Origin: Nodosilinea sp. FACHB-131
GTDB taxonomy: Bacteria > Cyanobacteriota > Cyanobacteriia > Phormidesmidales > Phormidesmidaceae
Assembly: GCF_014695395.1 (NCBI RefSeq)
Contig: NZ_JACJOF010000031.1
Coordinates: 1 to 64,000, forward strand
Length of the DNA: 64,000 nucleotides
Direction: 5' to 3'
The first letter of the stretch is position 1, and every line of letters begins with the position of its first letter. The translations under genes and the position numbers were made by a program. This document shows positions 1 through 64,000 of the stretch, in pieces. A model generated the notes under the pieces. That model was given only the letters and a program-made list of their open reading frames with translations. It was not told the origin of the DNA and did not search any database.

Positions 1-49
1 TGGCGTCGATGACCTTCTGACGCAAATCAAGGCTGTAGGGTTTGGCCAT
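1..49 (-). CDS. IS630-family transposase, N-terminal fragment (cut by window edge)
   Basis: Reading leftwards from an ATG at 49, the 16 visible codons give MAKPYSLDLRQKVIDA, the typical opening of cyanobacterial IS630-type transposases, whose first domain is a helix-turn-helix. A GGAG Shine-Dalgarno-like run lies just upstream on the minus strand (TGAGGAGTGCA before the ATG). The rest of the gene lies outside the window, so integrity and the terminal repeats cannot be judged. Confidence 0.75.
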   Translation of the reverse strand, partial: MAKPYSLDLRQKVIDA

Positions 50-352
50 TGCACTCCTCACCGTGAGACTCCCCTACTTAGTCTATGTCCTAACCACCTT
101 GACCATAGCTATAGTTTCCCACCTAGCTCCAATCTCTGTAAGGGCGAGGTCATAGGCTTAGTTGACCAGCTCATAGAAAAGACTTCTAGAGCTAAGCAGT
201 TATAGAACAATAGTAGAGAATTGGGAGCTGCTTGACATCAGCAGCCCGATCGCGCAAAACAGAACACAGACGAGACAACTCTGAACTGTGTTTGAGCTGA
301 GACACTTTCTACTGTGCTTTAAGCAGTGGTTGTCCGCCTGTGGCATCCACCG
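50..352. other. Intergenic stretch, upstream flank of the IS630 transposase
   Basis: No convincing gene is visible. The left part should contain the 5' untranslated region and right-hand terminal repeat of the IS630 element, but I could not define the element end without its other half. The rest is moderately AT-rich and runs up to the 3' end of the acetyltransferase gene. Confidence 0.5.
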
Positions 353-889
353 TCACAAGGATAATGGCTCCATATCGGGATGCAACCGCAACACAAGATG
401 CTCCTCATCAAAGTAGCGACCCTCAACGCATAAAGCATCCCGTTCTATACCAAACGACTCAAACCCTCGTGAGATGTAAAGGGAACGCGCCGCCACGTTG
501 CTCGCCGTGGTGCTGAGAACAATTTGCCGCAGGCCCTCAAGCTCTCGGGCATAGAAAATCGCGCGATCGAGCAGGCTTGAGCCCACCTTTTGCCCGCGAA
601 ACTCAGGCAAAACATACATGCTCCAGAGAGTCCCAACGTGCGATCGCTTCGGGCGCTGCTCGCGCGAAAACCCAAGCATGCCGATGAGCTGGCTGCGATC
701 GCTAAAAGCACCAAAAACGCCGCTAGCAGCATCGTGACTGGAGCGCAGGCGATCGGCAAAATCGGCCAGCGAGAGCTGCGACTCCTGCTCATAGCTAGAC
801 ACAAAAGCCGTGGGCGACTCCCTCAGGGCGTAGAGCCGCAGATCTCGATAGGCCGCGACATCCTCAGAGTTGAGAAATCGTATTTCCAT
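353..889 (-). CDS. GNAT-family N-acetyltransferase
   Basis: 178 residues with the GNAT fold pattern. The N-terminal RFLNSEDVAAYRDLRLYALRESPTAFVSS is typical of family members acting on small molecules or protein N-termini. The acetyl-CoA-binding motif A follows at about residues 90-105 (VLPEFRGQKVGSSLLDRA, the R/Q-x-x-G-x-A/S type). The C-terminal half has the usual ASNVAARSLYISRGF beta-bulge segment. The acceptor substrate cannot be read from sequence. It probably acts in the cytoplasm, as no signal peptide or membrane segment is seen. It is read in the same direction as the small gene to its right, 29 bp away, so co-transcription is possible. Confidence 0.88.
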   Translation of the reverse strand: MEIRFLNSEDVAAYRDLRLYALRESPTAFVSSYEQESQLSLADFADRLRSSHDAASGVFGAFSDRSQLIGMLGFSREQRPKRSHVGTLWSMYVLPEFRGQKVGSSLLDRAIFYARELEGLRQIVLSTTASNVAARSLYISRGFESFGIERDALCVEGRYFDEEHLVLRLHPDMEPLSL

Positions 890-918
890 GGCTACAGATT
901 AGCAATCATGACCCTGAC

Positions 919-1161
919 CTACTTGCCGGCGCCTCTGCTTCCCCCCTGTCCCAAATACTGTCCGTGGATGCTGACGGCGTAGGGCACCAAATACGTGAGC
1001 CCAGCCGAGTACCAGCGGGCTCGGGTCATGGTGCCGGCCCGTACCGCTGCCCCGTGGTTGATGGCAAACAGCAGCGTACCAATCACAAAGGCCACTCGCA
1101 CAGCACGGCTGGCCATCGGCGGCGTCACCAGTGCTCTCAAGTAGCCGTAGACTGCTTCCAT
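919..1161 (-). CDS. nrtS: NrtS-like small nitrate/nitrite transporter
   Basis: 80 residues with two hydrophobic segments (about 21-36 and 50-63) and the family-like pattern VRVAFVIGTLLFAINHG, then RARWYSAGLTYLVPYAVS. This matches my recollection of NrtS, a tiny membrane protein described in cyanobacteria and some proteobacteria as a nitrate/nitrite transporter that presumably works as an oligomer. It starts at an ATG at 1161. No GTAN8TAC NtcA site is visible in the 138 bp upstream, so nitrogen control is not evident from sequence. It may be co-transcribed with the acetyltransferase downstream. Assignment rests on motif recall, not a search. Confidence 0.72.
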   Translation of the reverse strand: MEAVYGYLRALVTPPMASRAVRVAFVIGTLLFAINHGAAVRAGTMTRARWYSAGLTYLVPYAVSIHGQYLGQGGSRGAGK

Positions 1162-1299
1162 TTTCTAGCCCTTAAACCATGTCTCTAGGGAAAGACTCTA
1201 TCCTACCGACTCGTCAAGGTTCTGTTACCTGGCAGCCAGTATCCCTCTTGAGCCCCTTTCCTTAGCAAACGTCTGCCGTCTGCTGGGTTCCTCAACTGA

Positions 1300-3930
1300 T
1301 TAGCGAGCAGCCACCCGGTGGCAGTCGGTAAAGCAGATATGGCGCACCGGGCATTGCTGACAAGTTTGGGTTAGAAACGCCTCTAGTTGAACAGGAGTCA
1401 TCGGGCGCGCAAAGAAAAAGCCTTGCCCCGATTCACACCCCAGCGATTGGAGGGCTTCGAGCTGCTGTCGGGTCTCAATGCCTTCGGCGATCGTGGCCAG
1501 GCCCAGGGTCTTGGCCAGCGCCACAATCGATTGAATAATGCTGCGTTCTTTTTCACCGTGCAGCAAGACGTTGACGAAGGAGCGATCGATTTTGATCGTG
1601 TTGATAGGGAACTGATGCAGGTAGCTGAGGGAGGAAAAGCCGGTGCCAAAATCATCCAGGCTTACCTGAATACCCCGGATCTGCATGCGTTCCAGCAGTT
1701 GAGTTGCGATCGTCGTGTTTTTAATCAGGCTGCTTTCGGTGATTTCAAACCGCAGGCAGTGGGCCGGAATATGGGTTTCCTCGAGCATGCGGTCTAGGGT
1801 TTGTAGCAAGGAAGGTTCGCGCAGCTGGCGGCCGGAAATGTTGACGCTCAGATAGAGCTTGGCAAAATCGGGCCAGAGCTGTCGCCAGTGGCTGAATTGG
1901 ATACAGGCTTCTTGCAGCGCCCATTCCCCGATCGCATTGATCAGGCCCGTCTCTTCGGCGATGGGGATAAACTCGCAGGCGGGAATCATCCCTTTTTGGG
2001 GATGCCGCCACCGCAGCAAAACTTCGAAGCCCTCTAGCCCCCGCTCAGGCTGAAGACTGACGATGGGCTGATAGTGAATTTCAAGCTCGTTGTTGAAAAT
2101 GGCGTGGCGCAGGTGCGTTTCAATCTCGACGTGCTGGAGGGTGGCGGCATACATGGCGTTGTTAAACACCTCATAGCGCGCTTTGCCGTTGGCCTTTGCT
2201 TGATACATGGCAATGTCGGCATCGCGCAGAATATCGGCCACCTGCTGATAGTCTGGTGCGCCAATCACAATGCCAATGCTGGCACTGGTAAAAATGTCGC
2301 GGTGGCCAATGGTGAGGGCGGGGCGGAGCTTTTGCTGAATGCGCTCAGCAACGACAACCACCTCTTCGGGATGCTGAATGTTTTCTAGCAAAATAGTAAA
2401 CTCATCCCCACCCAAGCGGGCCACCGAATCGACCTCGCGTACGGTTTCGAGCAGCAGTTGCGACACGCGAATCAAGAGCTGATCGCCAACCCCATGCCCC
2501 AGGGTGTCGTTAACGCTTTTGAAGCCATCCAGGTCAATGAAGAGCACCCCAAAGCAGCTGGTTTGGTGCCGCTGCTGTTTGATCGCTAGCTGCAAGCGCT
2601 CCATGAAGCAGGGGCGGTTGGCGAGCCCGGTTAAGGCATCGTGGAGGGTTTCATGCATGAGCCGCGACTCGGAAGCTTTGCGCTGGGAAATATCGCGCCC
2701 CGCCCCGTAGATCAGGTACTCTTGCAAAAAAGGCACGCCGTTCCAGGCAATCCAGCGGTAGCTGCCGTCGGCACAGCGGCAGCGCATTTCGACCTCATTC
2801 ACTTCTTCCCCGCGCAACAGCTGCTGCAAGGTTTGTTCGGCCAGGGGTAGGTCTTCGGAATGAACGATGGCGGCAAAGGGCTGATCGATCAGCTGGTCGC
2901 AGGGGTAACCCAGAATCGATTGCCAGGCGGGGTTCAGGCGCTTGAGCTGGCCCTGGTGATCGGCAATAAACAGCAGATCGAGGGAGAGGTTGAAGAAGCG
3001 ATCGCGCTCTAGCTCAGCCTGCACCTGGTCCGTAATGTCTTCGCCTACACCCGTGAGGCGATACACCGCACCGGTTTCGTCATGAATGGGAAAGCCGCGA
3101 TCGTGGATCCAGCGAATTGTGCCATCGGGGCGAACGATGCGGAACTCCTCGTCGTACTGGCCGAGGTGAGCCTGGGTTAGAAATGCGGCAATGACGCGAT
3201 CGCGATCCTCGGGGTGAATGCTATTTGTCCAAGTCTGGGGATCTTGATAAAACAGCTCTCGGGGCTGCCCCCAAATGCTCTCGATCGCGGGGCTGACGTA
3301 GCGCGTTTGGGTCTCTTGCCCCGTTTGGGGGTCAAAGTCCGTCAGCCAAAATACGGCCCGAATATTTTCTGAAATTTGGCGAAACTTCTCTTCGCTCTCC
3401 CGCAGATCGTGCTCGATCTGCCGCCGCTCCAACACTTCTTGAATCAGCGTTTGATTGACCGCCTGCAGCTGGGCGGTGCGGTTTTGCACCTGCTGTTCGA
3501 GCTGGGTATTCAGCCGATGAATTTGGGTGAGGGAAAACCGCAGCGCCAGCTGATTTTGCACCCGGGCCAGCACTTCTTCGATTTGGAACGGTTTGGTGAT
3601 GTAGTCTACCCCGCCCGCTTGAAAGGCCTTGACCCTATCAAAGGTTTCATCTAGGGCGCTGATGAAGATGACGGGAATCTCTCGGGTTTTGGCGTCGGCC
3701 TTGAGTCGCTGACACACCTCATAGCCGGTTAAGTCGGGCATTTTGATGTCGAGCAAAATCAGGTCGGGCAGGGCGGCCTGCACCGAGGCGATCGCCAGCA
3801 GGCCACTGGTCACACTGCGAACGTCATACCCATGGGTGGAGAGGGCATCCGACAACAGCCGCAGCGCATCTAAGGTATCATCAGCGACCAGGATTTCGGG
3901 AATGCGATCGGCAAACAGCTCATGACTCAT
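1300..3930 (-). CDS. Response regulator with REC-PAS-PAS-GGDEF-EAL architecture and C-terminal Cys cluster
   Basis: 876 residues. The REC domain (about 12-130) has the phospho-acceptor Asp in [14 protein letters not shown] coiled coil and two PAS/PAC modules follow (about 185-430). The GGDEF domain near 505 is intact and has an RxxD inhibitory site just before it (REVD), as in active diguanylate cyclases under product inhibition. The EAL domain keeps the ExLxR (EVLLR), the DDFGTG loop and the catalytic Lys of IKIDRSF, so phosphodiesterase activity is also plausible. Unusually, the last 20 residues carry C857-x2-C860-x5-C866-x3-C870. The start overlaps the upstream kinase stop by 11 bp (ATGAGTCATGA), which implies translational coupling and a cognate kinase-regulator pair for c-di-GMP control. 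Confidence 0.93.
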
Positions 3931-6721
3931 AGTGGGTTGCCGTATCGACTAAGTGAATGATGGCTTCTAACTGATATTGGTCAACCATGCGCCTGAGTTC
4001 AGCCGCCAAGATCGCCTCATTGGACGGGATTTGACCAATTAAGCTCAGGATAGTGCCGGGTTTGGCAATGGTCGCCGCTTGCTTTAACTGTTGCAGCCAA
4101 TCCACAGACATGACCTGTAGGGCCGCCGGCTGCAGCGGCGCGATGGAGGGAAGTTTAGTGGGCAAAGGAGTATCTTCGTATACAAAGACAATACCGAGGT
4201 GCTCAGTCAACTTGTCAAAGATCACATGTTCCTTAACGGGCTTGCGAATGAAGTCGTCGCAGCCGTAGGCCAGCACGATCTGCCGCTGTGCTTCAAACAC
4301 GCTGGCGGTGAGGGCAACAATCACTGTGGCCTGGCCCTCAATGTGAGATTTGATCCGCTGGGCCGCTTCATAGCCATGCATCACCGGCATGCGCATATCC
4401 ATCCAGATCAGGTGGGGTTGCCAGTCGCGCCAGACATCAAACGCCTCTTGGCCGTTGGCGGCTTCCCGCAGCTCAAAGCCAAAGGGCTCCAAGAGTTTGA
4501 CCAGAAACTGGCGGTTGCTCCAGCGGTCATCCACGATCAAGATGCGATAGGTGGGCTGGCCGGGGGCTAGGGCGATCGCCCGCTGCGGCAGCACCTCAAC
4601 AGGCATCGCCGTTGCTGGCACAGGCTGCATCGGCACCTCCAAGGTAAAAGTGCTGCCCTGGCCCACCTGGCTGTGCACCATCAGCTGACCGCCCAGCAGG
4701 TGGGCAAATTGGCGGCTGATGGTCAGCCCTAGCCCGGTGCCTTCGCTTTCGGGATGGAGCTGGTTAAAGGAGGCAAAAATCGCCTCTAGCTGCTGAGGGG
4801 GAATGCCCAGGCCGGTGTCTTGAACTTCTATGCGGAGCCACACCGAAGGGCTGTCGGATGGGGAGATGGGGGAATTTTGGGAAAATGGAACGGAGGTTTG
4901 GTTGGGCTGCGGCAGCACCAAGGCTGTCACCGCAATGCCTCCCGTTTGCGTAAACTTTAGGGCGTTGCCGATCAGGTTGATCAAGATTTGCCGCACCTTC
5001 TTTTCATCGCTGCGAACATACCGGGGCACCTCGTCAGCCCATTCAATTTGCAGCGATAGGCCCTGCCGCTGGCTGCGGGGCAAAAACATCTCCTGCAGCC
5101 GATTGAGCAATGCGTGGAGATCAAAGTTGGTCAGATTGAGGGTAATGTTGCCCGCTTCAATTTTTGAGAGATCGAGCACATCGTTGATCAGCTCCAGCAG
5201 ATGCTCGGCGCTGTGGTTGATCACCTCCAAATATTCTTTTTCGGTTTGGGCTGAGACATGGTTGCGATTCATCAGCTGCACAAAGCCCAAAATCGCGCTC
5301 AGGGGCGTGCGCAGTTCGTGGCTCATGTTGGCTAAAAATTCGCTCTTGGCGTGGTTGGCGGTTTCGGCTTGTTCCTTGGCCTGGGCCAAATCGAGGGTGC
5401 GTTGCTGCACCCGCTCTTCTAGTTCCTCGTTGGTGTGCTGAAGCGCATCAAAGGCCTGGTTTAGCTCGGTGGCCATGCGCCGAAAGGAGTCGGACAGGAT
5501 GGCAACTTCCTGCACCGGACCGAGCTGATCGGTTGGCAACGCCAAGGATTCAATGGAGGCAGTGTGGCTTTTTTGCAGCGCCTCAGTCACCTGTTTTGAC
5601 TGATCGCTCAGCTGCTGGATGGGGCGGGCAATATAGCGGGCGGTGATGATGCCTAGGCCGGTGGCGATCGCCAGCGACACCAAACACAGCAAAATCGTGG
5701 TGCGGGTATTGGCCTGAATCTGCGCCATAAAGTCCGATTCGGGGACGACGACCACCAACAGCCAGTCAAGCCCCAGCTCATCCACAATGGGCGTCACCTG
5801 CACAAAATGCTTTTGCCCATCGATGGGAAACGCCAGCTGGTGAGAGGCCTCAATGCTCTCTAGGGTTTGAAACTGATCTAGCAAATGTTGGGTGGTGGCG
5901 GCGATCATGGGGTTGGTGCTGGCGATCGCATGCAATCGCTCCTCTGGCCCCTCCGCCTTGGCTTTGACAAACGGATTCTCCTGGGTTGAGCTGGCAATCA
6001 GCGACTGGTCTTTTTCGATCAAAAATGCCTGCCCAGTTTGACCAATTTTTAGCGTGCTCAAAAAGTCGCCAATATCGGCCAGCACCAGGTCCACCCCCAG
6101 CACGCCTTCGAGCTGCCCAGCGGCGTCGTAGATTGGCGTATTGGCGGTAATTGCCAGGGTGAGTTCTGGCACGAGCTGATAAACCTCTGTCCAGCGAGCG
6201 GTGCCCGCCTTTTTAGCATCGGTATACCAGTCCCGCCGGCGGGGGTCATAGTCGGTGGTGACGTCGAGCTGCTGGTCGCGGTTGCCCTGGGCGTCTATCG
6301 CAAAATGCACCATTACCCCGTCGCCAGGGTTATCTGTCACGTAGTAGCTGACAGGGCCATCCTGAGCGCTGCGGTGCGCCGTCCAAAATCCGCCGGTTTC
6401 GCTGCTGACGTAGATATAGCTGGCCTGTTCAAATTCCTGCATTTGCTGCCAAAAGTGGCGCTCAAATGTAGCCTGCTGCTCAAAGCTGAGTATGTCCAAC
6501 TCAAACAGATCCGCATTGATTTGGTTGATGCGGTGTGGCACTGTCAAATACTCGTCCAGCGTCACCTGGATGCGGTTGGTGACTTCCTGTTCCAGCTGCG
6601 ACACCACATCGTTTACCGCCTTTTGCCCGTTACGGAGCGAGAGCCATCCCGTCAACCCGACCGCCGCCCCGATCTCGAGTATGAACGGAACAATCAGCAA
6701 CAACCGAAGGGGAATTTTCAT
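3920..6721 (-). CDS. Membrane-bound hybrid sensor histidine kinase (Cache-HAMP-HisKA-HATPase-REC)
   Basis: 933 residues from the chosen ATG at 6721. A TTG at 6811 would add 30 residues in front of the membrane segment, but the ATG puts the first transmembrane helix at residues 5-27 as in relatives. A periplasmic dCache-like region (about 40-330) is followed by a second helix near 340, HAMP, a coiled coil, HisKA (His near 468, in MSHELRTP), HATPase (near 580, then the G-box DTGLGIP) and a receiver domain (about 725-840, Asp in IWMDMRMP). A roughly 90-residue helical tail follows. It probably senses a small extracellular ligand and passes phosphate internally and to the overlapping GGDEF/EAL regulator. 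Confidence 0.92.
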
Positions 6722-7098
6722 CGCTAAACCGATTCCAAAGGCGTGAAGAAGGACTGTCCCTAAGCTGAGGCTTAGGCAATAATTTGTAGAAGCATCCTCC
6801 TGGTAATGCAAAAGTTTCTTGGCTGAATTGGCAAAGGCCTTGTCTGTCCTAGGGCAAACAAGGGCGCGATCTCCGAGATTTTTGGGGCTGGCATCAACCA
6901 GGTAAAGATGGATGCCGTTACCCGTAGAAATGCCCAGCTAGGCTGAGCCAATTGTTACCGGTTTACAAGTCGTGATTTTGAAGACGGAAAACATAGCGAC
7001 GCCACCGGGTTGGGAGGTCACTGCCTTTGATAAAAATTGGGAGTCACCCTAGCCTCCAGCCTCACCACCCAGAGTGAGGCTTCCTAACCGATCTGGCG
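6722..7098. other. Intergenic region upstream of the histidine kinase
   Basis: It must hold the promoter of the kinase-regulator operon (minus strand). I see no gene. An 8-bp hairpin with an 8-nt loop lies at 7058-7081 (AGCCTCAC / GTGAGGCT) just beyond the end of the AraC remnant. It has no U-run, so it is not called a terminator. Confidence 0.5.
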
Positions 7099-7225
7099 TC
7101 ATGAACTGGCTGTCGCTTGAACCGCTTTGCGCAGCCGCTTCACATCGCCCATGGGAAGGTTACCAAAGAGCCGCTTGTACTCTCGGTTGAAGTGTGGAGC
7201 ATCGTCGTACCCTACTTGGTTGCAT
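7099..7225 (-). pseudogene. AraC-family regulator, C-terminal remnant
   Basis: Minus-strand codons from about 7223 to 7099 encode NQVGYDDAPHFNREYKRLFG followed by NLPMGDVKRLRK, the hallmark end of the second helix-turn-helix of AraC/XylS regulators (VGYES-x-FSREYRRLFG type). Nothing upstream on this strand resembles the rest of an AraC protein: codons to the right belong to a different gene on the opposite strand. Only about 40 residues of an expected 300 remain, so this is a deletion remnant. It would originally have been divergent from the SDR gene it now abuts. Confidence 0.8.
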
Positions 7226-7937
7226 GGCAAGCGAGAATCTTGTATTTGTCCAGCTGGACGTCGCCGATGAGGCACGGGCAAAAATGGCCGTCGATGAGGT
7301 GGTGAAATAGTTCGATCGCATCGACGTTTTGGTTAACAACGCGGGCGATAGCCTGCTGGGTAATTTTGAAGAGATGACCACCACCGATGTTGAACGCCAA
7401 ATGTCTACCAACTTCTACGGCGTGGTGCATGTTATGCAAGCCGTGCTGCCGGTCATGCGTCAGCAGCGATCGGGCCACATCATCAATATCAGCTCGACGG
7501 CAGGTGTAATCGGATTTGAGCACTGCGCCGCCTACGCTGCATCAAAATTCGCGGTCGAAGGTCTTTCGCTGTCGATCGCACCCGAGGTTGAGCGCTTTGG
7601 CATCAAGATCACCCTCGTCGAACCGGGATTTTTCCGCACAGAACTGCTAGATGCTCAGAACGCCAGATGGTCTAGCAAAACCGAAGACTACGCCATCAGA
7701 GGGAGCGTTCAAGAGACGTGGGCCGCCTACAATGGCACCCAACAGGGCGACCCGGCGAAGTTGGGTGATGCTCTGGTCAAGATTGCCGAAATGGAGAACC
7801 CGCCGAAGCAGTTTTACGCGGGCAGCGATGCCGTCGCGATGATTAAGCCAGCCTTGAATGCCCGTCTCCGAGAGATCAAAGACCACGAGGCACTTTCCAA
7901 GTCTACGGATGGAACTTCTAGCTCACGCACTACTTAA
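7224..7937 (+). pseudogene. Short-chain dehydrogenase/reductase, 5'-truncated with in-frame stop
   Basis: In one continuous frame, codons from 7224 read MASENLVFVQLDVADEARAK..., then a TAG at 7308-7310, then FDRIDVLVNNAGDSLLG and the rest of a classical SDR: NNAG, catalytic Ser in INISSTAG, YAASKFAVEG (Tyr-x3-Lys) and EPGFFRTEL. The Rossmann glycine motif and beta1-alphaA-beta2 (about 55 residues) are missing at the 5' end, exactly where AraC sequence begins on the other strand. With neither a nucleotide-binding start nor a clean frame, the protein should be inactive. The roughly 200 codons after the TAG are intact, which suggests recent loss. A zinc alcohol dehydrogenase starts 12 bp downstream. 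Confidence 0.82.
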
Positions 7938-7949
7938 AGGCATAAACCC

Positions 7950-9008
7950 ATGTACAACACCAAAGCTTATTCCGCTGCCAGTGCAACATCACCATTAGCT
8001 TCTGATACGATCGCTCGGCGCGACCCAACCGAACATGATGTTCAAATCGAAATCCTCTTCTGCGGCATCTGCCACTCTGACGTCCATTCAGTGCGTGACG
8101 AGTGGAGCGACTTCATGTCCACCACCTACCCGATTGTTCCTGGGCATGAGATTGTCGGACGGGTCACTGAGGTGGGCTCAGCAGTAACGAAGCATAAATC
8201 TGGCGATTTAGTGGGAGTCGGCTGTATGGTCGATTCGGATGGTACCTGTCCCAATTGCAAAGCTGGCTTTGAGCAGTTTTGCCAAAATACGATCTTCACC
8301 TACAACTCCCCAGACAAACACAAGACGGCTCCAGTCACCTATGGTGGCTACTCCAATAGCGTTGTTGTCGATGAACGCTTTGTTCTGCGCGTTCCAAACA
8401 ACCTCGAATTGGCTGGAGTTGCGCCGCTGCTATGTGCAGGTATTACCACGTATTCGCCACTCCGTCATTGGGGAGTCACAGAGGGGAAGAAAGTAGGCGT
8501 AGTCGGTCTTGGTGGACTGGGACACATGGGGGTGAAAATTGCTCATGCACTGGGTGCCCACGTCGTCGTCTTCACCACCTCACCTGGCAAAACGGAGGAT
8601 GCGCTCCGGCTTGGTGCTGACGAAGTGGTTGTCTCCCGCAATGCCGACGAGATGCAGAAGCACGCTGGTAGCTTCGATTTTATTCTCGATACCGTTGCCG
8701 CCAAGCACGACATTAACGCCTATCTCAACCTGCTCCGCCTCGATGGCAACATTACCCTGGTTGGCGCACCCGAAAAGCCCCTGGATGTCGCAGCATTCAG
8801 TTTGATCACGGGTCGCCGCAGTCTTTCCGGCTCTATGATCGGCGGCATCGCCGAAACCCAAGAAATGCTTGACTTTTGCGGCCAGCACAACATCACCGCT
8901 GATGTTGAAGTCATCCCTATTCAAAAGGTCAACGAAGCCTACGATCGCCTACTCAAATCCGATGTGAAATATCGCTTTGTGATCGATATGGCATCCCTAA
9001 AGGACTGA
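7950..9008 (+). CDS. Zinc-dependent alcohol dehydrogenase (YahK/CAD-like)
   Basis: 352 residues of the medium-chain cinnamyl-alcohol-dehydrogenase type, which reduces aldehydes with NAD(P)H. Catalytic-zinc residues are visible as C38 in CGICHSDVH and the PGHE motif near 65. The cofactor-binding motif is GVVGLGGLGHMG (about 180). The structural-zinc lobe reads SDGTCPNCKAGFEQFC: three cysteines remain (100, 103, 111) while the usual first one is Asp97. The gene follows the broken SDR by 12 bp and was probably its operon partner. The deletion that removed the divergent promoter may have left this gene without its native control. Confidence 0.92.
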   Translation: MYNTKAYSAASATSPLASDTIARRDPTEHDVQIEILFCGICHSDVHSVRDEWSDFMSTTYPIVPGHEIVGRVTEVGSAVTKHKSGDLVGVGCMVDSDGTCPNCKAGFEQFCQNTIFTYNSPDKHKTAPVTYGGYSNSVVVDERFVLRVPNNLELAGVAPLLCAGITTYSPLRHWGVTEGKKVGVVGLGGLGHMGVKIAHALGAHVVVFTTSPGKTEDALRLGADEVVVSRNADEMQKHAGSFDFILDTVAAKHDINAYLNLLRLDGNITLVGAPEKPLDVAAFSLITGRRSLSGSMIGGIAETQEMLDFCGQHNITADVEVIPIQKVNEAYDRLLKSDVKYRFVIDMASLKD

Positions 9009-9020
9009 TGGCGCAGCTGG

Positions 9021-9545
9021 TCAATCTGAGTTGGATCGCCGTAGTTCATCCTCAACTAGCTTAGCCCCCACCCAAAAACCGGCTGCCATACTGCCTAAAA
9101 ATAGAGACATGCTATTAAAGGCAGCCAGCGGATTGAACTGGGGCTTGCGATCGGCAATCAAGGTGCGAGAGGGATGCTCTGGATCATACCAAACAGTGAC
9201 GGTTTGACCGCGCCAGAAGGCAGGGTTTAGCCTATTTCTGCAGCGGCGATCGCCGGAGGGAGTTGTTTTTACACAGTCGCTGCTCACGTCATGAGCTTGC
9301 CTAGTGCGATCGCTAAAGCGAATCACTGGGCAAGACGTAATGGTTCTAGAGCTGCTAGAGGTTGCGGTTTGCTCCGAATTGTCTACCTGCACCACTGTGG
9401 CTGAGGCCGAGAGCCAGTTTCTGTAAGCCAAGTTATCCACTGATGCTGAGAGAGAAATGATAGCTACAAAGACTGTCAATACAGTCATAATCCCACCGGC
9501 AATACTGAAGGCAGCGAGGCTAAGAACCAGCAGTAACTTACGCAC
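9021..9545 (-). CDS. DUF3592-like membrane protein
   Basis: 174 residues. Two hydrophobic helices (about 5-33 and 145-163) bracket a soluble segment that ends in VTVWYDPEHPSRTLI, the pattern of DUF3592 proteins (x-V-x-Y-D/N-P-x-x-P). The soluble part contains a Ser-rich stretch and three Cys residues (in TSCPVIRF, SSDCVKTT and RRCRNR), so disulfides are possible if it faces the periplasm. Its function is unknown. It converges with the alcohol dehydrogenase, with only 12 bp between the two stops. Confidence 0.65.
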   Translation of the reverse strand: MRKLLLVLSLAAFSIAGGIMTVLTVFVAIISLSASVDNLAYRNWLSASATVVQVDNSEQTATSSSSRTITSCPVIRFSDRTRQAHDVSSDCVKTTPSGDRRCRNRLNPAFWRGQTVTVWYDPEHPSRTLIADRKPQFNPLAAFNSMSLFLGSMAAGFWVGAKLVEDELRRSNSD

Positions 9546-9748
9546 GATTTTTCAACGTGAACTAACGAACAGGTTCAATAATTTTGCCCTGCAATTAGAT
9601 AGCCCTAGCCAAACATCAGCTGAAGTCTAAATTAGGACAGCCTGAAATATCAGGATTCCAGCTTGTCAAGCTTTTTCCTTTTTCGCTCTTCTAACTTCGT
9701 TCTTTTTCTATATCCACGGCAGCTGTTCCTCACCTGTGCCCATCTCAT

Positions 9749-10732
9749 CTAAGCCTTAGGAGAGCCCAGTGGCCCCAGCAACAAAAACGGCCAGGGTAGC
9801 TCTAGATCGGGCACCAGCCCGGCATAGGGTCGCAGCCCCGGCACTGCATAGGGCAGCACAAATCGCAGTGACCTGAGCGATGCCGGTCGGTTGCCCTCGG
9901 CATCGACCGCGCCATATTCTCTGGCTAGTTCGGCCACGATTTGCACCTGCCCAGTGCGGCGCAGCAGGTGGCGATCGGCCGCCAACACCGCAATCACCCG
10001 TCCGGTGAGCAGTGGTGTTTCCCAGTTGTAGTTGTCGGGTGGTGAGCCATCTTCCCCAGCGCCGGAAAGTGGGCTATTCCCTAACCCCATCTCAGCGGCA
10101 AACTGGGTCATTAACTCGGTGCCAACAATGCCCGGCCAAACCGAGAGCGAGGTTACCTGGTGGGGTTTGAGTTCTACCGCCATGTCTGCGGCAAGGCGAT
10201 CGCAGGCCGCCTTGCCCACGCCGTAAGGCACCCCAAAAATATAGGACAACCCGCCCCACGACGACAGAGTGCAGATTAGCCCCCGCCGCTGTGGCACCAT
10301 CAGGCGAGCGGCATAGACGCTGGCCAGGTAGTGGCTCCGCAGCCCCACAGCATTGCACGCATCCCAAAACTCGGCGGGTTCGGCTTCCCAAAAGGGCTTG
10401 CCGTAGGCCGCCTTGATCGCTGATACCCCGGCGTAGGCGTTGTTCACTAGCAGATCGAGTCGGTCATTTTGGTCAGTTTGAATGCGATCGAAGAGGGCCT
10501 TGATCTGGTCATCGTCGCTGTGGTCTACCTGTACCGGAATCGCCGTTCCACCTGCCTGGTTCACCGCCGCTGCAGTTTCTTCGAGCGAGCCCATCGAGTC
10601 GGCCGAGGCAGTGAAGGTGCGCCCGGTAATATAAACTACCGCCCCAGCTTCCCCCAGCCCAGTGGCAATGCCCTTCCCCAACCCCCTGGTGGCCCCGGTC
10701 ACCACCGCAACCTGTCCGTCTAGTCGTGCCAT
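9749..10732 (-). CDS. SDR-family oxidoreductase (DHRS1-like)
   Basis: 327 residues. The N-terminal Rossmann motif TGATRGLGKGIA (about 13-24), the LLVNNAYAG segment, the catalytic Ser in TLSSWGG and Tyr-x3-Lys in YGVGKAACDRLA are all present, so it should be an active NAD(P)-dependent oxidoreductase. The long C-terminal extension after the core (about 260-327) with the ASLRSLRFVLP pattern is like the DHRS1 branch. The substrate is unknown. The gene stands alone, with 200-bp gaps on both sides. Confidence 0.88.
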   Translation of the reverse strand: MARLDGQVAVVTGATRGLGKGIATGLGEAGAVVYITGRTFTASADSMGSLEETAAAVNQAGGTAIPVQVDHSDDDQIKALFDRIQTDQNDRLDLLVNNAYAGVSAIKAAYGKPFWEAEPAEFWDACNAVGLRSHYLASVYAARLMVPQRRGLICTLSSWGGLSYIFGVPYGVGKAACDRLAADMAVELKPHQVTSLSVWPGIVGTELMTQFAAEMGLGNSPLSGAGEDGSPPDNYNWETPLLTGRVIAVLAADRHLLRRTGQVQIVAELAREYGAVDAEGNRPASLRSLRFVLPYAVPGLRPYAGLVPDLELPWPFLLLGPLGSPKA

Positions 10733-10941
10733 GGATATCTCCTAGTTAAACCGGCGGGCAGCCCTCAAGCAGTCGCCCACTGGCAATGAACCCCACACTA
10801 AACGTAGCTGTGAGTTAGCGATCGGTTCCAACAACTTTGTTCTAACAGCCCCGCCGCCTGTGGGTAAGCCTCCGAAGAATCGCAGTAGGGCAATAGTTAC
10901 TTATTTAGACAGAAGTCTCAACCCCTCTAATTAGATAATCT

Positions 10942-11229
10942 ATGGCCATAAACGGCGTCGGCCTAAATGTCGGCCCTACCCAATCCAACCGTGAAACTAT
11001 GTTTGTTAAAGACGCCCAAGATCAAACGCTAATTAAAGTACTCGACGTCACTGACTTAATTGATCCGCAGAACAACCAGATTCAGGGGCAGCAGCAGGCT
11101 GGTGAAGAAGAACAGCCACCCCAAGCTTACGAAAAATCGCGCCTTCAGTTTCCCTCTGGCGAGGCATTACCTGAGTGCTGGACTAATCCGGACTACAAAC
11201 TGCAACAGAGCCCAACCCCCCAGGCATAG
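10942..11229 (+). CDS. Small conserved cyanobacterial protein of unknown function
   Basis: 95 residues from the first ATG, or 76 from a second ATG at 10999 (MFVKDAQDQTLIKVLD), which may be the true start; neither has a clear Shine-Dalgarno. The tail FPSGEALPECWTNPDYK, with a preceding acidic AGEEEQP stretch, resembles a family of short cyanobacterial proteins sometimes labelled acetyltransferase in databases without biochemical support. It is hydrophilic, with no membrane segment. I do not assign a function. Confidence 0.6.
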   Translation: MAINGVGLNVGPTQSNRETMFVKDAQDQTLIKVLDVTDLIDPQNNQIQGQQQAGEEEQPPQAYEKSRLQFPSGEALPECWTNPDYKLQQSPTPQA

Positions 11230-11329
11230 CCAGTCTATTGCGCCAGAGCACGGATATATTCCGATCGCAGTCCCTCCACCCTCACAACGGTGGTTCTTAC
11301 TTTGTCCCGCAGCAATCACTCTCTGACCT

Positions 11330-11737
11330 ATGCACCGCCTTGAGCACAGCAAAACTACCCTCCGGGGCATTTTGGCCGTCTGCATAATAGTGGCAGGGGT
11401 TTTGCATTTCGCCCAGCCAGAACCGTTTATTCGGATTGTGCCAGGCTTTTTGCCTGCCCCAGCTGCCCTGGTCTACATCAGCGGTGTAATTGAAATTATG
11501 CTGGGCATTGGCCTGTTGGTGCCTGCTCTGCGCCAAGCTTCGGCGTGGGGGCTGGTTGCATTGTTTATTGCAGTGTTTCCAGCCAATCTCAATATGGCCA
11601 TCAATCACATTCAAATCGAAGGCATTCCCAACACCTGGTGGTTTCAAGCGATTCGACTGCCGTTTCAGTTCGTGCTGATAGCCTGGGCCTATTGGTATAC
11701 CCGGCCAGAGCTACCGGAAACCTCCCAGAGTAGTTAA
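11330..11737 (+). CDS. DoxX-family integral membrane protein
   Basis: 135 residues with four hydrophobic helices (about 11-28, 42-62, 68-85, 105-122). The sequence AGVLHFAQPEPFIRIVPGFLP and later PANLNMAINH are characteristic of the DoxX/DoxD-like four-helix family. Members are linked to quinone or redox chemistry in some organisms, but most are uncharacterised. It starts at an ATG at 11330 and is a stand-alone gene. Confidence 0.85.
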   Translation: MHRLEHSKTTLRGILAVCIIVAGVLHFAQPEPFIRIVPGFLPAPAALVYISGVIEIMLGIGLLVPALRQASAWGLVALFIAVFPANLNMAINHIQIEGIPNTWWFQAIRLPFQFVLIAWAYWYTRPELPETSQSS

Positions 11738-12194
11738 GTATTTCGGTTGCCTATTGCCATCGCTTGTAGCGTTGAAACTAATAGCGTTGGAACATTTTCT
11801 TGATGCAAGATTGTTAAGACAATTTCTTAACGCTCCTGCTAAAGATATGCCAACCAATAGTGTCAAGGCTTTTTACTTGCCCTTCAATCGTCTAATTTTT
11901 AACCCTGGACACGAGCTGTTACGGGAAAAATCCGTCCCGGGGGCGATAGGTGTGCCCCTGTAGTGCTGCTAGCCTTAAGCAACCAAGCTAGGTAATACAC
12001 TGTTCATACGAATCCAGAGCTGTACTGTTTGGATTGTGATGGCGTATGAAATAATGAGAGTAATACCGGTTGACGACGATCGCTCCTCAGATGAGACTTT
12101 CACTACCTAAACCTGCCCTAAACGCAGTGCCAAACATTTGTGCGGCAGTAGCGACGGTATCTTTAAATATACGAATTTATGTTTGGGATTCAGC
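11738..12194. other. Intergenic region, no supported gene
   Basis: About 450 bp of lower GC. A 69-codon frame at 11754-11963 starts at TTG, lacks a ribosome-binding site and resembles nothing I recognise, so it is not called. The right end must hold the promoter of the membrane-protein gene that starts at 12195. Confidence 0.5.
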
Positions 12195-12686
12195 ATGCAA
12201 ACTCGTCGAAGGCAACCTTCTAATGACTGGACTAAAGGGTCAAAGGGCATAGCCAGTTTTTTTGTGCTCTTTTTAGCCGTTGGCTTTTTGCTATACCAGC
12301 TTTCTTCTAGCGTGCTGTTTGCCATGGGTTACTCCTCTGGCGCTGGAGCCCGAAGTCTTGCTGCCGCACTATTTCCGTTAACGGTCTTAATTTATTTGGG
12401 GTTTATTGCGCGAATTCAAATCCCTGCTCGGGAGAGCGGCGCTCCTATCATCAACAGCTTTATCGTCTTCCTGCTGTGGACGATGCTGGTGCTCGGTGTT
12501 GATATTACTAATGAAACCGTTTATTTTCCAATCGAAGAATTGCTCTACTCTTTGACTTTAGCCGCTATGCTCTGGCGCTACAAATATCGAGGCCAATTCA
12601 AAGCGTTGGTGGCCTGTTGCTATGGCGTTTTGGCTGGGACGATGGCAGCGGTGATGTTATTTGGCATCAACCCTTTCGCTATGTAG
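12195..12686 (+). CDS. Polytopic membrane protein of unknown function
   Basis: 163 residues from the ATG at 12195. An upstream GTG at 12138 is possible but adds an unstructured lead. Four hydrophobic helices are visible: FFVLFLAVGFLLYQ, SLAAALFPLTVLIYLGF, SFIVFLLWTMLVLGVDI and the C-terminal VACCYGVLAGTMAAVMLFGI. The N-terminus is basic (QTRRRQPSNDW), which predicts a cytoplasmic N-terminus. I recognise no family. The stop is followed within 8 bp by MITE-like repeats. Confidence 0.6.
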   Translation: MQTRRRQPSNDWTKGSKGIASFFVLFLAVGFLLYQLSSSVLFAMGYSSGAGARSLAAALFPLTVLIYLGFIARIQIPARESGAPIINSFIVFLLWTMLVLGVDITNETVYFPIEELLYSLTLAAMLWRYKYRGQFKALVACCYGVLAGTMAAVMLFGINPFAM

Positions 12687-12693
12687 GGTCTTA

Positions 12694-12836
12694 GAGGGCG
12701 TTTGAAAAGTCCTCTGGAGTAACCTGAACTACTTTAACTACGGAGGAACTGCTACGAAGGAATGAGGGTTTCGAGGAACGATGTAATCCGTACAGGTGGC
12801 TTTTGATCCTCAATCTGACCCCTTTAAAGCATCCTC
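12694..12836. mobile_element. MITE-like element A (143 bp), TTA target duplication
   Basis: It is bounded by TTA at 12691-12693 and TTA at 12837-12839. The left end reads GAGGGCGTTTGAAAAGTC and the right end, on the other strand, GAGGATGCTTTAAAGGGGTC: imperfect terminal repeats that start with GAGG, as in IS5-like elements of cyanobacteria. There is no coding capacity. It may instead be the left part of one 274-bp element ending at 12967, because its left end matches the right end of element B best. Confidence 0.55.
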
Positions 12837-12839
12837 TTA

Positions 12840-12967
12840 GAGGGCGCTTGAGAAGCGATTTGTCCCCTACTGCTCCTTCAAAGAAGAGCCCCCAGATATG
12901 TCTAGAAAAGGCGTATTTAAGGGGCTCTTCACTTTTGCTGTCAAAAATAAGACTTTCAAACGTCCTC
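12840..12967. mobile_element. MITE-like element B (128 bp), TTA target duplication
   Basis: It is bounded by TTA at 12837-12839 and TTA at 12968-12970. The ends are GAGGGCGCTTGAGAAG and, on the other strand, GAGGACGTTTGAAAGTC. It contains a 10-bp hairpin (GAAGAGCCCC at 12883-12892, GGGGCTCTTC at 12921-12930) that could also act as a transcription stop. The right-hand TTA is the stop codon (TAA on the minus strand) of fraE. It is non-coding and shares the GAGG-type ends with element A. Confidence 0.55.
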
Positions 12968-13774
12968 TTAAAACTGACGGCGCGAGAAAATTAGGATCGA
13001 CACCGCCAGCAGTAGAGCTGTGTAAAGTAAGCCATAGAGGGCATGGCCAAAAAGCTCTGGAGCTGTAGGCAACAGTTCCATGCCGTAGGCGGCGGCGTTG
13101 CGCAAGTTGAGGCGTTCTAGGTCGGGCAGCACCAGGTATAGGACGTTGGTGAGCCGCTGCACCGCTGGGGTTTCGCTGAGTTTGCCAAAGGCTACCAAGT
13201 CCTGGCTCAGGTGCCCCATCAAATACACCGCAAAGGTGAGCATTGTGGCCAGTAGCGAACTGGTAAACACGCCAAATACGATGGCTACGGCCACCAGCAG
13301 CGCCGCTTCCAAGGCTGTAAAGAGCAGCGCTAGCAGCAGGCTCCCCAGCGAGAAGGGCACGCCGCTGGCCGCCAGCACCAGCACAAAAATAGCTCCGAGG
13401 GCCGCGATTAGCACCGCCAGCACCGCCGTGAGGCCCAGATGCTTGCCCACGATAAACTCGGCTCGGCTGACCGGCTTAGCAATCAGCACCAGCACCGTGC
13501 GCTTCTCGATTTCTTTGTTGATGAGCCCAGTGCCCACAAATACAGCCACCACTACGCTCAGCAGATGAATGCCCGCCAGACCCAGGTCCATCAAAATCTT
13601 GTTTTCGGCTCCGGCAGAAATGTCGGGCAGCAGCACCCGCGCGAGCACCAGCAGCAGGGCGAACAGGGCCACCAGATACAGAATGCGATCGCGAATTACC
13701 TCTAAAAATACGGTGCGGGCAATTACCCCTACCCGCGATAGCACCATTGGCTTAACCACTTTTGTCCCTCTCAA
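12968..13774 (-). CDS. fraE: FraE-like ABC-2 type permease (filament integrity)
   Basis: 268 residues from a TTG that overlaps the fraD stop (TTGA). An ATG at 13747 (MVLSRVGVIARTVF) is an equally plausible start. Six or so hydrophobic helices and the GLINKEIEKRTVLVLIAKPVSR segment are typical of NosY-like ABC-2 permeases. The order after fraC and fraD with overlapping ends is that of the Nostoc fraCDE operon, where FraE is needed for filament integrity and localises to septa. No ATPase gene is adjacent. The stop codon is formed by the TTA that borders a MITE-like element, so the last residues may have been altered by insertion. Confidence 0.82.
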   Translation of the reverse strand: MRGTKVVKPMVLSRVGVIARTVFLEVIRDRILYLVALFALLLVLARVLLPDISAGAENKILMDLGLAGIHLLSVVVAVFVGTGLINKEIEKRTVLVLIAKPVSRAEFIVGKHLGLTAVLAVLIAALGAIFVLVLAASGVPFSLGSLLLALLFTALEAALLVAVAIVFGVFTSSLLATMLTFAVYLMGHLSQDLVAFGKLSETPAVQRLTNVLYLVLPDLERLNLRNAAAYGMELLPTAPELFGHALYGLLYTALLLAVSILIFSRRQF

Positions 13775-14799
13775 GATAAGCCTTGCTGTTGTGTGCCCCT
13801 AGGATGCCCAGCCTGCCGCGGCGTTTGCAGGTCGCAGGTGAGGCTGGCCCACTGGGTGGTGGTGTAGCCTGGCGCGGCGTTTTCGGTGTCTATTAGGCCG
13901 CCTCGGTTGACTGGCATCAGCAGGCAGGTTTTTTCTAGGTAATAGCCGTCTTCGTTGGCGGCTGGCCCCGACCAAATTGCCCACAGCTTGAGAGTATAGC
14001 CATCGGCATTAGATAGGGGCTGAAAGTCGAGCCGCCACAGCGAATCTTCTAGGGATGCGTCGCGACCCATCTGCGATTGTACCCGCCGCTGTAGGGCCTG
14101 ACGTTGGCCCTCAAGGTTGAGTAGCCACCGCTCTACCGAGGGCCAGGGCTTGTTGTCGATCTGCTCCCGCAGCGTTTCTTCGGCGATGGTGAGGTGGGTG
14201 ACTCCAGCCGGCAAGGCCACCTCCTGGCCCGGAAAGCGGTAGACAAAGGCGCTGTTGTCAACGCTGTCGGCCACTAGGCTGGGGTAGTCGCGCACCCAGG
14301 ATTGAATGCGAAAGTAAAACTGAAACCAGCTGCTAAACAGCAGGCTGAGGCAGAATAGCAGCGCTAACTGCTGGCGCACCATCGGCGGCGGCTTCTTAAG
14401 GTCAAAGTCCCAGCTCACTAAACTGGGCACAGCAATCACCGCAAAGGATACCAGGGGCCAGGATACCAGGGCGGGCTGTAGCCACCGCCCACCCCACGAC
14501 CCAAACAGAAAGAGGCATAGAATCGCTCCCGATACCCAGGGAGCAACGGGGATCCCAAAAAGTCGGACTTTGTTGGCCTCTAGCGCCCAACCCACCCCCA
14601 GAGCCAGACAGATCCAGCTGATGGTGGCCAGCAGCCCTACGGTAAAGGCTGTGGCCGCTAAGAGACGCGCCAGCATTGACACGAGCCACGAAAACAAGCT
14701 CATGTAGATGACGGTCTGCCAGGAAAAGTAGCGCGGCGGCAGCACCGCTTGCCAGAGTTCAGTCAGGGTCCGACGCAGAAAACCGAAAAGGCCTACCAT
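13771..14799 (-). CDS. fraD: FraD-like septal-junction protein
   Basis: 342 residues: about five transmembrane helices in the first 190 residues (for example WLVSMLARLLAATAFTVGLL and LALLFCLSLLFSSWFQFYF), then a soluble, probably periplasmic part with a coiled-coil-like stretch (WLLNLEGQRQALQRRVQSQ) and a beta-rich end. This arrangement matches FraD, which forms the plug module of septal junctions in Nostoc (DUF5357, as I recall). It overlaps fraC by 7 bp and fraE by 4 bp, so the three genes are one translation-coupled operon. Assignment rests on architecture plus synteny. Confidence 0.82.
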   Translation of the reverse strand: MVGLFGFLRRTLTELWQAVLPPRYFSWQTVIYMSLFSWLVSMLARLLAATAFTVGLLATISWICLALGVGWALEANKVRLFGIPVAPWVSGAILCLFLFGSWGGRWLQPALVSWPLVSFAVIAVPSLVSWDFDLKKPPPMVRQQLALLFCLSLLFSSWFQFYFRIQSWVRDYPSLVADSVDNSAFVYRFPGQEVALPAGVTHLTIAEETLREQIDNKPWPSVERWLLNLEGQRQALQRRVQSQMGRDASLEDSLWRLDFQPLSNADGYTLKLWAIWSGPAANEDGYYLEKTCLLMPVNRGGLIDTENAAPGYTTTQWASLTCDLQTPRQAGHPRGTQQQGLS

Positions 14800-15386
14800 C
14801 CCAGCACCCCACTCTGGTTAATTAGCAGCAGCAGCACCAAGATGGCGGTAAAGCTAGCGGCGTTAGCCTGGAGCATGGCCAGCGCCCGAGGCGAGGTGCC
14901 ACCCTGTCGTCCTTCGATCTGGGCTCGCCGGGCTCGTTCGTAGCGCTGGCGACGATCGCTTTCGATCGCCTCTGCGGTGTTTTCTGCGGGTTTTTGACCC
15001 AGCAGTTGCAGCAGCCAGAGCAGACCCTGGAGCTTGATCCAGTAGGTGACAAAGAAAGCGGCGATCGCCGCCACCACCACGACCACCGGCAGCGCATCGC
15101 GCCAGCTGTTGGTGTAAAACCGATTGAACAGCACATAGCTGATTACCTGGCTGCGCAGCGACAGGGGCAGCACCGCCTCGAGGGCCAAAAACGCGACCCA
15201 GCCCAAACTAGTGGCCAACAGGTTGAGGGTGGCCGCATACTGCATACTGGTGCGGTAGCCCAGGCGCAGCTGCTGGCGCAGCACCATCGCTTCTAGCACA
15301 ATGGCCACCATGAGCAGCATGCTCTGCACGGCGATCGCCCGCAGCGGCAGAATGCCAAGTTCTGACAGCAAATCGTTGATGGGCAT
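14793..15386 (-). CDS. fraC: FraC-like filament integrity protein
   Basis: 197 residues with about four hydrophobic helices (IAVQSMLLMVAIVLEAMVL, AATLNLLATSLGWVAFLAL, VVVVVAAIAAFFVTYW, and the C-terminal ILVLLLLINQSGVLGW) and a charged cytoplasmic loop (ESDRRQRYERARRAQIEGRQ). The starting MPINDLLSELGILPLRAIAVQ and the linked fraD and fraE genes identify it as FraC, required with FraD for cell-cell molecular exchange in filaments. It is the first gene of the operon, and the promoter must lie within the 148 bp shared with the divergent CobO-like gene. Confidence 0.82.
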   Translation of the reverse strand: MPINDLLSELGILPLRAIAVQSMLLMVAIVLEAMVLRQQLRLGYRTSMQYAATLNLLATSLGWVAFLALEAVLPLSLRSQVISYVLFNRFYTNSWRDALPVVVVVAAIAAFFVTYWIKLQGLLWLLQLLGQKPAENTAEAIESDRRQRYERARRAQIEGRQGGTSPRALAMLQANAASFTAILVLLLLINQSGVLGW

Positions 15387-15534
15387 GGGGCGCTGAGGGT
15401 AGGTCGCAAATCTCGACCTTTGATGGGGGTTTCCCGGTGCACTCTCAAGGGTATAACCTCGGCCCGGCTTTCGCTAAGATCTTAGATCGGGCCGCTCAAG
15501 AATACGCACACCTAGTACGCAATCCGCAACATCC

Positions 15535-16665
15535 ATGGTTAGAACCGGCATTGGCATCCGCACGGCCCAGCAGGGCAACGAGCGGCTCACGGGGCAAATT
15601 CACGTCTACGACGGCGAGGGCAAGGGCAAGTCCCAGGTGGCTCTGGGGGTGGTGCTGCGCTCCATCGGTCTGGGCATTCAGAATTTTTTAGAGAGCCGGG
15701 TGCTGCTGCTGCGGTTTCTCAAGGGGCCGGGCCGCACCTACGACGAAGACGCCGCCATCGAAGCGCTCCAGCGGGGCTTTCCCCACCTGATTGACCAGGT
15801 GCGCACCGGGCGGGCCGAGTTTTTTGGCCCTGAGGAAATTACCAAATTTGACAAGCAGGAGGCCCAACGGGGCTGGGATGTAGCCAAGGGCGCGATCGCC
15901 TCGGGCCTTTACTCCGTAGTGGTGCTCGACGAAATCAACCCAGTGCTCGACCTGGGGCTACTCAGCGTCGACGAGGTGGCCAAAACCCTACTCAACAAAC
16001 CCGAGCATCTGGAGATTATCGCCACCGGGCGCGGCGCCCCCCAGCCGCTGCTCGATGTGGCCAATCTGCATTCAGAGATGAAGCCCCAGCCTCGGCCCGA
16101 GGGCATTGAAGGCATTGAGGGCATTGAGATCTATACGGGCTCGGGCAAGGGCAAATCGACCAGCGCCCTGGGCAAAGCTCTCCAAGCCATTGGTCGGGGC
16201 ATCAGCCAAGATCTCTCTCACCGAGTGCTGATTATTCAGTGGCTAAAGGGGGGCAATGGTTATACCGAAGACGCGGCGATCGCCGCCCTGCGCAAGATTT
16301 ACCCCAATCTGGTCGACCACCAGCGCTGCGGCCGCGATGCCATTGTCTGGCGCGGACAGCAGCAGGAAATAGACTATGTGGAGGCTGAAAGGGGTTGGGA
16401 GATCGCTCGGACGGCGATCGCCTCGGGTCTCTACAAAACCATCATCCTCGACGAGCTCAATCCCACTGTTGATCTAGAGCTGCTGCCCGAGGAGCCGATT
16501 CTTCAGGCGCTGCTGCGTAAGCCTCGCGGCACTGAAGTCATCATCACCGGTCGCTGCAAAAATCGCCCCGCCTATTTTGAGTTAGCCAGTACTCACTCCG
16601 AAGTCTTTAACCACAAGCACTACGCCGAGAAAGGTATTGATTTAAAGCGCGGCGTCGACTTTTAA
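15535..16665 (+). CDS. Tandem corrinoid adenosyltransferase-like P-loop protein (CobO/BtuR type)
   Basis: 376 residues made of two homologous CobO/BtuR-like halves. Half 1 has Walker A GEGKGKSQ (about 27-34) and VVVLDEINPVLDLGLL. Half 2 has GSGKGKST (about 202-209) and TIILDELNPTVDLELL. Canonical enzymes transfer adenosyl to cob(I)alamin as homodimers of about 200-residue subunits. Here the dimer may be fused into one chain. Half 1 lacks the Thr after GKS, so the halves may have different roles. A 16-bp hairpin follows the stop. Vitamin B12 adenosylation is inferred from the family and not certain for this cyanobacterial branch. Confidence 0.8.
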   Translation: MVRTGIGIRTAQQGNERLTGQIHVYDGEGKGKSQVALGVVLRSIGLGIQNFLESRVLLLRFLKGPGRTYDEDAAIEALQRGFPHLIDQVRTGRAEFFGPEEITKFDKQEAQRGWDVAKGAIASGLYSVVVLDEINPVLDLGLLSVDEVAKTLLNKPEHLEIIATGRGAPQPLLDVANLHSEMKPQPRPEGIEGIEGIEIYTGSGKGKSTSALGKALQAIGRGISQDLSHRVLIIQWLKGGNGYTEDAAIAALRKIYPNLVDHQRCGRDAIVWRGQQQEIDYVEAERGWEIARTAIASGLYKTIILDELNPTVDLELLPEEPILQALLRKPRGTEVIITGRCKNRPAYFELASTHSEVFNHKHYAEKGIDLKRGVDF

Positions 16666-16728
16666 AGGGGGTTACTTTCGTCAACATTCAACTAAGGAAC
16701 AGAACAGCTATTCACAAGTTCAGACATA

Positions 16729-16764
16729 AAATGCTGATCGAAGCTACCGCTTCGATCAGCATTT
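16729..16764. terminator. Perfect 16-bp hairpin between convergent genes
   Basis: AAATGCTGATCGAAGC, a 4-nt loop (TACC), then the exact reverse complement. It sits between the CobO-like gene (plus) and the PRC-barrel gene (minus), which converge here. There is no long U-run on either side (ATTTCG and ATTTTATG), so it is a moderate-confidence bidirectional terminator. Confidence 0.6.
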
Positions 16765-16855
16765 CGTCATTCTAGAGTTTCGTCAAGCTTCACCTTATAA
16801 GCTGTGTAACGCAACTACAGAATTTATTAGCTCGATCTGGGATGGTCAGCTGTTT

Positions 16856-17566
16856 CTACTCAACCCAGTTGCGGCTGCGATGGGCAGCTAAACGCTCTTC
16901 ATAGGAGCGGAGTAAACCATGGTTGTCTTCGTCGCTCAATCCGTAGAAACCGGTTTCTTGATCATAGATACTGGCATTGTGCTCAGAGCTGCGAGGTTGG
17001 GCTTCTGTTAACGTGCTTGCAGGCGCACCGATCGGACCCATACGTCGCAGGTCTCCTGCAACGGAATCGTTGCGGGTAGCCGTCGCGCTGGCCGTGTTGC
17101 CGATGGGGGGCATGCGTCGCAGGTCGCCAGCACGAGAATCGTTTTGAGCTTCAGTGGAAACGTAGTTTTCGCCTAAAAACTGACGGCTGGATCGGCCTTG
17201 GGCGATGGGTTGGTAGATGCCTCTGACGCGCTCTTCGTAATGCTCGTCTACCACCATATCGTCGCTATATTCTGGCAAATGTTCGACCTGGGCCTTGGTT
17301 AAGCCATCGACATAGATGCGGGTGTTGTCGTAGTCAAACCGGGCTAAGCCGACGGGCAGCAGGACGGTTTTGCCAAAAATCCACGGCCCGGTATCAATCA
17401 CCAAATAGCGAAAATGACCAGAGTCGTCCACTAACAAATCTTTTGCAGAGCCTACTTTGTCTTCACCTTGGGCATAGACAGAGTAAGAACTGATCTTATC
17501 CATTTGTCCGTCAGCAAGAGTCTCACGGTAATTAGGATAATAGTTCTTAAGCCGATGTAAAGGCAT
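16856..17566 (-). CDS. PRC-barrel domain protein with repeated AGDLRRM motif
   Basis: 236 residues. The N-terminal PRC-barrel (about 25-95) reads KVGSAKDLLVDDSGHFRYLVIDTG, then a long hydrophilic and probably disordered tail. The tail repeats AGDLRRMPPIG and AGDLRRMGPIG about 23 residues apart, each preceded by N/RNDS-like residues, and ends in a Tyr-rich helix (SYEERLAAHRSRNWVE). A strong AAAGGAGG site precedes the ATG at 17566. There is no signal peptide. PRC-barrels often serve as docking or RNA/protein-binding modules; the specific role is unknown. Confidence 0.75.
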   Translation of the reverse strand: MPLHRLKNYYPNYRETLADGQMDKISSYSVYAQGEDKVGSAKDLLVDDSGHFRYLVIDTGPWIFGKTVLLPVGLARFDYDNTRIYVDGLTKAQVEHLPEYSDDMVVDEHYEERVRGIYQPIAQGRSSRQFLGENYVSTEAQNDSRAGDLRRMPPIGNTASATATRNDSVAGDLRRMGPIGAPASTLTEAQPRSSEHNASIYDQETGFYGLSDEDNHGLLRSYEERLAAHRSRNWVE

Positions 17567-17669
17567 GTTAGAGCCTCCTTTAATTCATCCTATCCAGAGG
17601 TTAGCGAAAGCGGCCTTTTCTCTCATCGCCCGATAGGGGGACGGCTATAACCCCAGTAGGCATACATCA

Positions 17670-19964
17670 ATGAAATGGGTGAACATAGACATGATGCAGG
17701 CTGAACCGACGATTGTGATGGATGTGGTGCTGGTGGGTGGGGGTCACACCCACGCCCTGGTGCTGCGGCAGTGGGGTATGGCTCCTATGCCAGGGGTGCG
17801 ACTGACGTTGCTGACCGACCTAGTTGATACGCCCTACTCGGGCATGTTGCCCAGCTATGTGGCCGGGCGCTATAGCTTTGATGAGGCTCACATTGACCTG
17901 CGGCCGCTGGCGCGCTTTGCTCAGTGCCGCCTGGTGGTCGATCGCGCCGTGGGGCTCGACTTGGCCCAGCAGCGAGTGCTGTGTGCCAACCATCCGCCCT
18001 TGGCCTACGACGTGCTGTCGATCGATACGGGCAGCACCCCAGCGACGCTATCGGTGCCGGGGGCAGCGGAGTATGCTATTGCCGCCAAGCCAGTGCCCGC
18101 TTTGCTGCGCCAGTGGCAACAACTAGTTGACAGTGTTGCAGCGAATCCTCAAAAACCGCTCACTCTAGCGGTGGTAGGTGGGGGCGTGGGGGGTGTGGAG
18201 CTAGCTATCGGCATCCACGAACGGCTGGTGGGGCTGCTAGACACCTTGAATCAACCTACAACTAATCTGACGCTGCACCTGTTCCACCGGAGCCAAGAAT
18301 TGGCCCCCGAGCGCAATCGGTGGACGCGTCGCCGGTTGGAGCGGGTGCTGCGATCGCGTCACATTCACCTCCATCTCAACGAAGCAGTCAAGGAGATTGG
18401 CCTGGACGAAGCCAGCGGTCAGCGCCTGGTAAGGGGATCGTCGGGGCTGACGGTCGGGTGCGATCGCGTCTTCTGGGTCACCAGTGCCAGTGCCCCCCCT
18501 TGGCTGCAAGAGTCTGGCCTATCCCTCACTGACGAGGGCTTTATTCAAATTGGCGACACCCTGCAAACCCTCTCCCACCCCAATGTCTTTGCCGCCGGGG
18601 ATGTGGCGACGATGGTGAATTCCCCTCGCCCCAAGGCCGGGGTGTTTGCCGTGCGCCAGGGGCCGCCGTTAGCCGATAACCTGCGCCGCTTTGTGCAGGG
18701 TCAGCCGCTCAAACCCTTTCGCCCCCAGCGCCAGTTCCTCAGCCTGATCGAAACCGGCAACGGCAACGCTATTGCCGATCGCGGTCCTTTCGCGATCGAG
18801 TCGCCCCTGGCCCATCGCTGGAAAGACCACATCGATCGCAAGTTCATGGCCCGCTTCCGCGACCTGCCGGTTGGGGGAATGGCTCAGCCTACGGCTAAAA
18901 CGCCTGCCGCTGTCCCTCCCTCGCCCCCCTGTGCGGGCTGCGGCTCCAAGGTGGGCAGCACCACCCTGGCTGAAGCCCTCCGTCGGGTGCGCCAAGACTT
19001 TCCTGAAGTCGCCAGCGAGGCCGTCTTGATTGGTCTAGATGCCCCCGATGATGCCGCTGTAGTTACCATGCCGCCGGGGCAGGTCATGGTGCAGACCGTT
19101 GATTACTTCACCGCGCTGGTAGACGATCCGTTTATCTTTGCCCAGATCTGCCTCAAGCACTGCCTTGGCGATCTCTACGCCATGGGTGCCCAGCCCCACA
19201 CGGTGCTGGCCCTGGTGCAGGTACCCTATGCCACCCCGGCTAAGCAGGCTGAAATGCTCTACCAAATCTTAGCCGGCACTTTCAAAGGCCTGCTCGCCGC
19301 CAATGCTCCACTGGTGGGAGGCCACACTGTCGTTGGCCCCCAGCTAGCCCTCGGCTTTGCCTGCAACGGCATCGCCAGCCCCAATGCCCTGCTGCGTAAA
19401 GGGGGGATGCGGCCCGGTGATGCCCTGATTCTCACTCAACCTCTGGGGACCGGAACGTTGTTCGCGGCCGATATGCAGGGCAAGGCCAAGGGGCGGTGGA
19501 TTGAGGAGGCGATCGCCCACCTACTCACCCCCAACCAGGCCGCCGCTGAGATCTTTTGCGCTCACGGGGCCACTGCCTGCACCGATGTCACTGGCTTTGG
19601 TCTCGCCGGGCACCTGCTCGAAATGGTGCGGGCCGCCAACGTTACCGCTACTCTCGCCATGGATGCCCTGCCCGTGCTGACCGGTGCCGCCGATACCCTG
19701 GGCGCAGGCTTCCTCAGCACCCTTCACCCCCAAAACCTTCAGGCCGCCGCATGGATTGATCCTGCTGGAGCAGACCATCCCCTCTATCCTCTACTGTTTG
19801 ACCCGCAAACCGCTGGCGGGCTGTTAGCGGCCGTACCGGCGGCGGCCGCTCAGCGCTGCCTAGATGCCCTTCACAGCCGAGGCTACAGCGCTGCGGTCCA
19901 GGTCGGTGAGGTTGGGTCTGCCCCTAATGGTGACTGGGCAATTTACACAGTCGCCGCCTTGTAG
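17670..19964 (+). CDS. selD: NADH dehydrogenase-like flavoprotein fused to selenide, water dikinase (SelD)
   Basis: 764 residues. The N-terminal FAD/NAD domain (about 1-390) has VVLVGGGHTHA, a second dinucleotide motif AVVGGGVGGVELA and FAAGDVATM. A short Pro/Ala linker leads to SelD (about 418-764). In the SelD part the catalytic Cys424 and Lys427 are present in CAGCGSK, with Ser426 in place of the non-essential second Cys of the E. coli enzyme; the metal/ATP motifs VQTVDYFTALVDDP and GGHTVVGPQLALG are visible. SelD makes selenophosphate from selenide and ATP. The fused oxidoreductase may supply selenide. Several ATGs (17670, 17691, 17694) could start translation. The 3' end overlaps the convergent next gene by 22 bp. 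Confidence 0.93.
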   Translation: MKWVNIDMMQAEPTIVMDVVLVGGGHTHALVLRQWGMAPMPGVRLTLLTDLVDTPYSGMLPSYVAGRYSFDEAHIDLRPLARFAQCRLVVDRAVGLDLAQQRVLCANHPPLAYDVLSIDTGSTPATLSVPGAAEYAIAAKPVPALLRQWQQLVDSVAANPQKPLTLAVVGGGVGGVELAIGIHERLVGLLDTLNQPTTNLTLHLFHRSQELAPERNRWTRRRLERVLRSRHIHLHLNEAVKEIGLDEASGQRLVRGSSGLTVGCDRVFWVTSASAPPWLQESGLSLTDEGFIQIGDTLQTLSHPNVFAAGDVATMVNSPRPKAGVFAVRQGPPLADNLRRFVQGQPLKPFRPQRQFLSLIETGNGNAIADRGPFAIESPLAHRWKDHIDRKFMARFRDLPVGGMAQPTAKTPAAVPPSPPCAGCGSKVGSTTLAEALRRVRQDFPEVASEAVLIGLDAPDDAAVVTMPPGQVMVQTVDYFTALVDDPFIFAQICLKHCLGDLYAMGAQPHTVLALVQVPYATPAKQAEMLYQILAGTFKGLLAANAPLVGGHTVVGPQLALGFACNGIASPNALLRKGGMRPGDALILTQPLGTGTLFAADMQGKAKGRWIEEAIAHLLTPNQAAAEIFCAHGATACTDVTGFGLAGHLLEMVRAANVTATLAMDALPVLTGAADTLGAGFLSTLHPQNLQAAAWIDPAGADHPLYPLLFDPQTAGGLLAAVPAAAAQRCLDALHSRGYSAAVQVGEVGSAPNGDWAIYTVAAL

Positions 19965-20350
19965 GCGGCCCAACCGCCGTGATCCGAGATATCGGGCCAG
20001 CCGTGCTCGTCAATTAGGTCTTTGGGATAGAGAAATGCGATCGCCTGGCCCCCATCCGCCAGCTGCACCTCGTGGGGGTACATATGCGGTGGCTCATTGT
20101 CTTTCAGATAGGCGTATTGCTCCGGGGTCATCGCGTATAGCTCACCGGGAATCGAAATTCCCCCCGTCTCAACCTCGTAAATGCCTGGATGCCAGCCGTC
20201 TTTTACCGCGTGCAGCCGGTAGATGGGAGCTGTCGCGGCCGCTCCGAGAAAGTCTGCATCCTGGAGGTTTTGGTTGTCAGGCTGACCGCGCAGGGCCGAA
20301 CCACAGATAAAGACCGTAATGTTGTCGGTAGTGTCAGTCATGGCGAGCAT
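19943..20350 (-). CDS. Gamma-glutamylcyclotransferase-like protein
   Basis: 135 residues (131 from the ATG at 20341). It has the GGCT/AIG2 signature VFICGSALRGQ near the start, GELYAMTPEQYAYL in the middle and an acidic active-site region (DNEPPHMYPHEV). The sequence is also like the C-terminal domain of allophanate hydrolase. It is predicted to be a small cytoplasmic enzyme or binding protein acting on gamma-glutamyl or urea-derived amides; the substrate cannot be told from sequence. It overlaps the SelD gene tail to tail by 22 bp. Confidence 0.75.
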   Translation of the reverse strand: MLAMTDTTDNITVFICGSALRGQPDNQNLQDADFLGAAATAPIYRLHAVKDGWHPGIYEVETGGISIPGELYAMTPEQYAYLKDNEPPHMYPHEVQLADGGQAIAFLYPKDLIDEHGWPDISDHGGWAAYKAATV

Positions 20351-20448
20351 TCCAGTGCCGGAGAGAGCGTGAAAAGGTCCTCAAGTTATCACCTTAGAGG
20401 ATCACGCCACCCCAACACAGCTTTTTGTATACAGTCTACTACCGTTGA

Positions 20449-21048
20449 CTAGACCAATCGGCCGTTGGGCTCCAGCAGCGCCAGGGTAAACGTCGGCGGC
20501 TCAATCACCAGTAGGGTTTCATCGCCGCGACGGGCTAGTTTGGCGGCAATATCGAGCACCTTAGCCGCATCGGTATCTTGCTTAAAGAAGCTGTAGTAGC
20601 GAGCGTTGTGGGTCAGCGCCATCAGCGGTTTAGTCACGTCGGGCACCTGCAACCGACAGGTCTGATACGTGGCTTCGTCAGTCACCACCAGGCAGGCCTG
20701 GGGTCCAAACACTGGGCGAATCGTGTAGCCCGGCTTTCTGGCCGGGGCGGCGTAAACAGCCTGGGGCTCGTGGGCCCACACGGCATAGCCCTGCCGGGTT
20801 TGTGTAATTGCCGCCGTATGGTCTCGCTTCCCTAGGCGGGCCACCACATTCAGCGCCTTGCGAGCCTCAGGCACAATCTTGAGAAAACTGTAGAACTGAT
20901 TGTCGACGTAGATAGCTGACAGCCGGTGGTCGATATCGGGCACCCGAACATGGCAGGGAGTGTACAGGTCGCGGTCAAACAGCAGCTTACAGGCCATGGC
21001 CGGGGCGGGGGCCAGAGAAACCTGATCGAGGCGGGGGGAAACGCTCAT
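20449..21048 (-). CDS. Unknown protein made of two ~78-residue tandem repeats
   Basis: 199 residues from the ATG at 21048 (a GTG at 21105 would add 19). Residues 19-97 and 118-196 are clearly homologous: AC-x-LL/VV...Y-x-x-C, then R/Q-VPD, a Y-x-SF-K segment (YSFLK / YSFFK), and A-x-K-x-L-x-x-x-A-x-L-x-R-x-x-x, each followed by a short strand pair. Each copy has two conserved Cys. It is soluble, with no signal peptide. I recognise no family. It reads like a duplicated small alpha/beta module; ligand and function are unknown. Confidence 0.65.
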   Translation of the reverse strand: MSVSPRLDQVSLAPAPAMACKLLFDRDLYTPCHVRVPDIDHRLSAIYVDNQFYSFLKIVPEARKALNVVARLGKRDHTAAITQTRQGYAVWAHEPQAVYAAPARKPGYTIRPVFGPQACLVVTDEATYQTCRLQVPDVTKPLMALTHNARYYSFFKQDTDAAKVLDIAAKLARRGDETLLVIEPPTFTLALLEPNGRLV

Positions 21049-21382
21049 AGGGCAGTAGAAGTTGCAGTGGGTGGGGCCGTTACTGGAGATTGCCCCCAGT
21101 AACACAGTGGTTTACTCAATAGCATGGTGGATGGTCAGTATTTTCCCAATGTTGAAATAACGGAGGTTTGGCTGCCCAAAAAGAGCATTGGCCAGGAAAA
21201 ATACTGAGGCTTTCTACGATTTGCAACAAAATGCAACACAAAATGGCAGTGGTGGCAACGGCGCGATCGCGCGTCAGGGCAGAATACTCCACCGTTGGCA
21301 AGCCATGCCGGGCTAGGGTTTGGCAATTCCTGATATGGTGAAGGACTGAACCATTGCCCCTTTTAAGTACGTTGACCACGCC

Positions 21383-23425
21383 ATGATGGCCACAGTAGAT
21401 TCCCCAATTCCGGTTGTATTTCCCCTGGCGGCGGTTGTCGAGCAGGGGGCGATCAAAATGGCCCTGCTGCTGGCGGCGGTGGACCCTAACCTGGGCGGGG
21501 TCGTGATTGCCGGACGGCGCGGCACCGCAAAGTCTGTCATGGCGAGGGCGCTGCACCAGCTGTTGCCCCCCATTGAAGTAGTCGAAGGTTCCTGCTGCAA
21601 CGCTGATCCCGCTGCCCCTCAGCTGTGGGATGACCAAACCCGCGATCGCTTTGGCGACTCCAGCCCCCATCTTGATCTGCCCACCCGTGTGGTGCCCGCC
21701 CCCTTTGTGCAAATTCCCCTGGGGGTGACCGAAGATCGGCTGCTGGGCTCAGTGGATGTGGCCCGCTCGATTCAGGCGGGGGAGAGCGTGTTTCAGCCGG
21801 GGCTGCTGGCTGCCTCTAATCGGGGCGTGCTGTATGTCGATGACATTAACCTGCTCGACGATCAGGTGGCCAACCTGCTGCTGGCGGCCCTCACCGCCCG
21901 TCGCAACCAAATCGAGCGCGAGGGCCTAAGCTTTCAGCATCCCTGCGAGCCCTTACTGATCGCCACCTACAACCCGGAGGCCGGGCCGCTGCGGCAGCAC
22001 CTGCTCGATCGCATTGCGATCGCCCTGTCGGCAGACATTGCCATGGCCCTCGAAGACCGAGTTGCCGCCGTCGAGCAGTCCACCCAGTTCGCCAACGATC
22101 CCCAGGCGGTGATTGCCGCCTACGCCGATGAGATCGACGCCCTCAGAACCCAGATTATTTTGGCCCGCGAGTGGCTCAAAGAGGTCACCATCAGTCGGGA
22201 GCAGATCCAGTACCTGGTGACCGAGGCGCTGCGGGGCGGCATTCAGGGCCACCGGGCCGAGCTGTTCGCGGTGCGAGTGGCCAAGGCCCACGCCGCGCTA
22301 GAGGGGCGCGCCGAGGTCAACGCCGACGACCTGCGGGTGGCGGTGGAGCTGGTGATCGTACCCCGCTCCCTGCTGCCCCAAGACATGCCCGAAGAGCCGC
22401 CCCCGCCGCCCCCGCCGCCGCCCTCCAATCAGGATCAAGAAGAGCCCCAGGACAACTCCGAAGATCAAGACAAGGAAGACGAAGAGGACGATACCCCCGA
22501 CGAGGACGACAGCCCCCCCAGCATTCCGGAGGAGTTTATCTTTGACCCCGAGGGCGTTATTATTGACCCCTCAATGCTGCTATTCGCCCAAACCATGGGC
22601 CGCCAGGGTAAGTCGGGCAATGCCAACCTGATTTTTTCTGAGGAACGGGGCCGCTACATCAAACCCTTCTTGCCCCAGGGGCCAGTGCGCCGCATTGCGG
22701 TAGATGCCACCCTGCGGGCTGCCGCCCCCTACCAAAGGGCCCGTCGCGAGCGCGAGCCCGGTCGCCGAGTGATTGTCGAACAGGGGGATATTCGCGCCAA
22801 GCGATTGGCCCGCAAAGCCGGTTCGCTAATTATTTTTGTGGTCGATGCCTCGGGCTCCATGGCCCTGAACCGCATGCAGAGTGCTAAGGGGGCGGTGCTA
22901 GAACTGCTAACCGAAGCCTACCAAAACCGTGACCAAGTGGCGCTGATTCCCTTTCGGGGCGAGCAGGCAGAGGTGCTGCTGCCGCCCACCCGCTCGATCG
23001 CCATGGCGCGGCGACGGCTAGAGCGCATGCCCTGCGGCGGCGGCTCTCCACTAGCCCACGGCCTCACCCAAGCGGTGCGGGTGGGCATCAACGCGCAGCA
23101 GTCAGGGGACGTGGGCAGCGTGGTGATTGTGGCGATCACCGACGGTCGGGGCAACGTGCCGCTGTCGCGCTCTCTGGGCGATCTGCCTGAGCCGGATGCC
23201 CCCAAGCCTGATATCAAGCAGGAACTGCTAGAGATCGCCGGCCGCATTCGTGGAGTGGGGTATCAACTGCTGATTATTGACACCGAGCGCAAGTTTGTCT
23301 CAACTGGGTTTGGTAAAGAGTTGGCCAAGACTGCCGGGGGCCGCTACTACCAACTGCCTAAAGCCACCGATCAGGCCATTGCTGCCATGGCCCGAGGAGC
23401 GATCGCAGATATGAAGACTGGGTGA
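21383..23425 (+). CDS. chlD: Magnesium chelatase subunit D
   Basis: 680 residues. The N-terminal AAA+ domain has the BchD/ChlD-type degenerate P-loop GRRGTAKS (44-51) and [13 protein letters not shown] poly-proline run (near 337) and a strongly acidic linker follow. The C-terminal integrin I/vWA domain carries a MIDAS ([13 protein letters not shown], near 488) and [10 protein letters not shown]. ChlD works with ChlI and ChlH to insert Mg2+ into protoporphyrin IX, the first committed chlorophyll step. It starts at tandem ATGs at 21383/21386. It is monocistronic as far as can be seen. Confidence 0.96.
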
Positions 23426-23556
23426 ACCGTTCGACTTCTGGCCTCCATTTAGCGCATCTTAAGGTCTAGACGGGCAATATGTAAGGTATGAATCTCTAGG
23501 GGTTGGTCCCTGCTCTAGAGTCAGCCTATCCCTAATGTGCACCATCGCGAGTCGCC

Positions 23557-25446
23557 ATGGAACGTCGAGTGTCATCGCTATCCCAGGGGCAACGCCTGCT
23601 GGCCGCCATCATGATTACTGATGCGGTAGGCTTTAGCACCCGCATGTCAACCGATGAAGAATGCACTCTGCGGTTGATCGATCGCGACCTGACGCTGATC
23701 GGCGACATCTGCCGAGAGTTTGGCGGCACCGTGCTCAAATCGACCGGTGACGGTCTGCTGATCTACTTTCTCAGCGCTGTAGAGGCGGTCTCTTGTGGGC
23801 TGGAGATGCAGCGGCGGCTGGTCGACCTGGCCGAGGGCCTAGAGCCCAATCAATATCTCGATCACCGCATTGGCGTCCACCTTGGCGACATCTTGGTCAG
23901 TGAGCAGGATGTCATGGGCAATGGGGTCAACATTACTGCCCGACTGCAAACCTTTGCCAAACCCCGAGGCTTGTGCGTATCGCGCACTATCTACGATGTA
24001 GTCAAAGCTCGGCTCAATCTTCACGCTACCTTTTTAGGTCCCCTGCAACTCAAGAATATTGAGGAGGCGGTACCTGCCTACCAGCTGGCGCTCCACGCTG
24101 AAGACACTGAGTCTGGCCCCCAGGGGTCTGAGGATCACACCTGCACCCTACCCATGACCACGGAGGCGCTGCTAGCCAACGCCCTGCGCCACCTCAGTAC
24201 CCACGCCCACAACCTGCGCATTAAGAAACTGGTGTTTGCCACCTATCAGCAGGCCTGGGAAAATGACCCTGCGGTGCTAGATCAATTTGACCTCCGATCG
24301 CTGCTGCTGTCGCTGCGCGATCGCTACCCGACCCTAACTGAATTTGAAGATCAGTTAAAGCGGGTGGTAGCTGGGCTCAACCGCCAAGATCTCTACAGCG
24401 AGGTAGCCGAAACCATTATGAAGCAGCTCCAGCCCTGGTATGGGCGATCGCTGTTTCATAATCCTGAGGCGACCTCCGAAGTTTTCACTCAGCTCACCGT
24501 GCGTTCTCTAGAAGAGCGCTGCCAAACCATTGCCGATCAGTTTGACCAAAGCCCCGATGCGCTGCGACTGCGCAAGCTGCTGCACTGTCTCTGTCACGGT
24601 GGGTGGGAGAACGACCCCAGCCGTCTCAGCGAGACCTATTTGCCTGGGCTAATTCAGCAGACGCTTACCCTGGCACCTCGGCCCCAAGACCTGCGCTATC
24701 GGTTGAGCCGCATTGTTAAGTATCTCAACCGTCGCCAGCAGTACACCCGCCTGGCCAACCAGATCATGGTAGGGTTCCAGCCCCTCTACCAAACCCAGCC
24801 TGAGGCCCTAGCCGAGGCCACAGCCCTAGTAGAACAAACAGTTTTGGCCGAGGCCACCGTCCTGGCTGAGCCCTCTGGCCCCTCTCCAATTGCCGAAGTC
24901 TACACCACCCTGTCCAGCAGCGGTTACGACCAGCCGGCGGATTTGACTACCCTCCATGGCACCCTCTCTAACCCCATAGGTAGCGGGTCTGAGCCGGGAG
25001 GCCCGAGGCGCGATCGCTCGTCCCTATTTGACCTGCGGGGCGATATTATTCAGTATGCCAATCCGCTGCGGGCTAAAATCTTGCTGTACTCCTGTCTCTA
25101 CGGCCCCTTCGGCTATACAACCCAAGACTGGTCTAGCCTTAGCCGCCGCACCCTCGACGACCTGCTGCAGCAAACCTTCGAATACTGCCCCACCTACTCC
25201 GACTTAGACAGTAAGCTATCCATTATTGCCCACTGTCTCGGTCGGGTCGGCGACGGCGGGCAGGTGGCCAACGCCATCGCCCAGGCAATGCGCGCCTACT
25301 ACCCCCAAGACCCCAATGGTCTGCTAGAGTCGGCAGAGGCAGAGGCTCAAAGCCCAACCCCCCATCTTGAAGTTGTCTCTGAGACATCTAACGCTGGCGA
25401 TCGTCCCGCTGTGGCTGCCCCTGTATCCGCCCGATTTTCTGCTTAA
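23557..25446 (+). CDS. Class III adenylate/guanylate cyclase with three C-terminal helical repeats
   Basis: 629 residues. The N-terminal cyclase domain (about 15-180) has metal Asp22 and Asp65, Lys61 and Asp118 (the Lys/Asp pair favours ATP), and the transition-state Asn125 and Arg129 (GNGVNITAR), so it should be an active adenylate cyclase as a homodimer. Beyond it are three diverged copies of a roughly 95-residue all-helical repeat (about 206-302, 319-412, 489-581), the first two sharing WENDP and all ending in an aromatic pair after a helix (QPWY, QPLY, RAYYP). I know no name for this repeat. There is no membrane segment. A pentapeptide-repeat gene starts 17 bp downstream. Confidence 0.88.
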   Translation: MERRVSSLSQGQRLLAAIMITDAVGFSTRMSTDEECTLRLIDRDLTLIGDICREFGGTVLKSTGDGLLIYFLSAVEAVSCGLEMQRRLVDLAEGLEPNQYLDHRIGVHLGDILVSEQDVMGNGVNITARLQTFAKPRGLCVSRTIYDVVKARLNLHATFLGPLQLKNIEEAVPAYQLALHAEDTESGPQGSEDHTCTLPMTTEALLANALRHLSTHAHNLRIKKLVFATYQQAWENDPAVLDQFDLRSLLLSLRDRYPTLTEFEDQLKRVVAGLNRQDLYSEVAETIMKQLQPWYGRSLFHNPEATSEVFTQLTVRSLEERCQTIADQFDQSPDALRLRKLLHCLCHGGWENDPSRLSETYLPGLIQQTLTLAPRPQDLRYRLSRIVKYLNRRQQYTRLANQIMVGFQPLYQTQPEALAEATALVEQTVLAEATVLAEPSGPSPIAEVYTTLSSSGYDQPADLTTLHGTLSNPIGSGSEPGGPRRDRSSLFDLRGDIIQYANPLRAKILLYSCLYGPFGYTTQDWSSLSRRTLDDLLQQTFEYCPTYSDLDSKLSIIAHCLGRVGDGGQVANAIAQAMRAYYPQDPNGLLESAEAEAQSPTPHLEVVSETSNAGDRPAVAAPVSARFSA

Positions 25447-25463
25447 GCCCCTTGGTCTTCGAT

Positions 25464-26456
25464 ATGAATGCCCGCGAACTGCTCGACGCCTATGCCCGCG
25501 GCGATATGGACTTTCAGGGTAAGACCCTGGTGGGCATCGACCTCGCCGGGGCTGATTTGATTGGGGCCAATATGGTGCAGGCGGATCTCGAGAACGCCAA
25601 CCTCATGCTGGCATTTTTAACGCGGGTGCGCTTTCGCCAGGCCAATTTGTCGCGGGCGCGGCTGGGGGGCGCTAACCTCAACCAGGCTGATCTGTCGGCT
25701 GCTATGCTGCGTGATGCTGATCTGCACGGAGCCAGCCTGCAGGGGGCTGACCTGCGCAGCGCCAACATGACCCTGGCGGATTTGCTCGATGCCAATCTCA
25801 CTGGCGCCGACTTGCGCAACGCCGATCTCAGCGGCGCTAACCTCACCGGGGCTTGCCTGCGCGGCGCCAATCTACGCCAGGAAAACCGCAAATACGCCAC
25901 CAATCTGCGGGGAGCTAAGCTACACTTAGCCGACCTGCGGGGCACCAATCTTTCGGGAGCCGATTTGGCCTACGTTGACCTTAGCGGCGCTAATCTCAGT
26001 GAGGCGGTGCTGCGCGATGCCAACCTCAAGGGGGCCAATTTGCAAGGGGCGCTGTTGTGCAATGCCAATCTTAGCGATGTTGACCTTAGTCAAAGCTGTT
26101 TAGAATCCGCCGATCTCACCCACTGCCGTTTCCCCCGTAGCAACCTCAGCCAGGCTAATCTTAACCGCGTCAATGCTAAAGGGGTTGACTTTACTGAGGC
26201 CACCATGGCCCTAGCTCAGATGGATGACTGCAACTTGGCCAGCGCTCGCTTTAGTCGGTCTGACCTGTCTCGGGTAAGTCTGCGTCGTTCTATTCTCACT
26301 AAAGCTCTGCTAGTTGAAGCCTATTTGGGCCGGGCCGATCTCACCGATGCCGACCTGAGCGAGGCTATTTTAGAGCGAGCCGAAATCAGTAGCACCACCC
26401 TAGTCAACGTCACACTAGCGGGAACTACCATGCCTGATGGCAGTATTCACGAGTGA
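25464..26456 (+). CDS. Pentapeptide-repeat protein
   Basis: 330 residues from the ATG at 25464 (a TTG at 25452 adds four). Almost the whole length is A(D/N)Lxx repeats such as GADLRNADLSGANLTGA, predicting a right-handed quadrilateral beta-helix of about 12-14 coils. A short insert near residue 140 (QENRKYATN) interrupts the coils. The N-terminus has a small helical cap (NARELLDAYARGDMDFQ). There is no signal peptide. It lies 17 bp after the cyclase and on the same strand, so the two are probably co-expressed. Possible roles are as a scaffold or effector; function unknown. Confidence 0.9.
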   Translation: MNARELLDAYARGDMDFQGKTLVGIDLAGADLIGANMVQADLENANLMLAFLTRVRFRQANLSRARLGGANLNQADLSAAMLRDADLHGASLQGADLRSANMTLADLLDANLTGADLRNADLSGANLTGACLRGANLRQENRKYATNLRGAKLHLADLRGTNLSGADLAYVDLSGANLSEAVLRDANLKGANLQGALLCNANLSDVDLSQSCLESADLTHCRFPRSNLSQANLNRVNAKGVDFTEATMALAQMDDCNLASARFSRSDLSRVSLRRSILTKALLVEAYLGRADLTDADLSEAILERAEISSTTLVNVTLAGTTMPDGSIHE

Positions 26457-26509
26457 TAGGAGCGGCTCTGTTCCTGGTGAACTACAGCGCCAATCGCTCC
26501 CATAGATAT

Positions 26510-27433
26510 TTAATAGTCCAGTTCTTCTTCGTACTCAGTGACTTTTTTCTTTTGGGGAATGTTGAGGGGCTTTGCCTCGTAGGGTGCGCCCTCGTCTTCC
26601 TCTGTCCAAACGTCTTCGGTGACATCTTGGAAATCGGCGTCGTAGGCTTTGTAGGTGCTCTGGTCATCTAGGGTAGCGGCCTGGTAGCGTTCTGCAGGCT
26701 GCTGGGCCTGGAGAGGGGCTTCAATGCGCTCGGGTTCGCCCCAGTCATCATCGCTCCAGCGCTCTTCGGTGGTAGCAGGACGGGCTTTGCTGAATTCGGC
26801 AGGTACCTGCACCCCAGAGGGCAACTGATTGGCAGTTGACACCGGCATAATGTATTCGCTGTCGTCGTTGCGATCCCACGGAGCGCTGCCGATACCCAGG
26901 CGCTCTAGCAAGCCAACGCTGAGCTGCACCATTTTTTCTTCGGCACCTTCAAAGACAATCAGGCGATCGGGGCCGCTACTGACTACTTCGTCAATGGAAA
27001 GCTCGTAGGTGCTGATCACCTGGTCGGGAATCTGGGGCAGTCCAAAGGAGGCGATCACAATAGTTTCTAGTCGTCCGGTGGTGACGTCGAACTTAAAACC
27101 ACGCACTCGGCCCAGGGGTTCCCCAGTCTCGGTGATGACTTCACAGTTGACCAGCGTGCTGTAGGGGGCCACGCTCATTTCGTCGTCTAAAACGGCTTCG
27201 TCGTCTACCAAGATGACATCGCCAATCTGGCGAATGTTGGTAAGGGCCATGACCTGCTGGGTGCTCGATACCAGCCCAGACATAATATTTTCGCGTAGGC
27301 CAATGGCCACGACTTCTCGCTGGTCTACATCGACCCAAACCTGGCTCACAATTCCCAGCCGCTGGCCAGAGTTGCGGGTAATCACCTGGGTGCCCAAGAA
27401 GTCGGAGCGAAGACGATATTTGTCTAAGGTCAT
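26510..27433 (-). CDS. Two-domain PRC-barrel protein with acidic tail
   Basis: 307 residues. Two PRC-barrel-like domains: residues 1-80 (DFLGTQVITRNSGQRLGIVS) and about 95-165 (EVITETGEPLGRVRGFKFDV). A helix-rich segment and a long acidic, Gln/Pro-rich and probably disordered tail follow (VTEDVWTEEDEGAPYEA, ending EEELDY). It is cytoplasmic. It lies 269 bp after the end of smc's 3' side and is read in the same direction, so joint transcription is possible but not shown. Its role is unknown; PRC-barrels in other bacteria act in photosynthetic reaction centres and ribosome maturation (RimM). Confidence 0.75.
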   Translation of the reverse strand: MTLDKYRLRSDFLGTQVITRNSGQRLGIVSQVWVDVDQREVVAIGLRENIMSGLVSSTQQVMALTNIRQIGDVILVDDEAVLDDEMSVAPYSTLVNCEVITETGEPLGRVRGFKFDVTTGRLETIVIASFGLPQIPDQVISTYELSIDEVVSSGPDRLIVFEGAEEKMVQLSVGLLERLGIGSAPWDRNDDSEYIMPVSTANQLPSGVQVPAEFSKARPATTEERWSDDDWGEPERIEAPLQAQQPAERYQAATLDDQSTYKAYDADFQDVTEDVWTEEDEGAPYEAKPLNIPQKKKVTEYEEELDY

Positions 27434-27702
27434 GTTTAATCCATCTCGTGGACCGAGACAACAGAGCGCTAGTAGGAGCTGGGCCGGTGGCAGACCGCGT
27501 TACCGAGGTAAAACGATTCCTTAACCTAAGTAGCTATCTTAACCAGAATCGTCTAATTCTACAGGAGGGAAGACCGAACTACCAGACAGATTCAAGCAGT
27601 CTACTAGCTTGATTTGGTTGACAAATTAGGCTTTAGGGAAATGGGGGAAAGCCTTAAACCTGACATGCCTTTTACTACATGTCGTGTCTACCTTGGCTAA
27701 GA

Positions 27703-30700
27703 CTATGGCGTCGCACTTTGGGGCTCCAAATCGATGCCGAGTACCTGAGTATAGGCTCCGCGAGCCTGGGTGACGCCGATGGTGCGTTGGGCGGCTTCAA
27801 TCATCGGGCGACGTAGGCTAACCACGATGAACTGGGCCTGCTCGGTCTGGTGCTTGATCATACGCGACAGTCGCTCTACGTTGGCTCCATCAAGGAACAT
27901 GTCAACCTCATCGAAGGCGTAAAACGGGGAGGGGCGATAGCGTTGGAGGGCAAAGATGAAACTGAGGGCAGTGAGAGATTTTTCGCCCCCAGACATGGAG
28001 GCCAGTCGGCGCACGGGCTTGCCCTTGGGGTGGGCGACCAGGTTAAGGCCGCCGTTGAAGGGGTCTTCGGGGTCTTCGAGCTGGAGGTGGCCATCGCCAT
28101 CGGAAAGTTCGGCAAAAATTGACTGGAAGTTGAGGTTGACGGCATCGTAGGCTTCGGTGAAGGCCTGGCGGCGCAGAGTGGTGAAGGTCTCGATGCGCAG
28201 CAGCAGCTCGGTGCGCTCTTCTTCAAGGGTAGTGAGTTTGTGGGTCAGCTCAGTGAGACGCTCTTCAGTGCGGTTGTATTCTTCGAGGGCCAGCATGTTG
28301 ACCGGCTCCATAGCCTCCATGCGGCGCTGGAGCGATCGCAGCTCTTTCCGCAACTCCTCTAAATCGGTTTCGGCAGGAATCTCGGGCAGGGGGTCGGGCA
28401 GCTCCGCCGCTTGAGTCGCCAGTAATTCTTGAGCCTCGGCCAGCAGCTGGCGGCGCTCCTGCTGGGTTTCGAGCAGCTTTTGGCGCTCCCACTCCTGCTG
28501 TTGGGTCTGGGTACGCTGGGTGCGCAGCCGTCCCTCTAGCTCGTCGCGAACAGCTTTTTCGGCGGCTAGGGTTTGGTCGAGGGCGGCCATCTGCTGGCGC
28601 AGCTGAGCAATTTCACCATTCAGCCCGGCCTGCTGCTGCTGGAGCTGGGTAAGCTGCTGGTCGCGCTCAGCCTGCTGCTGGGCCTGGGTGGTGAGGGTCT
28701 GCTGGGCCTGGGTAAGGGCGATCTCAAGCTGCTGGCGCTGGTTGTGCAGCTCTTGCAGCTGGCGCTCAGCGTCTTGCAGGGCCTGCTGGCGATCGCTCAA
28801 CTGACTCTCTAGCTGCCCCACAGCCGCTTGGGCCGTCTGCCACTCGCTGTGGGCCTGGGATTGCTCTAGCTCACCGAGGGCCTGCTGCTGCCGGGCGATC
28901 TCGGCTTCCTGAGCGGGCAGGGAGACTGCGAGTTCTTGCAGGCGGGCCTGGGTGCTGGTCAATTCCTGCTGGTGCTGACTGAGCTGGGTTTCGAGCTGGG
29001 CAAGTTGCTGGGCCTGCTGCTGCTGCTGGCTCTGCTGCTGCTCGTTCGCCAGCTGGAGTTCGCGGTATTGCTGGCGTTGGGCAATTAAGCTTTGGGAGAG
29101 AGTTTGCAGGGTTGCGGAGGTGGCGTTGAGGTCGCGATCGCACCGTTCTAGCATCACCTCAATATCTCCCAACCGCTGGCGCAGGGCTTGGGCTTCTGAG
29201 GATTCTGCCGGTTCTACGGTGCCAAAGTGCAGGCCACCGGAGCGCGACGACACGTTACCCCCGGTCATCGCCCCACTGGTTTCGAGGATTTCTCCTTCCA
29301 GCGTGACGATGCGGTAGTCGCCGAGGTACTGCCGGGCTGAGGTGAGGCTGTCAAACACCACGGTGCTGCCAAAGGTGTAGCCAAAAATGTCACGGTAGCG
29401 GGGATCACAGTCGATCAGGTTGACGGCGTAGTCGAGGAAGCCATCCGGTCGCTTCCAATCGGGCACGGGGGTGAACCGAGGAGCGCGAATTTTGTTCAGG
29501 GGCAAAAAAGTGGCCCGTCCGGCGCGGCGCTGCTTGAGAAACTCGATCCCCTTGGCGGCCACCTGGTCGTTCTCCACCACTAAGTAGCCGAGGCGGGCCC
29601 CGGCGGCGATCTCTAGGGCTAGCTGATATTTGGGGTCTACTTTGCCCAGCTGAGCGACCAGACCGCTGATGCCTGCCAGACCGCTGTCGAGCAGGAGTTT
29701 GGTGGCGTGGGTGCCCTGGCTCTCTTGCAGAGCCTGGGTTTGGGCTTCGAGCTTGTCGAGTTCGCGCTGCTTGTCGCGCTGTTCTTTGAGCAAACGGGTT
29801 TGGGTGTCGCGCTGGACAGAGAGTTCTGCCTCAGCGGCGGCAATCTTGGCAGCGATCGCCTGGATTTCTTTTTCCGCTGCCGCCAACCGCTGGGCGAACC
29901 CGGCATCGGCATCAGACTCTGCTGGCGCAGACCCCAGGGTGTTGCGCTGCTCGGTCAACGTCTCAATTTGCTGGTCGAGCTGGCGCAGGCGCTCTTGCAG
30001 ACGAATCTGCTCGGCCCGCTGGGGTTCGACATCGCTCCGCAGAGTTTCGATCGCCTGACGCAGCTGGGTCTGCTGCTGAATGCTGGCTTGAGACTCAGAG
30101 GCGATCGCCAACGTCGCCTGGCGGCGTTCTTCTAGAGCTTGCTGCACCTGGTTTTTGGCCTCGGTAAGGGCAATTAGCTCTCCCGTGGTTAATGACTCAA
30201 TGGATCGTCCTACCTGCTCTAAATCGCGCTGCTGCTGCTGACGGGCGATCTCGGTGTCGCGACGAAGGGCCGATCCCTGGTTGGTGGCGTTGCGGTTCTC
30301 CTGTTCTTGGCGCTGGAGCTGGCGTAGCTCAGCCTCGTGGGTGGCCACTTGAGATTGCAGAGCCAAGTGCTCGTCTTCGCCCATAGCCCGAATGTGGGCA
30401 TTGAGGGTGGCGAGTTCGGCGTCGAGGGCGGCGATCGCCCCCTGCCCCTGGGCGATCGCCTCGGCTAGCTGGGTAGATTTGACCTCTCCCTGCTCTAGGG
30501 TTTGCTGTAGGGCCGCGATCGCTCGCTGCTGGCTCTGCCACAGCAGCACGGCTTCCCACTGGCTCTTGGTCTGAAAGGATTCCTTAAGGCGCTGGTACTT
30601 CTCAGCCTTTTGCCGGTCTTGGGCCAGGCGCTCCAGCTGGGCTTGCAGCTCGCGTTCGACGATGCGAAAACGCTCTTCGTGGTCGCGCACGGCCTCCAGC

Positions 30701-31422
30701 TTGCCCCGGGCCTGGTCAATTTTGCGATCGAAGGCGGCGACCCCAGCTAACTCGTCGATAATTTCCCGACGCTCGCGGGAGTTCATCGAAATGATGCTGG
30801 TGACATCCCCTTGCAGCACCACGTTGTAGCCTTCGGGATAGACATGAAACCGCTGCAGCTGCTCGTGGAGTTGGTTAAGGGTGCAGGGCTCGCCGTTGAT
30901 GTAGTAATTAGAGGTGTAGGTGCCCTGGCTGGTCACCCGCAGCCGCCGAGTCACACTCCACTCGCGGCCCGTGGGCAGAGTCACGACGTTGGCCGTGCCG
31001 TCTGGCTCAGAAATTTCGAGGGTGGGAGAACTGCCGTTGTGACCGTTGGGGTTAGCGATTCCCTGCAAGGGAGGCTTCGCCAACGCACTGTGGCCGTTGC
31101 GGCTATTCCCCTGGGCCTCGGTGCCCTCGTCGCTATCAATCATCAGGTCGGCGGCCACGTCGCTGAGGTCAAAGGTGACTGTGACGCTGGCTTCAGAGGT
31201 CGCGCGACGGCTCATCTGGTTTTGGTTCACCAGGTCGGGCAGGCGATCGGCCCGCATGCCCTTAGAGCTGGCCAACCCTAAGCCAAACAGCAGCGCGTCT
31301 AGAATGTTCGACTTGCCCGAGCCGTTAGGCCCAGATATGACAGTAAACCCAGGCAACAGTGGAACCTGGGTCGTACCTCCGAACGATTTAAAGTGGGACA
31401 GCTCGACACGCTTGATGTGCAC
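27703..31422 (-). CDS. smc: Chromosome segregation protein SMC
   Basis: 1239 residues with full SMC architecture: an N-terminal head with Walker A GPNGSGKSN (about 32-40), a long coiled coil rich in Gln/Glu/Leu, a hinge near 600-720 (GYLVVENDQVAAKG and SRSGGLHFG regions), a second coiled coil, and a C-terminal head with the ABC signature LASMSGGEKSLTALSF and Walker B FYAFDEVDMFLDG. It organises and segregates chromosomes as a dimer with ScpA/ScpB. The head has an insertion at about 100-150 (ALAKPPLQGIANPNGHNG), low-complexity and seen in some cyanobacterial SMCs. It starts at the ATG at 31422. Confidence 0.97.
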   Translation of the reverse strand: MHIKRVELSHFKSFGGTTQVPLLPGFTVISGPNGSGKSNILDALLFGLGLASSKGMRADRLPDLVNQNQMSRRATSEASVTVTFDLSDVAADLMIDSDEGTEAQGNSRNGHSALAKPPLQGIANPNGHNGSSPTLEISEPDGTANVVTLPTGREWSVTRRLRVTSQGTYTSNYYINGEPCTLNQLHEQLQRFHVYPEGYNVVLQGDVTSIISMNSRERREIIDELAGVAAFDRKIDQARGKLEAVRDHEERFRIVERELQAQLERLAQDRQKAEKYQRLKESFQTKSQWEAVLLWQSQQRAIAALQQTLEQGEVKSTQLAEAIAQGQGAIAALDAELATLNAHIRAMGEDEHLALQSQVATHEAELRQLQRQEQENRNATNQGSALRRDTEIARQQQQRDLEQVGRSIESLTTGELIALTEAKNQVQQALEERRQATLAIASESQASIQQQTQLRQAIETLRSDVEPQRAEQIRLQERLRQLDQQIETLTEQRNTLGSAPAESDADAGFAQRLAAAEKEIQAIAAKIAAAEAELSVQRDTQTRLLKEQRDKQRELDKLEAQTQALQESQGTHATKLLLDSGLAGISGLVAQLGKVDPKYQLALEIAAGARLGYLVVENDQVAAKGIEFLKQRRAGRATFLPLNKIRAPRFTPVPDWKRPDGFLDYAVNLIDCDPRYRDIFGYTFGSTVVFDSLTSARQYLGDYRIVTLEGEILETSGAMTGGNVSSRSGGLHFGTVEPAESSEAQALRQRLGDIEVMLERCDRDLNATSATLQTLSQSLIAQRQQYRELQLANEQQQSQQQQQAQQLAQLETQLSQHQQELTSTQARLQELAVSLPAQEAEIARQQQALGELEQSQAHSEWQTAQAAVGQLESQLSDRQQALQDAERQLQELHNQRQQLEIALTQAQQTLTTQAQQQAERDQQLTQLQQQQAGLNGEIAQLRQQMAALDQTLAAEKAVRDELEGRLRTQRTQTQQQEWERQKLLETQQERRQLLAEAQELLATQAAELPDPLPEIPAETDLEELRKELRSLQRRMEAMEPVNMLALEEYNRTEERLTELTHKLTTLEEERTELLLRIETFTTLRRQAFTEAYDAVNLNFQSIFAELSDGDGHLQLEDPEDPFNGGLNLVAHPKGKPVRRLASMSGGEKSLTALSFIFALQRYRPSPFYAFDEVDMFLDGANVERLSRMIKHQTEQAQFIVVSLRRPMIEAAQRTIGVTQARGAYTQVLGIDLEPQSATP

Positions 31423-31729
31423 TGGCCAGCGTTACCTCAGACGTGAAACAAGTGTACTATAGGGCAAGGATTTTAGCTATCTGACTTAAGCAGCTAGGAT
31501 CCACACCTGTTAGCTAGGCTGATGCCGCCTAAGTTTAGTGCAAAGAGAAGAATTTGTACGCTAGATGGCGGAGAAGTCCTCCACATTTTGCGCCAGCCGC
31601 CTCAAATTTTTGGGTTGGCAGCAAGAACTGCACCCTGCCAGGAAAACTAATTCAGGATGGCACAATGAAAGGGAAAATCTACCCCCAGCCCCCGTGAGCC
31701 AGCCCACTCCCCCACCTCTGTCCCAGCCA
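31423..31729. other. Divergent intergenic region between smc and the YqgF-like gene
   Basis: It should hold promoters for both genes. An in-frame ATG at 31565 could extend the downstream protein by 55 residues, but those codons give a Pro-rich, non-conserved lead, so the start at 31730 is preferred. No other gene is supported. Confidence 0.5.
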
Positions 31730-32131
31730 ATGATTTTGGGCTTTGACCCCGGACGGCAAAAATGTGGTTTGGCCGTCATGGGGCTAGACCGATTATTGTG
31801 CTATCAGCAGGTGGTTGCCGCCGATGCGGTAATCAATGAGATCGCTACGCTGCGCCAGCGATTTCCAATTTCGACCATTGTGCTGGGCGACCAAACCGCT
31901 TCGGGGAACTGGAAAGATACCCTCAGTCAGCTCCCTGACCCGCCTCGGATCATGCTGGTGGATGAACGATATACCACGCTGGAGGCGCGCGATCGCTACT
32001 GGCAGATGTATCCCCCGTCGGGACTGGCAGGGATCATTCCTCAATCGCTGCGCAAAATTTCTCGCCCCATAGACGATATTGTGGCCATTTTGCTGATCGA
32101 GCGCTATTTGAACCGCCTGACAGGGGAGTAG
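31730..32131 (+). CDS. ruvX: YqgF/RuvX-like pre-16S rRNA processing nuclease
   Basis: 133 residues from the ATG at 31730. It opens with ILGFDPGRQKCGLAV, the YqgF/RuvX RNase H-fold signature with the first catalytic Asp. VLGDQTASG is the second strand, and VDERYTTLEARDRYW (Glu) and ISRPIDDIVAILLIE (Asp) give the other acidic residues. Family members mature the 5' end of 16S rRNA in E. coli. The protein is slightly diverged from the classic YqgF, as is usual in cyanobacteria. NAD kinase lies about 700 bp downstream. Confidence 0.85.
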   Translation: MILGFDPGRQKCGLAVMGLDRLLCYQQVVAADAVINEIATLRQRFPISTIVLGDQTASGNWKDTLSQLPDPPRIMLVDERYTTLEARDRYWQMYPPSGLAGIIPQSLRKISRPIDDIVAILLIERYLNRLTGE

Positions 32132-32271
32132 GGCACGATCTGTGACCCGTAAAACTCCACCACGTTGGGTACAAGGGTTAAGAAAGGGCTGCGAACTGGC
32201 CAATCAACACGAGTTTAAAGTGAGTTTCGCTGCCTCAGACACTGGTGATTCTGGAGATGCAAGCTTTTGAC

Positions 32272-32532
32272 CTACAGCTTTGCCCGAATGGTGAACGAGT
32301 AGTCACCGCCGGGCTCGAGCTGGTAGTCGAAGCGTTCTAGAAAGCGGCTGAGGGGTTCGCAGATCAGCGCTCGCCCCAGAGATGGCTCTACCCGCAGGTT
32401 GCCCTGGCGAAAGCGCCACTGAAATTGCCATTCGTAGGTGCTAGCCCGCACTTCGCCTTCGATGCGGCCCTGGCTCCATGACTGGTGGGTAATGCGAACG
32501 TAGGCGGTGGTTTCAGATGGGCGACGGGTCAC
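32272..32532 (-). CDS. DUF3146 family protein
   Basis: 86 residues from a GTG at 32532 (a TTG at 32556 adds eight). The sequence ETTAYVRITHQSW, EGEVRASTYEWQFQW and DYQLEPGGDYSFTIRA matches my recollection of DUF3146, a short conserved cyanobacterial family of unknown function. It is predicted to be mostly beta and cytoplasmic. It converges with the YqgF-like gene. Confidence 0.75.
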   Translation of the reverse strand: MTRRPSETTAYVRITHQSWSQGRIEGEVRASTYEWQFQWRFRQGNLRVEPSLGRALICEPLSRFLERFDYQLEPGGDYSFTIRAKL

Positions 32533-32828
32533 GGCAGCAAAAGCAAAGCGATACAAAATAATCGTGATCGAGGGCAGGGCTAGGCAAAACCCCCACAGGT
32601 AAGATAACCGTAGCTTAGGCTGTGGTCTACCCCGATATTGTGGGCAGCGATACGGCTCAGCGCCTCAGCGATCGGGCAATTCGGTCACGGGCTGTTTTAC
32701 CCTAGACGAAAAAACGGTAGCCTAGGAAGAAATAAACTATGATCCCCACCAGCGTGCTAGGCATCTTAGCGGGTGTAGAGCACGTTTCGCTTACCTCATT
32801 TCACCGATTGTAAGGTTGGACCCCGCCT

Positions 32829-33746
32829 GTGCCCAAGGTTGGCATTATCTACAACGACGTTAAGCCTGTGGCCTGCCAGGCCGCTCTCGAATGGGAGGAA
32901 AAACTGACTCGTCGAGGCTACACCGTAAGCTTGGCCACTGGCATGGGCGGCATCTTGGGCTATTCTCACCCCGAGCGACCCGTTTGCCATACTCCCCTTG
33001 ACAGTTTGGTGCCGCCCAATTTCGACGCCGATATGAGTTTTGCTGTGGTGCTAGGGGGCGATGGCACCGTGCTGTCGGCCTGTCGTCAACTCGCCCCCAT
33101 CGGGGTGCCCCTGCTAACGATAAACACGGGCCACATGGGTTTTTTGACCGAGGCCTACCTGAACCAGTTGCCCCAAGCGATCGACCAGGTGCTGGCGGGC
33201 GACTACGAAGTTGAAGAGCGGGGCATGCTAGCGGTGCGCCTTTTCCACGAGTCTAGCCTCGTATGGGAAGCCCTTTGCCTCAACGAGATGGTGCTGCACC
33301 GTGAGCCCCTGACCAGCATGTGTCATTTTGAAGTGGCGATCGGCTGTCACTCCCCGGTGGATATTGCGGCTGACGGCATTATTGTATCAACGCCCACCGG
33401 GTCTACGGCCTATTCGCTCTCGGCAGGCGGTCCAGTAATTACCCCTGGGGTGTCAGTAACTCAACTCATCCCCATTTGCCCGCATTCGCTGGCGTCTCGA
33501 GGGCTGGTGTTCCCCGATCGCGAACAGGTGGTGATTCGCTCAGCCAACCCCGACCCCCTAGTGCTGATTGTGGACGGCAACGCAGGCTGCTACGTCATGA
33601 CCAAAGACGAGGTGAGCACCTGCCGTGCACCTTATCCGGCGCGGTTCATTCGGCTAAAACCGCCGGAGTTCTTTACGGTACTGCGCGAAAAGCTGGGCTG
33701 GGGACTGCCGCATATTGCTAAGCCAACGTCGGTAGAGTTGCCGTGA
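32829..33746 (+). CDS. nadK: NAD kinase
   Basis: 305 residues beginning at GTG 32829 ([13 protein letters not shown]). The catalytic GGDGTVL motif is at about 78-84 with [11 protein letters not shown] following. [17 protein letters not shown] is the second NAD-binding signature. It phosphorylates NAD to NADP. Cyanobacteria usually have two NAD kinases; this is the form with the longer N-terminus. It is followed 71 bp later by a glycosyltransferase gene on the same strand. Confidence 0.95.
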
Positions 33747-33817
33747 GGGGTGGCTGGATGGGTGGGTAGGGGTAGCTCAGTGGGAATACTGGTCTGAGCC
33801 CTACATTCCCGGTTGCT

Positions 33818-34783
33818 ATGGATTGGCCCACCATTGCTGTCATCATTCCGACCTACCAGCGGGAGACGGTGCTGTGCGACACGCTGCGCAGCCTGCTGGC
33901 CCAAGAGTATCCGGCCTACGAGGTCGTGGTGGTAGATCAGACCCAAACCCACCAGCCGGAGACTCGGCAGCAGCTTCAGGCTTGGCAGGATGCGGGGGAA
34001 ATCACCTGGTACTCAGTGCCCTGGGCAAGCTTGCCGGCAGCTCGGAATTTGGGCATAGAGCGATCGCGTTCTGATCTTGTCCTCTTCATCGACGACGATG
34101 TGGTGCTGCCCCCTGGCTATCTCTACGCCCACGCCCGCACCTTTCTGGAGCGGCCGGAGGTTGGGGCAGTGGCAGGGCGCGTGTTTGACCGCATGAAGCT
34201 GGCGGAGCAGACGGATCTGGAGATTGACTACCTGCCTCCCCAGGCGATGGATCCAGGAATCGCTTGGTATCACATCGACCTGGTGCACACCACGCAGCCC
34301 CAGCGGGTGCTAACGGCGCGGGGGTGCAATATGTCGTTTCGACGAGAACTGTTCGACAAGCACGGACTGCGCTTTGATGAGCGCTTCTACGGCAGTGCCG
34401 TGCGGGAAGAGTCTGACTTTTGCCTCCACATTCGCTCCACCGGCTACATCATTTGGTACAACCCAGCGGCGCATCTGGTGCACTTGGGCGAAGAGACGGG
34501 CGGCTGCCACGACATTACGACGCGATCGCTCAGCTACCAGATGAACTTTTACCACAACCATTTTCTGCTGGCGCTGAAAAATCTTACCCTGGGGCAAAAC
34601 CTGCGGCTCTACGGCCGCCTGTTCGACTGTCATGTGCTGGGGCACCCCCCCTGCAATAAAAGCGGCCATCCGCTGAAGATTCTGAGTCGAGGGGTGTTTT
34701 TTGGGCTGGGCTGGTTCTATACGGTTTATACACTGGCCACTACCCTGGGCAAACGTGGGCGACTTCATGCCGATATGGAGTAA
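33818..34783 (+). CDS. Family 2 glycosyltransferase
   Basis: 321 residues of the GT-A fold: IAVIIPTYQR at the start, the nucleotide-binding VVVVDQT, the DxD-type LFIDDDVVLPPGYL (about 87-100) and a conserved Asp/Glu-rich acceptor loop (RFYGSAVREESDF). There are no clear membrane anchors except a weak C-terminal hydrophobic stretch (GVFFGLGWFYTVYTLATT). The donor and acceptor are unknown. It follows nadK and precedes the giant membrane protein by 88 bp. Confidence 0.88.
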   Translation: MDWPTIAVIIPTYQRETVLCDTLRSLLAQEYPAYEVVVVDQTQTHQPETRQQLQAWQDAGEITWYSVPWASLPAARNLGIERSRSDLVLFIDDDVVLPPGYLYAHARTFLERPEVGAVAGRVFDRMKLAEQTDLEIDYLPPQAMDPGIAWYHIDLVHTTQPQRVLTARGCNMSFRRELFDKHGLRFDERFYGSAVREESDFCLHIRSTGYIIWYNPAAHLVHLGEETGGCHDITTRSLSYQMNFYHNHFLLALKNLTLGQNLRLYGRLFDCHVLGHPPCNKSGHPLKILSRGVFFGLGWFYTVYTLATTLGKRGRLHADME

Positions 34784-34871
34784 ACCCGACCTGAGGTTAA
34801 GAATCTCAGGCTTGAGAATCTACCGGCTGTGGCAACGCCCATAATTCTAGAACCGTCCCTCAAGGCAGAGT

Positions 34872-37800
34872 ATGGCTGACGATCGAGACCCCATTATTCG
34901 ATTACAGCTAGACCTGTCGCCCGACCAGCCAGGGCTGCTGGAAGGGCTCGACACCTGGCTGCGGCTGGGCCTAATCACTGACCAGCAGGTGCGCGACCTG
35001 GGGCGAACCAATCTCAGTTGTGACTGGCTGCCAGCGACAGCAACCGGAGCCGTTTCAGAATTGGATTTGGCCGATGCGGTCAATCCTTTTCTGGAGCCTG
35101 AAGGTGCTCTAGCGGCAGGACAAATGCCTACGACCGATGCCGTCCCCGCTGGAGACGCGCCAATTACGGATTTTGTCCCCGCTGAACCGGCTGTTCGCCC
35201 CAAACGTCAGCGATCGCCCCGTTTCCGAAACATTCGTCCATCTACCGCGAGACAACCTCAGGGCACCGCTCAGCCACCCGCCCCGACAAACCTCTGGCTT
35301 GGCCGCTTAATGAGCGAACTGAGTGTGGTATGGCTGCTGGGGTTAGGAGTATTTTTAGTCGTGCTGTCGTCGGCGGTGCTGGCGGCGACCCAGTGGGCCA
35401 GGTTTAACGCGGTGGGGCAGTACCTGGTGCTGTTGGCCTATACCCTGGTATTTTGGGCGGCGGGGCTGTGGTGTCATCGCCGCCCAAATTTGCAGCTAAC
35501 GGCTAAAACCCTGCAAATGATTACCCTACTGCTGGTGCCGCTGAATTTTTGGGCACTGGATGGGCTGGGGGTGTGGCGTGGGGGCGGAGTGCTGGTGGGG
35601 GCGATCGCCGCCATTCTGTTGACCCTAACGGCTCTGCAGGTGCTGCGTCAGCAGCAAAGCACTCCCCTAGAGCAGGCCAATGCTTTGGGATTGGCCTACC
35701 TGCACACTGGCTGGGGTCTAAGCAGTGAGTGGGGTGGGGTGCCGTTGCTGGCCGTCTATGCCGGAGTTTTAGGAACTGCTGCGGCCACGGTCTATGGTCA
35801 GCGGCAGGGCAGATCTCCTGGGCTGCGCTGGTCTACGGTAGCCATCACGGCGGCCTTGGGGCTACTGCTGGCAAGGGGCCTGGGGGCCCTAGACGCTGAA
35901 CAACTGGGGCAGCTGGGCCTAGCCTTTGGGCTGTATGGCGCGACCTGGGTATGGCTGGGACAGCGACGACTGGTGCCCCAGCCCCAGCGTGAAGCCAGTC
36001 TGGAGGCATCCCCGGGGGCTGAATCTGCTGCCGATGGCACCTCTCGCTGGGGAATTGCTGCTGGGCGAGGACTGCTGTGGTGGGGCTGGCTGTTAGCGAT
36101 CGCAGACTGGCTTATCCAGGCATTTGGGATCGGTCTGCTTGGCCTTGCCCTGCGTGTTCAGGCGTTGGGCAAGCTGGGTAAGCGGCGGGATCTGCTGATT
36201 GCCTATGCGATCGCCATACAGCTCGGCTTTGTCGGCTGGGAGATGCTGCCCCTGTCGCTACGGCAGCCCGTGCTTGCCTCCCTGGCTAGGCTAGATGAAT
36301 TTGCGGCTGGCACCTGGCCACTGCTGGGAATTTCGCTATTTCCCTACGTGGTGGGAATGGTGGCCCTGGCCGACTGGTATCGGCGGCGAGACAAGCTGAA
36401 GCTGGGCCGCTTTAGTGACAGCATTGCCCTGGGTAGCAACCTTGTATTGACGCTGATCAGCCTGGCCAGCGGCCCGGTGCTGGTGGTGAATTTGATCGCC
36501 TCCACGATCACGGCGCTGGTGGTCACGCTGCGGCGCTCTTCCCCTGCCCCGTGGCGCATTGTTGTCACCTATGGCTTGGCCTTGGGGAGTATTGTGGCAG
36601 CCATTAGCGATCGCTGGCCAAGTCTGCCCCTGAGCCGCTGGGTCGTGGTCATGGTGGCCCTGGCAACGGTGGCGCTGGTGCTGAGCAAGGCTCTGCGTGC
36701 CCTCTGGGGCAGTACGGCCTGGCTTTATGGGGTCGGCTTGTCTGCTCTGAGCTACGCGCTGCTGTGGGCAGATCTGGTCGATAGCGGCTGGCGGGTCAGC
36801 TCGAGCTGGGTGGGTCTAGTGATACCGCTGGTACTGCTGCTGATCGGTCGCCACCGTGCCAGCGTGCTGACCACAGGTATTGCGCTGCCCTTTACTCTAG
36901 GCCTACCGTGGACAAGGCTGGTGGGCCTGAGTTCGGCGACAGCTTTAACGGGGGTGAATAGCACCGTCTATCGGCGGCCAGGGGTGGCGTTTTTGGCGGT
37001 GGGCTTCGCCTTGGGCTGGGTCTATAGCAGCTTGGCGGACTGGGTTACGGGTTTCCCCCGCCATTTAGCTGACTGGGGTCTGGTGACGGTGGGGCTGATG
37101 GCAGCACTGTGGGTTGCTTGGAGAGTGCTGCCATCAGCCCAGGATGCTGAGACGCCTTCGCTGCCTGAGTTGTATCGGGTAGCTTGCGATCGCTGGGGCC
37201 ACATCCTGGCCCTTGGCTTACTGACCCTGTCTACTTTTGCAGTCTCTTTCTACTACCTTGACTGGCGTGAACCTCGCCCCTTGATCGTTGCTGTCCTGGC
37301 TGCATTCTTGATGACTCTGGTCCTCCGCTTTTGGGGAACTGTGCGTCCTTTGGCTATTTACCTGGGGGGTTGGGGGATAGAACTGCTAGTAGCCGGGATC
37401 GTAATCGAGCGCTATTCCGCAGTGGTTTCTCTGGCGGTGCCAACTTTGGGACTCGGGGCGATCGCTCTGGTTCTATCCGCGATTGTGGGACGTTCTCGCC
37501 CGGATCTGGGTCCCCCCCTGCAAACCCTGACGCTGCTCTATGCCGGATTGGCCTTAGCTCTACGGGCCTACACAGCTACGGCTTGGACAGGCTGGCTCGT
37601 CGTCGTCGCGGCCCTGCTGGTGCTGGAAGTGGGGCGGTGTTCCCAAACCGCCCTGGCTCGCTGGCTGGCCTTGGGGCTGCTGTCGGTGGGGTGGTACGAG
37701 CTGGTGATCTACCAGATGTTGCAGGGCTCTGGCGGCGAGGCGGCCGATGCTCTGCTGGTGCTGGCGGGAGTTGCTGCGTTGATCATGATCCTGTACCGCT

Positions 37801-38825
37801 TGGCGGCAGGGCAGCTCGATCGCACCCTGGGTTTGCCCCAGCTGGAGCTAGTCTGGGCGGCCCACCTGCACTGGTTCATTGGTAGTTTACTAATGCTGGG
37901 AGGTGGCATTGGCTTTGGGTTTGCCGAGGCCACTCTGGGGTGGCTGGGGTTAGCGATCGCCACTGCCCTGTTGCTCTATGCCCTCAGCCAAGGACGGTTG
38001 GGGACTGCGGAATCAGTCAAGCAAGCCTGGGTTTACGCTGGCCTAGTCGAGCTAGTGGGCTGGTTTGCCCTGGGGCGATCGCTGTTCCCAACGCTAGGAT
38101 TCCTCGATAACTGGTGGGGCGTAGTGGCCTGTGCCGTGGCCGTGCCCGTGTATTGGCTACCCTGGGTCACCTGGAGCTGGCCCCAGCGACCCTGGCGGGT
38201 GATGGCCGTAGTGTTGCCGCTGCTGATTGCCCTGCTCACGGGCGGGTTTGACCATATCCCGACCCTGTGGATGCTGGTTGGGTTCTACGGCTGGCTGGCC
38301 TGGCACAGCGGCAAAATTCGCCTGTCTTACCTCTCAGTTCTCTGTGCTGCCTGGGCGGTCTGGGTCTGGCTTGAGAACCGCTCTATCGACGACAGCCTCG
38401 CTTGGGTACTGCCCTTGGGGCTGGCTCTGCTCTACATCGCCCAGGTCGATCCAGCTTTGAAGCGCTCTGAGGGAAAAGAACAACGCCACTGGCTGCGGCT
38501 GATTGCCCTGGCACTGATTTTGCTTACAGCGCTGCTAACCGAACGCTGGGCGGGGCTGCCGGTGGGAGCGATGGCCTTGGGGGCAATCGCCGCCGGGCTC
38601 CTGCTGCGCATTCGTGCCCTGCTCTACGTGGGCACCGTTGTCTTTGCCCTCAACGCCCTCAACCAGCTAGTGGTGCTCAACGCAGCCTTTCCCTTTATCA
38701 AGTGGGTGGTTGGCATTTTAGTCGGCGTTGCCCTGATCTGGATTGCCGCCGATGTGGAGCGTCGCCGCGGTCAGTGGCTTCAACTCACCCAGAACTGGGG
38801 CCAAGACTTAGATGCCTGGCAGTAG
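34872..38825 (+). CDS. Very large polytopic membrane protein, function unknown
   Basis: 1317 residues. A soluble N-terminal part (1-140) opens with LQLDLSPDQPGLLEGLD and continues as a Pro-rich linker. After that come roughly 30 hydrophobic helices in a nearly continuous run to the C-terminus. The first membrane block (VVWLLGLGVFLVVLSSAVLAATQW) recalls DUF2157-like proteins of cyanobacteria. No catalytic motif is visible. It is one of the longest proteins in the window and is bounded by a hairpin at its 3' end. Possible roles are a scaffold or a transporter of unknown substrate; nothing in the neighbours helps. Confidence 0.72.
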   Translation: MADDRDPIIRLQLDLSPDQPGLLEGLDTWLRLGLITDQQVRDLGRTNLSCDWLPATATGAVSELDLADAVNPFLEPEGALAAGQMPTTDAVPAGDAPITDFVPAEPAVRPKRQRSPRFRNIRPSTARQPQGTAQPPAPTNLWLGRLMSELSVVWLLGLGVFLVVLSSAVLAATQWARFNAVGQYLVLLAYTLVFWAAGLWCHRRPNLQLTAKTLQMITLLLVPLNFWALDGLGVWRGGGVLVGAIAAILLTLTALQVLRQQQSTPLEQANALGLAYLHTGWGLSSEWGGVPLLAVYAGVLGTAAATVYGQRQGRSPGLRWSTVAITAALGLLLARGLGALDAEQLGQLGLAFGLYGATWVWLGQRRLVPQPQREASLEASPGAESAADGTSRWGIAAGRGLLWWGWLLAIADWLIQAFGIGLLGLALRVQALGKLGKRRDLLIAYAIAIQLGFVGWEMLPLSLRQPVLASLARLDEFAAGTWPLLGISLFPYVVGMVALADWYRRRDKLKLGRFSDSIALGSNLVLTLISLASGPVLVVNLIASTITALVVTLRRSSPAPWRIVVTYGLALGSIVAAISDRWPSLPLSRWVVVMVALATVALVLSKALRALWGSTAWLYGVGLSALSYALLWADLVDSGWRVSSSWVGLVIPLVLLLIGRHRASVLTTGIALPFTLGLPWTRLVGLSSATALTGVNSTVYRRPGVAFLAVGFALGWVYSSLADWVTGFPRHLADWGLVTVGLMAALWVAWRVLPSAQDAETPSLPELYRVACDRWGHILALGLLTLSTFAVSFYYLDWREPRPLIVAVLAAFLMTLVLRFWGTVRPLAIYLGGWGIELLVAGIVIERYSAVVSLAVPTLGLGAIALVLSAIVGRSRPDLGPPLQTLTLLYAGLALALRAYTATAWTGWLVVVAALLVLEVGRCSQTALARWLALGLLSVGWYELVIYQMLQGSGGEAADALLVLAGVAALIMILYRLAAGQLDRTLGLPQLELVWAAHLHWFIGSLLMLGGGIGFGFAEATLGWLGLAIATALLLYALSQGRLGTAESVKQAWVYAGLVELVGWFALGRSLFPTLGFLDNWWGVVACAVAVPVYWLPWVTWSWPQRPWRVMAVVLPLLIALLTGGFDHIPTLWMLVGFYGWLAWHSGKIRLSYLSVLCAAWAVWVWLENRSIDDSLAWVLPLGLALLYIAQVDPALKRSEGKEQRHWLRLIALALILLTALLTERWAGLPVGAMALGAIAAGLLLRIRALLYVGTVVFALNALNQLVVLNAAFPFIKWVVGILVGVALIWIAADVERRRGQWLQLTQNWGQDLDAWQ

Positions 38826-38837
38826 GAGAAAAGTTCT

Positions 38838-38890
38838 GAGTTATTAATTTTGAATTTTAAGTTGACCGAGCAATTCAAAACTAAGAACTC
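38838..38890. terminator. Long imperfect hairpin between convergent genes
   Basis: The left arm GAGTTATTAATTTTGAATT (38838-38856) pairs with AATTCAAAACTAAGAACTC (38872-38890), with two mismatches and a 15-nt loop. It is A/T-rich on both sides. It lies between the giant membrane protein (plus) and the IMPase gene (minus), so it may terminate both. It also resembles a hairpin repeat common in cyanobacterial intergenic DNA. Confidence 0.55.
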
Positions 38891-38919
38891 AAAACTAGCT
38901 GCTCTAGGATGCTGAATTT

Positions 38920-39798
38920 TCAGGATCCAACTACTCTGGCGGCGGTAACAGCGGCTAACAGATCGCTGTGCACGGCTTTAGAGCTGCCGATCACCATGCC
39001 CGGCCTTAGGTAGTTGCTACAGGTGTGCAGCGGCGGCGGTGGATTGCCGGTAAACGTAGTAACAATGTAGCCCATTTCCTGGGCCATGAAGGCCAGCACG
39101 GCTCCGTCAATAAACTGCCCTTTGGCCAGCACCGCCCCGGCCAAGTCGCCGCTGAGCAGACCGTTAAAGTTAGGAATTTGGGTCTCTTTGGAGTAGTCGG
39201 TTTTGGTGTGGTAGACCCGGTAGCGATCGCTCAAGTAGGGCACCAGATCGCCCATTTGCCACCCTAAACAGATGGCTGGAGTAGGGCTTTGAACCTTGAG
39301 CTGGGTGCAGTCATCGAGAGACTGAGCCAGGCTCCCCATAAATGTGCCCTCTCCCCGCAGGGTGTAGTAATAGAGGTCTTGGCTAGGGGTGATGGCGATC
39401 GCCGCCTCGTAGTCATCCGCATTGAGAATCCCCAGAATAATCTGGTAGTTCGAGTGGCCATCCAGATAAAACTGGGTGCCGTCGATGGGGTCAAGGGTGA
39501 TTAAATAGTCGCCCTGCGGCCCTAGATCAATGGCGCGAAAGTACTTGGTGTTGTAGGTCTGTTCATGCTCTTCGCCGTAGAAGCGCACCGAGGGAAACAA
39601 CCCCAGCAGCACCACTTCCATCATGGTTTGAATTGACAGATCTGCATCGCTGAGGGCCGAGGCAAAAAAGTTGTCGCCCTTACCGTCTTTGTCGGGCTGA
39701 GCTGCAATCTGGGCCTGAACCTTCTGGGCATAGGCCCCAGCAGTCTTGAGGTAGGGCAGCAGCGCCGCCAGAATTTGCCGGGGAGTGATGGGGGTCAT
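38920..39798 (-). CDS. Inositol monophosphatase-family phosphatase
   Basis: 292 residues from the ATG at 39798 (a TTG further upstream would add 12). Metal-binding motifs are visible: EEHE (Glu) near 85 and LDPIDGTQFY near 105, then a C-terminal AVLAFMAQEMGY where classic enzymes have the WDxAAG motif; here that motif is altered (DGAVLAF), so the third metal site may be modified. Family members hydrolyse inositol-1-phosphate, fructose-1,6-bisphosphate or 3'(2'),5'-bisphosphate nucleotides; the substrate here is not determined. Convergent with the giant membrane protein. Confidence 0.85.
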   Translation of the reverse strand: MTPITPRQILAALLPYLKTAGAYAQKVQAQIAAQPDKDGKGDNFFASALSDADLSIQTMMEVVLLGLFPSVRFYGEEHEQTYNTKYFRAIDLGPQGDYLITLDPIDGTQFYLDGHSNYQIILGILNADDYEAAIAITPSQDLYYYTLRGEGTFMGSLAQSLDDCTQLKVQSPTPAICLGWQMGDLVPYLSDRYRVYHTKTDYSKETQIPNFNGLLSGDLAGAVLAKGQFIDGAVLAFMAQEMGYIVTTFTGNPPPPLHTCSNYLRPGMVIGSSKAVHSDLLAAVTAARVVGS

Positions 39799-39932
39799 AG
39801 GAGATGCAGCGAAAGAATGAAAATGGAAGAGCAAAAAATAAAAAACGCCCGACAGGTTTGAGTCTTGGTACTTTGGGCTGGTCTAACCCAGACTTTACCG
39901 GCTATATCAGCGCTAGAACAGCAAAATAATCT

Positions 39933-39967
39933 AAAAAAACAGGGCCCCTCAAACGAAGAAGCCCTGT
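39933..39967 (-). terminator. Rho-independent terminator of cbbA
   Basis: On the minus strand: ACAGGGC, a 15-nt loop, GCCCTGT and then seven Ts. It lies about 50 bp beyond the aldolase stop codon. The U-run is clear, so this is a confident intrinsic terminator for the minus-strand transcript. Confidence 0.88.
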
Positions 39968-40018
39968 GTTGGTTCAGGTAATGTCAGCTGCTTAGCGAAG
40001 CTGACCTATGGCTTGCAA

Positions 40019-41098
<1,080 letters not shown>

Positions 41099-41344
41099 AA
41101 AAATCCTCCTAGTGTGTTCTCGCCGTTAGGCCTTCAGACGTTTTAGTAGGTAGCCTTACTCATCAATCTTAGGACAGATCGATGGATATATAACGAAATG
41201 TTTGGACAAGCTAAAGTCAAGCTTAAAAGAACTCCCCACCCAGCTGGGGTGTGTTTGCCCTGCTGTTTGACCCATCATAAAACACTGGGGGACAGGAACC
41301 GTGAACTTTGCTACTGGAAGGTAGACAAAGTTCAACTATAAAAA

Positions 41345-41416
41345 TGGGTCGCCTGGGATTCGAACCCAGGACCAATCGGTTAAAAGCCGAGTGCTCTACC
41401 GCTGAGCTAGCGACCC
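41345..41416 (-). tRNA. tRNA-Lys (anticodon UUU)
   Basis: On the minus strand the 72-nt sequence folds into a complete cloverleaf: acceptor GGGTCGC/GCGACCC, a D-arm GCTC/GAGC, an anticodon stem CTCGG/CCGAT (four pairs plus a G-U closing) with loop CTTTTAA (anticodon TTT), and a TPsiC arm CTGGG/CCCAG with loop TTCGAAT. The discriminator is A and CCA is not encoded. It is the only tRNA I find in the window. Confidence 0.95.
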
Positions 41417-41785
41417 CCGTGAGGGGAAGTGGTGTTTGGTTATGAACCAGACACGGCTTATAAACATAGCATACCGCCATGGGGATTTTGCAACATATCT
41501 CCAAAAAAACTTTGCGGCCTTGACTGGGTGGCTTGGTTGTTTGCCAGAACAGAGTGGATGCGGGGCGATCGCCCTTGCTTTCCCTACATAAATCCTATCC
41601 GGCTTGGACCAGCACCCATCCATCGGACTCCATCCATCCCCTACCCCTCCGCCACTTGCTGGGTAAACTCTGGCCCAGCCTAAACTTAGTTACGGAACGT
41701 TACTAAGCGCTTGTTTTAGGCCCTAAATAAAGCTTTAGTTTAATGAAGCTTCATTTTTAGAGCAGTCCTCATCACACTACAGGCT
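41417..41785. other. Intergenic region between tRNA-Lys and hemB
   Basis: About 370 bp. It holds the tRNA promoter (minus strand) and the hemB promoter (plus). The last 60 bp before hemB are AT-rich (AAATAAAGCTTTAGTTTAAT), a likely promoter zone, but I cannot assign exact boxes. No gene is supported. Confidence 0.5.
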
Positions 41786-42766
41786 ATGTTCCCGACCCAT
41801 CGCCCTCGCCGTCTGCGCCAGCACCCGCAACTTCGCCGCATGGTGCAAGAGACCCTAGTCACCCAGGCTGATTTAATCTATCCGCTGTTCGCGGTGCCGG
41901 GCGACCAGGTGGCGAAGGAAGTCTCCTCAATGCCAGGGGTCTACCAGCTTTCCATCGACAAAATCGTAGAAGAAGCCAAGGAAGTCTACGACCTAGGCAT
42001 TCCCGCCATCATTCTGTTTGGCATTCCCAACGAAAAAGACACCGACGCCACCGAGGCCTGGCACGACTGCGGCATTGTGCAAAAGGCCACCACCGCTGTC
42101 AAAGAGGCGGTGCCCGACTTGATGGTGATTGTTGACACCTGCCTATGCGAGTACACCTCCCACGGTCACTGCGGCTATTTAGAAGTGGGTGACCTCAGCG
42201 GCCGCGTGCTCAATGACCCCACCCTAGAACTGCTGAAGAAAACCGCCGTAGCCCAGGCCAACGCCGGAGCCGACATTATTGCGCCCTCGGGAATGATGGA
42301 CGGCTTTGTGCAGGCGATTCGCGCCGGGCTTGATGAGAGCGGCTTTGAAGACATACCGATTCTTTCCTACGCAGCGAAATATGCTTCGGCCTACTACGGG
42401 CCGTTTCGCGATGCGGCGGAGAGTGCGCCTCAGTTTGGCGATCGCCGCACCTACCAGATGGACCCCGCTAACGGCACCGAAGCCCTCAAAGAGATTGAGC
42501 TCGACATTGCCGAAGGGGCCGACATGCTCATGGTGAAACCCGCTCTGGCCTACATGGATATCATCTGGCGGGTGAAGCAGGCTACTAACCTGCCGGTGGC
42601 GGCCTACAACGTGTCGGGCGAATACGCCATGGTGAAAGCCGCCGCCCTCAACGGCTGGATCGACGAGCAAAAAGTGGTGATGGAAACCATGACCAGCTTC
42701 AAACGCTCCGGGGCCGACCTGATTTTGACCTACCACGCCAAAGACGTGGCTCGTTGGATTGGGTAG
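41786..42766 (+). CDS. hemB: Porphobilinogen synthase (ALA dehydratase)
   Basis: 326 residues. The zinc-site motif [15 protein letters not shown] carries three Cys (not the Asp-rich form of plants), so a Zn-type enzyme is predicted. The Schiff-base lysines lie in LSYAAKYAS and [12 protein letters not shown]. It condenses two 5-aminolevulinate into porphobilinogen, the second common step to heme, chlorophyll and phycobilins. It starts at an ATG at 41786. A 10-bp-armed palindromic repeat and a strong hairpin follow the stop. Confidence 0.97.
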
Positions 42767-42802
42767 TCAATTTTGTTGGGCGTTGCTTAACGCAAGTATG
42801 AT

Positions 42803-42877
42803 TTGGCCCCCTCCCCCTAGGATTGGGGGGAGATAGAGCCTCAAAGTCCCCCAGGATTGGGGGATTTAGGGGGCCAA
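42803..42877. repeat. Palindromic intergenic repeat
   Basis: Outer arms TTGGCCCCCT (42803-42812) and AGGGGGCCAA (42868-42877) enclose two copies of a GGATTGGGGG-type core (TAGGATTGGGGGGA, CAGGATTGGGGGAT). This C/G-run repeat is of the kind scattered between genes in many cyanobacteria. Short, non-coding, able to fold into a long hairpin. Confidence 0.75.
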
Positions 42878-42947
42878 GCAAGCCTAAAGTTTTGCCGGTT
42901 CATTCCTCGATTTAGCAACGCCTTTTGTTGAGGTATTGCTCGGGAAA

Positions 42948-42979
42948 GACCCCAGGGTTTCTTCAAAAACCCTGGGGTC
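42948..42979. terminator. Strong 13-bp hairpin
   Basis: GACCCCAGGGTTT, a 6-nt loop, then AAACCCTGGGGTC. It lies between hemB (plus) and the AT-rich minus-strand gene, 180 bp after hemB. No U-run follows on the plus strand (TCGATTTCTG), so termination is probable but not certain. Confidence 0.6.
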
Positions 42980-43117
42980 TCGATTTCTGAGGATCTGTAT
43001 AAGGGGAAGATTCCAAGCACGGCTTAAAGCTAATCTGAAGTTTAACCTCGTTGCTTAAGCATAGGATTCAAGAGGCTACTAACTCTCTCAAGGCATGCGT
43101 CATCCTAAAGACAATTG

Positions 43118-43960
43118 TCATATATCTAAATCCCATTCTTTTCTTAATCTATGAATCTCTCTCCACAGCTCATTAATGAAATATTGATCTGTATCATAGG
43201 TTATTCTTCTAATTTTCTGCTCACAGTCTGCAATAGGAATGGAAAACTTTTTGTCAAATTCTGCGTTAATCCTCTCCACTTCTTTCAACATGCTCTTAGG
43301 CCAAACTTCTTTAGGTTCATTTGCATATAGTCCTAGAACTTCTAAAATTCTTCCGTTATATATTTCTCGATGAGTGGCAGGAAAAAATAAATCATCTGAA
43401 GCCTTGTCTGTATAAGTAAGATCTTCTACATTCTTTTTCAAAAGACGTATTTTTTGAGAAGCAGCATTTGCTGCTTCTCGTAGGTCGTTCCGTACATTAG
43501 GCAGTAAAATTGATTCTAAGTCACAATAATCTTCTATGTAAAATATATCCACATAAAAACGGGGGATATGAGGGCCGTGAAGAATTCTTTCAAACTTCTC
43601 ATAAAGAACCCTGTCGCAGCTTTTTGCCTTGTCACGAATGATTTTAAGCCATTCAGTTGTTATGACTTCAACTCTTTCCCTTTTCGCACGTCTTACTTCA
43701 TGTTTTTCTGCCAACTTAGCTTCTAAATGTTTTAGATCTATGGAATGCTGCTGACTTTCTTTTTGGAGTCTTTTGTTCTCTAGGCGAAGCTGATTGTTGC
43801 TTCGCCATTGAATAAAAGCTACCGCCAATGCCACAACGGCAGTTAATGAGGAGCCTAAAAAACCAGAAGGTATCGATGTCCAGTCCATACCATTTAGAAT
43901 TTGAGTGGGCGATTGTATCGAAACTAAGCTTGATGCTGGGGCGGATTGCTGTGCTGCCAT
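43118..43960 (-). CDS. AT-rich orphan gene: single-pass membrane protein with coiled coil
   Basis: 280 residues. One hydrophobic helix (about 38-50, SSLTAVVALAVAFIQW) is followed at once by a coiled coil (about 53-90, with LENKRLQKESQQHS) and a helical cytoplasmic domain with Trp, Lys and Arg residues. I recognise no family. Base composition is much more AT-rich than the neighbours (many ATA/TTT and AAA codons), a sign of horizontal acquisition. It is flanked by two hairpins with GACCCCA/TGGGGTC arms (42948-42979 and 44087-44118). Confidence 0.7.
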   Translation of the reverse strand: MAAQQSAPASSLVSIQSPTQILNGMDWTSIPSGFLGSSLTAVVALAVAFIQWRSNNQLRLENKRLQKESQQHSIDLKHLEAKLAEKHEVRRAKRERVEVITTEWLKIIRDKAKSCDRVLYEKFERILHGPHIPRFYVDIFYIEDYCDLESILLPNVRNDLREAANAASQKIRLLKKNVEDLTYTDKASDDLFFPATHREIYNGRILEVLGLYANEPKEVWPKSMLKEVERINAEFDKKFSIPIADCEQKIRRITYDTDQYFINELWREIHRLRKEWDLDI

Positions 43961-44086
43961 GAGATTTTCTGTAACTAAGTGATACCAACAGGTTTATAAA
44001 TTCTTAGCTTTGTTTTAGACCTATGCAGCTATCACACAACGAATCAATGAAGGAGTAATCAAAAAGGGAAAAATCACTAAGGATTA

Positions 44087-44118
44087 ACCCCATGCAGTAC
44101 AAATATACTGTATGGGGT
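44087..44118. repeat. 13-bp hairpin upstream of surE
   Basis: ACCCCATGCAGTA, loop CAAATA, then TACTGTATGGGGT (one G-U wobble). It sits about 100 bp before surE and upstream of the AT-rich gene. Its outer arms (ACCCCA/TGGGGT) repeat those of the hairpin at 42948-42979. It could be a transcription stop or an element boundary. Confidence 0.5.
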
Positions 44119-44218
44119 CTAGGATTTCAACCATTCAATGAAAGTATGAGCTGATCGCTGGTTCGCCTAGGGAGCTTACAGTTTATGCTGCAAGCAGAGA
44201 AATTTTAGACGTCCGGAA

Positions 44219-44902
44219 ATGACCTTTGTGCTCACCAACGACGACGGCATCGACGCGCCGGGCATTCAGGCGTTGCGCAATGCCCTGGCCAACTACCCCA
44301 CCTGGGTTGTGGCCCCTGACCAGCATCTGTCGGGCTGTAGCCACCAGATGAACCGGGGCGGCCCGATCGCCATCGACCAGCGCAGCGATCGCGCCTTTGC
44401 CATTGGCGGCACCCCCGCCGACTGCACCCGCGTGGCGCTGAGCCACCTGTGCCCAGAGGCCACCTGGGTGCTCTCAGGCATTAACGCTGGGGGCAATATG
44501 GGGGCCGATATTCACCTGTCGGGCACGGTGGCTGCGGTGCGAGAAGCGGCGCTGCTGCGGGTGCCGGGGGTGGCAATTTCCCACTACATCGAGAATCGCC
44601 GCCCGGTGGATTGGGGGCTGGCAGCTCGCTTGGCAACCCAGGTGATCGATGTGCTGATGGCCAAGACGCTGCCACCGGGGTGCTTTTGGAACGTAAATTT
44701 GCCTCACTTACAGCCAGGCGATGCCGAGCCTGAAATTGTCTTTTGCACCCTCTGTACCCAGCCCCTGCCCACTGAGTTTAAGGTTGACCAGGGCCAGTTT
44801 TATTACGTGGGCAAGTATGGCGATCGCCGCCACGATCCTGACTCAGACGTGGCTGTCTGTTTTGGCGGCAACATTGCCGTGACTAAAATTTGCCTGTGGT
44901 AG
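44219..44902 (+). CDS. surE: 5'/3'-nucleotidase SurE
   Basis: 227 residues. It opens with FVLTNDDGIDAPGI, the SurE metal-binding motif (Asp8, Asp9). The second motif region AIGGTPADC and the third GSINAGGN-type segment (here LSGINAGGNMG) are also present. It removes phosphate from nucleoside monophosphates and is a survival/stationary-phase factor in E. coli. It is somewhat shorter than the E. coli protein (253), which is normal for bacterial SurE variants. It ends 3 bp before the convergent exonuclease-like gene. Confidence 0.94.
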   Translation: MTFVLTNDDGIDAPGIQALRNALANYPTWVVAPDQHLSGCSHQMNRGGPIAIDQRSDRAFAIGGTPADCTRVALSHLCPEATWVLSGINAGGNMGADIHLSGTVAAVREAALLRVPGVAISHYIENRRPVDWGLAARLATQVIDVLMAKTLPPGCFWNVNLPHLQPGDAEPEIVFCTLCTQPLPTEFKVDQGQFYYVGKYGDRRHDPDSDVAVCFGGNIAVTKICLW

Positions 44903-44905
44903 CGC

Positions 44906-45643
44906 TCAAACACAAATGTCTATGCCGACGCCAAAATGATCGGATAGACCCCGTAAGTCCTCAAGGCGGGGCGGCCAGGCAAAGGAACGTTGGAACTGCC
45001 CTGGTAAAGGTTGGGATAGACAGATGTGGTCGATGTTGGAGTGCTGCCCACAAATTAGCTGATGCACCGGGTCATTTTCTCCGGCAGTGAGGCAGTCTAG
45101 CCCCGCATCGGCCAACGCTTGCCGCAGGGCCTGCTTGTTTTGGCGCGACCCATAGTAATGCAGAGTGTTCAGATCTTGGTTGAAGTCGCCAGCGATGATT
45201 AGAACTGCCTCTGGGTAGATTGCCCGCAGCTTTTGCCAGTCGGCCTGCTGGGTGGCTAAAGCGGCAGCAAAGGCTTGGCCTTGGGAGGCGGGGTGCGATC
45301 GCCAACCACTTTCTAACCACGGCAGCACTGTGCCGTACAGCACCCATTGCTGGCCATCGGGTAGCGTTAACAGGGCGGCGGCGGTGCGGGCCTCGTCAGA
45401 GGTTTCTAGCGGGGTTAGCACCCCGGCCTTGACCCAAATTTGCACCCAGCGCTCGCCATCGGCTCCGGGGCGATCGGGCAAGCCGCTGGCTACAGAGTAG
45501 TAATCTGCCCTTGGGGTAATGCCCAGGTGAGTTTCGGTCAAAATCCAAATATCAGCGTCGATGCGGCTGAGCCATTGGCGCTGGCGCTCAGCCTGTTTTG
45601 ACTCAGGGCGTGCGCGCTCAAGGTTCCAGGTGGCGATTTTCAT
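44906..45643 (-). CDS. Endonuclease/exonuclease/phosphatase-family hydrolase
   Basis: 245 residues starting MKIATWNLERARP with the EEP-fold Asn (NLE), then ILTETHLG (catalytic Glu), IIAGDFNQDLN (Asp and Asn) and the terminal LSDHFGVGI (Asp-His). All catalytic motifs of the EEP superfamily are present, so phosphodiesterase or nuclease activity is expected. The substrate is unknown. It is read convergently with surE. Confidence 0.85.
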   Translation of the reverse strand: MKIATWNLERARPESKQAERQRQWLSRIDADIWILTETHLGITPRADYYSVASGLPDRPGADGERWVQIWVKAGVLTPLETSDEARTAAALLTLPDGQQWVLYGTVLPWLESGWRSHPASQGQAFAAALATQQADWQKLRAIYPEAVLIIAGDFNQDLNTLHYYGSRQNKQALRQALADAGLDCLTAGENDPVHQLICGQHSNIDHICLSQPLPGQFQRSFAWPPRLEDLRGLSDHFGVGIDICV

Positions 45644-45787
45644 TCAGGATCAGTAAACAGGCGTAACAGAGAGACTCTGTAGCAACCACTACTTAATCCT
45701 GGAAGTCTGCCTTTTGCCTATATTCTTTAATACAAAAATTCTTGGCTGCTGCCTTTGATAAAGCTTTAGGCGGAGGTTCATGCTGGT

Positions 45788-46543
45788 TTAAAGGTGGTAG
45801 AGGTCAGTCATCATAGCTTCGCTGACTTCTGTAGCTGGAGCATCAAAGAGAATTTGGCCCTGGCGTAGACCAACGATGCGATCGCAGTACTTCACCGCAA
45901 ATTCCACCTCGTGCAGGCTGATCACCAGGGTTTTGCCGGTGGTTTCGCTGAGCTGGCGCAATAGATCCATCATCGCCCGCGATCGCTCGGGATCTACGCT
46001 TGAGATCGGTTCATCCGCCAGAATAGCGGCGGGGTCTTGCACCAGCACCCGGGCTAGGGCTACCCGCTGCTGCTGGCCGCCCGAGAGGCGATCGGTGCGG
46101 GCGTAGAGCTTGTCGGCAATGCCCACCTGAGCCAGCGCCTGAGCTGCTGTTTGTACCTGCTGGGGCCACACCAGCGACCACAACGCCCTCGGCAGCGCCC
46201 AGCGCCCTAGGTGACCGGCATTAACATTATGAACCACGGCTAAGTTGCCCACCAGATGGTGCTGTTGATAGACCGTGCCCACCAGCCGCTGAATCCGCCG
46301 TCGCTTTCTAGAGCTGAGGCGATCGACCTCGTGCCCGAGAATCATCACTCGTCCGGCGGTGGGTGCTTGGCTGCCGTTGAGCAGGCTTAGCAGCGTGCTT
46401 TTGCCGGCGCCACTGGGGCCAATTAGCGCCACTCGCTCGCCGGGGGCGATCCCCAGACTGCAATCGGTCAGGGCGGCTACCGCCCCAAACCGGCAACTCA
46501 CCCCCTCCAGCTGAAAAATTGGCCCCGCCATCCCCGCCGGCAC
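45788..46543 (-). CDS. PhnC-like ABC transporter ATP-binding protein
   Basis: 251 residues from GTG 46543, or 247 from ATG 46531. Walker A GPSGAGKST (about 42-50), the signature LSGGQQQRVALARV and Walker B AAILADEPISS are all intact. The sequence is of the PhnC branch (phosphonate, phosphite or selenate import). The GTG overlaps the stop of the binding-protein gene by 1 bp (TAGTG), so the two are translationally coupled. No PhnE-like permease follows: the next gene downstream, 145 bp away, is an EEP hydrolase. Confidence 0.88.
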   Translation of the reverse strand: MPAGMAGPIFQLEGVSCRFGAVAALTDCSLGIAPGERVALIGPSGAGKSTLLSLLNGSQAPTAGRVMILGHEVDRLSSRKRRRIQRLVGTVYQQHHLVGNLAVVHNVNAGHLGRWALPRALWSLVWPQQVQTAAQALAQVGIADKLYARTDRLSGGQQQRVALARVLVQDPAAILADEPISSVDPERSRAMMDLLRQLSETTGKTLVISLHEVEFAVKYCDRIVGLRQGQILFDAPATEVSEAMMTDLYHL

Positions 46544-47493
46544 TACTGGATTTTGCCGATCTTGCGGCCCACTGCTTCGATCTCGGCGTAGTTGTCGTTG
46601 TCAGTGGCAATAAAGCGCTCGGCCCCAAACAGATCGAGAATTTCCTTGTGTTCAGGCACCGCAGGATCGAGGGCCATCAGGGCAGCCTGCACCTTGTTGG
46701 CGAAACCGTCGCCGTAGCGCTCGTCAACTTCAGGGCTGATCACCCAGTGATAGTCGTAGTAGGACGGAGTGCGCCAGATGACGGCAACTTTGGTGGTATC
46801 CACCGCCCCTTCCGCGACGCGATCGAGCCACACCTGCTCGTTGAGGGCTCCCACCTCGTAGGTGCCCGCCTCCACCAGCTTGATGGTGGTGTCATGGTTG
46901 CCCGAAAAACCCACTTCTCCTTTGAAATCTTGGGCAGTGTCGAGGCCCGCCTCTTCCATAAAGTGTTGGGGCATCAGTCGTCCAGAGGTGGAAGACTCGC
47001 TGCCAAAGGTGAAGGTACGGCCCTTAATTTGGGTCAGGTCTTGAATATCCGAGAATTCCTTGAGGCCAGTGGCGGTGTTGGCGATAAAGACGCTGTGGAA
47101 CTGTTCATCAATGTCGCGCTGGGCGATCGCCTCGGCCCCCGGCACCTGCAACCTGGCCTGCACCCCCGTCAGCCCGCCGAACCAGACTAAATCTAAATCC
47201 CCCACCTTAAAGGCCGTAACGGCGGCAGCGTAGTCGGTCACAGGCTTATATTCCACCGGCACGCCCAGTTCGGCCTCTAGGTAGTCGGCTAGCTTGGTGT
47301 AGAGCCGCTGAAGCACTTCAGGATCTTGGTCCGGAATGGCCCCAGCAGTTAGGGGAATGGTGCTCTGCTCCGTCGCTGTGCTGCCCTCCCCTGTGGCCTC
47401 TTGCTCTGACTCAGAGGGCGCACAGGCCCCCAAAGGCAGCAACAATACCAGGCTCGATGCCCCTGCGATCAACGAACGACGAATGCTCACCAT
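46543..47493 (-). CDS. PhnD-like substrate-binding lipoprotein, putative selenate binder
   Basis: 316 residues with a lipoprotein signal peptide (lipobox LGAC, Cys24) after a basic N-terminus and hydrophobic core. The mature protein has the PhnD-type fold: LTAGAIPDQDPE at the start, then VEYKPVTDYAAAVTAFKVG and VWFGGLTGVQARLQVPG. This block agrees with my memory of the putative selenate ABC transporter binding-protein family, which co-occurs with SelD, rather than with true phosphonate binders. It probably delivers an oxyanion to a permease encoded elsewhere. The call on substrate is inference. Confidence 0.8.
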   Translation of the reverse strand: MVSIRRSLIAGASSLVLLLPLGACAPSESEQEATGEGSTATEQSTIPLTAGAIPDQDPEVLQRLYTKLADYLEAELGVPVEYKPVTDYAAAVTAFKVGDLDLVWFGGLTGVQARLQVPGAEAIAQRDIDEQFHSVFIANTATGLKEFSDIQDLTQIKGRTFTFGSESSTSGRLMPQHFMEEAGLDTAQDFKGEVGFSGNHDTTIKLVEAGTYEVGALNEQVWLDRVAEGAVDTTKVAVIWRTPSYYDYHWVISPEVDERYGDGFANKVQAALMALDPAVPEHKEILDLFGAERFIATDNDNYAEIEAVGRKIGKIQ

Positions 47494-47599
47494 GGTTTGA
47501 GTAGTGCTCTAAACAGCAGCACTAAATCATACGGGTCGGATCCCCCCCAAAGCAATGCTCTACCTGGGGAATGTTCAAGCCGTGAAAAGCTGCCGGGCG

Positions 47600-48130
47600 C
47601 TAGCTCAGCCAAAGTAGCCCGCCCAGCACCAGAGCTACCCCCACTAGCGCTGCCCACAAAAAACCGTTGTCTTTGGTATTGATCTGGCTGGGGTCAAGGG
47701 GAGCGGGCTCGCTCTTGGGCCGCGATCGCGGTGCCGCCTTTGCCGCTGTTGAATAACCCGAACCGCCCGAACTCTGAGAGCCATCCTGAGACAGATTGTC
47801 TAGAGCCGGAATTTCGGTCATCCAGTTCGTCGGCCGCTGAAGCTGGGGCGCTTGCAGAATGTAGAGCAGATTCTTACCCTGCTTGCGGGTCTCTAGATCG
47901 GGGTGGCGGGCCAGGGCTTGACACAGGGCGATCGCCTCGTTCTGTCGACCCACTGCACTGTAGGCATTGACCAACCAGGTTTGAATTTCGCCCCCTAGGG
48001 GTGTGGTGGCCTTGGCTAGCTTAACGGCCTCCTCAAAAAACTCTACGGCCTCGCGGTAGCTGCCCCGCTCAAAGGCAGCTTGGCCATAGGCGTACTGGGT
48101 TTTGGCGCGATCGCGTGGGTCTTCGGTCAT
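47600..48130 (-). CDS. Tail-anchored TPR protein
   Basis: 176 residues. N-terminal TPR helices (YGQAAFERGSYREAVEFFEEAVKLA, then a second repeat with IQTWLVNAYSAVGRQNEAIALCQAL), a Ser/Gly/Pro-rich linker and one C-terminal helix (FLWAALVGVALVLGGLLWLS) as the sole membrane segment. The tail has no residues after the helix, so a tail-anchored topology with the TPRs in the cytoplasm is likely. It probably docks partner proteins at a membrane. Function unknown. The phnD-like gene lies 107 bp away on the same strand. Confidence 0.78.
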   Translation of the reverse strand: MTEDPRDRAKTQYAYGQAAFERGSYREAVEFFEEAVKLAKATTPLGGEIQTWLVNAYSAVGRQNEAIALCQALARHPDLETRKQGKNLLYILQAPQLQRPTNWMTEIPALDNLSQDGSQSSGGSGYSTAAKAAPRSRPKSEPAPLDPSQINTKDNGFLWAALVGVALVLGGLLWLS

Positions 48131-48199
48131 GGGTTAAGAAAACTATCTACAGCCGGATAACTACTGCTGAACCTTCATTCTGCCGGAATGGACAGTTGG

Positions 48200-48778
48200 C
48201 TACCAGATTAAGTTCATATTCAGCACAAAGCCTGGCAGGATAGTTTCGCCCAAAAGATAGGCGGGGTTATTGAGCAATTCGGGGACTTGTTCCTGCCGGT
48301 ACACTTCGACTTGGCGACTGCTGGGGTTAATCAGCCAGCCCAGCCGTACGCCACTAGCCATGTATTCCTGCATTTTGGTTTGCACGACTGAGAGGCGATC
48401 GCTGGGCGACATCAGCTCTAGCACAAAGTCGGGGGCGATGGGCGGAAATTTCTGTCGTTGCTCAGGGGTGAGGGCGTCCCAACGAGATTGCTCGACCCAG
48501 GCAACATCGGGCGATCGCTCGCCACCCCGAGGCAGTTTAAACCCAGTGGATGAGTCAAATAGAACCCCCAACCGATGTTGCCGATTCCAGTTCACAAACT
48601 CTCCAGCAATTTCGATATTGCGGTTGCCGGTTTCTCCACCCGTTGGCGACATGATCAGCAGATCTCCCTGGGCATTGCGCTCAAACTTGAGGTCGGGGTT
48701 GGTGATGCACAGTTGGTAGAACTGCTCATCGGTCATGGTCAGGGCAGGCTGGAGCTTGATGGTGTAAGCCGTCATCAC
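48200..48778 (-). CDS. Uma2-family (DUF820) endonuclease-like protein
   Basis: 192 residues (or 191 from the second ATG). It has the DUF820/Uma2 pattern: MTDEQFYQLC, LIMSPTGGETGNRN, SPDVAWVEQSRW (Asp), PDFVLELMSPSDR (Glu) and a following Lys region. These form a PD-(D/E)XK-type nuclease core. Such genes are numerous and often non-essential in cyanobacteria, and may belong to mobile or toxin-like contexts. No partner is seen here. Confidence 0.92.
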   Translation of the reverse strand: MMTAYTIKLQPALTMTDEQFYQLCITNPDLKFERNAQGDLLIMSPTGGETGNRNIEIAGEFVNWNRQHRLGVLFDSSTGFKLPRGGERSPDVAWVEQSRWDALTPEQRQKFPPIAPDFVLELMSPSDRLSVVQTKMQEYMASGVRLGWLINPSSRQVEVYRQEQVPELLNNPAYLLGETILPGFVLNMNLIW

Positions 48779-48949
48779 AGAACCCAGGAAGAGAATTGGC
48801 TGTTTTTATCATAGAAGTTTGGCTAAGCGAATTCCCTCAACGACCTGTTTGCGAACCGAGCATCTCCGTCTCCCATAGAATCTTGACACGGTCCCTTAAC
48901 CCGACTTTTTTCGCTCAAGATGGAGTAAGGGAATAAGGAGACAAACACC

Positions 48950-51946
48950 GTGGTAGCCCCAGCAATTAAGCCTCAGACCGACTCACTACAGTACGAGGCC
49001 AAGACCCTCGCGATCGCCACCGCCCTGCTCGGCGCCACCCGCGAGAAGAAAAACCTCTTCGCCCAAATGCGCGACCAAATGCGTTGGGACGACAAAATTA
49101 TGGACTTCGCCATGGGCAACCCCGGGCTGAAGGTGCAGCTGTTTCGCTTCATCGACGCGCTGCCGGCTCTGCGCAGCAAGCCCGAGATCGCCCGTCACCT
49201 GCAAGAGTACCTATCGGCGGAAGAGGTGGAATTGCCCAACGCGCTGAAGGGATTGCTGAACTTTACCAATCCCGATTCGGTGCCCGGTCAACTCGCCGCC
49301 ACCACCGTCGCCCCAGCAGTGGAAACCCTCGCCTATCGCTACATTTCGGGCGAAACCATCGAGAAGGCGATCAGGGCGATCGAGCGCATGCGCAAGGACA
49401 AGCTTACTTTCACCATGGACCTGCTCGGTGAAGCGGTGATCACTGAGGAAGAAGCCCAGGCCTACCTGCAGCGCTACTTGGATTTGATGGAGCAGCTTTC
49501 CACAGCCGCGAAAAACTGGAAGACCGTCGATGCGATCGATGTTGCAGACGGCAAAGAACTGTCTAAAGTCCAGGTTTCCGTTAAGCTCACCGCCTTCTAC
49601 TCCCAGTTTGACCCGCTTGATGCAGAGGGCAGCCGCGCCAAAGTCAGCGAGCACATTCGCACCCTGCTGCGCCGAGCTCAGGAACTGGGCGTCGCCGTCC
49701 ACTTTGATATGGAACAGTACCGTTATAAGGCGCTCACCCTGGCCATTCTCAAAGACATTTTGATGGAAGCTGAGTTTCGCCAGCGTGATGACCTAGGCGT
49801 CACTCTCCAGGCCTACCTGCGCGACAGCTACAACGACCTCAAAGACCTAGTAATTTGGGCGAAAAATCGCGGCACCCCCGTCACCGTGCGCTTGGTGAAG
49901 GGGGCCTATTGGGACCAAGAGACCATCACCGCGCGGCAAAACGGCTGGCGCAGCCCGGTCTACAGCCAAAAAGTGTCTACCGACGCCAATTTTGAGCGCA
50001 TGACCCGGCTGCTGCTGGAGAACCATCAATATCTATATGCCGCCATCGGTAGCCACAACGTGCGATCGCAAGCCCACGCCATGGCGATCGCCGAAGCACT
50101 CAACATCCCTCGCCGCAACATCGAGCTACAGGTGCTCTACGGCATGGCCGATAAACTGGCCAAGACCCTGGCCGACAAGGGCTACCGAGTGCGAGTTTAC
50201 TCTCCCTTCGGCGAGTTAATTCCGGGAATGTCGTACCTGATTCGCCGCCTGCTGGAGAACACCGCCAACAGCTCTTTCCTGCGACAAAACCAGGAGGACG
50301 TGCCCGTAGAGACTCTGCTGGCGGCGCCAGAGTTTGCTGTGGAAGATCTAGAGGGAGCAGAGTCTGACCATCATGTTCCTTTCCCCAATGCCGCCGATAT
50401 CGACTTTGCTGTAACCACTAAGCGCTCCCAGGCGGCGGAAGCCCTTAAGACCGTCCACGCCCAGCTTGGTCGGCGCTACAACCCAATCATCAATGGTGAA
50501 GCGGTTGACACAGAGGCTACGGCGGATTCGGTGAACCCCTCGAAGCCAGCAGAACTGGTCGGCAAGCTGGGATTGGCCAGTCAAGCGCAGGCGGATGCGG
50601 CGATCGCCGCTGCCAAAGCCGCTTTCCCCGCCTGGGCTGCCACTTCGGCCAAAGAGCGGGGTGCTATCCTGCGCCGCGCCGCTGAGCTGATGGAGGAGCG
50701 TCGCCACGAGCTAAACGCTTGGATGGTCTACGAAGTCGGCAAACCCCTGGGCCAAGCTGACCCTGAAGTTTCTGAAGCGATCGACTTTTGCCGCTACTAC
50801 GCCAACGAAATGGAGCGGCTTGACGCTGGGTATGCCTACGACTATCCCGGTGAAACCAACCGCTATCGCTACTTCCCGCGCGGCATTGCGGTGGTGATTT
50901 CGCCGTGGAACTTTCCTCTGGCGATCGCCACGGGCATGACCGTCGCGGCCCTGGTCACAGGCAACTGCACCATTCTCAAACCCGCTGAAAATTCCGCCGT
51001 GATTGCCGCCAAGATCGCCGAAATTTTGATCGAAGCGGGCATGCCCCCCGGTGTCTTTCAGTACCTCCCAGCCCGAGGCTCCACCGTGGGTGCCCACCTG
51101 GTTAACCACCCCGATGTGCATCTGATCGCCTTTACCGGCTCTCGCGAGGTAGGCTGCCGCATCTATGCCGACGCGGCCCAGTGGCGACCCGGCCAGCGTC
51201 ACCTCAAACGCGTGATTGCTGAGATGGGCGGCAAAAATGCCATCATCATCGACGAAAGCGCTGACCTTGATCAGGCGGTGCAGGGCGTGGTCTACTCCGC
51301 CTTTGGCTACAGCGGCCAGAAATGCTCGGCCTGCTCCCGCGCGATCGTGGTGGCCTCGGTGTACGACACCTTTATCCATCGCCTAGTCGAAGCCACTCGC
51401 TCCCTCAACGTGGGCGAAGCGGTGAAACCCAGCACCAAAGTCGGCCCTGTGATCGACGCCAATGCCCAGGCCAAGATCAAGGAGTACATCGAGAAAGGCA
51501 AGGCCGAAGCCACCCTGGCCCTAGAAATGCCTACGCCTGCCGATGGCTATTTCGTTGGCCCCACGGTGTTTACCGATGTGAAACCCGATGCGGCGATCGC
51601 CCAGGAAGAAATCTTTGGTCCGGTGCTCGCCGTCATCAAAGCCCAAGACTTCGACGATGCCCTACGCATCGCCAACGATACCGACTACGGGCTAACGGGC
51701 GGTCTCTATTCCCGCACCCCCTCCCACATTGAGCGGGTGCAGAACGAGTTTGCCGTCGGCAACCTCTACATCAACCGGGGGATTACGGGGGCGATCGTCT
51801 CCCGCCAACCCTTCGGCGGTTTCAAGATGTCGGGGGTAGGCTCTAAGGCGGGTGGCCCAGACTACCTGCTGCAGTTCCTGGAGCCCCGCCACGTCAGCGA
51901 AAACGTTCAGCGCCAAGGTTTTGCCCCGATTGAAGGTGTTGATTAA
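48950..51946 (+). CDS. putA: Bifunctional proline dehydrogenase / pyrroline-5-carboxylate dehydrogenase
   Basis: 998 residues from a GTG at 48950 with AAGGAG upstream. The N-terminal PRODH domain (about 100-470) has RLVKGAYWDQE and SPFGELIPGMSYLIRRLLEN, the FAD-barrel signatures. The C-terminal aldehyde dehydrogenase (about 510-985) has the nucleophile in YSGQKCSACSRAIV (Cys) and the general base in AEMGGKNAI (Glu). Together they oxidise proline to glutamate with channelling. It lacks the N-terminal DNA-binding ribbon-helix-helix of the E. coli PutA, as expected for this branch. A hairpin follows 13 bp after the stop. Confidence 0.96.
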   Translation: MVAPAIKPQTDSLQYEAKTLAIATALLGATREKKNLFAQMRDQMRWDDKIMDFAMGNPGLKVQLFRFIDALPALRSKPEIARHLQEYLSAEEVELPNALKGLLNFTNPDSVPGQLAATTVAPAVETLAYRYISGETIEKAIRAIERMRKDKLTFTMDLLGEAVITEEEAQAYLQRYLDLMEQLSTAAKNWKTVDAIDVADGKELSKVQVSVKLTAFYSQFDPLDAEGSRAKVSEHIRTLLRRAQELGVAVHFDMEQYRYKALTLAILKDILMEAEFRQRDDLGVTLQAYLRDSYNDLKDLVIWAKNRGTPVTVRLVKGAYWDQETITARQNGWRSPVYSQKVSTDANFERMTRLLLENHQYLYAAIGSHNVRSQAHAMAIAEALNIPRRNIELQVLYGMADKLAKTLADKGYRVRVYSPFGELIPGMSYLIRRLLENTANSSFLRQNQEDVPVETLLAAPEFAVEDLEGAESDHHVPFPNAADIDFAVTTKRSQAAEALKTVHAQLGRRYNPIINGEAVDTEATADSVNPSKPAELVGKLGLASQAQADAAIAAAKAAFPAWAATSAKERGAILRRAAELMEERRHELNAWMVYEVGKPLGQADPEVSEAIDFCRYYANEMERLDAGYAYDYPGETNRYRYFPRGIAVVISPWNFPLAIATGMTVAALVTGNCTILKPAENSAVIAAKIAEILIEAGMPPGVFQYLPARGSTVGAHLVNHPDVHLIAFTGSREVGCRIYADAAQWRPGQRHLKRVIAEMGGKNAIIIDESADLDQAVQGVVYSAFGYSGQKCSACSRAIVVASVYDTFIHRLVEATRSLNVGEAVKPSTKVGPVIDANAQAKIKEYIEKGKAEATLALEMPTPADGYFVGPTVFTDVKPDAAIAQEEIFGPVLAVIKAQDFDDALRIANDTDYGLTGGLYSRTPSHIERVQNEFAVGNLYINRGITGAIVSRQPFGGFKMSGVGSKAGGPDYLLQFLEPRHVSENVQRQGFAPIEGVD

Positions 51947-51958
51947 CTCCTGTGACAG

Positions 51959-51997
51959 ACTCGCTCTTCGGGGTCTTTAAGAACTTGAAGAGCGAGT
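51959..51997. terminator. 11-bp hairpin after putA
   Basis: ACTCGCTCTTC, a 17-nt loop, GAAGAGCGAGT. It starts 13 bp beyond the putA stop. The sequence after it is TATAAAAAGG, without a U-run, so it is a likely but not proven terminator. Confidence 0.5.
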
Positions 51998-52048
51998 TAT
52001 AAAAAGGACTTTCTTCACCGGTGTCACCAGTGAATCGCCTACTAGAGA

Positions 52049-52279
52049 CTAGGGATTGCCTTCTGTGATGGGCTGAGAATATGACTGTGCGTTGCGATCG
52101 CAATCCATCACGGTGAATCGCACCTTATCTCCAGCTCCGGGTGCAGCATTGCAGGCCAGCGACATGAGGTTTAGGTGGCAGACCGTGGATGTATGTTGCC
52201 CGCTAGGGGCACAGCATGCCTTGCCACTGACATAGCAAAGCGTTTCATAGATATAGTGAAACAGCACCTGCCCTGCCAT
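52049..52279 (-). CDS. Candidate small Cys-rich protein
   Basis: 76 residues from an ATG at 52279, minus strand. Cysteines at 15, 22, 23, 34, 43 and 60 are spaced as in a small metal-binding or disulfide protein (CYVSGKACCAPSGQH, LMSLACNAAPG, FTVMDCDRN). Codon choice is like real genes of this window and differs from the mirrored frame on the other strand. There is no clear ribosome-binding site and I recognise no family, so it may be spurious. It lies between putA and the cyclophilin gene. Confidence 0.42.
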   Translation of the reverse strand: MAGQVLFHYIYETLCYVSGKACCAPSGQHTSTVCHLNLMSLACNAAPGAGDKVRFTVMDCDRNAQSYSQPITEGNP

Positions 52280-52358
52280 TGTAAGCAGGTATTCACCTGG
52301 CCCAAACTGTGGGTTAATGGCAAGGTCAACCCTGCGTCTTACACCTTAAGAACTAGCT

Positions 52359-52883
52359 ATGACAGAAGCAACTAATCCCAGAGTATTTTTTGATATCACC
52401 ATCGGGGGCACTCCCGCAGGCCGCATCGTTATGGAGCTACGGGCCGACGTCACCCCTAAAACCGCCGAGAACTTCCGCGCCCTGTGCACCGGCGAACAAG
52501 GCATGGGTACCTCCGGGAAGCCCCTGCACTTCAAAGGCTCTAGCTTTCACCGCATTATCCCCGAGTTCATGTGCCAGGGAGGCGACTTTACTCGCGGTAA
52601 CGGCACTGGTGGCGAGTCGATCTATGGCATGAAGTTTGCCGACGAAAACTTTACCCTCAAGCACACTACCCCCGGCTTGTTGAGCATGGCCAACGCTGGC
52701 CCCAACACCAACGGGTCGCAGTTCTTTTTAACCACAGTGGCTACCCCCTGGCTTGACGGCAAGCACGTCGTCTTTGGCAGCGTGGTCGAGGGCATGGATG
52801 TGGTCAGCGCCATGGAGCAGGTGGGCAGCCGCAGCGGCCAAACCTCTGAGCCAGTAGTGATTGCCGACTGTGGCCAGTTGTAG
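52359..52883 (+). CDS. Cyclophilin-type peptidyl-prolyl cis-trans isomerase
   Basis: 174 residues of the eukaryote-like single-domain cyclophilin. Catalytic residues are visible: [15 protein letters not shown] (Arg, Phe, Met, Gln), [11 protein letters not shown] and [10 protein letters not shown] (Trp and His). No signal peptide, so probably cytoplasmic. It isomerises Xaa-Pro bonds during folding. It ends 7 bp before the convergent 269-residue gene. Confidence 0.96.
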
Positions 52884-52890
52884 ATAGCCG

Positions 52891-53700
52891 CTAATCATCA
52901 GGCGGAAACAGGAGTCTCATCTCGCCGGTCTCGCTAACCAAGACGCTGCCACCGAGAGCTTCAATGCGATCGATGGCTTTTTGGCGAGTCGCATTGTCAA
53001 AGGCGTTAGCCAATACACTGGCCCAGGCATTGACCTGGGCCTGCTTGCTGAGGGGGTTATTGGCTAAGAAATCCGCCGTACGCTGAGAATTTTCTGCAAT
53101 GATTGGGGCCTCTTCTGCGGGCGACTGCCGTCCCCAATCGGCGGCAGTTTGAAAGGATTGTTGGGCTGCCTTCCCGTCACCTAGATAGAGCAGCTCATCT
53201 ACACCACGATAGCGCCAAATATAAAACCCATCGGATGGCAGAGTGGGGGTTAACCGCTCTAGTCCCTGGGCGGTAATAGCAACGCTTTTCTCAGGCTGGG
53301 CAGCGAAGTTGCTAGTGCTGCCCGACAAGAATAGATAAAACATTCGGTAGTACGGGTCTTTGGGGATGACAACCCGAAAGAATTCTGGGCTGAGGTCGTA
53401 ACCCGTTTTAGCTCTGGCCTCGTCGTCGCCAAAGTACTGCAAAAACCGTAGAAAGAACCAGTCGGCCACCAGATTGTCAAACCCAAAGGTGGGCATTTTC
53501 TGAGCCAGCGCCAGGGTCGCAGCCGTCGATTGGTCTTGCTGGTCAAGCCGTTGGTTGGTAGCGCTGCGGTCTTGTAGGTTAGCCAGACGCTTCTGCTGTA
53601 AGGGCACCAAAGCCAGTAGCAGGACAACGGGCAGTCCCCAAATTGTTAGGTGTTTGGCCCAGGGCAGGGACGGGCGGTGTTTGCTTGAAGAGAACAGCAT
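52891..53700 (-). CDS. Single-pass membrane protein of unknown function
   Basis: 269 residues. An N-terminal membrane helix (about 18-34, HLTIWGLPVVLLLALVPL) anchors a large soluble domain that is probably periplasmic. The soluble part is helical with recognisable FGFDNLVADWFFLRFLQYFG and YRGVDELLYLG segments and looks like TPR-related repeats. I recognise it as a cyanobacterial conserved protein but not its family name. It is divergent from the O-antigen-ligase gene, separated by about 150 bp, so the two may be co-regulated and related to envelope or pilus assembly. Confidence 0.65.
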   Translation of the reverse strand: MLFSSSKHRPSLPWAKHLTIWGLPVVLLLALVPLQQKRLANLQDRSATNQRLDQQDQSTAATLALAQKMPTFGFDNLVADWFFLRFLQYFGDDEARAKTGYDLSPEFFRVVIPKDPYYRMFYLFLSGSTSNFAAQPEKSVAITAQGLERLTPTLPSDGFYIWRYRGVDELLYLGDGKAAQQSFQTAADWGRQSPAEEAPIIAENSQRTADFLANNPLSKQAQVNAWASVLANAFDNATRQKAIDRIEALGGSVLVSETGEMRLLFPPDD

Positions 53701-53853
53701 AGTGGGGGCGCAAGGGTAAGAAACCTATAGAGCGGGTTTCAGTTTTTGGGGTGGTTCTAGAATAAGTCTACCCACCATGGCTGCGATCGCATTTGAGGCG
53801 CTTCAATTCAGCCTTCTCATTCTTCGGCAGTCCGTAACCTATTGGCATCTCCC

Positions 53854-56415
53854 ATGGCCCAAACCTCTTCTCAACAACTCAATGCTGCCTTTAAAGGCTG
53901 GTGGCTGGGAGGGGTAGGCCTGTTGTCGGTTGTCGTGATGACCTGGCTACCCCACAGCTATCTACGTATGGTGAGCTGGCCCTGGGCTTTGGTTTGGCAG
54001 CTGGGGTTTTTGGCCTTTGGCAGCTGGCTGGTCTGGCTGCTGCGCCAGTTTCACGTGCCGTTTCGTCCCCTTGGCTACGGGCTCGATTGGGCCGTAGTTG
54101 GCACAGGTATTGGTTTAATAGTTTGCAGCCTGACCAGCGACTTCAAAATGGTGGCCCTGTGGAATGTGGTTTTAGCGACGTACTACTTTTTCGCTTTGTA
54201 CTGCGGCATCAATTGGGTAAACCAGGCCCAGCTTAAAGCCACTCAGATCGCCGCGGCGATCGCCACAGCTATGCTTGGCACCGCCTTAATTTCCCTCCTC
54301 CTTTGGCGACCTGCGTCAGAGGCAGCGTTAGACGACAGTTTCTCGGCTGCTCTGCGCAATGCTATGCCCTTTGGCCATCACAATTTTGTGGGTGGCTACT
54401 TTGCCCTGGCGCTGCCGTTTGTTGCAGCCTGTGCTGTGGCCTTGAAGGGGTGGCTGCGGTGGTTGATGGTGGTGGCATCGGCCTTGGCTGCGATTGCCCT
54501 TTATGTCAGCGGGTCGCGAGGGGCGCTGTTAGGGGTTTTGGTGTGGTTGCTCGTGACTGTCATTGCCGTTGTGGTTAACCCCACTGCTAAGGGTAGAACC
54601 CAGCGATGGCTACTAGGCGGGCTGGGGCTAGCTGTAGCGATCGGTGTTCTAGCCAGCAACTCACGGTTTCGCAGCTTATTTAGCGGCCTAAATCTTAACC
54701 AACCCTCGGGCTTTGTGGTGCAAGATGGCCCGGTACTCGATCGCTACTTCCTGTTCAAAACTGCCCTCAACATTCTCAGCCATCGTCCCCTATTGGGCGT
54801 GGGACCAGGGGTGATGAGCCGTGTCTCAAATCTATATCGCCCCGTAGAAACGGGCCTGGGTCAAGATCACGCCCAGCAGCTCCACAGCACACCGTTTCAG
54901 CTTTTAGGAGAAATGGGGCTAGTGGGCCTTGGGCTGTACCTAGCTTGGCTAGTGCTTATCGCTGCACTCTGGTTCCGCCTGTACCGAATTGTGAAAGCTC
55001 GGGATAATCAATGGCTGCTGTATGGCGTAGGTGGAAGCCTCCTAGCCTACGGAGTATCTAGCCTAACTGACTACCAGCTTGAAAACATTGGCCTCTCTAT
55101 GGTGCTGATGGCTTTTCTCTTACTGCTGCTGTGCCTGGCCAACCAAACTGCACTACCTCCTCCTACCCTTCTCGGTAGTGCGGCCCGACGCTACCTCAGT
55201 TTGGGTTTGGTAGCCTGGCTGGTGATTACGGGCTACCTGTGGCTTAAGGCTGATCTGGGTTTCTTTTTTACCCATCGAGCCCTTAGTCGGGCAGAACAAG
55301 GCGACATAGCCGGTTCTCTACAACAGCTTTCGACCGCCGCCGCCTTCGTGCCTTGGGATCCAACCTATTCCGCCCTGGCCGGGCAAAACATTTATCAACT
55401 GCTGCCTCTAGTGCCCCCTGCTGAGCAGGATGCCGTGCGCCGAGACGTCCTGGCTGATTCATATAGCGCTGTTGCGATCGCCCCCAACGATGCCTGGTTT
55501 AATTACAACATGGCGGTTCTGCTGTTACCCCAAAATCCAGTAGCAGCAGCGGACTATAGCTGTCGCGCCGTGCAGCTACTCCCCAGGAAAAGTGCCTTGA
55601 GCCGCTATGTGCTAGGGCAAACTTACTTAGCCCAGGGACAAACTGAAGCCGCCATAACCGCATTTAGTCTTCAGGGCTTAGCCCAGCCCGAATTTTTGAC
55701 TTTTCCCCTTTGGGAGCAAGCGCCACTAACCCCAATTAAGCAACAGGTTTTAGATCAGGCGTTGACCTACCACGAGTCTGTGCTTAAGGATCTATCACCA
55801 GAGGTTCCGGGCTATTCCACCTTCTACGACCAAACAGCGCTGATCCGCTGGTGGCAGAGACAACCTCTCACCGCCAATCGTGATAGCCTACGACCAATCA
55901 CTCAGGCGCTTTTGGCCACAGACCAAAGCCTAGAAGCGGCTCTAGCTATCGTTAATCAAGCTCTACAAGCCACTCCCCAAGATCAGGCCCTGTTACTGCT
56001 GCGGGCATGGCTTGCGCCGGCCACCTTTGCCCAAACCTATTTTGCTCAAACCGCTTTCCCTGCACCCAAGGAGGCCCTACTGGCCGAATCGCTGGGGCAA
56101 TTTCGGGATGCGCGATCGTGGTTGACTTCTATGATAGAACCGGCCGAGCTAACCGGCCGTAGCCTGTTAGGGCTCACCTACCGCAATCGATATGCTCAAG
56201 GCATTAACTTTATTGCCCCCATAGAAGGCATGGATCAGTGGGTTATCCCCAGCCTGCTTAAGTTGTTTGACGAGTTGCCCAGGGAGTTTGTGGCGCTAGA
56301 CCAAGCCATAGAGGCAATTCAAACCGAGCAGCTTAACTTACCTAGTGCCCCCAATAATCGCTTTGAAATTACACCCCTGCCTTCACTGCCCAAAAACTTT
56401 TTTGATCGGGTGTGA
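53854..56415 (+). CDS. O-antigen ligase/Wzy_C-family protein with C-terminal TPR-like domain
   Basis: 853 residues from the ATG at 53854. About eleven transmembrane helices (20-460) form a Wzy_C/O-antigen ligase module with the motif FGHHNFVGGYF and the periplasmic HSTPFQLLGEMGL (His, Glu) typical of the family. The remaining 380 residues are a helical TPR-like domain (AEQGDIAGSLQQLSTAAAFV and QLLPRKSALSRYVLGQTYLAQ). Such proteins transfer glycans to lipid A or, in the PilO/PglL branch, to pilins. The stop is 84 bp before a type IV pilin gene on the same strand, so a pilin oligosaccharyltransferase is possible. IctB-like transporters are a remote alternative. Confidence 0.82.
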   Translation: MAQTSSQQLNAAFKGWWLGGVGLLSVVVMTWLPHSYLRMVSWPWALVWQLGFLAFGSWLVWLLRQFHVPFRPLGYGLDWAVVGTGIGLIVCSLTSDFKMVALWNVVLATYYFFALYCGINWVNQAQLKATQIAAAIATAMLGTALISLLLWRPASEAALDDSFSAALRNAMPFGHHNFVGGYFALALPFVAACAVALKGWLRWLMVVASALAAIALYVSGSRGALLGVLVWLLVTVIAVVVNPTAKGRTQRWLLGGLGLAVAIGVLASNSRFRSLFSGLNLNQPSGFVVQDGPVLDRYFLFKTALNILSHRPLLGVGPGVMSRVSNLYRPVETGLGQDHAQQLHSTPFQLLGEMGLVGLGLYLAWLVLIAALWFRLYRIVKARDNQWLLYGVGGSLLAYGVSSLTDYQLENIGLSMVLMAFLLLLLCLANQTALPPPTLLGSAARRYLSLGLVAWLVITGYLWLKADLGFFFTHRALSRAEQGDIAGSLQQLSTAAAFVPWDPTYSALAGQNIYQLLPLVPPAEQDAVRRDVLADSYSAVAIAPNDAWFNYNMAVLLLPQNPVAAADYSCRAVQLLPRKSALSRYVLGQTYLAQGQTEAAITAFSLQGLAQPEFLTFPLWEQAPLTPIKQQVLDQALTYHESVLKDLSPEVPGYSTFYDQTALIRWWQRQPLTANRDSLRPITQALLATDQSLEAALAIVNQALQATPQDQALLLLRAWLAPATFAQTYFAQTAFPAPKEALLAESLGQFRDARSWLTSMIEPAELTGRSLLGLTYRNRYAQGINFIAPIEGMDQWVIPSLLKLFDELPREFVALDQAIEAIQTEQLNLPSAPNNRFEITPLPSLPKNFFDRV

Positions 56416-56499
56416 TCGCTCGGTCAGAGCACGTGGGTAAGTTAGACCTAGGCGCAAATACATCTCTACCGCCGCCTAAACCCAAGGAGACATACACAC

Positions 56500-57042
56500 A
56501 TGAAAGCATCTCTTAAAGCCAACCTGCTCAAGCACTTCATCGCTAAAAAAGAAGAAGGCGGCTTCACCCTAATTGAACTGCTGGTTGTTATTATCATCAT
56601 CGGTATTCTGGCTGCGATCGCCCTGCCTTCTTTCCTCAACCAAGCTAACAAAGCTCGTCAGTCGGAAGCTAAAACCTACGTTGGTTCGATGAACCGTGGT
56701 CAGCAGGCTTACCGTCTAGAGAACCCCACCTTTGCTCCTGGTTTTGTGGAACTGGCCATTGGTATTCCTTCCAACACCACTTACTACAACTACACCATTG
56801 GCGCTAGTGGGCCTTTTGGCGCAACGGCTTTTGCTGACAGAGTTGATACCGCTCTGAAGAGCTACGTCGGTGCTGCTCAGCTAAACTCGGGTAGCGCAAC
56901 CACGGAAGCAACCACGATTGCACTCATTTGTGAATCGACTCAAGCTAACGTACCTGCTGCTGCCGGTGCGCTCACTAACTTCAGCACTACTGCGAGTCAG
57001 TCTGCTACTACTTGCACAACCGGTACTTGGAAGAAACTCTAG
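56500..57042 (+). CDS. Type IV pilin (PilA-like)
   Basis: 180 residues with a 21-residue basic leader ending EEGG and prepilin cleavage before Phe22 (FTLIELLVVIIIIGILAAIA), the classical N-methylation/processing site with Glu at +5. The C-terminal part has a Cys pair (CESTQ near 145 and CTTGTW near 175), the usual disulfide loop. It has an AAGGAG site before the ATG at 56500 and a strong terminator after it. It is the major or a minor pilin for motility or DNA uptake; which one is not shown. No assembly genes are in the window. Confidence 0.95.
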   Translation: MKASLKANLLKHFIAKKEEGGFTLIELLVVIIIIGILAAIALPSFLNQANKARQSEAKTYVGSMNRGQQAYRLENPTFAPGFVELAIGIPSNTTYYNYTIGASGPFGATAFADRVDTALKSYVGAAQLNSGSATTEATTIALICESTQANVPAAAGALTNFSTTASQSATTCTTGTWKKL

Positions 57043-57081
57043 GTTATTGATCAGTGCTTGACTTCTAGTTTCTAATAACAT

Positions 57082-57126
57082 TTGGGATCAGTTACTTATT
57101 CTTACGTAGCTGATCCCAAGTTTTTT
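57082..57126 (+). terminator. Rho-independent terminator of the pilin gene
   Basis: TTGGGATCAGTTAC (57082-57095) pairs with GTAGCTGATCCCAA (57106-57119), one G-U wobble, a 10-nt loop and then TTTTTT. Forty bp after the pilin stop. High-confidence intrinsic terminator. Confidence 0.92.
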
Positions 57127-57441
57127 AAAGAAGTTTGAGAAGCCGCCATCAGTTCGATGTTGAGAGTAGTAGAAGCTATACGTTTAGTGAAAAGGTTATC
57201 TAGCCAAGAATAGGTTCTACAATTTGTGCTCATCAGAATAGATGGAGAGCTTACAGCCATCTAAAAATCTTCTCAAAATACTTTGACTCTTGTAGCATTT
57301 ATCATTTCTTGCAAATCCATCCAAATTTTCTGTTTATGTAGTGGTTGTGGCAGTGAGGGAGAAAACTGAATGCGCACAACTTATCGATTGGCAAGAAAAG
57401 AAAACAGAGGCGATTGCTCAACCTAACCTGCTGAGCTGAAA
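57127..57441. other. AT-rich intergenic stretch between two terminators
   Basis: About 315 bp bounded by the pilin terminator and the bidirectional hairpin at 57442-57474. No protein-coding frame is convincing. Short inverted repeats are present (for example GATGG...CCATC around 57240-57260). A small RNA ending at the downstream hairpin is conceivable but I cannot place a promoter. Confidence 0.4.
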
Positions 57442-57474
57442 AAAACGCTGAACAAAATCTTTGTTCAGCGTTTT
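57442..57474. terminator. Bidirectional 15-bp hairpin terminator
   Basis: AAAACGCTGAACAAA, loop ATC, then its exact reverse complement TTTGTTCAGCGTTTT. The arms end in A/T runs on both sides, so it can terminate both strands. On the minus strand it lies just after the MoaD/ThiS-like gene. Confidence 0.85.
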
Positions 57475-57505
57475 CTGATCTAATAGCTAGTTTCCGGCTT
57501 TAACA

Positions 57506-57781
57506 TTAGCCCCCAGCTACGGCAGGGACAATGCTGACTTCATCGCCGTCATTAAGGGCAGTCTCTTTGCCGTCGAGAAAGCGAATGTCTTCGCTGTTAA
57601 CGTAAAAGTTAACAAAGCGACGCAGCTCACCAGAATCATCGCAAAGCCGGGCTTTGATACCGGGGCAGTTGCTCTCCAAATCATTCAGCAGATCTATGAT
57701 GTTGCCGCCACTGCATTCAAGGGCAGCCTGGTTGTTGGTGAATTTTTGCAGCGGAGTCGGAATTAGTACTTTAACAGCCAT
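57506..57781 (-). CDS. MoaD/ThiS-family sulfur-carrier protein
   Basis: 91 residues from the ATG at 57781 ([14 protein letters not shown]); a longer frame to 57847 is not supported. It has the beta-grasp fold pattern of MoaD/ThiS (VKVLIPTPL, an [16 protein letters not shown] helix, [28 protein letters not shown]) and ends in the required Gly-Gly, which would be adenylated and thiocarboxylated. It is downstream of thrC (121 bp) on the same strand and followed by a terminator, so the two are one operon. The partner enzyme is not certain: see finding. Confidence 0.9.
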
Positions 57782-57902
57782 GGTTTGAGTAAATGAATCG
57801 GGAAAGAAAATTGAGCATATTGCTAAGGTGTAAGGGTTAGGGTGCAAGGTTTAAGCCAGAAAATCAGCTCTTCGAACCCTGTACCACACCACACCTTAAA
57901 CC

Positions 57903-59207
57903 TTAAACCAGGACCTGCTGCCACTCCAGCCGGTCGAGGGTACGGGAGCGCTCTAGAGCACGCTCGAAGCTGTCGAGCTTAGGCTCAATGGTAAAGGGCT
58001 CACCAATATAACCCTGTACAGCTTCTTGGGTTTTAAGGCCGTTGCCGGTGATATAGACGACAGTAGACTCATCGGGATTAATTTTACCGGCTTCTACCAG
58101 CTTTTTGAGTACCGCAATGGTGGTGCCGCCAGCGGTCTCGGTAAAGATACCTTCGGTTTCGGCCAGCAGCTTCATCCCTTCAATGACTTCGGCGTCGGTT
58201 ACCGATTCGATATTGCCGTTGGTCTTACGAGCTATATCGAGAGCATAGATGCCGTCGGCGGGGTTGCCGATGGCAATGGACTTGGCAATCGTGTTGGGTT
58301 TTACCGGGGTGACAAAGTCGCGGCCCTCTTTAAAGGCTTGGGCAATGGGAGAGCAACCCTCGGCTTGGGCACCACTAAAGCGAACGGGCTTATCGTCGAC
58401 GAGACCAACTTTAACGAATTCTTGGAAGCCTTTGTAGATTTTGGTGAACAGTGACCCAGACGCCAAAGGCGCTACGATATGGTCGGGCAAACGCCAACCT
58501 AGTTGCTCAGCTACCTCGTAGCCCAATGTTTTAGACCCCTCAGAGTAGTAGGGGCGCAGGTTGATGTTGACGAAACCCCAACCCTGGGTGTTAGCCACTT
58601 CAGAGCACAGGCGATTGACCTGGTCGTAGTTGCCCTGCACGGCCATTACTGTGGGGTTGTAAATTAGGGTGCCGAGCACTTTGCCTGCTTCTAGGTCAGC
58701 AGGAATGAACACGCAGCAGTCAAGGCCAGCATGAGCTGCGATCGCAGCCGTAGAGTTCGCCAAGTTGCCCGTGCTGGCACAAGACACTGTAGTAAAACCC
58801 AGCTCCCGGGCTCGAGTCAGCGCTACCGACACTACTCGATCCTTAAAGCTAAGGGTGGGCATATTGACAGCGTCATTCTTTATATAGAGTTCTTTTAGCC
58901 CCAGCTGCCGTGCTAGTCGATTGGCACGCACTAGGGGAGTCATGCCAGTTCCCACATCAATCGGGTTGTCGGTGCTGACGGGTAAGAAGTCTTTGTAGCG
59001 CCAGATAGACAGCGGCCCAGCCTGAATGGTGCTGCGGGTAACCCGCCGACGAATCTCATCGTAGTCGTAAGCTACCTCTAGCGGGCCAAAGCATACGTCT
59101 TCGCATACGTGCTTGGCGCCTAGATCGTAGGTTTCACCACACTCTCGGCACTTCAACGCTGAAAAGGTAGGTTTGGCGGCGATAGCTTGCTCGATAGACT
59201 GCGTCAT
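57903..59207 (-). CDS. thrC: Threonine synthase
   Basis: 434 residues, PLP fold type II. The N-terminal zinc-ribbon-like segment holds Cys20, Cys23, Cys35 and Cys39 (KCRECGETYDL, VCEDVCFG), a cyanobacterial/plant-like trait. The PLP Lys is in LSFKDRVV, and GTGMTPLV, CASTGNLANS and GNPADGIY are also visible. It converts O-phosphohomoserine to threonine. The conserved downstream sulfur-carrier gene raises the question of a second role. Two short hairpins lie in its leader (59254-59318). Confidence 0.95.
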   Translation of the reverse strand: MTQSIEQAIAAKPTFSALKCRECGETYDLGAKHVCEDVCFGPLEVAYDYDEIRRRVTRSTIQAGPLSIWRYKDFLPVSTDNPIDVGTGMTPLVRANRLARQLGLKELYIKNDAVNMPTLSFKDRVVSVALTRARELGFTTVSCASTGNLANSTAAIAAHAGLDCCVFIPADLEAGKVLGTLIYNPTVMAVQGNYDQVNRLCSEVANTQGWGFVNINLRPYYSEGSKTLGYEVAEQLGWRLPDHIVAPLASGSLFTKIYKGFQEFVKVGLVDDKPVRFSGAQAEGCSPIAQAFKEGRDFVTPVKPNTIAKSIAIGNPADGIYALDIARKTNGNIESVTDAEVIEGMKLLAETEGIFTETAGGTTIAVLKKLVEAGKINPDESTVVYITGNGLKTQEAVQGYIGEPFTIEPKLDSFERALERSRTLDRLEWQQVLV

Positions 59208-59253
59208 GGCGTTTTCTCTGAGATTCCTGAGGAGCGGTTATTGACTTCGCTAA

Positions 59254-59318
59254 GTTACTCAGAACGTAACACCGGAAACAATATTTGGTCAAATGTACCC
59301 GACCAAAAAAGTCGGGTA
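59254..59318 (-). promoter_or_regulatory. Two small hairpins in the thrC leader
   Basis: GTTAC-N7-GTAAC at 59254-59270 and TACCCGAC-N7-GTCGGGTA at 59296-59318, 45-110 bp upstream of the thrC start. They are candidates for operator or attenuator elements. I recognise no riboswitch class and no leader peptide. Confidence 0.35.
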
Positions 59319-59484
59319 TAGGCAAGACTTTTGCGCCAGTAGGTGCTCGTTCCTAACTAAGCGCGACCAGCCCAGTTGTCCTGAGTTTGCTACTGCTCTC
59401 GGTCTCGCGGGCGGGTGTTCAGACCATCAACAACTACTCTGTAGCTACCTCAAAGGCTCTAAAATCGGCTTTCAGCGCAATAAA

Positions 59485-59498
59485 GTAACTTGCTATAC
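59485..59498 (+). promoter_or_regulatory. NtcA-binding site (GTA-N8-TAC) of the ntcA promoter
   Basis: GTAACTTGCTATAC at 59485-59498 is a perfect GTAN8TAC. A -10-like TTAAGT lies at 59522-59527, placing the site about 41-42 bp before a transcription start near 59533, the class II activator arrangement. The gene 190 bp downstream is ntcA itself, so this predicts autoregulation with 2-oxoglutarate as signal. Confidence 0.82.
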
Positions 59499-59691
59499 AA
59501 ACGCTTGCCTTGCAGTTGAGGTTAAGTGATCTAAAGTCATGGAACGTTTGCATTGGTTGGTGTGCCAGACCAGTCAGACTGCTTTATGCTTTATGCCCAA
59601 AGGTGGTCTGCGCTGCGGGTTTGGCTATCGTAACGATGGCAAAACAGTAATTCAGTGCAGATGCTCTCTGTGATGCTCTTAGCAGAACGTT

Positions 59692-60363
59692 ATGGTAGTG
59701 ACTCAAGATAAGCCCCTTGCCAATGTTTTTCGTCAGCTGTCTGGAGGAGCGTTTCCCCCTGTAGTCGAATCCTATGAGCGGGGGAAAACAATCTTTTTCC
59801 CTGGAGACCCGGCCGAACGGGTGTATTTTCTGCTGAAAGGGGCGGTTAAGCTGTCGCGGGTGTACGAGGCTGGAGAAGAAATCACAGTTGCCTTGCTGCG
59901 CGAAAATAGTGTGTTTGGAGTCTTGTCGCTAATTACGGGCAATCGTTCCGATCGCTTTTATCACTCTGTAGCCTTTACCCCAGTAGAGCTACTGTCGGTT
60001 CCAATCGAGCAGGTTGAGCAGGCGCTGGAAGACAATCCTGAACTGGCCTTGCTGATGTTGAGAGGGTTGTCCTCTCGCATCTTGCAAACTGAAATGATGA
60101 TTGAAACTTTGGCCCATCGAGACATGGGCTCGCGCTTAGTAAGTTTCCTACTCATTCTCTGCCGCGATTTTGGAGTACCTAGTCAGGATGGCATCACTAT
60201 TGACCTGAAATTGTCTCATCAAGCCATTGCTGAGGCCATTGGCTCCACTCGGGTGACTGTGACTCGTCTGCTAGGAGATTTGCGCCAGGAAGGCATGATC
60301 TCTATTTATAAAAAGAAGATTACTGTGCATGATCCGGTCAATCTGAGTCAGCAATTTACTTAG
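59692..60363 (+). CDS. ntcA: Global nitrogen regulator NtcA
   Basis: 223 residues of the CRP/FNR family. The cupin-like N-terminal domain (about 25-125) has [20 protein letters not shown], the central helix [18 protein letters not shown] follows, and the C-terminal HTH is [21 protein letters not shown]. The tail [17 protein letters not shown] is characteristic of NtcA. It activates nitrogen-assimilation genes when 2-oxoglutarate is high. It has a canonical GTAN8TAC site upstream and is followed 117 bp later by DUF3084, an arrangement seen in other cyanobacteria. Confidence 0.97.
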
Positions 60364-60480
60364 TTTGGGTTTGGCTAGGTGTGGTGGTTCTAGTAGCCAA
60401 ACCAGCTATCGACAGTATTGGGGCGTACGAGGCCTCAACCCATGCAGTAGAGTAAGTGCAAACTCCCCTGTGGCTGGTGC

Positions 60481-61884
60481 ATGGTTTCTGGTTACGTATT
60501 GATTTTGGCGGTCTTAATTCTGGGGGGCTTCATTGCTACCCTTGGCGATCGCGTTGGCACGCGGGTGGGCAAAGCACGTCTGAGCTTGTTCAATCTACGC
60601 CCCCGCCAGACGGCTACTTTAGTCAGCATTGCCACAGGTAGCGTTATTTCAGCCTCTACGCTGGCCCTGCTGTTTGGAGTAAGCAGTCAGCTGCGCACCG
60701 GGGTGTTTGAGTTGGGTAAAATTCAGGCTGATCTAGCCAACGCCGAGGCTGATCTAGCCCAGGCTCAATCGACCCAAGAGAGCGTAGAAACCGATTTGGA
60801 GTCGGCCACTGACGAACGGCAGCGGGCGCTAGCTCGGCTCCAGGAAATTAACCAATCGCTCAACCAGGCAGTGGCTCAGCAGGAAGCGACTGAGGGTCAA
60901 CTACGCCAAACTCTGGGCCAGTTAGATGCGGTATCCCAGCAGGCTGCCGCGCTGCGCCAATCGACGGATGCCCTGCGGGTTCAACGTGATAATTTGCTGG
61001 CGCAGCAGGCCACCATTGGCAAACAGATTGCCGATCGCGATCGGGCAATCGCCAAATTAGATGAGGAGATTGCCGATCGCGATCGGGCGATCGCCCAGCG
61101 AGAACAGCGTTTGACTAGTTTAGAGGCCGAGCAAGACTTTTTGGAGCAGCAGGTAGCTGTTCTGCAAACGCAGTATCAAGGCTTGTTTCGGGGCAACATT
61201 GCTCTCAACCGCAACCAGGAGATTTTAGTCGGTCAAGGGCGTGCCGAAAATCGAGAGCAAGCAGAGGAGTTTGTCACAGGCTTTTTACTTGAGGCCAACC
61301 GCCTGGTGTCTCGGGCGATTGCCCCTGGGGCTTTGGTTGACCAGCAAATTTTATTAATTGGCAATCGTGAGGTCGAGGCGCTGATTGATCGTCTGTCTAC
61401 GGGTGAAGACTACGTGGTGCGCCTGCTGTCTGCAGCTAACTACATTACGGGTGAGCCCTGCGTGGTGCAGCAGGGTGAACCCTGTGTGCAAGTCTTTATC
61501 GATGCCACTCCCAATCAGCAGGTCTATGCTCTAGGCGAGCGATTGGCCACAGTTACGCTAGACCCGCCGCCCCTAGGCGATCGCCAACTAGTTGAGCGGC
61601 TCAACCTTCTGCTGGCCGCTGCCCAATTTCGTGCCCGACAGGACGGTGTCGTCAGCGACACGCTACAAGTAGCCGATAATCGGCCCGAAACAGTACTCAA
61701 CTTCTTAGAGACTGTTCAGCAATCGGGGCAGGCCGTTGACCTTCAGGCTATTGCTGCCACTGATATCTTCACGGCAGGGCCGGTTCAAATTCATCTGGCA
61801 GCAGTGCGCAACGGGCGCATTTTATTTCAAACGAATGGATTCAATAATCCCTTGGACGATGGCCCTAATTTGCAAAGCGAATAG
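60481..61884 (+). CDS. DUF3084 membrane-anchored coiled-coil protein
   Basis: 467 residues. One N-terminal membrane helix (about 3-22, GYVLILAVLILGGFIATLG), a second hydrophobic stretch near 45-65 (ATGSVISASTLALLFG), then a long coiled coil (about 75-250) and a soluble C-terminal domain (about 260-450). A 14-residue repeat (IADRDRAIA...) occurs twice near 183-205, encoded by HIP1-rich DNA. The DUF3084 gene next to ntcA is a conserved cyanobacterial neighbourhood; function unknown, perhaps envelope-related. Confidence 0.85.
   Translation: MVSGYVLILAVLILGGFIATLGDRVGTRVGKARLSLFNLRPRQTATLVSIATGSVISASTLALLFGVSSQLRTGVFELGKIQADLANAEADLAQAQSTQESVETDLESATDERQRALARLQEINQSLNQAVAQQEATEGQLRQTLGQLDAVSQQAAALRQSTDALRVQRDNLLAQQATIGKQIADRDRAIAKLDEEIADRDRAIAQREQRLTSLEAEQDFLEQQVAVLQTQYQGLFRGNIALNRNQEILVGQGRAENREQAEEFVTGFLLEANRLVSRAIAPGALVDQQILLIGNREVEALIDRLSTGEDYVVRLLSAANYITGEPCVVQQGEPCVQVFIDATPNQQVYALGERLATVTLDPPPLGDRQLVERLNLLLAAAQFRARQDGVVSDTLQVADNRPETVLNFLETVQQSGQAVDLQAIAATDIFTAGPVQIHLAAVRNGRILFQTNGFNNPLDDGPNLQSE
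61027..61095 (+). repeat. Two 27-bp HIP1-rich direct repeats inside the DUF3084 gene
   Basis: Copies start at 61027 and 61069 (42 bp apart, 14 codons) and differ at one base. Each encodes IADRDRAIA and contains nested CGATCG motifs. The repeat is in frame and lengthens the coiled coil by a whole number of residues. Confidence 0.7.
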
Positions 61885-62127
61885 CCTTGAAGCACTTCAT
61901 CTTAGGAAAAAGCAAGTGAAAAGGATCCATGTCAAATTATCCTTGGTGGCGAATATTTAATAATGTCTAAAAAAATTTGCAGATAGTTACCATCTGCCCC
62001 TACTTCGATACTGTGGGGATCACCTGTGCTTAGAATTAACCTACAAATCTGTCGGCTGCTAATAGGTTGCTTTTAACTCTGGCTTGTCCTAGGGCAGGCA
62101 AACTTTAAATACACCTGGAGCGATCCC

Positions 62128-62517
62128 ATGAAATTTGAGGATATTTATCAGTTCTTCGAGGATCCACCGCCAATCTACCTGAATAAAGAGCTTGCCGTTT
62201 GCTACGTGTTGTCGGTATTGCTCCAGCAAGACTCCTACGGCACCGAATTGATCCAGCGGTTAACCCACCAGTATCCCCACTATCGTCTGTCAGATACGGT
62301 GCTTTACGGAGCACTCAAGTTTTTGGAGGACGAAAATGCTATTGACGGATACTGGAAAAAGGTAGAAGGCCGGGGTCGTCCTCGCCGCATGTACCGTCTT
62401 AACCCTGACTGGCGGCTTCAGGCCGAGGAACTGGCCGAATTTTGGAAAACCTACATGGGTGACCCAATCCGACCAGCCTGTGCCCAAAGCCCAGTCTACT
62501 CTGCGCCGCATCGATGA
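62128..62517 (+). CDS. PadR-family transcriptional regulator
   Basis: 129 residues. The winged helix-turn-helix of the PadR type is visible (ELAVCYVLSVLLQQDSYGTELIQRLTHQ, DTVLYGALKFLEDENAIDGYWKKVEGRGRPRRMYRL), with a short C-terminal helix. It lacks the long C-terminal dimerisation domain of classic PadR, so it is a PadR-s1-like short form. Its effector and targets are unknown. It lies between DUF3084 and the CCB gene on the same strand. Confidence 0.9.
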   Translation: MKFEDIYQFFEDPPPIYLNKELAVCYVLSVLLQQDSYGTELIQRLTHQYPHYRLSDTVLYGALKFLEDENAIDGYWKKVEGRGRPRRMYRLNPDWRLQAEELAEFWKTYMGDPIRPACAQSPVYSAPHR

Positions 62518-62589
62518 ATCAGGGGTGCAAGGCCTACCTGAATGATGCAACATTCCGTACCCTAGAGAAGTAGCTTTGCATGGTCCGGC

Positions 62590-63120
62590 GTGACTGACAC
62601 TGTTCTCTATTCGACTCTATTTCTAACCCTGCTAATGATAGTGGGGTTAGTTTTTTTTATTCGTGCTTCTACCAAAGACCGCATCGAAACCCTAACCCTA
62701 ACGCGTCCCGTTGAGCCACTAACGTTACTGCAAAACCTGACGACCTACTTTGAGGCGCGGGCCTATGCCGTTATCGCGGCCGAAGCAGAGTCTCAGCGCA
62801 TTACCTTACAGGGGAGAGTACGTCCGAGCCTATTTCTGGCCGGATTCTTAACTCTGCTTGCTGCTGTGGGTGCCCTCTGTTTTGCCTTGGTACTGGCCAA
62901 TCTATGGCCAGCCTATGGCGCTACCTTTTTGGGCCTGCTAGTGTTAAGCCCGCTAGCAGGCTGGTTCTACTGGCGTGGTGCCGATCGCGATGAGAAGATT
63001 TGCCTAGAAGTTTGGCCCAACGCTACGGCCAATGATCTATCAGAGGGGACGCTTGCTAAGGTTTTGGTCACTGCCCACCGCGATGAGCTGATTGCCCTAG
63101 AGCAAGGTTTTGACCGCTGA
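62590..63120 (+). CDS. Cofactor assembly of complex C subunit B (CCB) homologue
   Basis: 176 residues from a GTG at 62590. Membrane helices at about 5-24 (TLFLTLLMIVGLVFFIRAS) and two near 80-130 (FLAGFLTLLAAVGALCFALVL, LGLLVLSPLAGWFYW) frame two short soluble segments, as in CCB2/CCB4-type proteins that help attach heme ci to cytochrome b6 in the b6f complex. The name is from memory of the family. It is followed by a clear terminator. It may be co-transcribed with the PadR gene. Confidence 0.8.
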   Translation: MTDTVLYSTLFLTLLMIVGLVFFIRASTKDRIETLTLTRPVEPLTLLQNLTTYFEARAYAVIAAEAESQRITLQGRVRPSLFLAGFLTLLAAVGALCFALVLANLWPAYGATFLGLLVLSPLAGWFYWRGADRDEKICLEVWPNATANDLSEGTLAKVLVTAHRDELIALEQGFDR

Positions 63121-63126
63121 AGCAAA

Positions 63127-63154
63127 AAAAAGCTAGCCCTGAGGCTAGCTTTTT
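63127..63154. terminator. Bidirectional terminator after the CCB gene
   Basis: AAAAAGCTAGCC, a 4-nt loop (CTGA), GGCTAGCTTTTT. It starts about 6 bp beyond the CCB stop and serves the convergent DUF3155 gene too. The T-run and stem make this high confidence. Confidence 0.88.
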
Positions 63155-63218
63155 CTATGTAGAGGGTGACTTTGATGGCGGCATCGTTAGAGCAGACGTC
63201 CGCTATCAAACCCTTACC

Positions 63219-63548
63219 TTAGTGAGTCAAGGTCTCTAAAACTGAGGCATTCTCTTCATCATCTTCTTCGCCGAGCAGCACCCGCAGACTGGGGAAGAGA
63301 AAATGATTCTCTTCTACATACTGGGCACCAAACAGACCCTTCTCGGCCCAAAAGTACCGGTCGGTGGTGTGCTCGTTCCGCTTAACCAGCAGCAGGGCTG
63401 GGGGGGCAATGCCCTCGGAATGAATAAAATTCCGAGCTGCGGTTACGGGTTTTTCGTTGCCGCTCTCAATACTATACTGAGGAACAGCTTCTAAAATGCG
63501 ACGGCCTTCTAAGCGACGACGACTCTTACGCTTGCGTCTCCTTGCCAA
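63219..63548 (-). CDS. DUF3155 family protein
   Basis: 109 residues starting at TTG 63548 with GGGAGG upstream. It opens with a very basic stretch MARRRKRKSRRR, and NFIHSEGIAPPALLLVKRNEH and AEKGLFGAQYVEENHFLFPSL follow, matching my recollection of DUF3155, a small cyanobacterial family of unknown function. The basic N-terminus suggests nucleic-acid or ribosome contact. Confidence 0.85.
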   Translation of the reverse strand: MARRRKRKSRRRLEGRRILEAVPQYSIESGNEKPVTAARNFIHSEGIAPPALLLVKRNEHTTDRYFWAEKGLFGAQYVEENHFLFPSLRVLLGEEDDEENASVLETLTH

Positions 63549-63791
63549 GTTGCCTACCTCCCTCTCAGTGGATATTTGGATGTAGTTTCGGTTACAAAAT
63601 TTGTTAACCAGGCCAAGTATATAGGCTCAAAATAAGAATTTCAACTTCTCTTAAAAATTAGCTCAAAACCTCCGAACGCCAAGAGCTATAAAGGATACAA
63701 GGGTGTCTGAGGAGATCGGAGCTGAACAGAATTGTTAAAAAATTGACAAAACTTTAATTTTTCTTCCGTCAAACTCTTATGTTGCGCTGCC

Positions 63792-64000
63792 ATGATTGGC
63801 TCTCCCAGTTCTGAATTTATCACTCTGTGCCAGTCCCAAGTGCTCCTGCTGACCCAGGCGTTAGGGGCTGCTTCCACGGTGGTGTACCTAGTTGAAGCCA
63901 CCGTTGAGACGATAAATCCCACCCTGATACCGCTGGTGGCTTATCCGGAAACCGCCAATTTATGGCATGACCTACGGGAGGGACTAGCGGCAGTATTCAA
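63792..64000 (+). CDS. N-terminus of a sensor (probably GAF) protein, cut by window edge
   Basis: From the ATG at 63792 the frame stays open to the last base (69 codons). It begins MIGSPSSEFITLCQSQVLLL and continues with a beta-alpha pattern (VVYLVEATVETINPTLIPLVAYPET) like the GAF domains of cyanobacterial histidine kinases. The kinase part, if any, lies to the right. Assignment as a sensor kinase is a guess from the opening only. Confidence 0.5.
   Translation, partial: MIGSPSSEFITLCQSQVLLLTQALGAASTVVYLVEATVETINPTLIPLVAYPETANLWHDLREGLAAVF

Follow-up and report, generated by a model that had tools for sequence, protein, structure and literature searches.

What does a gene annotated as threonine synthase make when a small sulfur-carrier gene lies directly downstream of it? 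The question arises in the cyanobacterium Nodosilinea sp. FACHB-131, in a stretch of 64,000 nucleotides (contig NZ_JACJOF010000031.1, positions 1 to 64,000; hereafter the window), where a first-pass annotation had described a thrC-like gene with a four-cysteine segment followed by a carrier ending in Gly-Gly. Both genes were located, on the minus strand. From comparison of their sequences with relatives we read them as a cyanobacterial metM-metO pair that would make homocysteine, the precursor of methionine, and we put the probability of this reading at roughly three in four. The features of the locus are as follows.

57903..59207, minus strand: metM-like gene, of the type annotated as thrC, encoding a 434-residue PLP enzyme (PF00291 and TIGR00260; MetM clade)
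57506..57781, minus strand: metO-like sulfur-carrier gene, 91 residues, C-terminus AVAGG (PF02597; nearest solved relatives of CysO type)
59298..59316, no strand assigned: palindrome CCCGAC-N7-GTCGGG, exact, likely metM operator (found upstream of metM at 109 of 121 cyanobacterial loci)
59288..59293, minus strand: -35-like box TTTGAC adjoining the palindrome, read from the sequence
57445..57471, minus strand: hairpin followed by a T run, a possible end of the metM-metO transcript, read from the sequence

The gene pair and its relatives

The window enzyme matches PALP at 9.2e-77 in a profile search and scores 347.9 bits against the thrC model TIGR00260 (cut-off 167.1), which places it above the threshold for canonical ThrC. 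The carrier scores 62.1 bits against the ThiS family PF02597 (cut-off 22.5) and ends at GG with zero residues beyond; the two genes are separated by 121 bases. As listed, the carrier reading frame is 113 residues long and begins with a TTG at 57847, although the true start is probably the ATG at 57781, since in each of the 22 genomes that gave a match the alignment begins at the first residue of the 91-residue form. A divergent gene at 59692-60363, which we take to be ntcA-like, has its start about 485 bases away from that of metM.

The pairing resembles three known systems to different degrees. In Streptomyces albulus, Hasebe et al. 2024 are said to have found that thiocarboxylated MetO and MetM together convert O-phosphohomoserine to homocysteine, and the gene order there is alike, a threonine-synthase-like PLP enzyme and then a Gly-Gly carrier; the likeness is drawn through Streptomyces relatives, with which the window enzyme shares a clade and conserved blocks, and not through the S. 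albulus sequence. The best solved relatives of the window carrier are 4n6e_B and 3dwg_C (7.2e-22 each), both of which we take to be CysO, and the best chain named MoaD reaches 1.9e-10; on this comparison the carrier is CysO-like. CysO, CysM and Mec+ serve cysteine synthesis in mycobacteria, and share with the window a CysO-type carrier beside a PLP enzyme using a phosphorylated amino acid, but the window partner is of threonine-synthase type and not CysM, and no JAMM gene lies beside the pair. In Wolinella, HcyS and MetY likewise make homocysteine from a carrier thiocarboxylate, although MetY acts on O-acetylhomoserine and the window partner is a MetM-type enzyme.

Relatives were collected with a DNA pattern for the enzyme that is GC-rich, encodes the motif T-x-x-F-K-D-R-V-V and does not include the carrier. 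It returned at least 120 stretches, every one encoding a relative of the window enzyme; the matches listed come mainly from Actinobacteria, with some from Chloroflexi, Dormiibacterota, Verrucomicrobia, Acidobacteria, Planctomycetes and Nitrospinota and two from Cyanobium. A quick maximum-likelihood tree was built from 135 rows (those below 400 bits excluded; SH-aLRT support; long-branch warning from the tool); in it 124 rows form a MetM clade with support 100, its non-cyanobacterial rows drawn from the matches listed, and 11 threonine synthases fall outside. The cyanobacterial rows are nested within this clade among those of other phyla. Among the matches listed, identity to the window enzyme is 54.0-62.8% for 77 paired non-cyanobacterial MetM rows and 55.9-58.7% for 17 Streptomyces rows; for the 11 ThrC rows it is 33.6-38.2%. 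There are 119 columns that are near-invariant in the MetM clade, 20 of which hold residues never seen in the 11 ThrC rows, although two of these 20 (V125 and V126) are imposed by the search pattern itself. The catalytic blocks of the window enzyme read PTLSFKDRVV, ASGSL and ETAGGT, where the ThrC of the same genome has PTGSFKDRG, GNAGN and EPASAA, and in the alignment with the 11 ThrC rows the window enzyme does not match the canonical block residues.

Of 18 non-cyanobacterial loci, which we selected from the 118 among the matches listed, 16 have a SAM riboswitch 5' of MetM; it is missing in L121 and L163. These riboswitches link the family with methionine without recourse to published work, and since two of the 18 have none we regard the element as a usual companion and not as a defining feature. 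Tree, residues and pairing thus support membership of the window pair in the MetM-MetO family. The first-pass proposal that O-phosphohomoserine and a thiocarboxylated carrier could yield a sulfur compound is borne out as far as these three lines of comparison reach, with catalysis by the cyanobacterial proteins themselves still a prediction.

The four-cysteine segment that had drawn attention to the enzyme (C20, C23, C35 and C39) fared less well, and a tie between these cysteines and sulfur chemistry is not supported. C20, C23 and C39 are absent from 8 of the 121 cyanobacterial orthologues, and related four-cysteine threonine synthases (seven loci, 33.6-38.2% identity) have no carrier in the 5.5-6 kb fetched around them; the four cysteines are therefore not essential.

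Distribution of the pair and its partner proteins

Among the matches listed, 80 of the 120 loci found with the enzyme pattern have a carrier immediately 3' of the enzyme gene, two of the 80 being Cyanobium. Sixteen of the other 40 have less than 500 bases of room, and 24 have no adjoining carrier despite room, as in MetM loci of Micromonosporaceae and Geodermatophilaceae (L115, L129, L158, L160 and relatives). L115 and L129 carry a SAM riboswitch upstream of MetM although no carrier is next door.

Conservation of the pair in cyanobacteria, which the first-pass annotation had named as a check, is extensive. In 106 of 121 distinct loci the carrier gene comes next after the enzyme gene in the same orientation, a pairing beyond chance. 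The exceptions, 15 genomes from two families (11 from f40 and four from f18), all encode MetO elsewhere with 63-75% identity, so that enzyme and carrier travel together even where they are unlinked. In a phylum-wide sample of 116 genomes, 50 of 53 Cyanobacteriia gave a match with an identity of 79% or more, and none of the 63 others did (best 39%). A second sample, of 116 Cyanobacteriia, has MetM in 105 genomes, and all 105 also have MetO (104 tallied from loci, with the gene split in G117). The 11 genomes without MetM comprise ten of family f20, which have PF01053 enzymes and zero MetO matches, and the draft genome G174, in which MetM is missing and MetO is kept beside other genes. The tree links f20 to named Cyanobium (Prochlorococcaceae), and two of its 12 genomes (G194 and G200) retain MetM. 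Genome G043 was considered as a natural loss of MetM and MetO keeping only HcyBio, and was dropped because about 24% of the 180 kb sampled reads N; its coding-density figures are distorted by the same N runs.

Several carriers and loci depart from the common arrangement. Thirteen non-cyanobacterial carriers among the matches listed end in AGGC (L108, L118, L154, L174 and others) and a few have other extra residues past GG, which suggests processing. In the Chloroflexi locus L179 the MetO frame runs past GG into a further domain-like sequence, presumably of AhpD type. A second MetO-like carrier (44-46%) lies between the JAMM and E1 genes in two genomes (G144:C1:721693-721965 and G170:C1:2480163-2480438). 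At L233:3460-3774 (G053) a MoaD-like carrier gene is just 5' of metM and MetO just 3', and at L231 (G203) HcyBio lies near metM, divergent and with one open frame between, MetO being unlinked in that genome.

A thiocarboxylate route calls for an E1-like adenylating partner, which the first-pass annotation proposed to look for together with its genetic link. The partner is there, linkage is not: the Nodosilinea genome has one E1, a MoeB-rhodanese protein encoded on another contig, and a JAMM gene precedes the E1 gene by 24 bases. An E1 match was found in 115 of the 116 genomes of the class sample. JAMM matches (PF14464, E up to 1e-5) occur in 87 of the 116; they are missing in 24 of 105 MetM-bearing genomes and present in 6 of 11 without MetM. 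Release of the product from the carrier by a Mec+-like peptidase was considered as a general need of the route and rejected, because the presence of JAMM does not track that of MetM.

For the window pair the route would run as follows. The C-terminal Gly-Gly of MetO would be adenylated and then thiocarboxylated by the cell's MoeB-rhodanese E1; MetM would take O-phosphohomoserine from the threonine pathway, eliminate phosphate and accept sulfur from MetO to give homocysteine. A second, canonical ThrC of the same genome, recognised by its family match, would make threonine.

A palindrome upstream of metM

Unlike Streptomyces-type MetM, the window enzyme gene has no SAM riboswitch and carries CCCGAC-N7-GTCGGG upstream instead. 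Neither a SAM riboswitch nor another Rfam match was found near the window genes (56400-60400), and no SAM riboswitch was found in 20 cyanobacterial metM loci. Of 121 cyanobacterial metM genes, 109 have the palindrome when up to two mismatches and a distance of at most 350 bases upstream are allowed. Among those with at least 250 bases available it was found in 62 of 64, and 64 control stretches taken from within genes yielded none. Twelve genes gave no match; for ten of these the fetched sequence was limited to 200 bases, and the others, L008 and L064, are both from one genus (g12). The arms covary in places, as in L255 (CCAGAC/GTCTGG). A TTTGAC-like box lies at most 16 bases away on the gene side at 96 of 109 sites and on the opposite side at 2 of 109; a -10-like pattern follows in 96 of 96, but this pattern is too loose to discriminate. 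These features mark the palindrome as the likely metM operator, which, lying beside the promoter, would stand in for the SAM riboswitch found in other phyla.

A sigma-70 scanner listed no metM promoter and no hairpin 3' of metO in the window. Its one minus-strand terminator-like match (59307-59284) overlaps the palindrome, and it gave three matches in total, with 2.8 expected by chance.

The window palindrome is the sole exact match in the 64 kb, where four further matches with two mismatches occur, as chance predicts. When a weight matrix was trained with the window site left out, that site was its sole match in 854 kb of the Nodosilinea genome (the window plus 40 further stretches, together about 13% of the whole), and no wider regulon was found there; a control on the sequence read backwards gave two matches at the cut-off, and weak sites are thus indistinguishable from chance. 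With up to two mismatches the palindrome was not found at the genome's own MetX-MetY, HcyBio, NIL or E1-JAMM loci. With at most one mismatch it occurs in 7 of the 118 non-cyanobacterial loci among the matches listed. A one-mismatch copy was seen near a JAMM gene at L077:1367 (genome G204). No copy was found within 400 bases of unlinked metO in the genomes examined (13 of the 15, and G174); this speaks against a shared regulator of metM and metO in those genomes. The shape of the palindrome resembles the IscR type-1 consensus (median 21 of 25 positions), and we infer a putative operator for an Rrf2/IscR-like regulator.

Alternative readings and the place of the route in methionine synthesis

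How much homocysteine passes through the pair depends on what else the cells possess, and DUF39 and NIL proteins, a difference from the Streptomyces system, are encoded in cyanobacterial genomes as well. Enzymes of family PF01053 (E up to 1e-20) occur in 45 of the 116 genomes of the class sample, with three matches apiece in the ten f20 genomes without MetM. Of the 71 genomes without PF01053, 70 have MetM and the remaining one, G174, has MetO; MetM, along with DUF39/NIL, is on that account a leading candidate for methionine synthesis in many cyanobacteria. Strong MetX matches (at least 350 bits, all under the model cut-off of 500) are found in 17 of 116 genomes, each beside a PF01053 gene; Nodosilinea is among these 17. 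A Streptomyces-type homocysteine route, as judged from these comparisons, may be one way in which cyanobacteria make methionine.

The alternative that survives best concerns the weight of this route and is compatible with a homocysteine-forming pair: MetM and MetO would serve as a backup, with the main supply coming from aspartate semialdehyde through DUF39 (HcyBio) and a NIL/ferredoxin protein and, in Nodosilinea, also through MetX-MetY. We hold this to be a serious contender, albeit one we would not quite expect to prevail. DUF39/HcyBio and a NIL-domain match are each present in 105 of 116 genomes and are both missing from the same ten that have neither MetM nor MetO, which are ten of the 12 Prochlorococcaceae-like f20 genomes. 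The NIL protein of the Nodosilinea genome, the one inspected, has two CxxCxxC...CP iron-sulfur motifs, and the same genome carries three consecutive genes, one of them cysK-like and the others metY (704 bits, cut-off 495) and metX (404 bits against NF001209, cut-off 331), so that the pair may be redundant. According to the available part of a study of Desulfovibrio, DUF39, NIL/ferredoxin and COG2122 are required for homocysteine there (PMC5764234). Against a mere backup, MetM is retained in 104 of 105 HcyBio genomes, the role of HcyBio in cyanobacteria is putative, and the COG1900 family also includes a coenzyme M synthase (PMC12068725, in the part available). MetM and HcyBio occur together in 104 genomes, are both absent from ten and occur singly in two; this co-occurrence reflects mainly one evolutionary event and therefore cannot say which of them makes homocysteine. 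This ambiguity weakens the argument for the MetM route more than anything else.

Physiology bears on the matter through Microcystis aeruginosa, whose ThrC and neighbouring carrier BH695_RS06835 are, from their published description, most likely of the same cyanobacterial family; all statements on them here follow the part of Kim 2025 (PMC12172450) available to us. That paper, to judge by the listings of our literature search on the pair and its rivals the only one to treat MetM in cyanobacteria, states that Hasebe 2024 found the homocysteine synthase MetM in Streptomyces and homologues in cyanobacteria, and the idea of the first-pass annotation was thus already in print. Microcystis ThrC is 51.6% identical to S. 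albulus MetM, and BH695_RS06835 is 47.25% identical to S. albulus MetO. With added threonine, thrC rose 10.5-fold and its metO-like neighbour 6.8-fold, homoserine increased by log2 6.8, and methionine and SAM fell; methionine returned thrC to the control level and relieved the threonine toxicity (PMC12172450). A supply from aspartate semialdehyde would not be expected to run short while homoserine accumulates, but one dependent on O-phosphohomoserine could, and these changes would thus speak against a mere backup role for the pair. Alanine also relieved the toxicity, and reversed the transcriptome more than methionine did, and this relief is unexplained by methionine starvation alone.

Kim 2025 (PMC12172450) reads the Microcystis enzyme differently from us, as a true threonine synthase with a side deaminase activity, in which case the carrier would be incidental. 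The purified protein yields threonine and alpha-ketobutyrate and acts on O-phosphohomoserine in vitro (Vmax 0.01762 umol per mg per min and Km 4.416 uM, as printed); assays with or without sulfide, and without the carrier, gave an unidentified peak, and homocysteine was not identified. In the authors' view the enzyme falls short of full MetM function in cells, and they favour threonine deamination as the cause of toxicity (PMC12172450). The score of the window enzyme above the TIGR00260 cut-off, and the NCBIfam name thrC, agree with such a reading. We nevertheless consider it unlikely, because the Nodosilinea genome has a further ThrC-family gene (C43:58865, 323.9 bits) and 52 of 53 genomes of the class have at least two matches, though not all of these need be ThrC; because relatives carry SAM riboswitches, the catalytic blocks are altered and MetO is co-retained even where unlinked; and because induction by threonine and reversal by methionine (PMC12172450) are unexpected for a threonine biosynthetic gene.

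That the carrier mainly serves another enzyme, in molybdopterin, thiamin or CysM-like cysteine synthesis or in tRNA thiolation, is very improbable: its CysO-type similarity (about 47-52% by eye) is close to that to non-cyanobacterial MetO (37-59%, median 50, among the matches listed) and the one strong E1 per genome would serve all carriers, but the Nodosilinea genome has a separate ThiS (C16:157841, 70.5 bits, cut-off 37.45, beside an apparent thiE) and a MoaD-like gene (C5:63247, 61.6 bits, just below the cut-off of 66.15), which answers the first-pass caveat that the carrier might act only in molybdopterin or thiamin synthesis, the scores of MetO against the moaD and thiS models are 16.2 and 14.8 bits, well under the same two cut-offs, and MetO is gone together with MetM in ten genomes.

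The metM-metO pair of the window is real, widely conserved and of a recently published kind, and its homocysteine-forming catalysis in cyanobacteria is a prediction well supported by comparison. Since automated models name the enzyme gene thrC, reconstructions of cyanobacterial threonine and methionine metabolism may be wrong at this point. The palindrome upstream of metM is a likely regulatory element found in the present analysis, and the MetM-MetO route offers an alternative reading of the published threonine toxicity, which we infer could be starvation of an O-phosphohomoserine-dependent methionine route. In its broadest and more tentative form, which we find attractive but would stop short of predicting, the proposal is that most photosynthetic cyanobacteria, the Prochlorococcaceae lineage excepted, may make their homocysteine mainly through MetM-MetO, under a dedicated IscR/Rrf2-like operator at metM that would sense sulfur or methionine status in place of a SAM riboswitch; threonine toxicity would then largely reflect starvation of this route and not deamination by a moonlighting enzyme.
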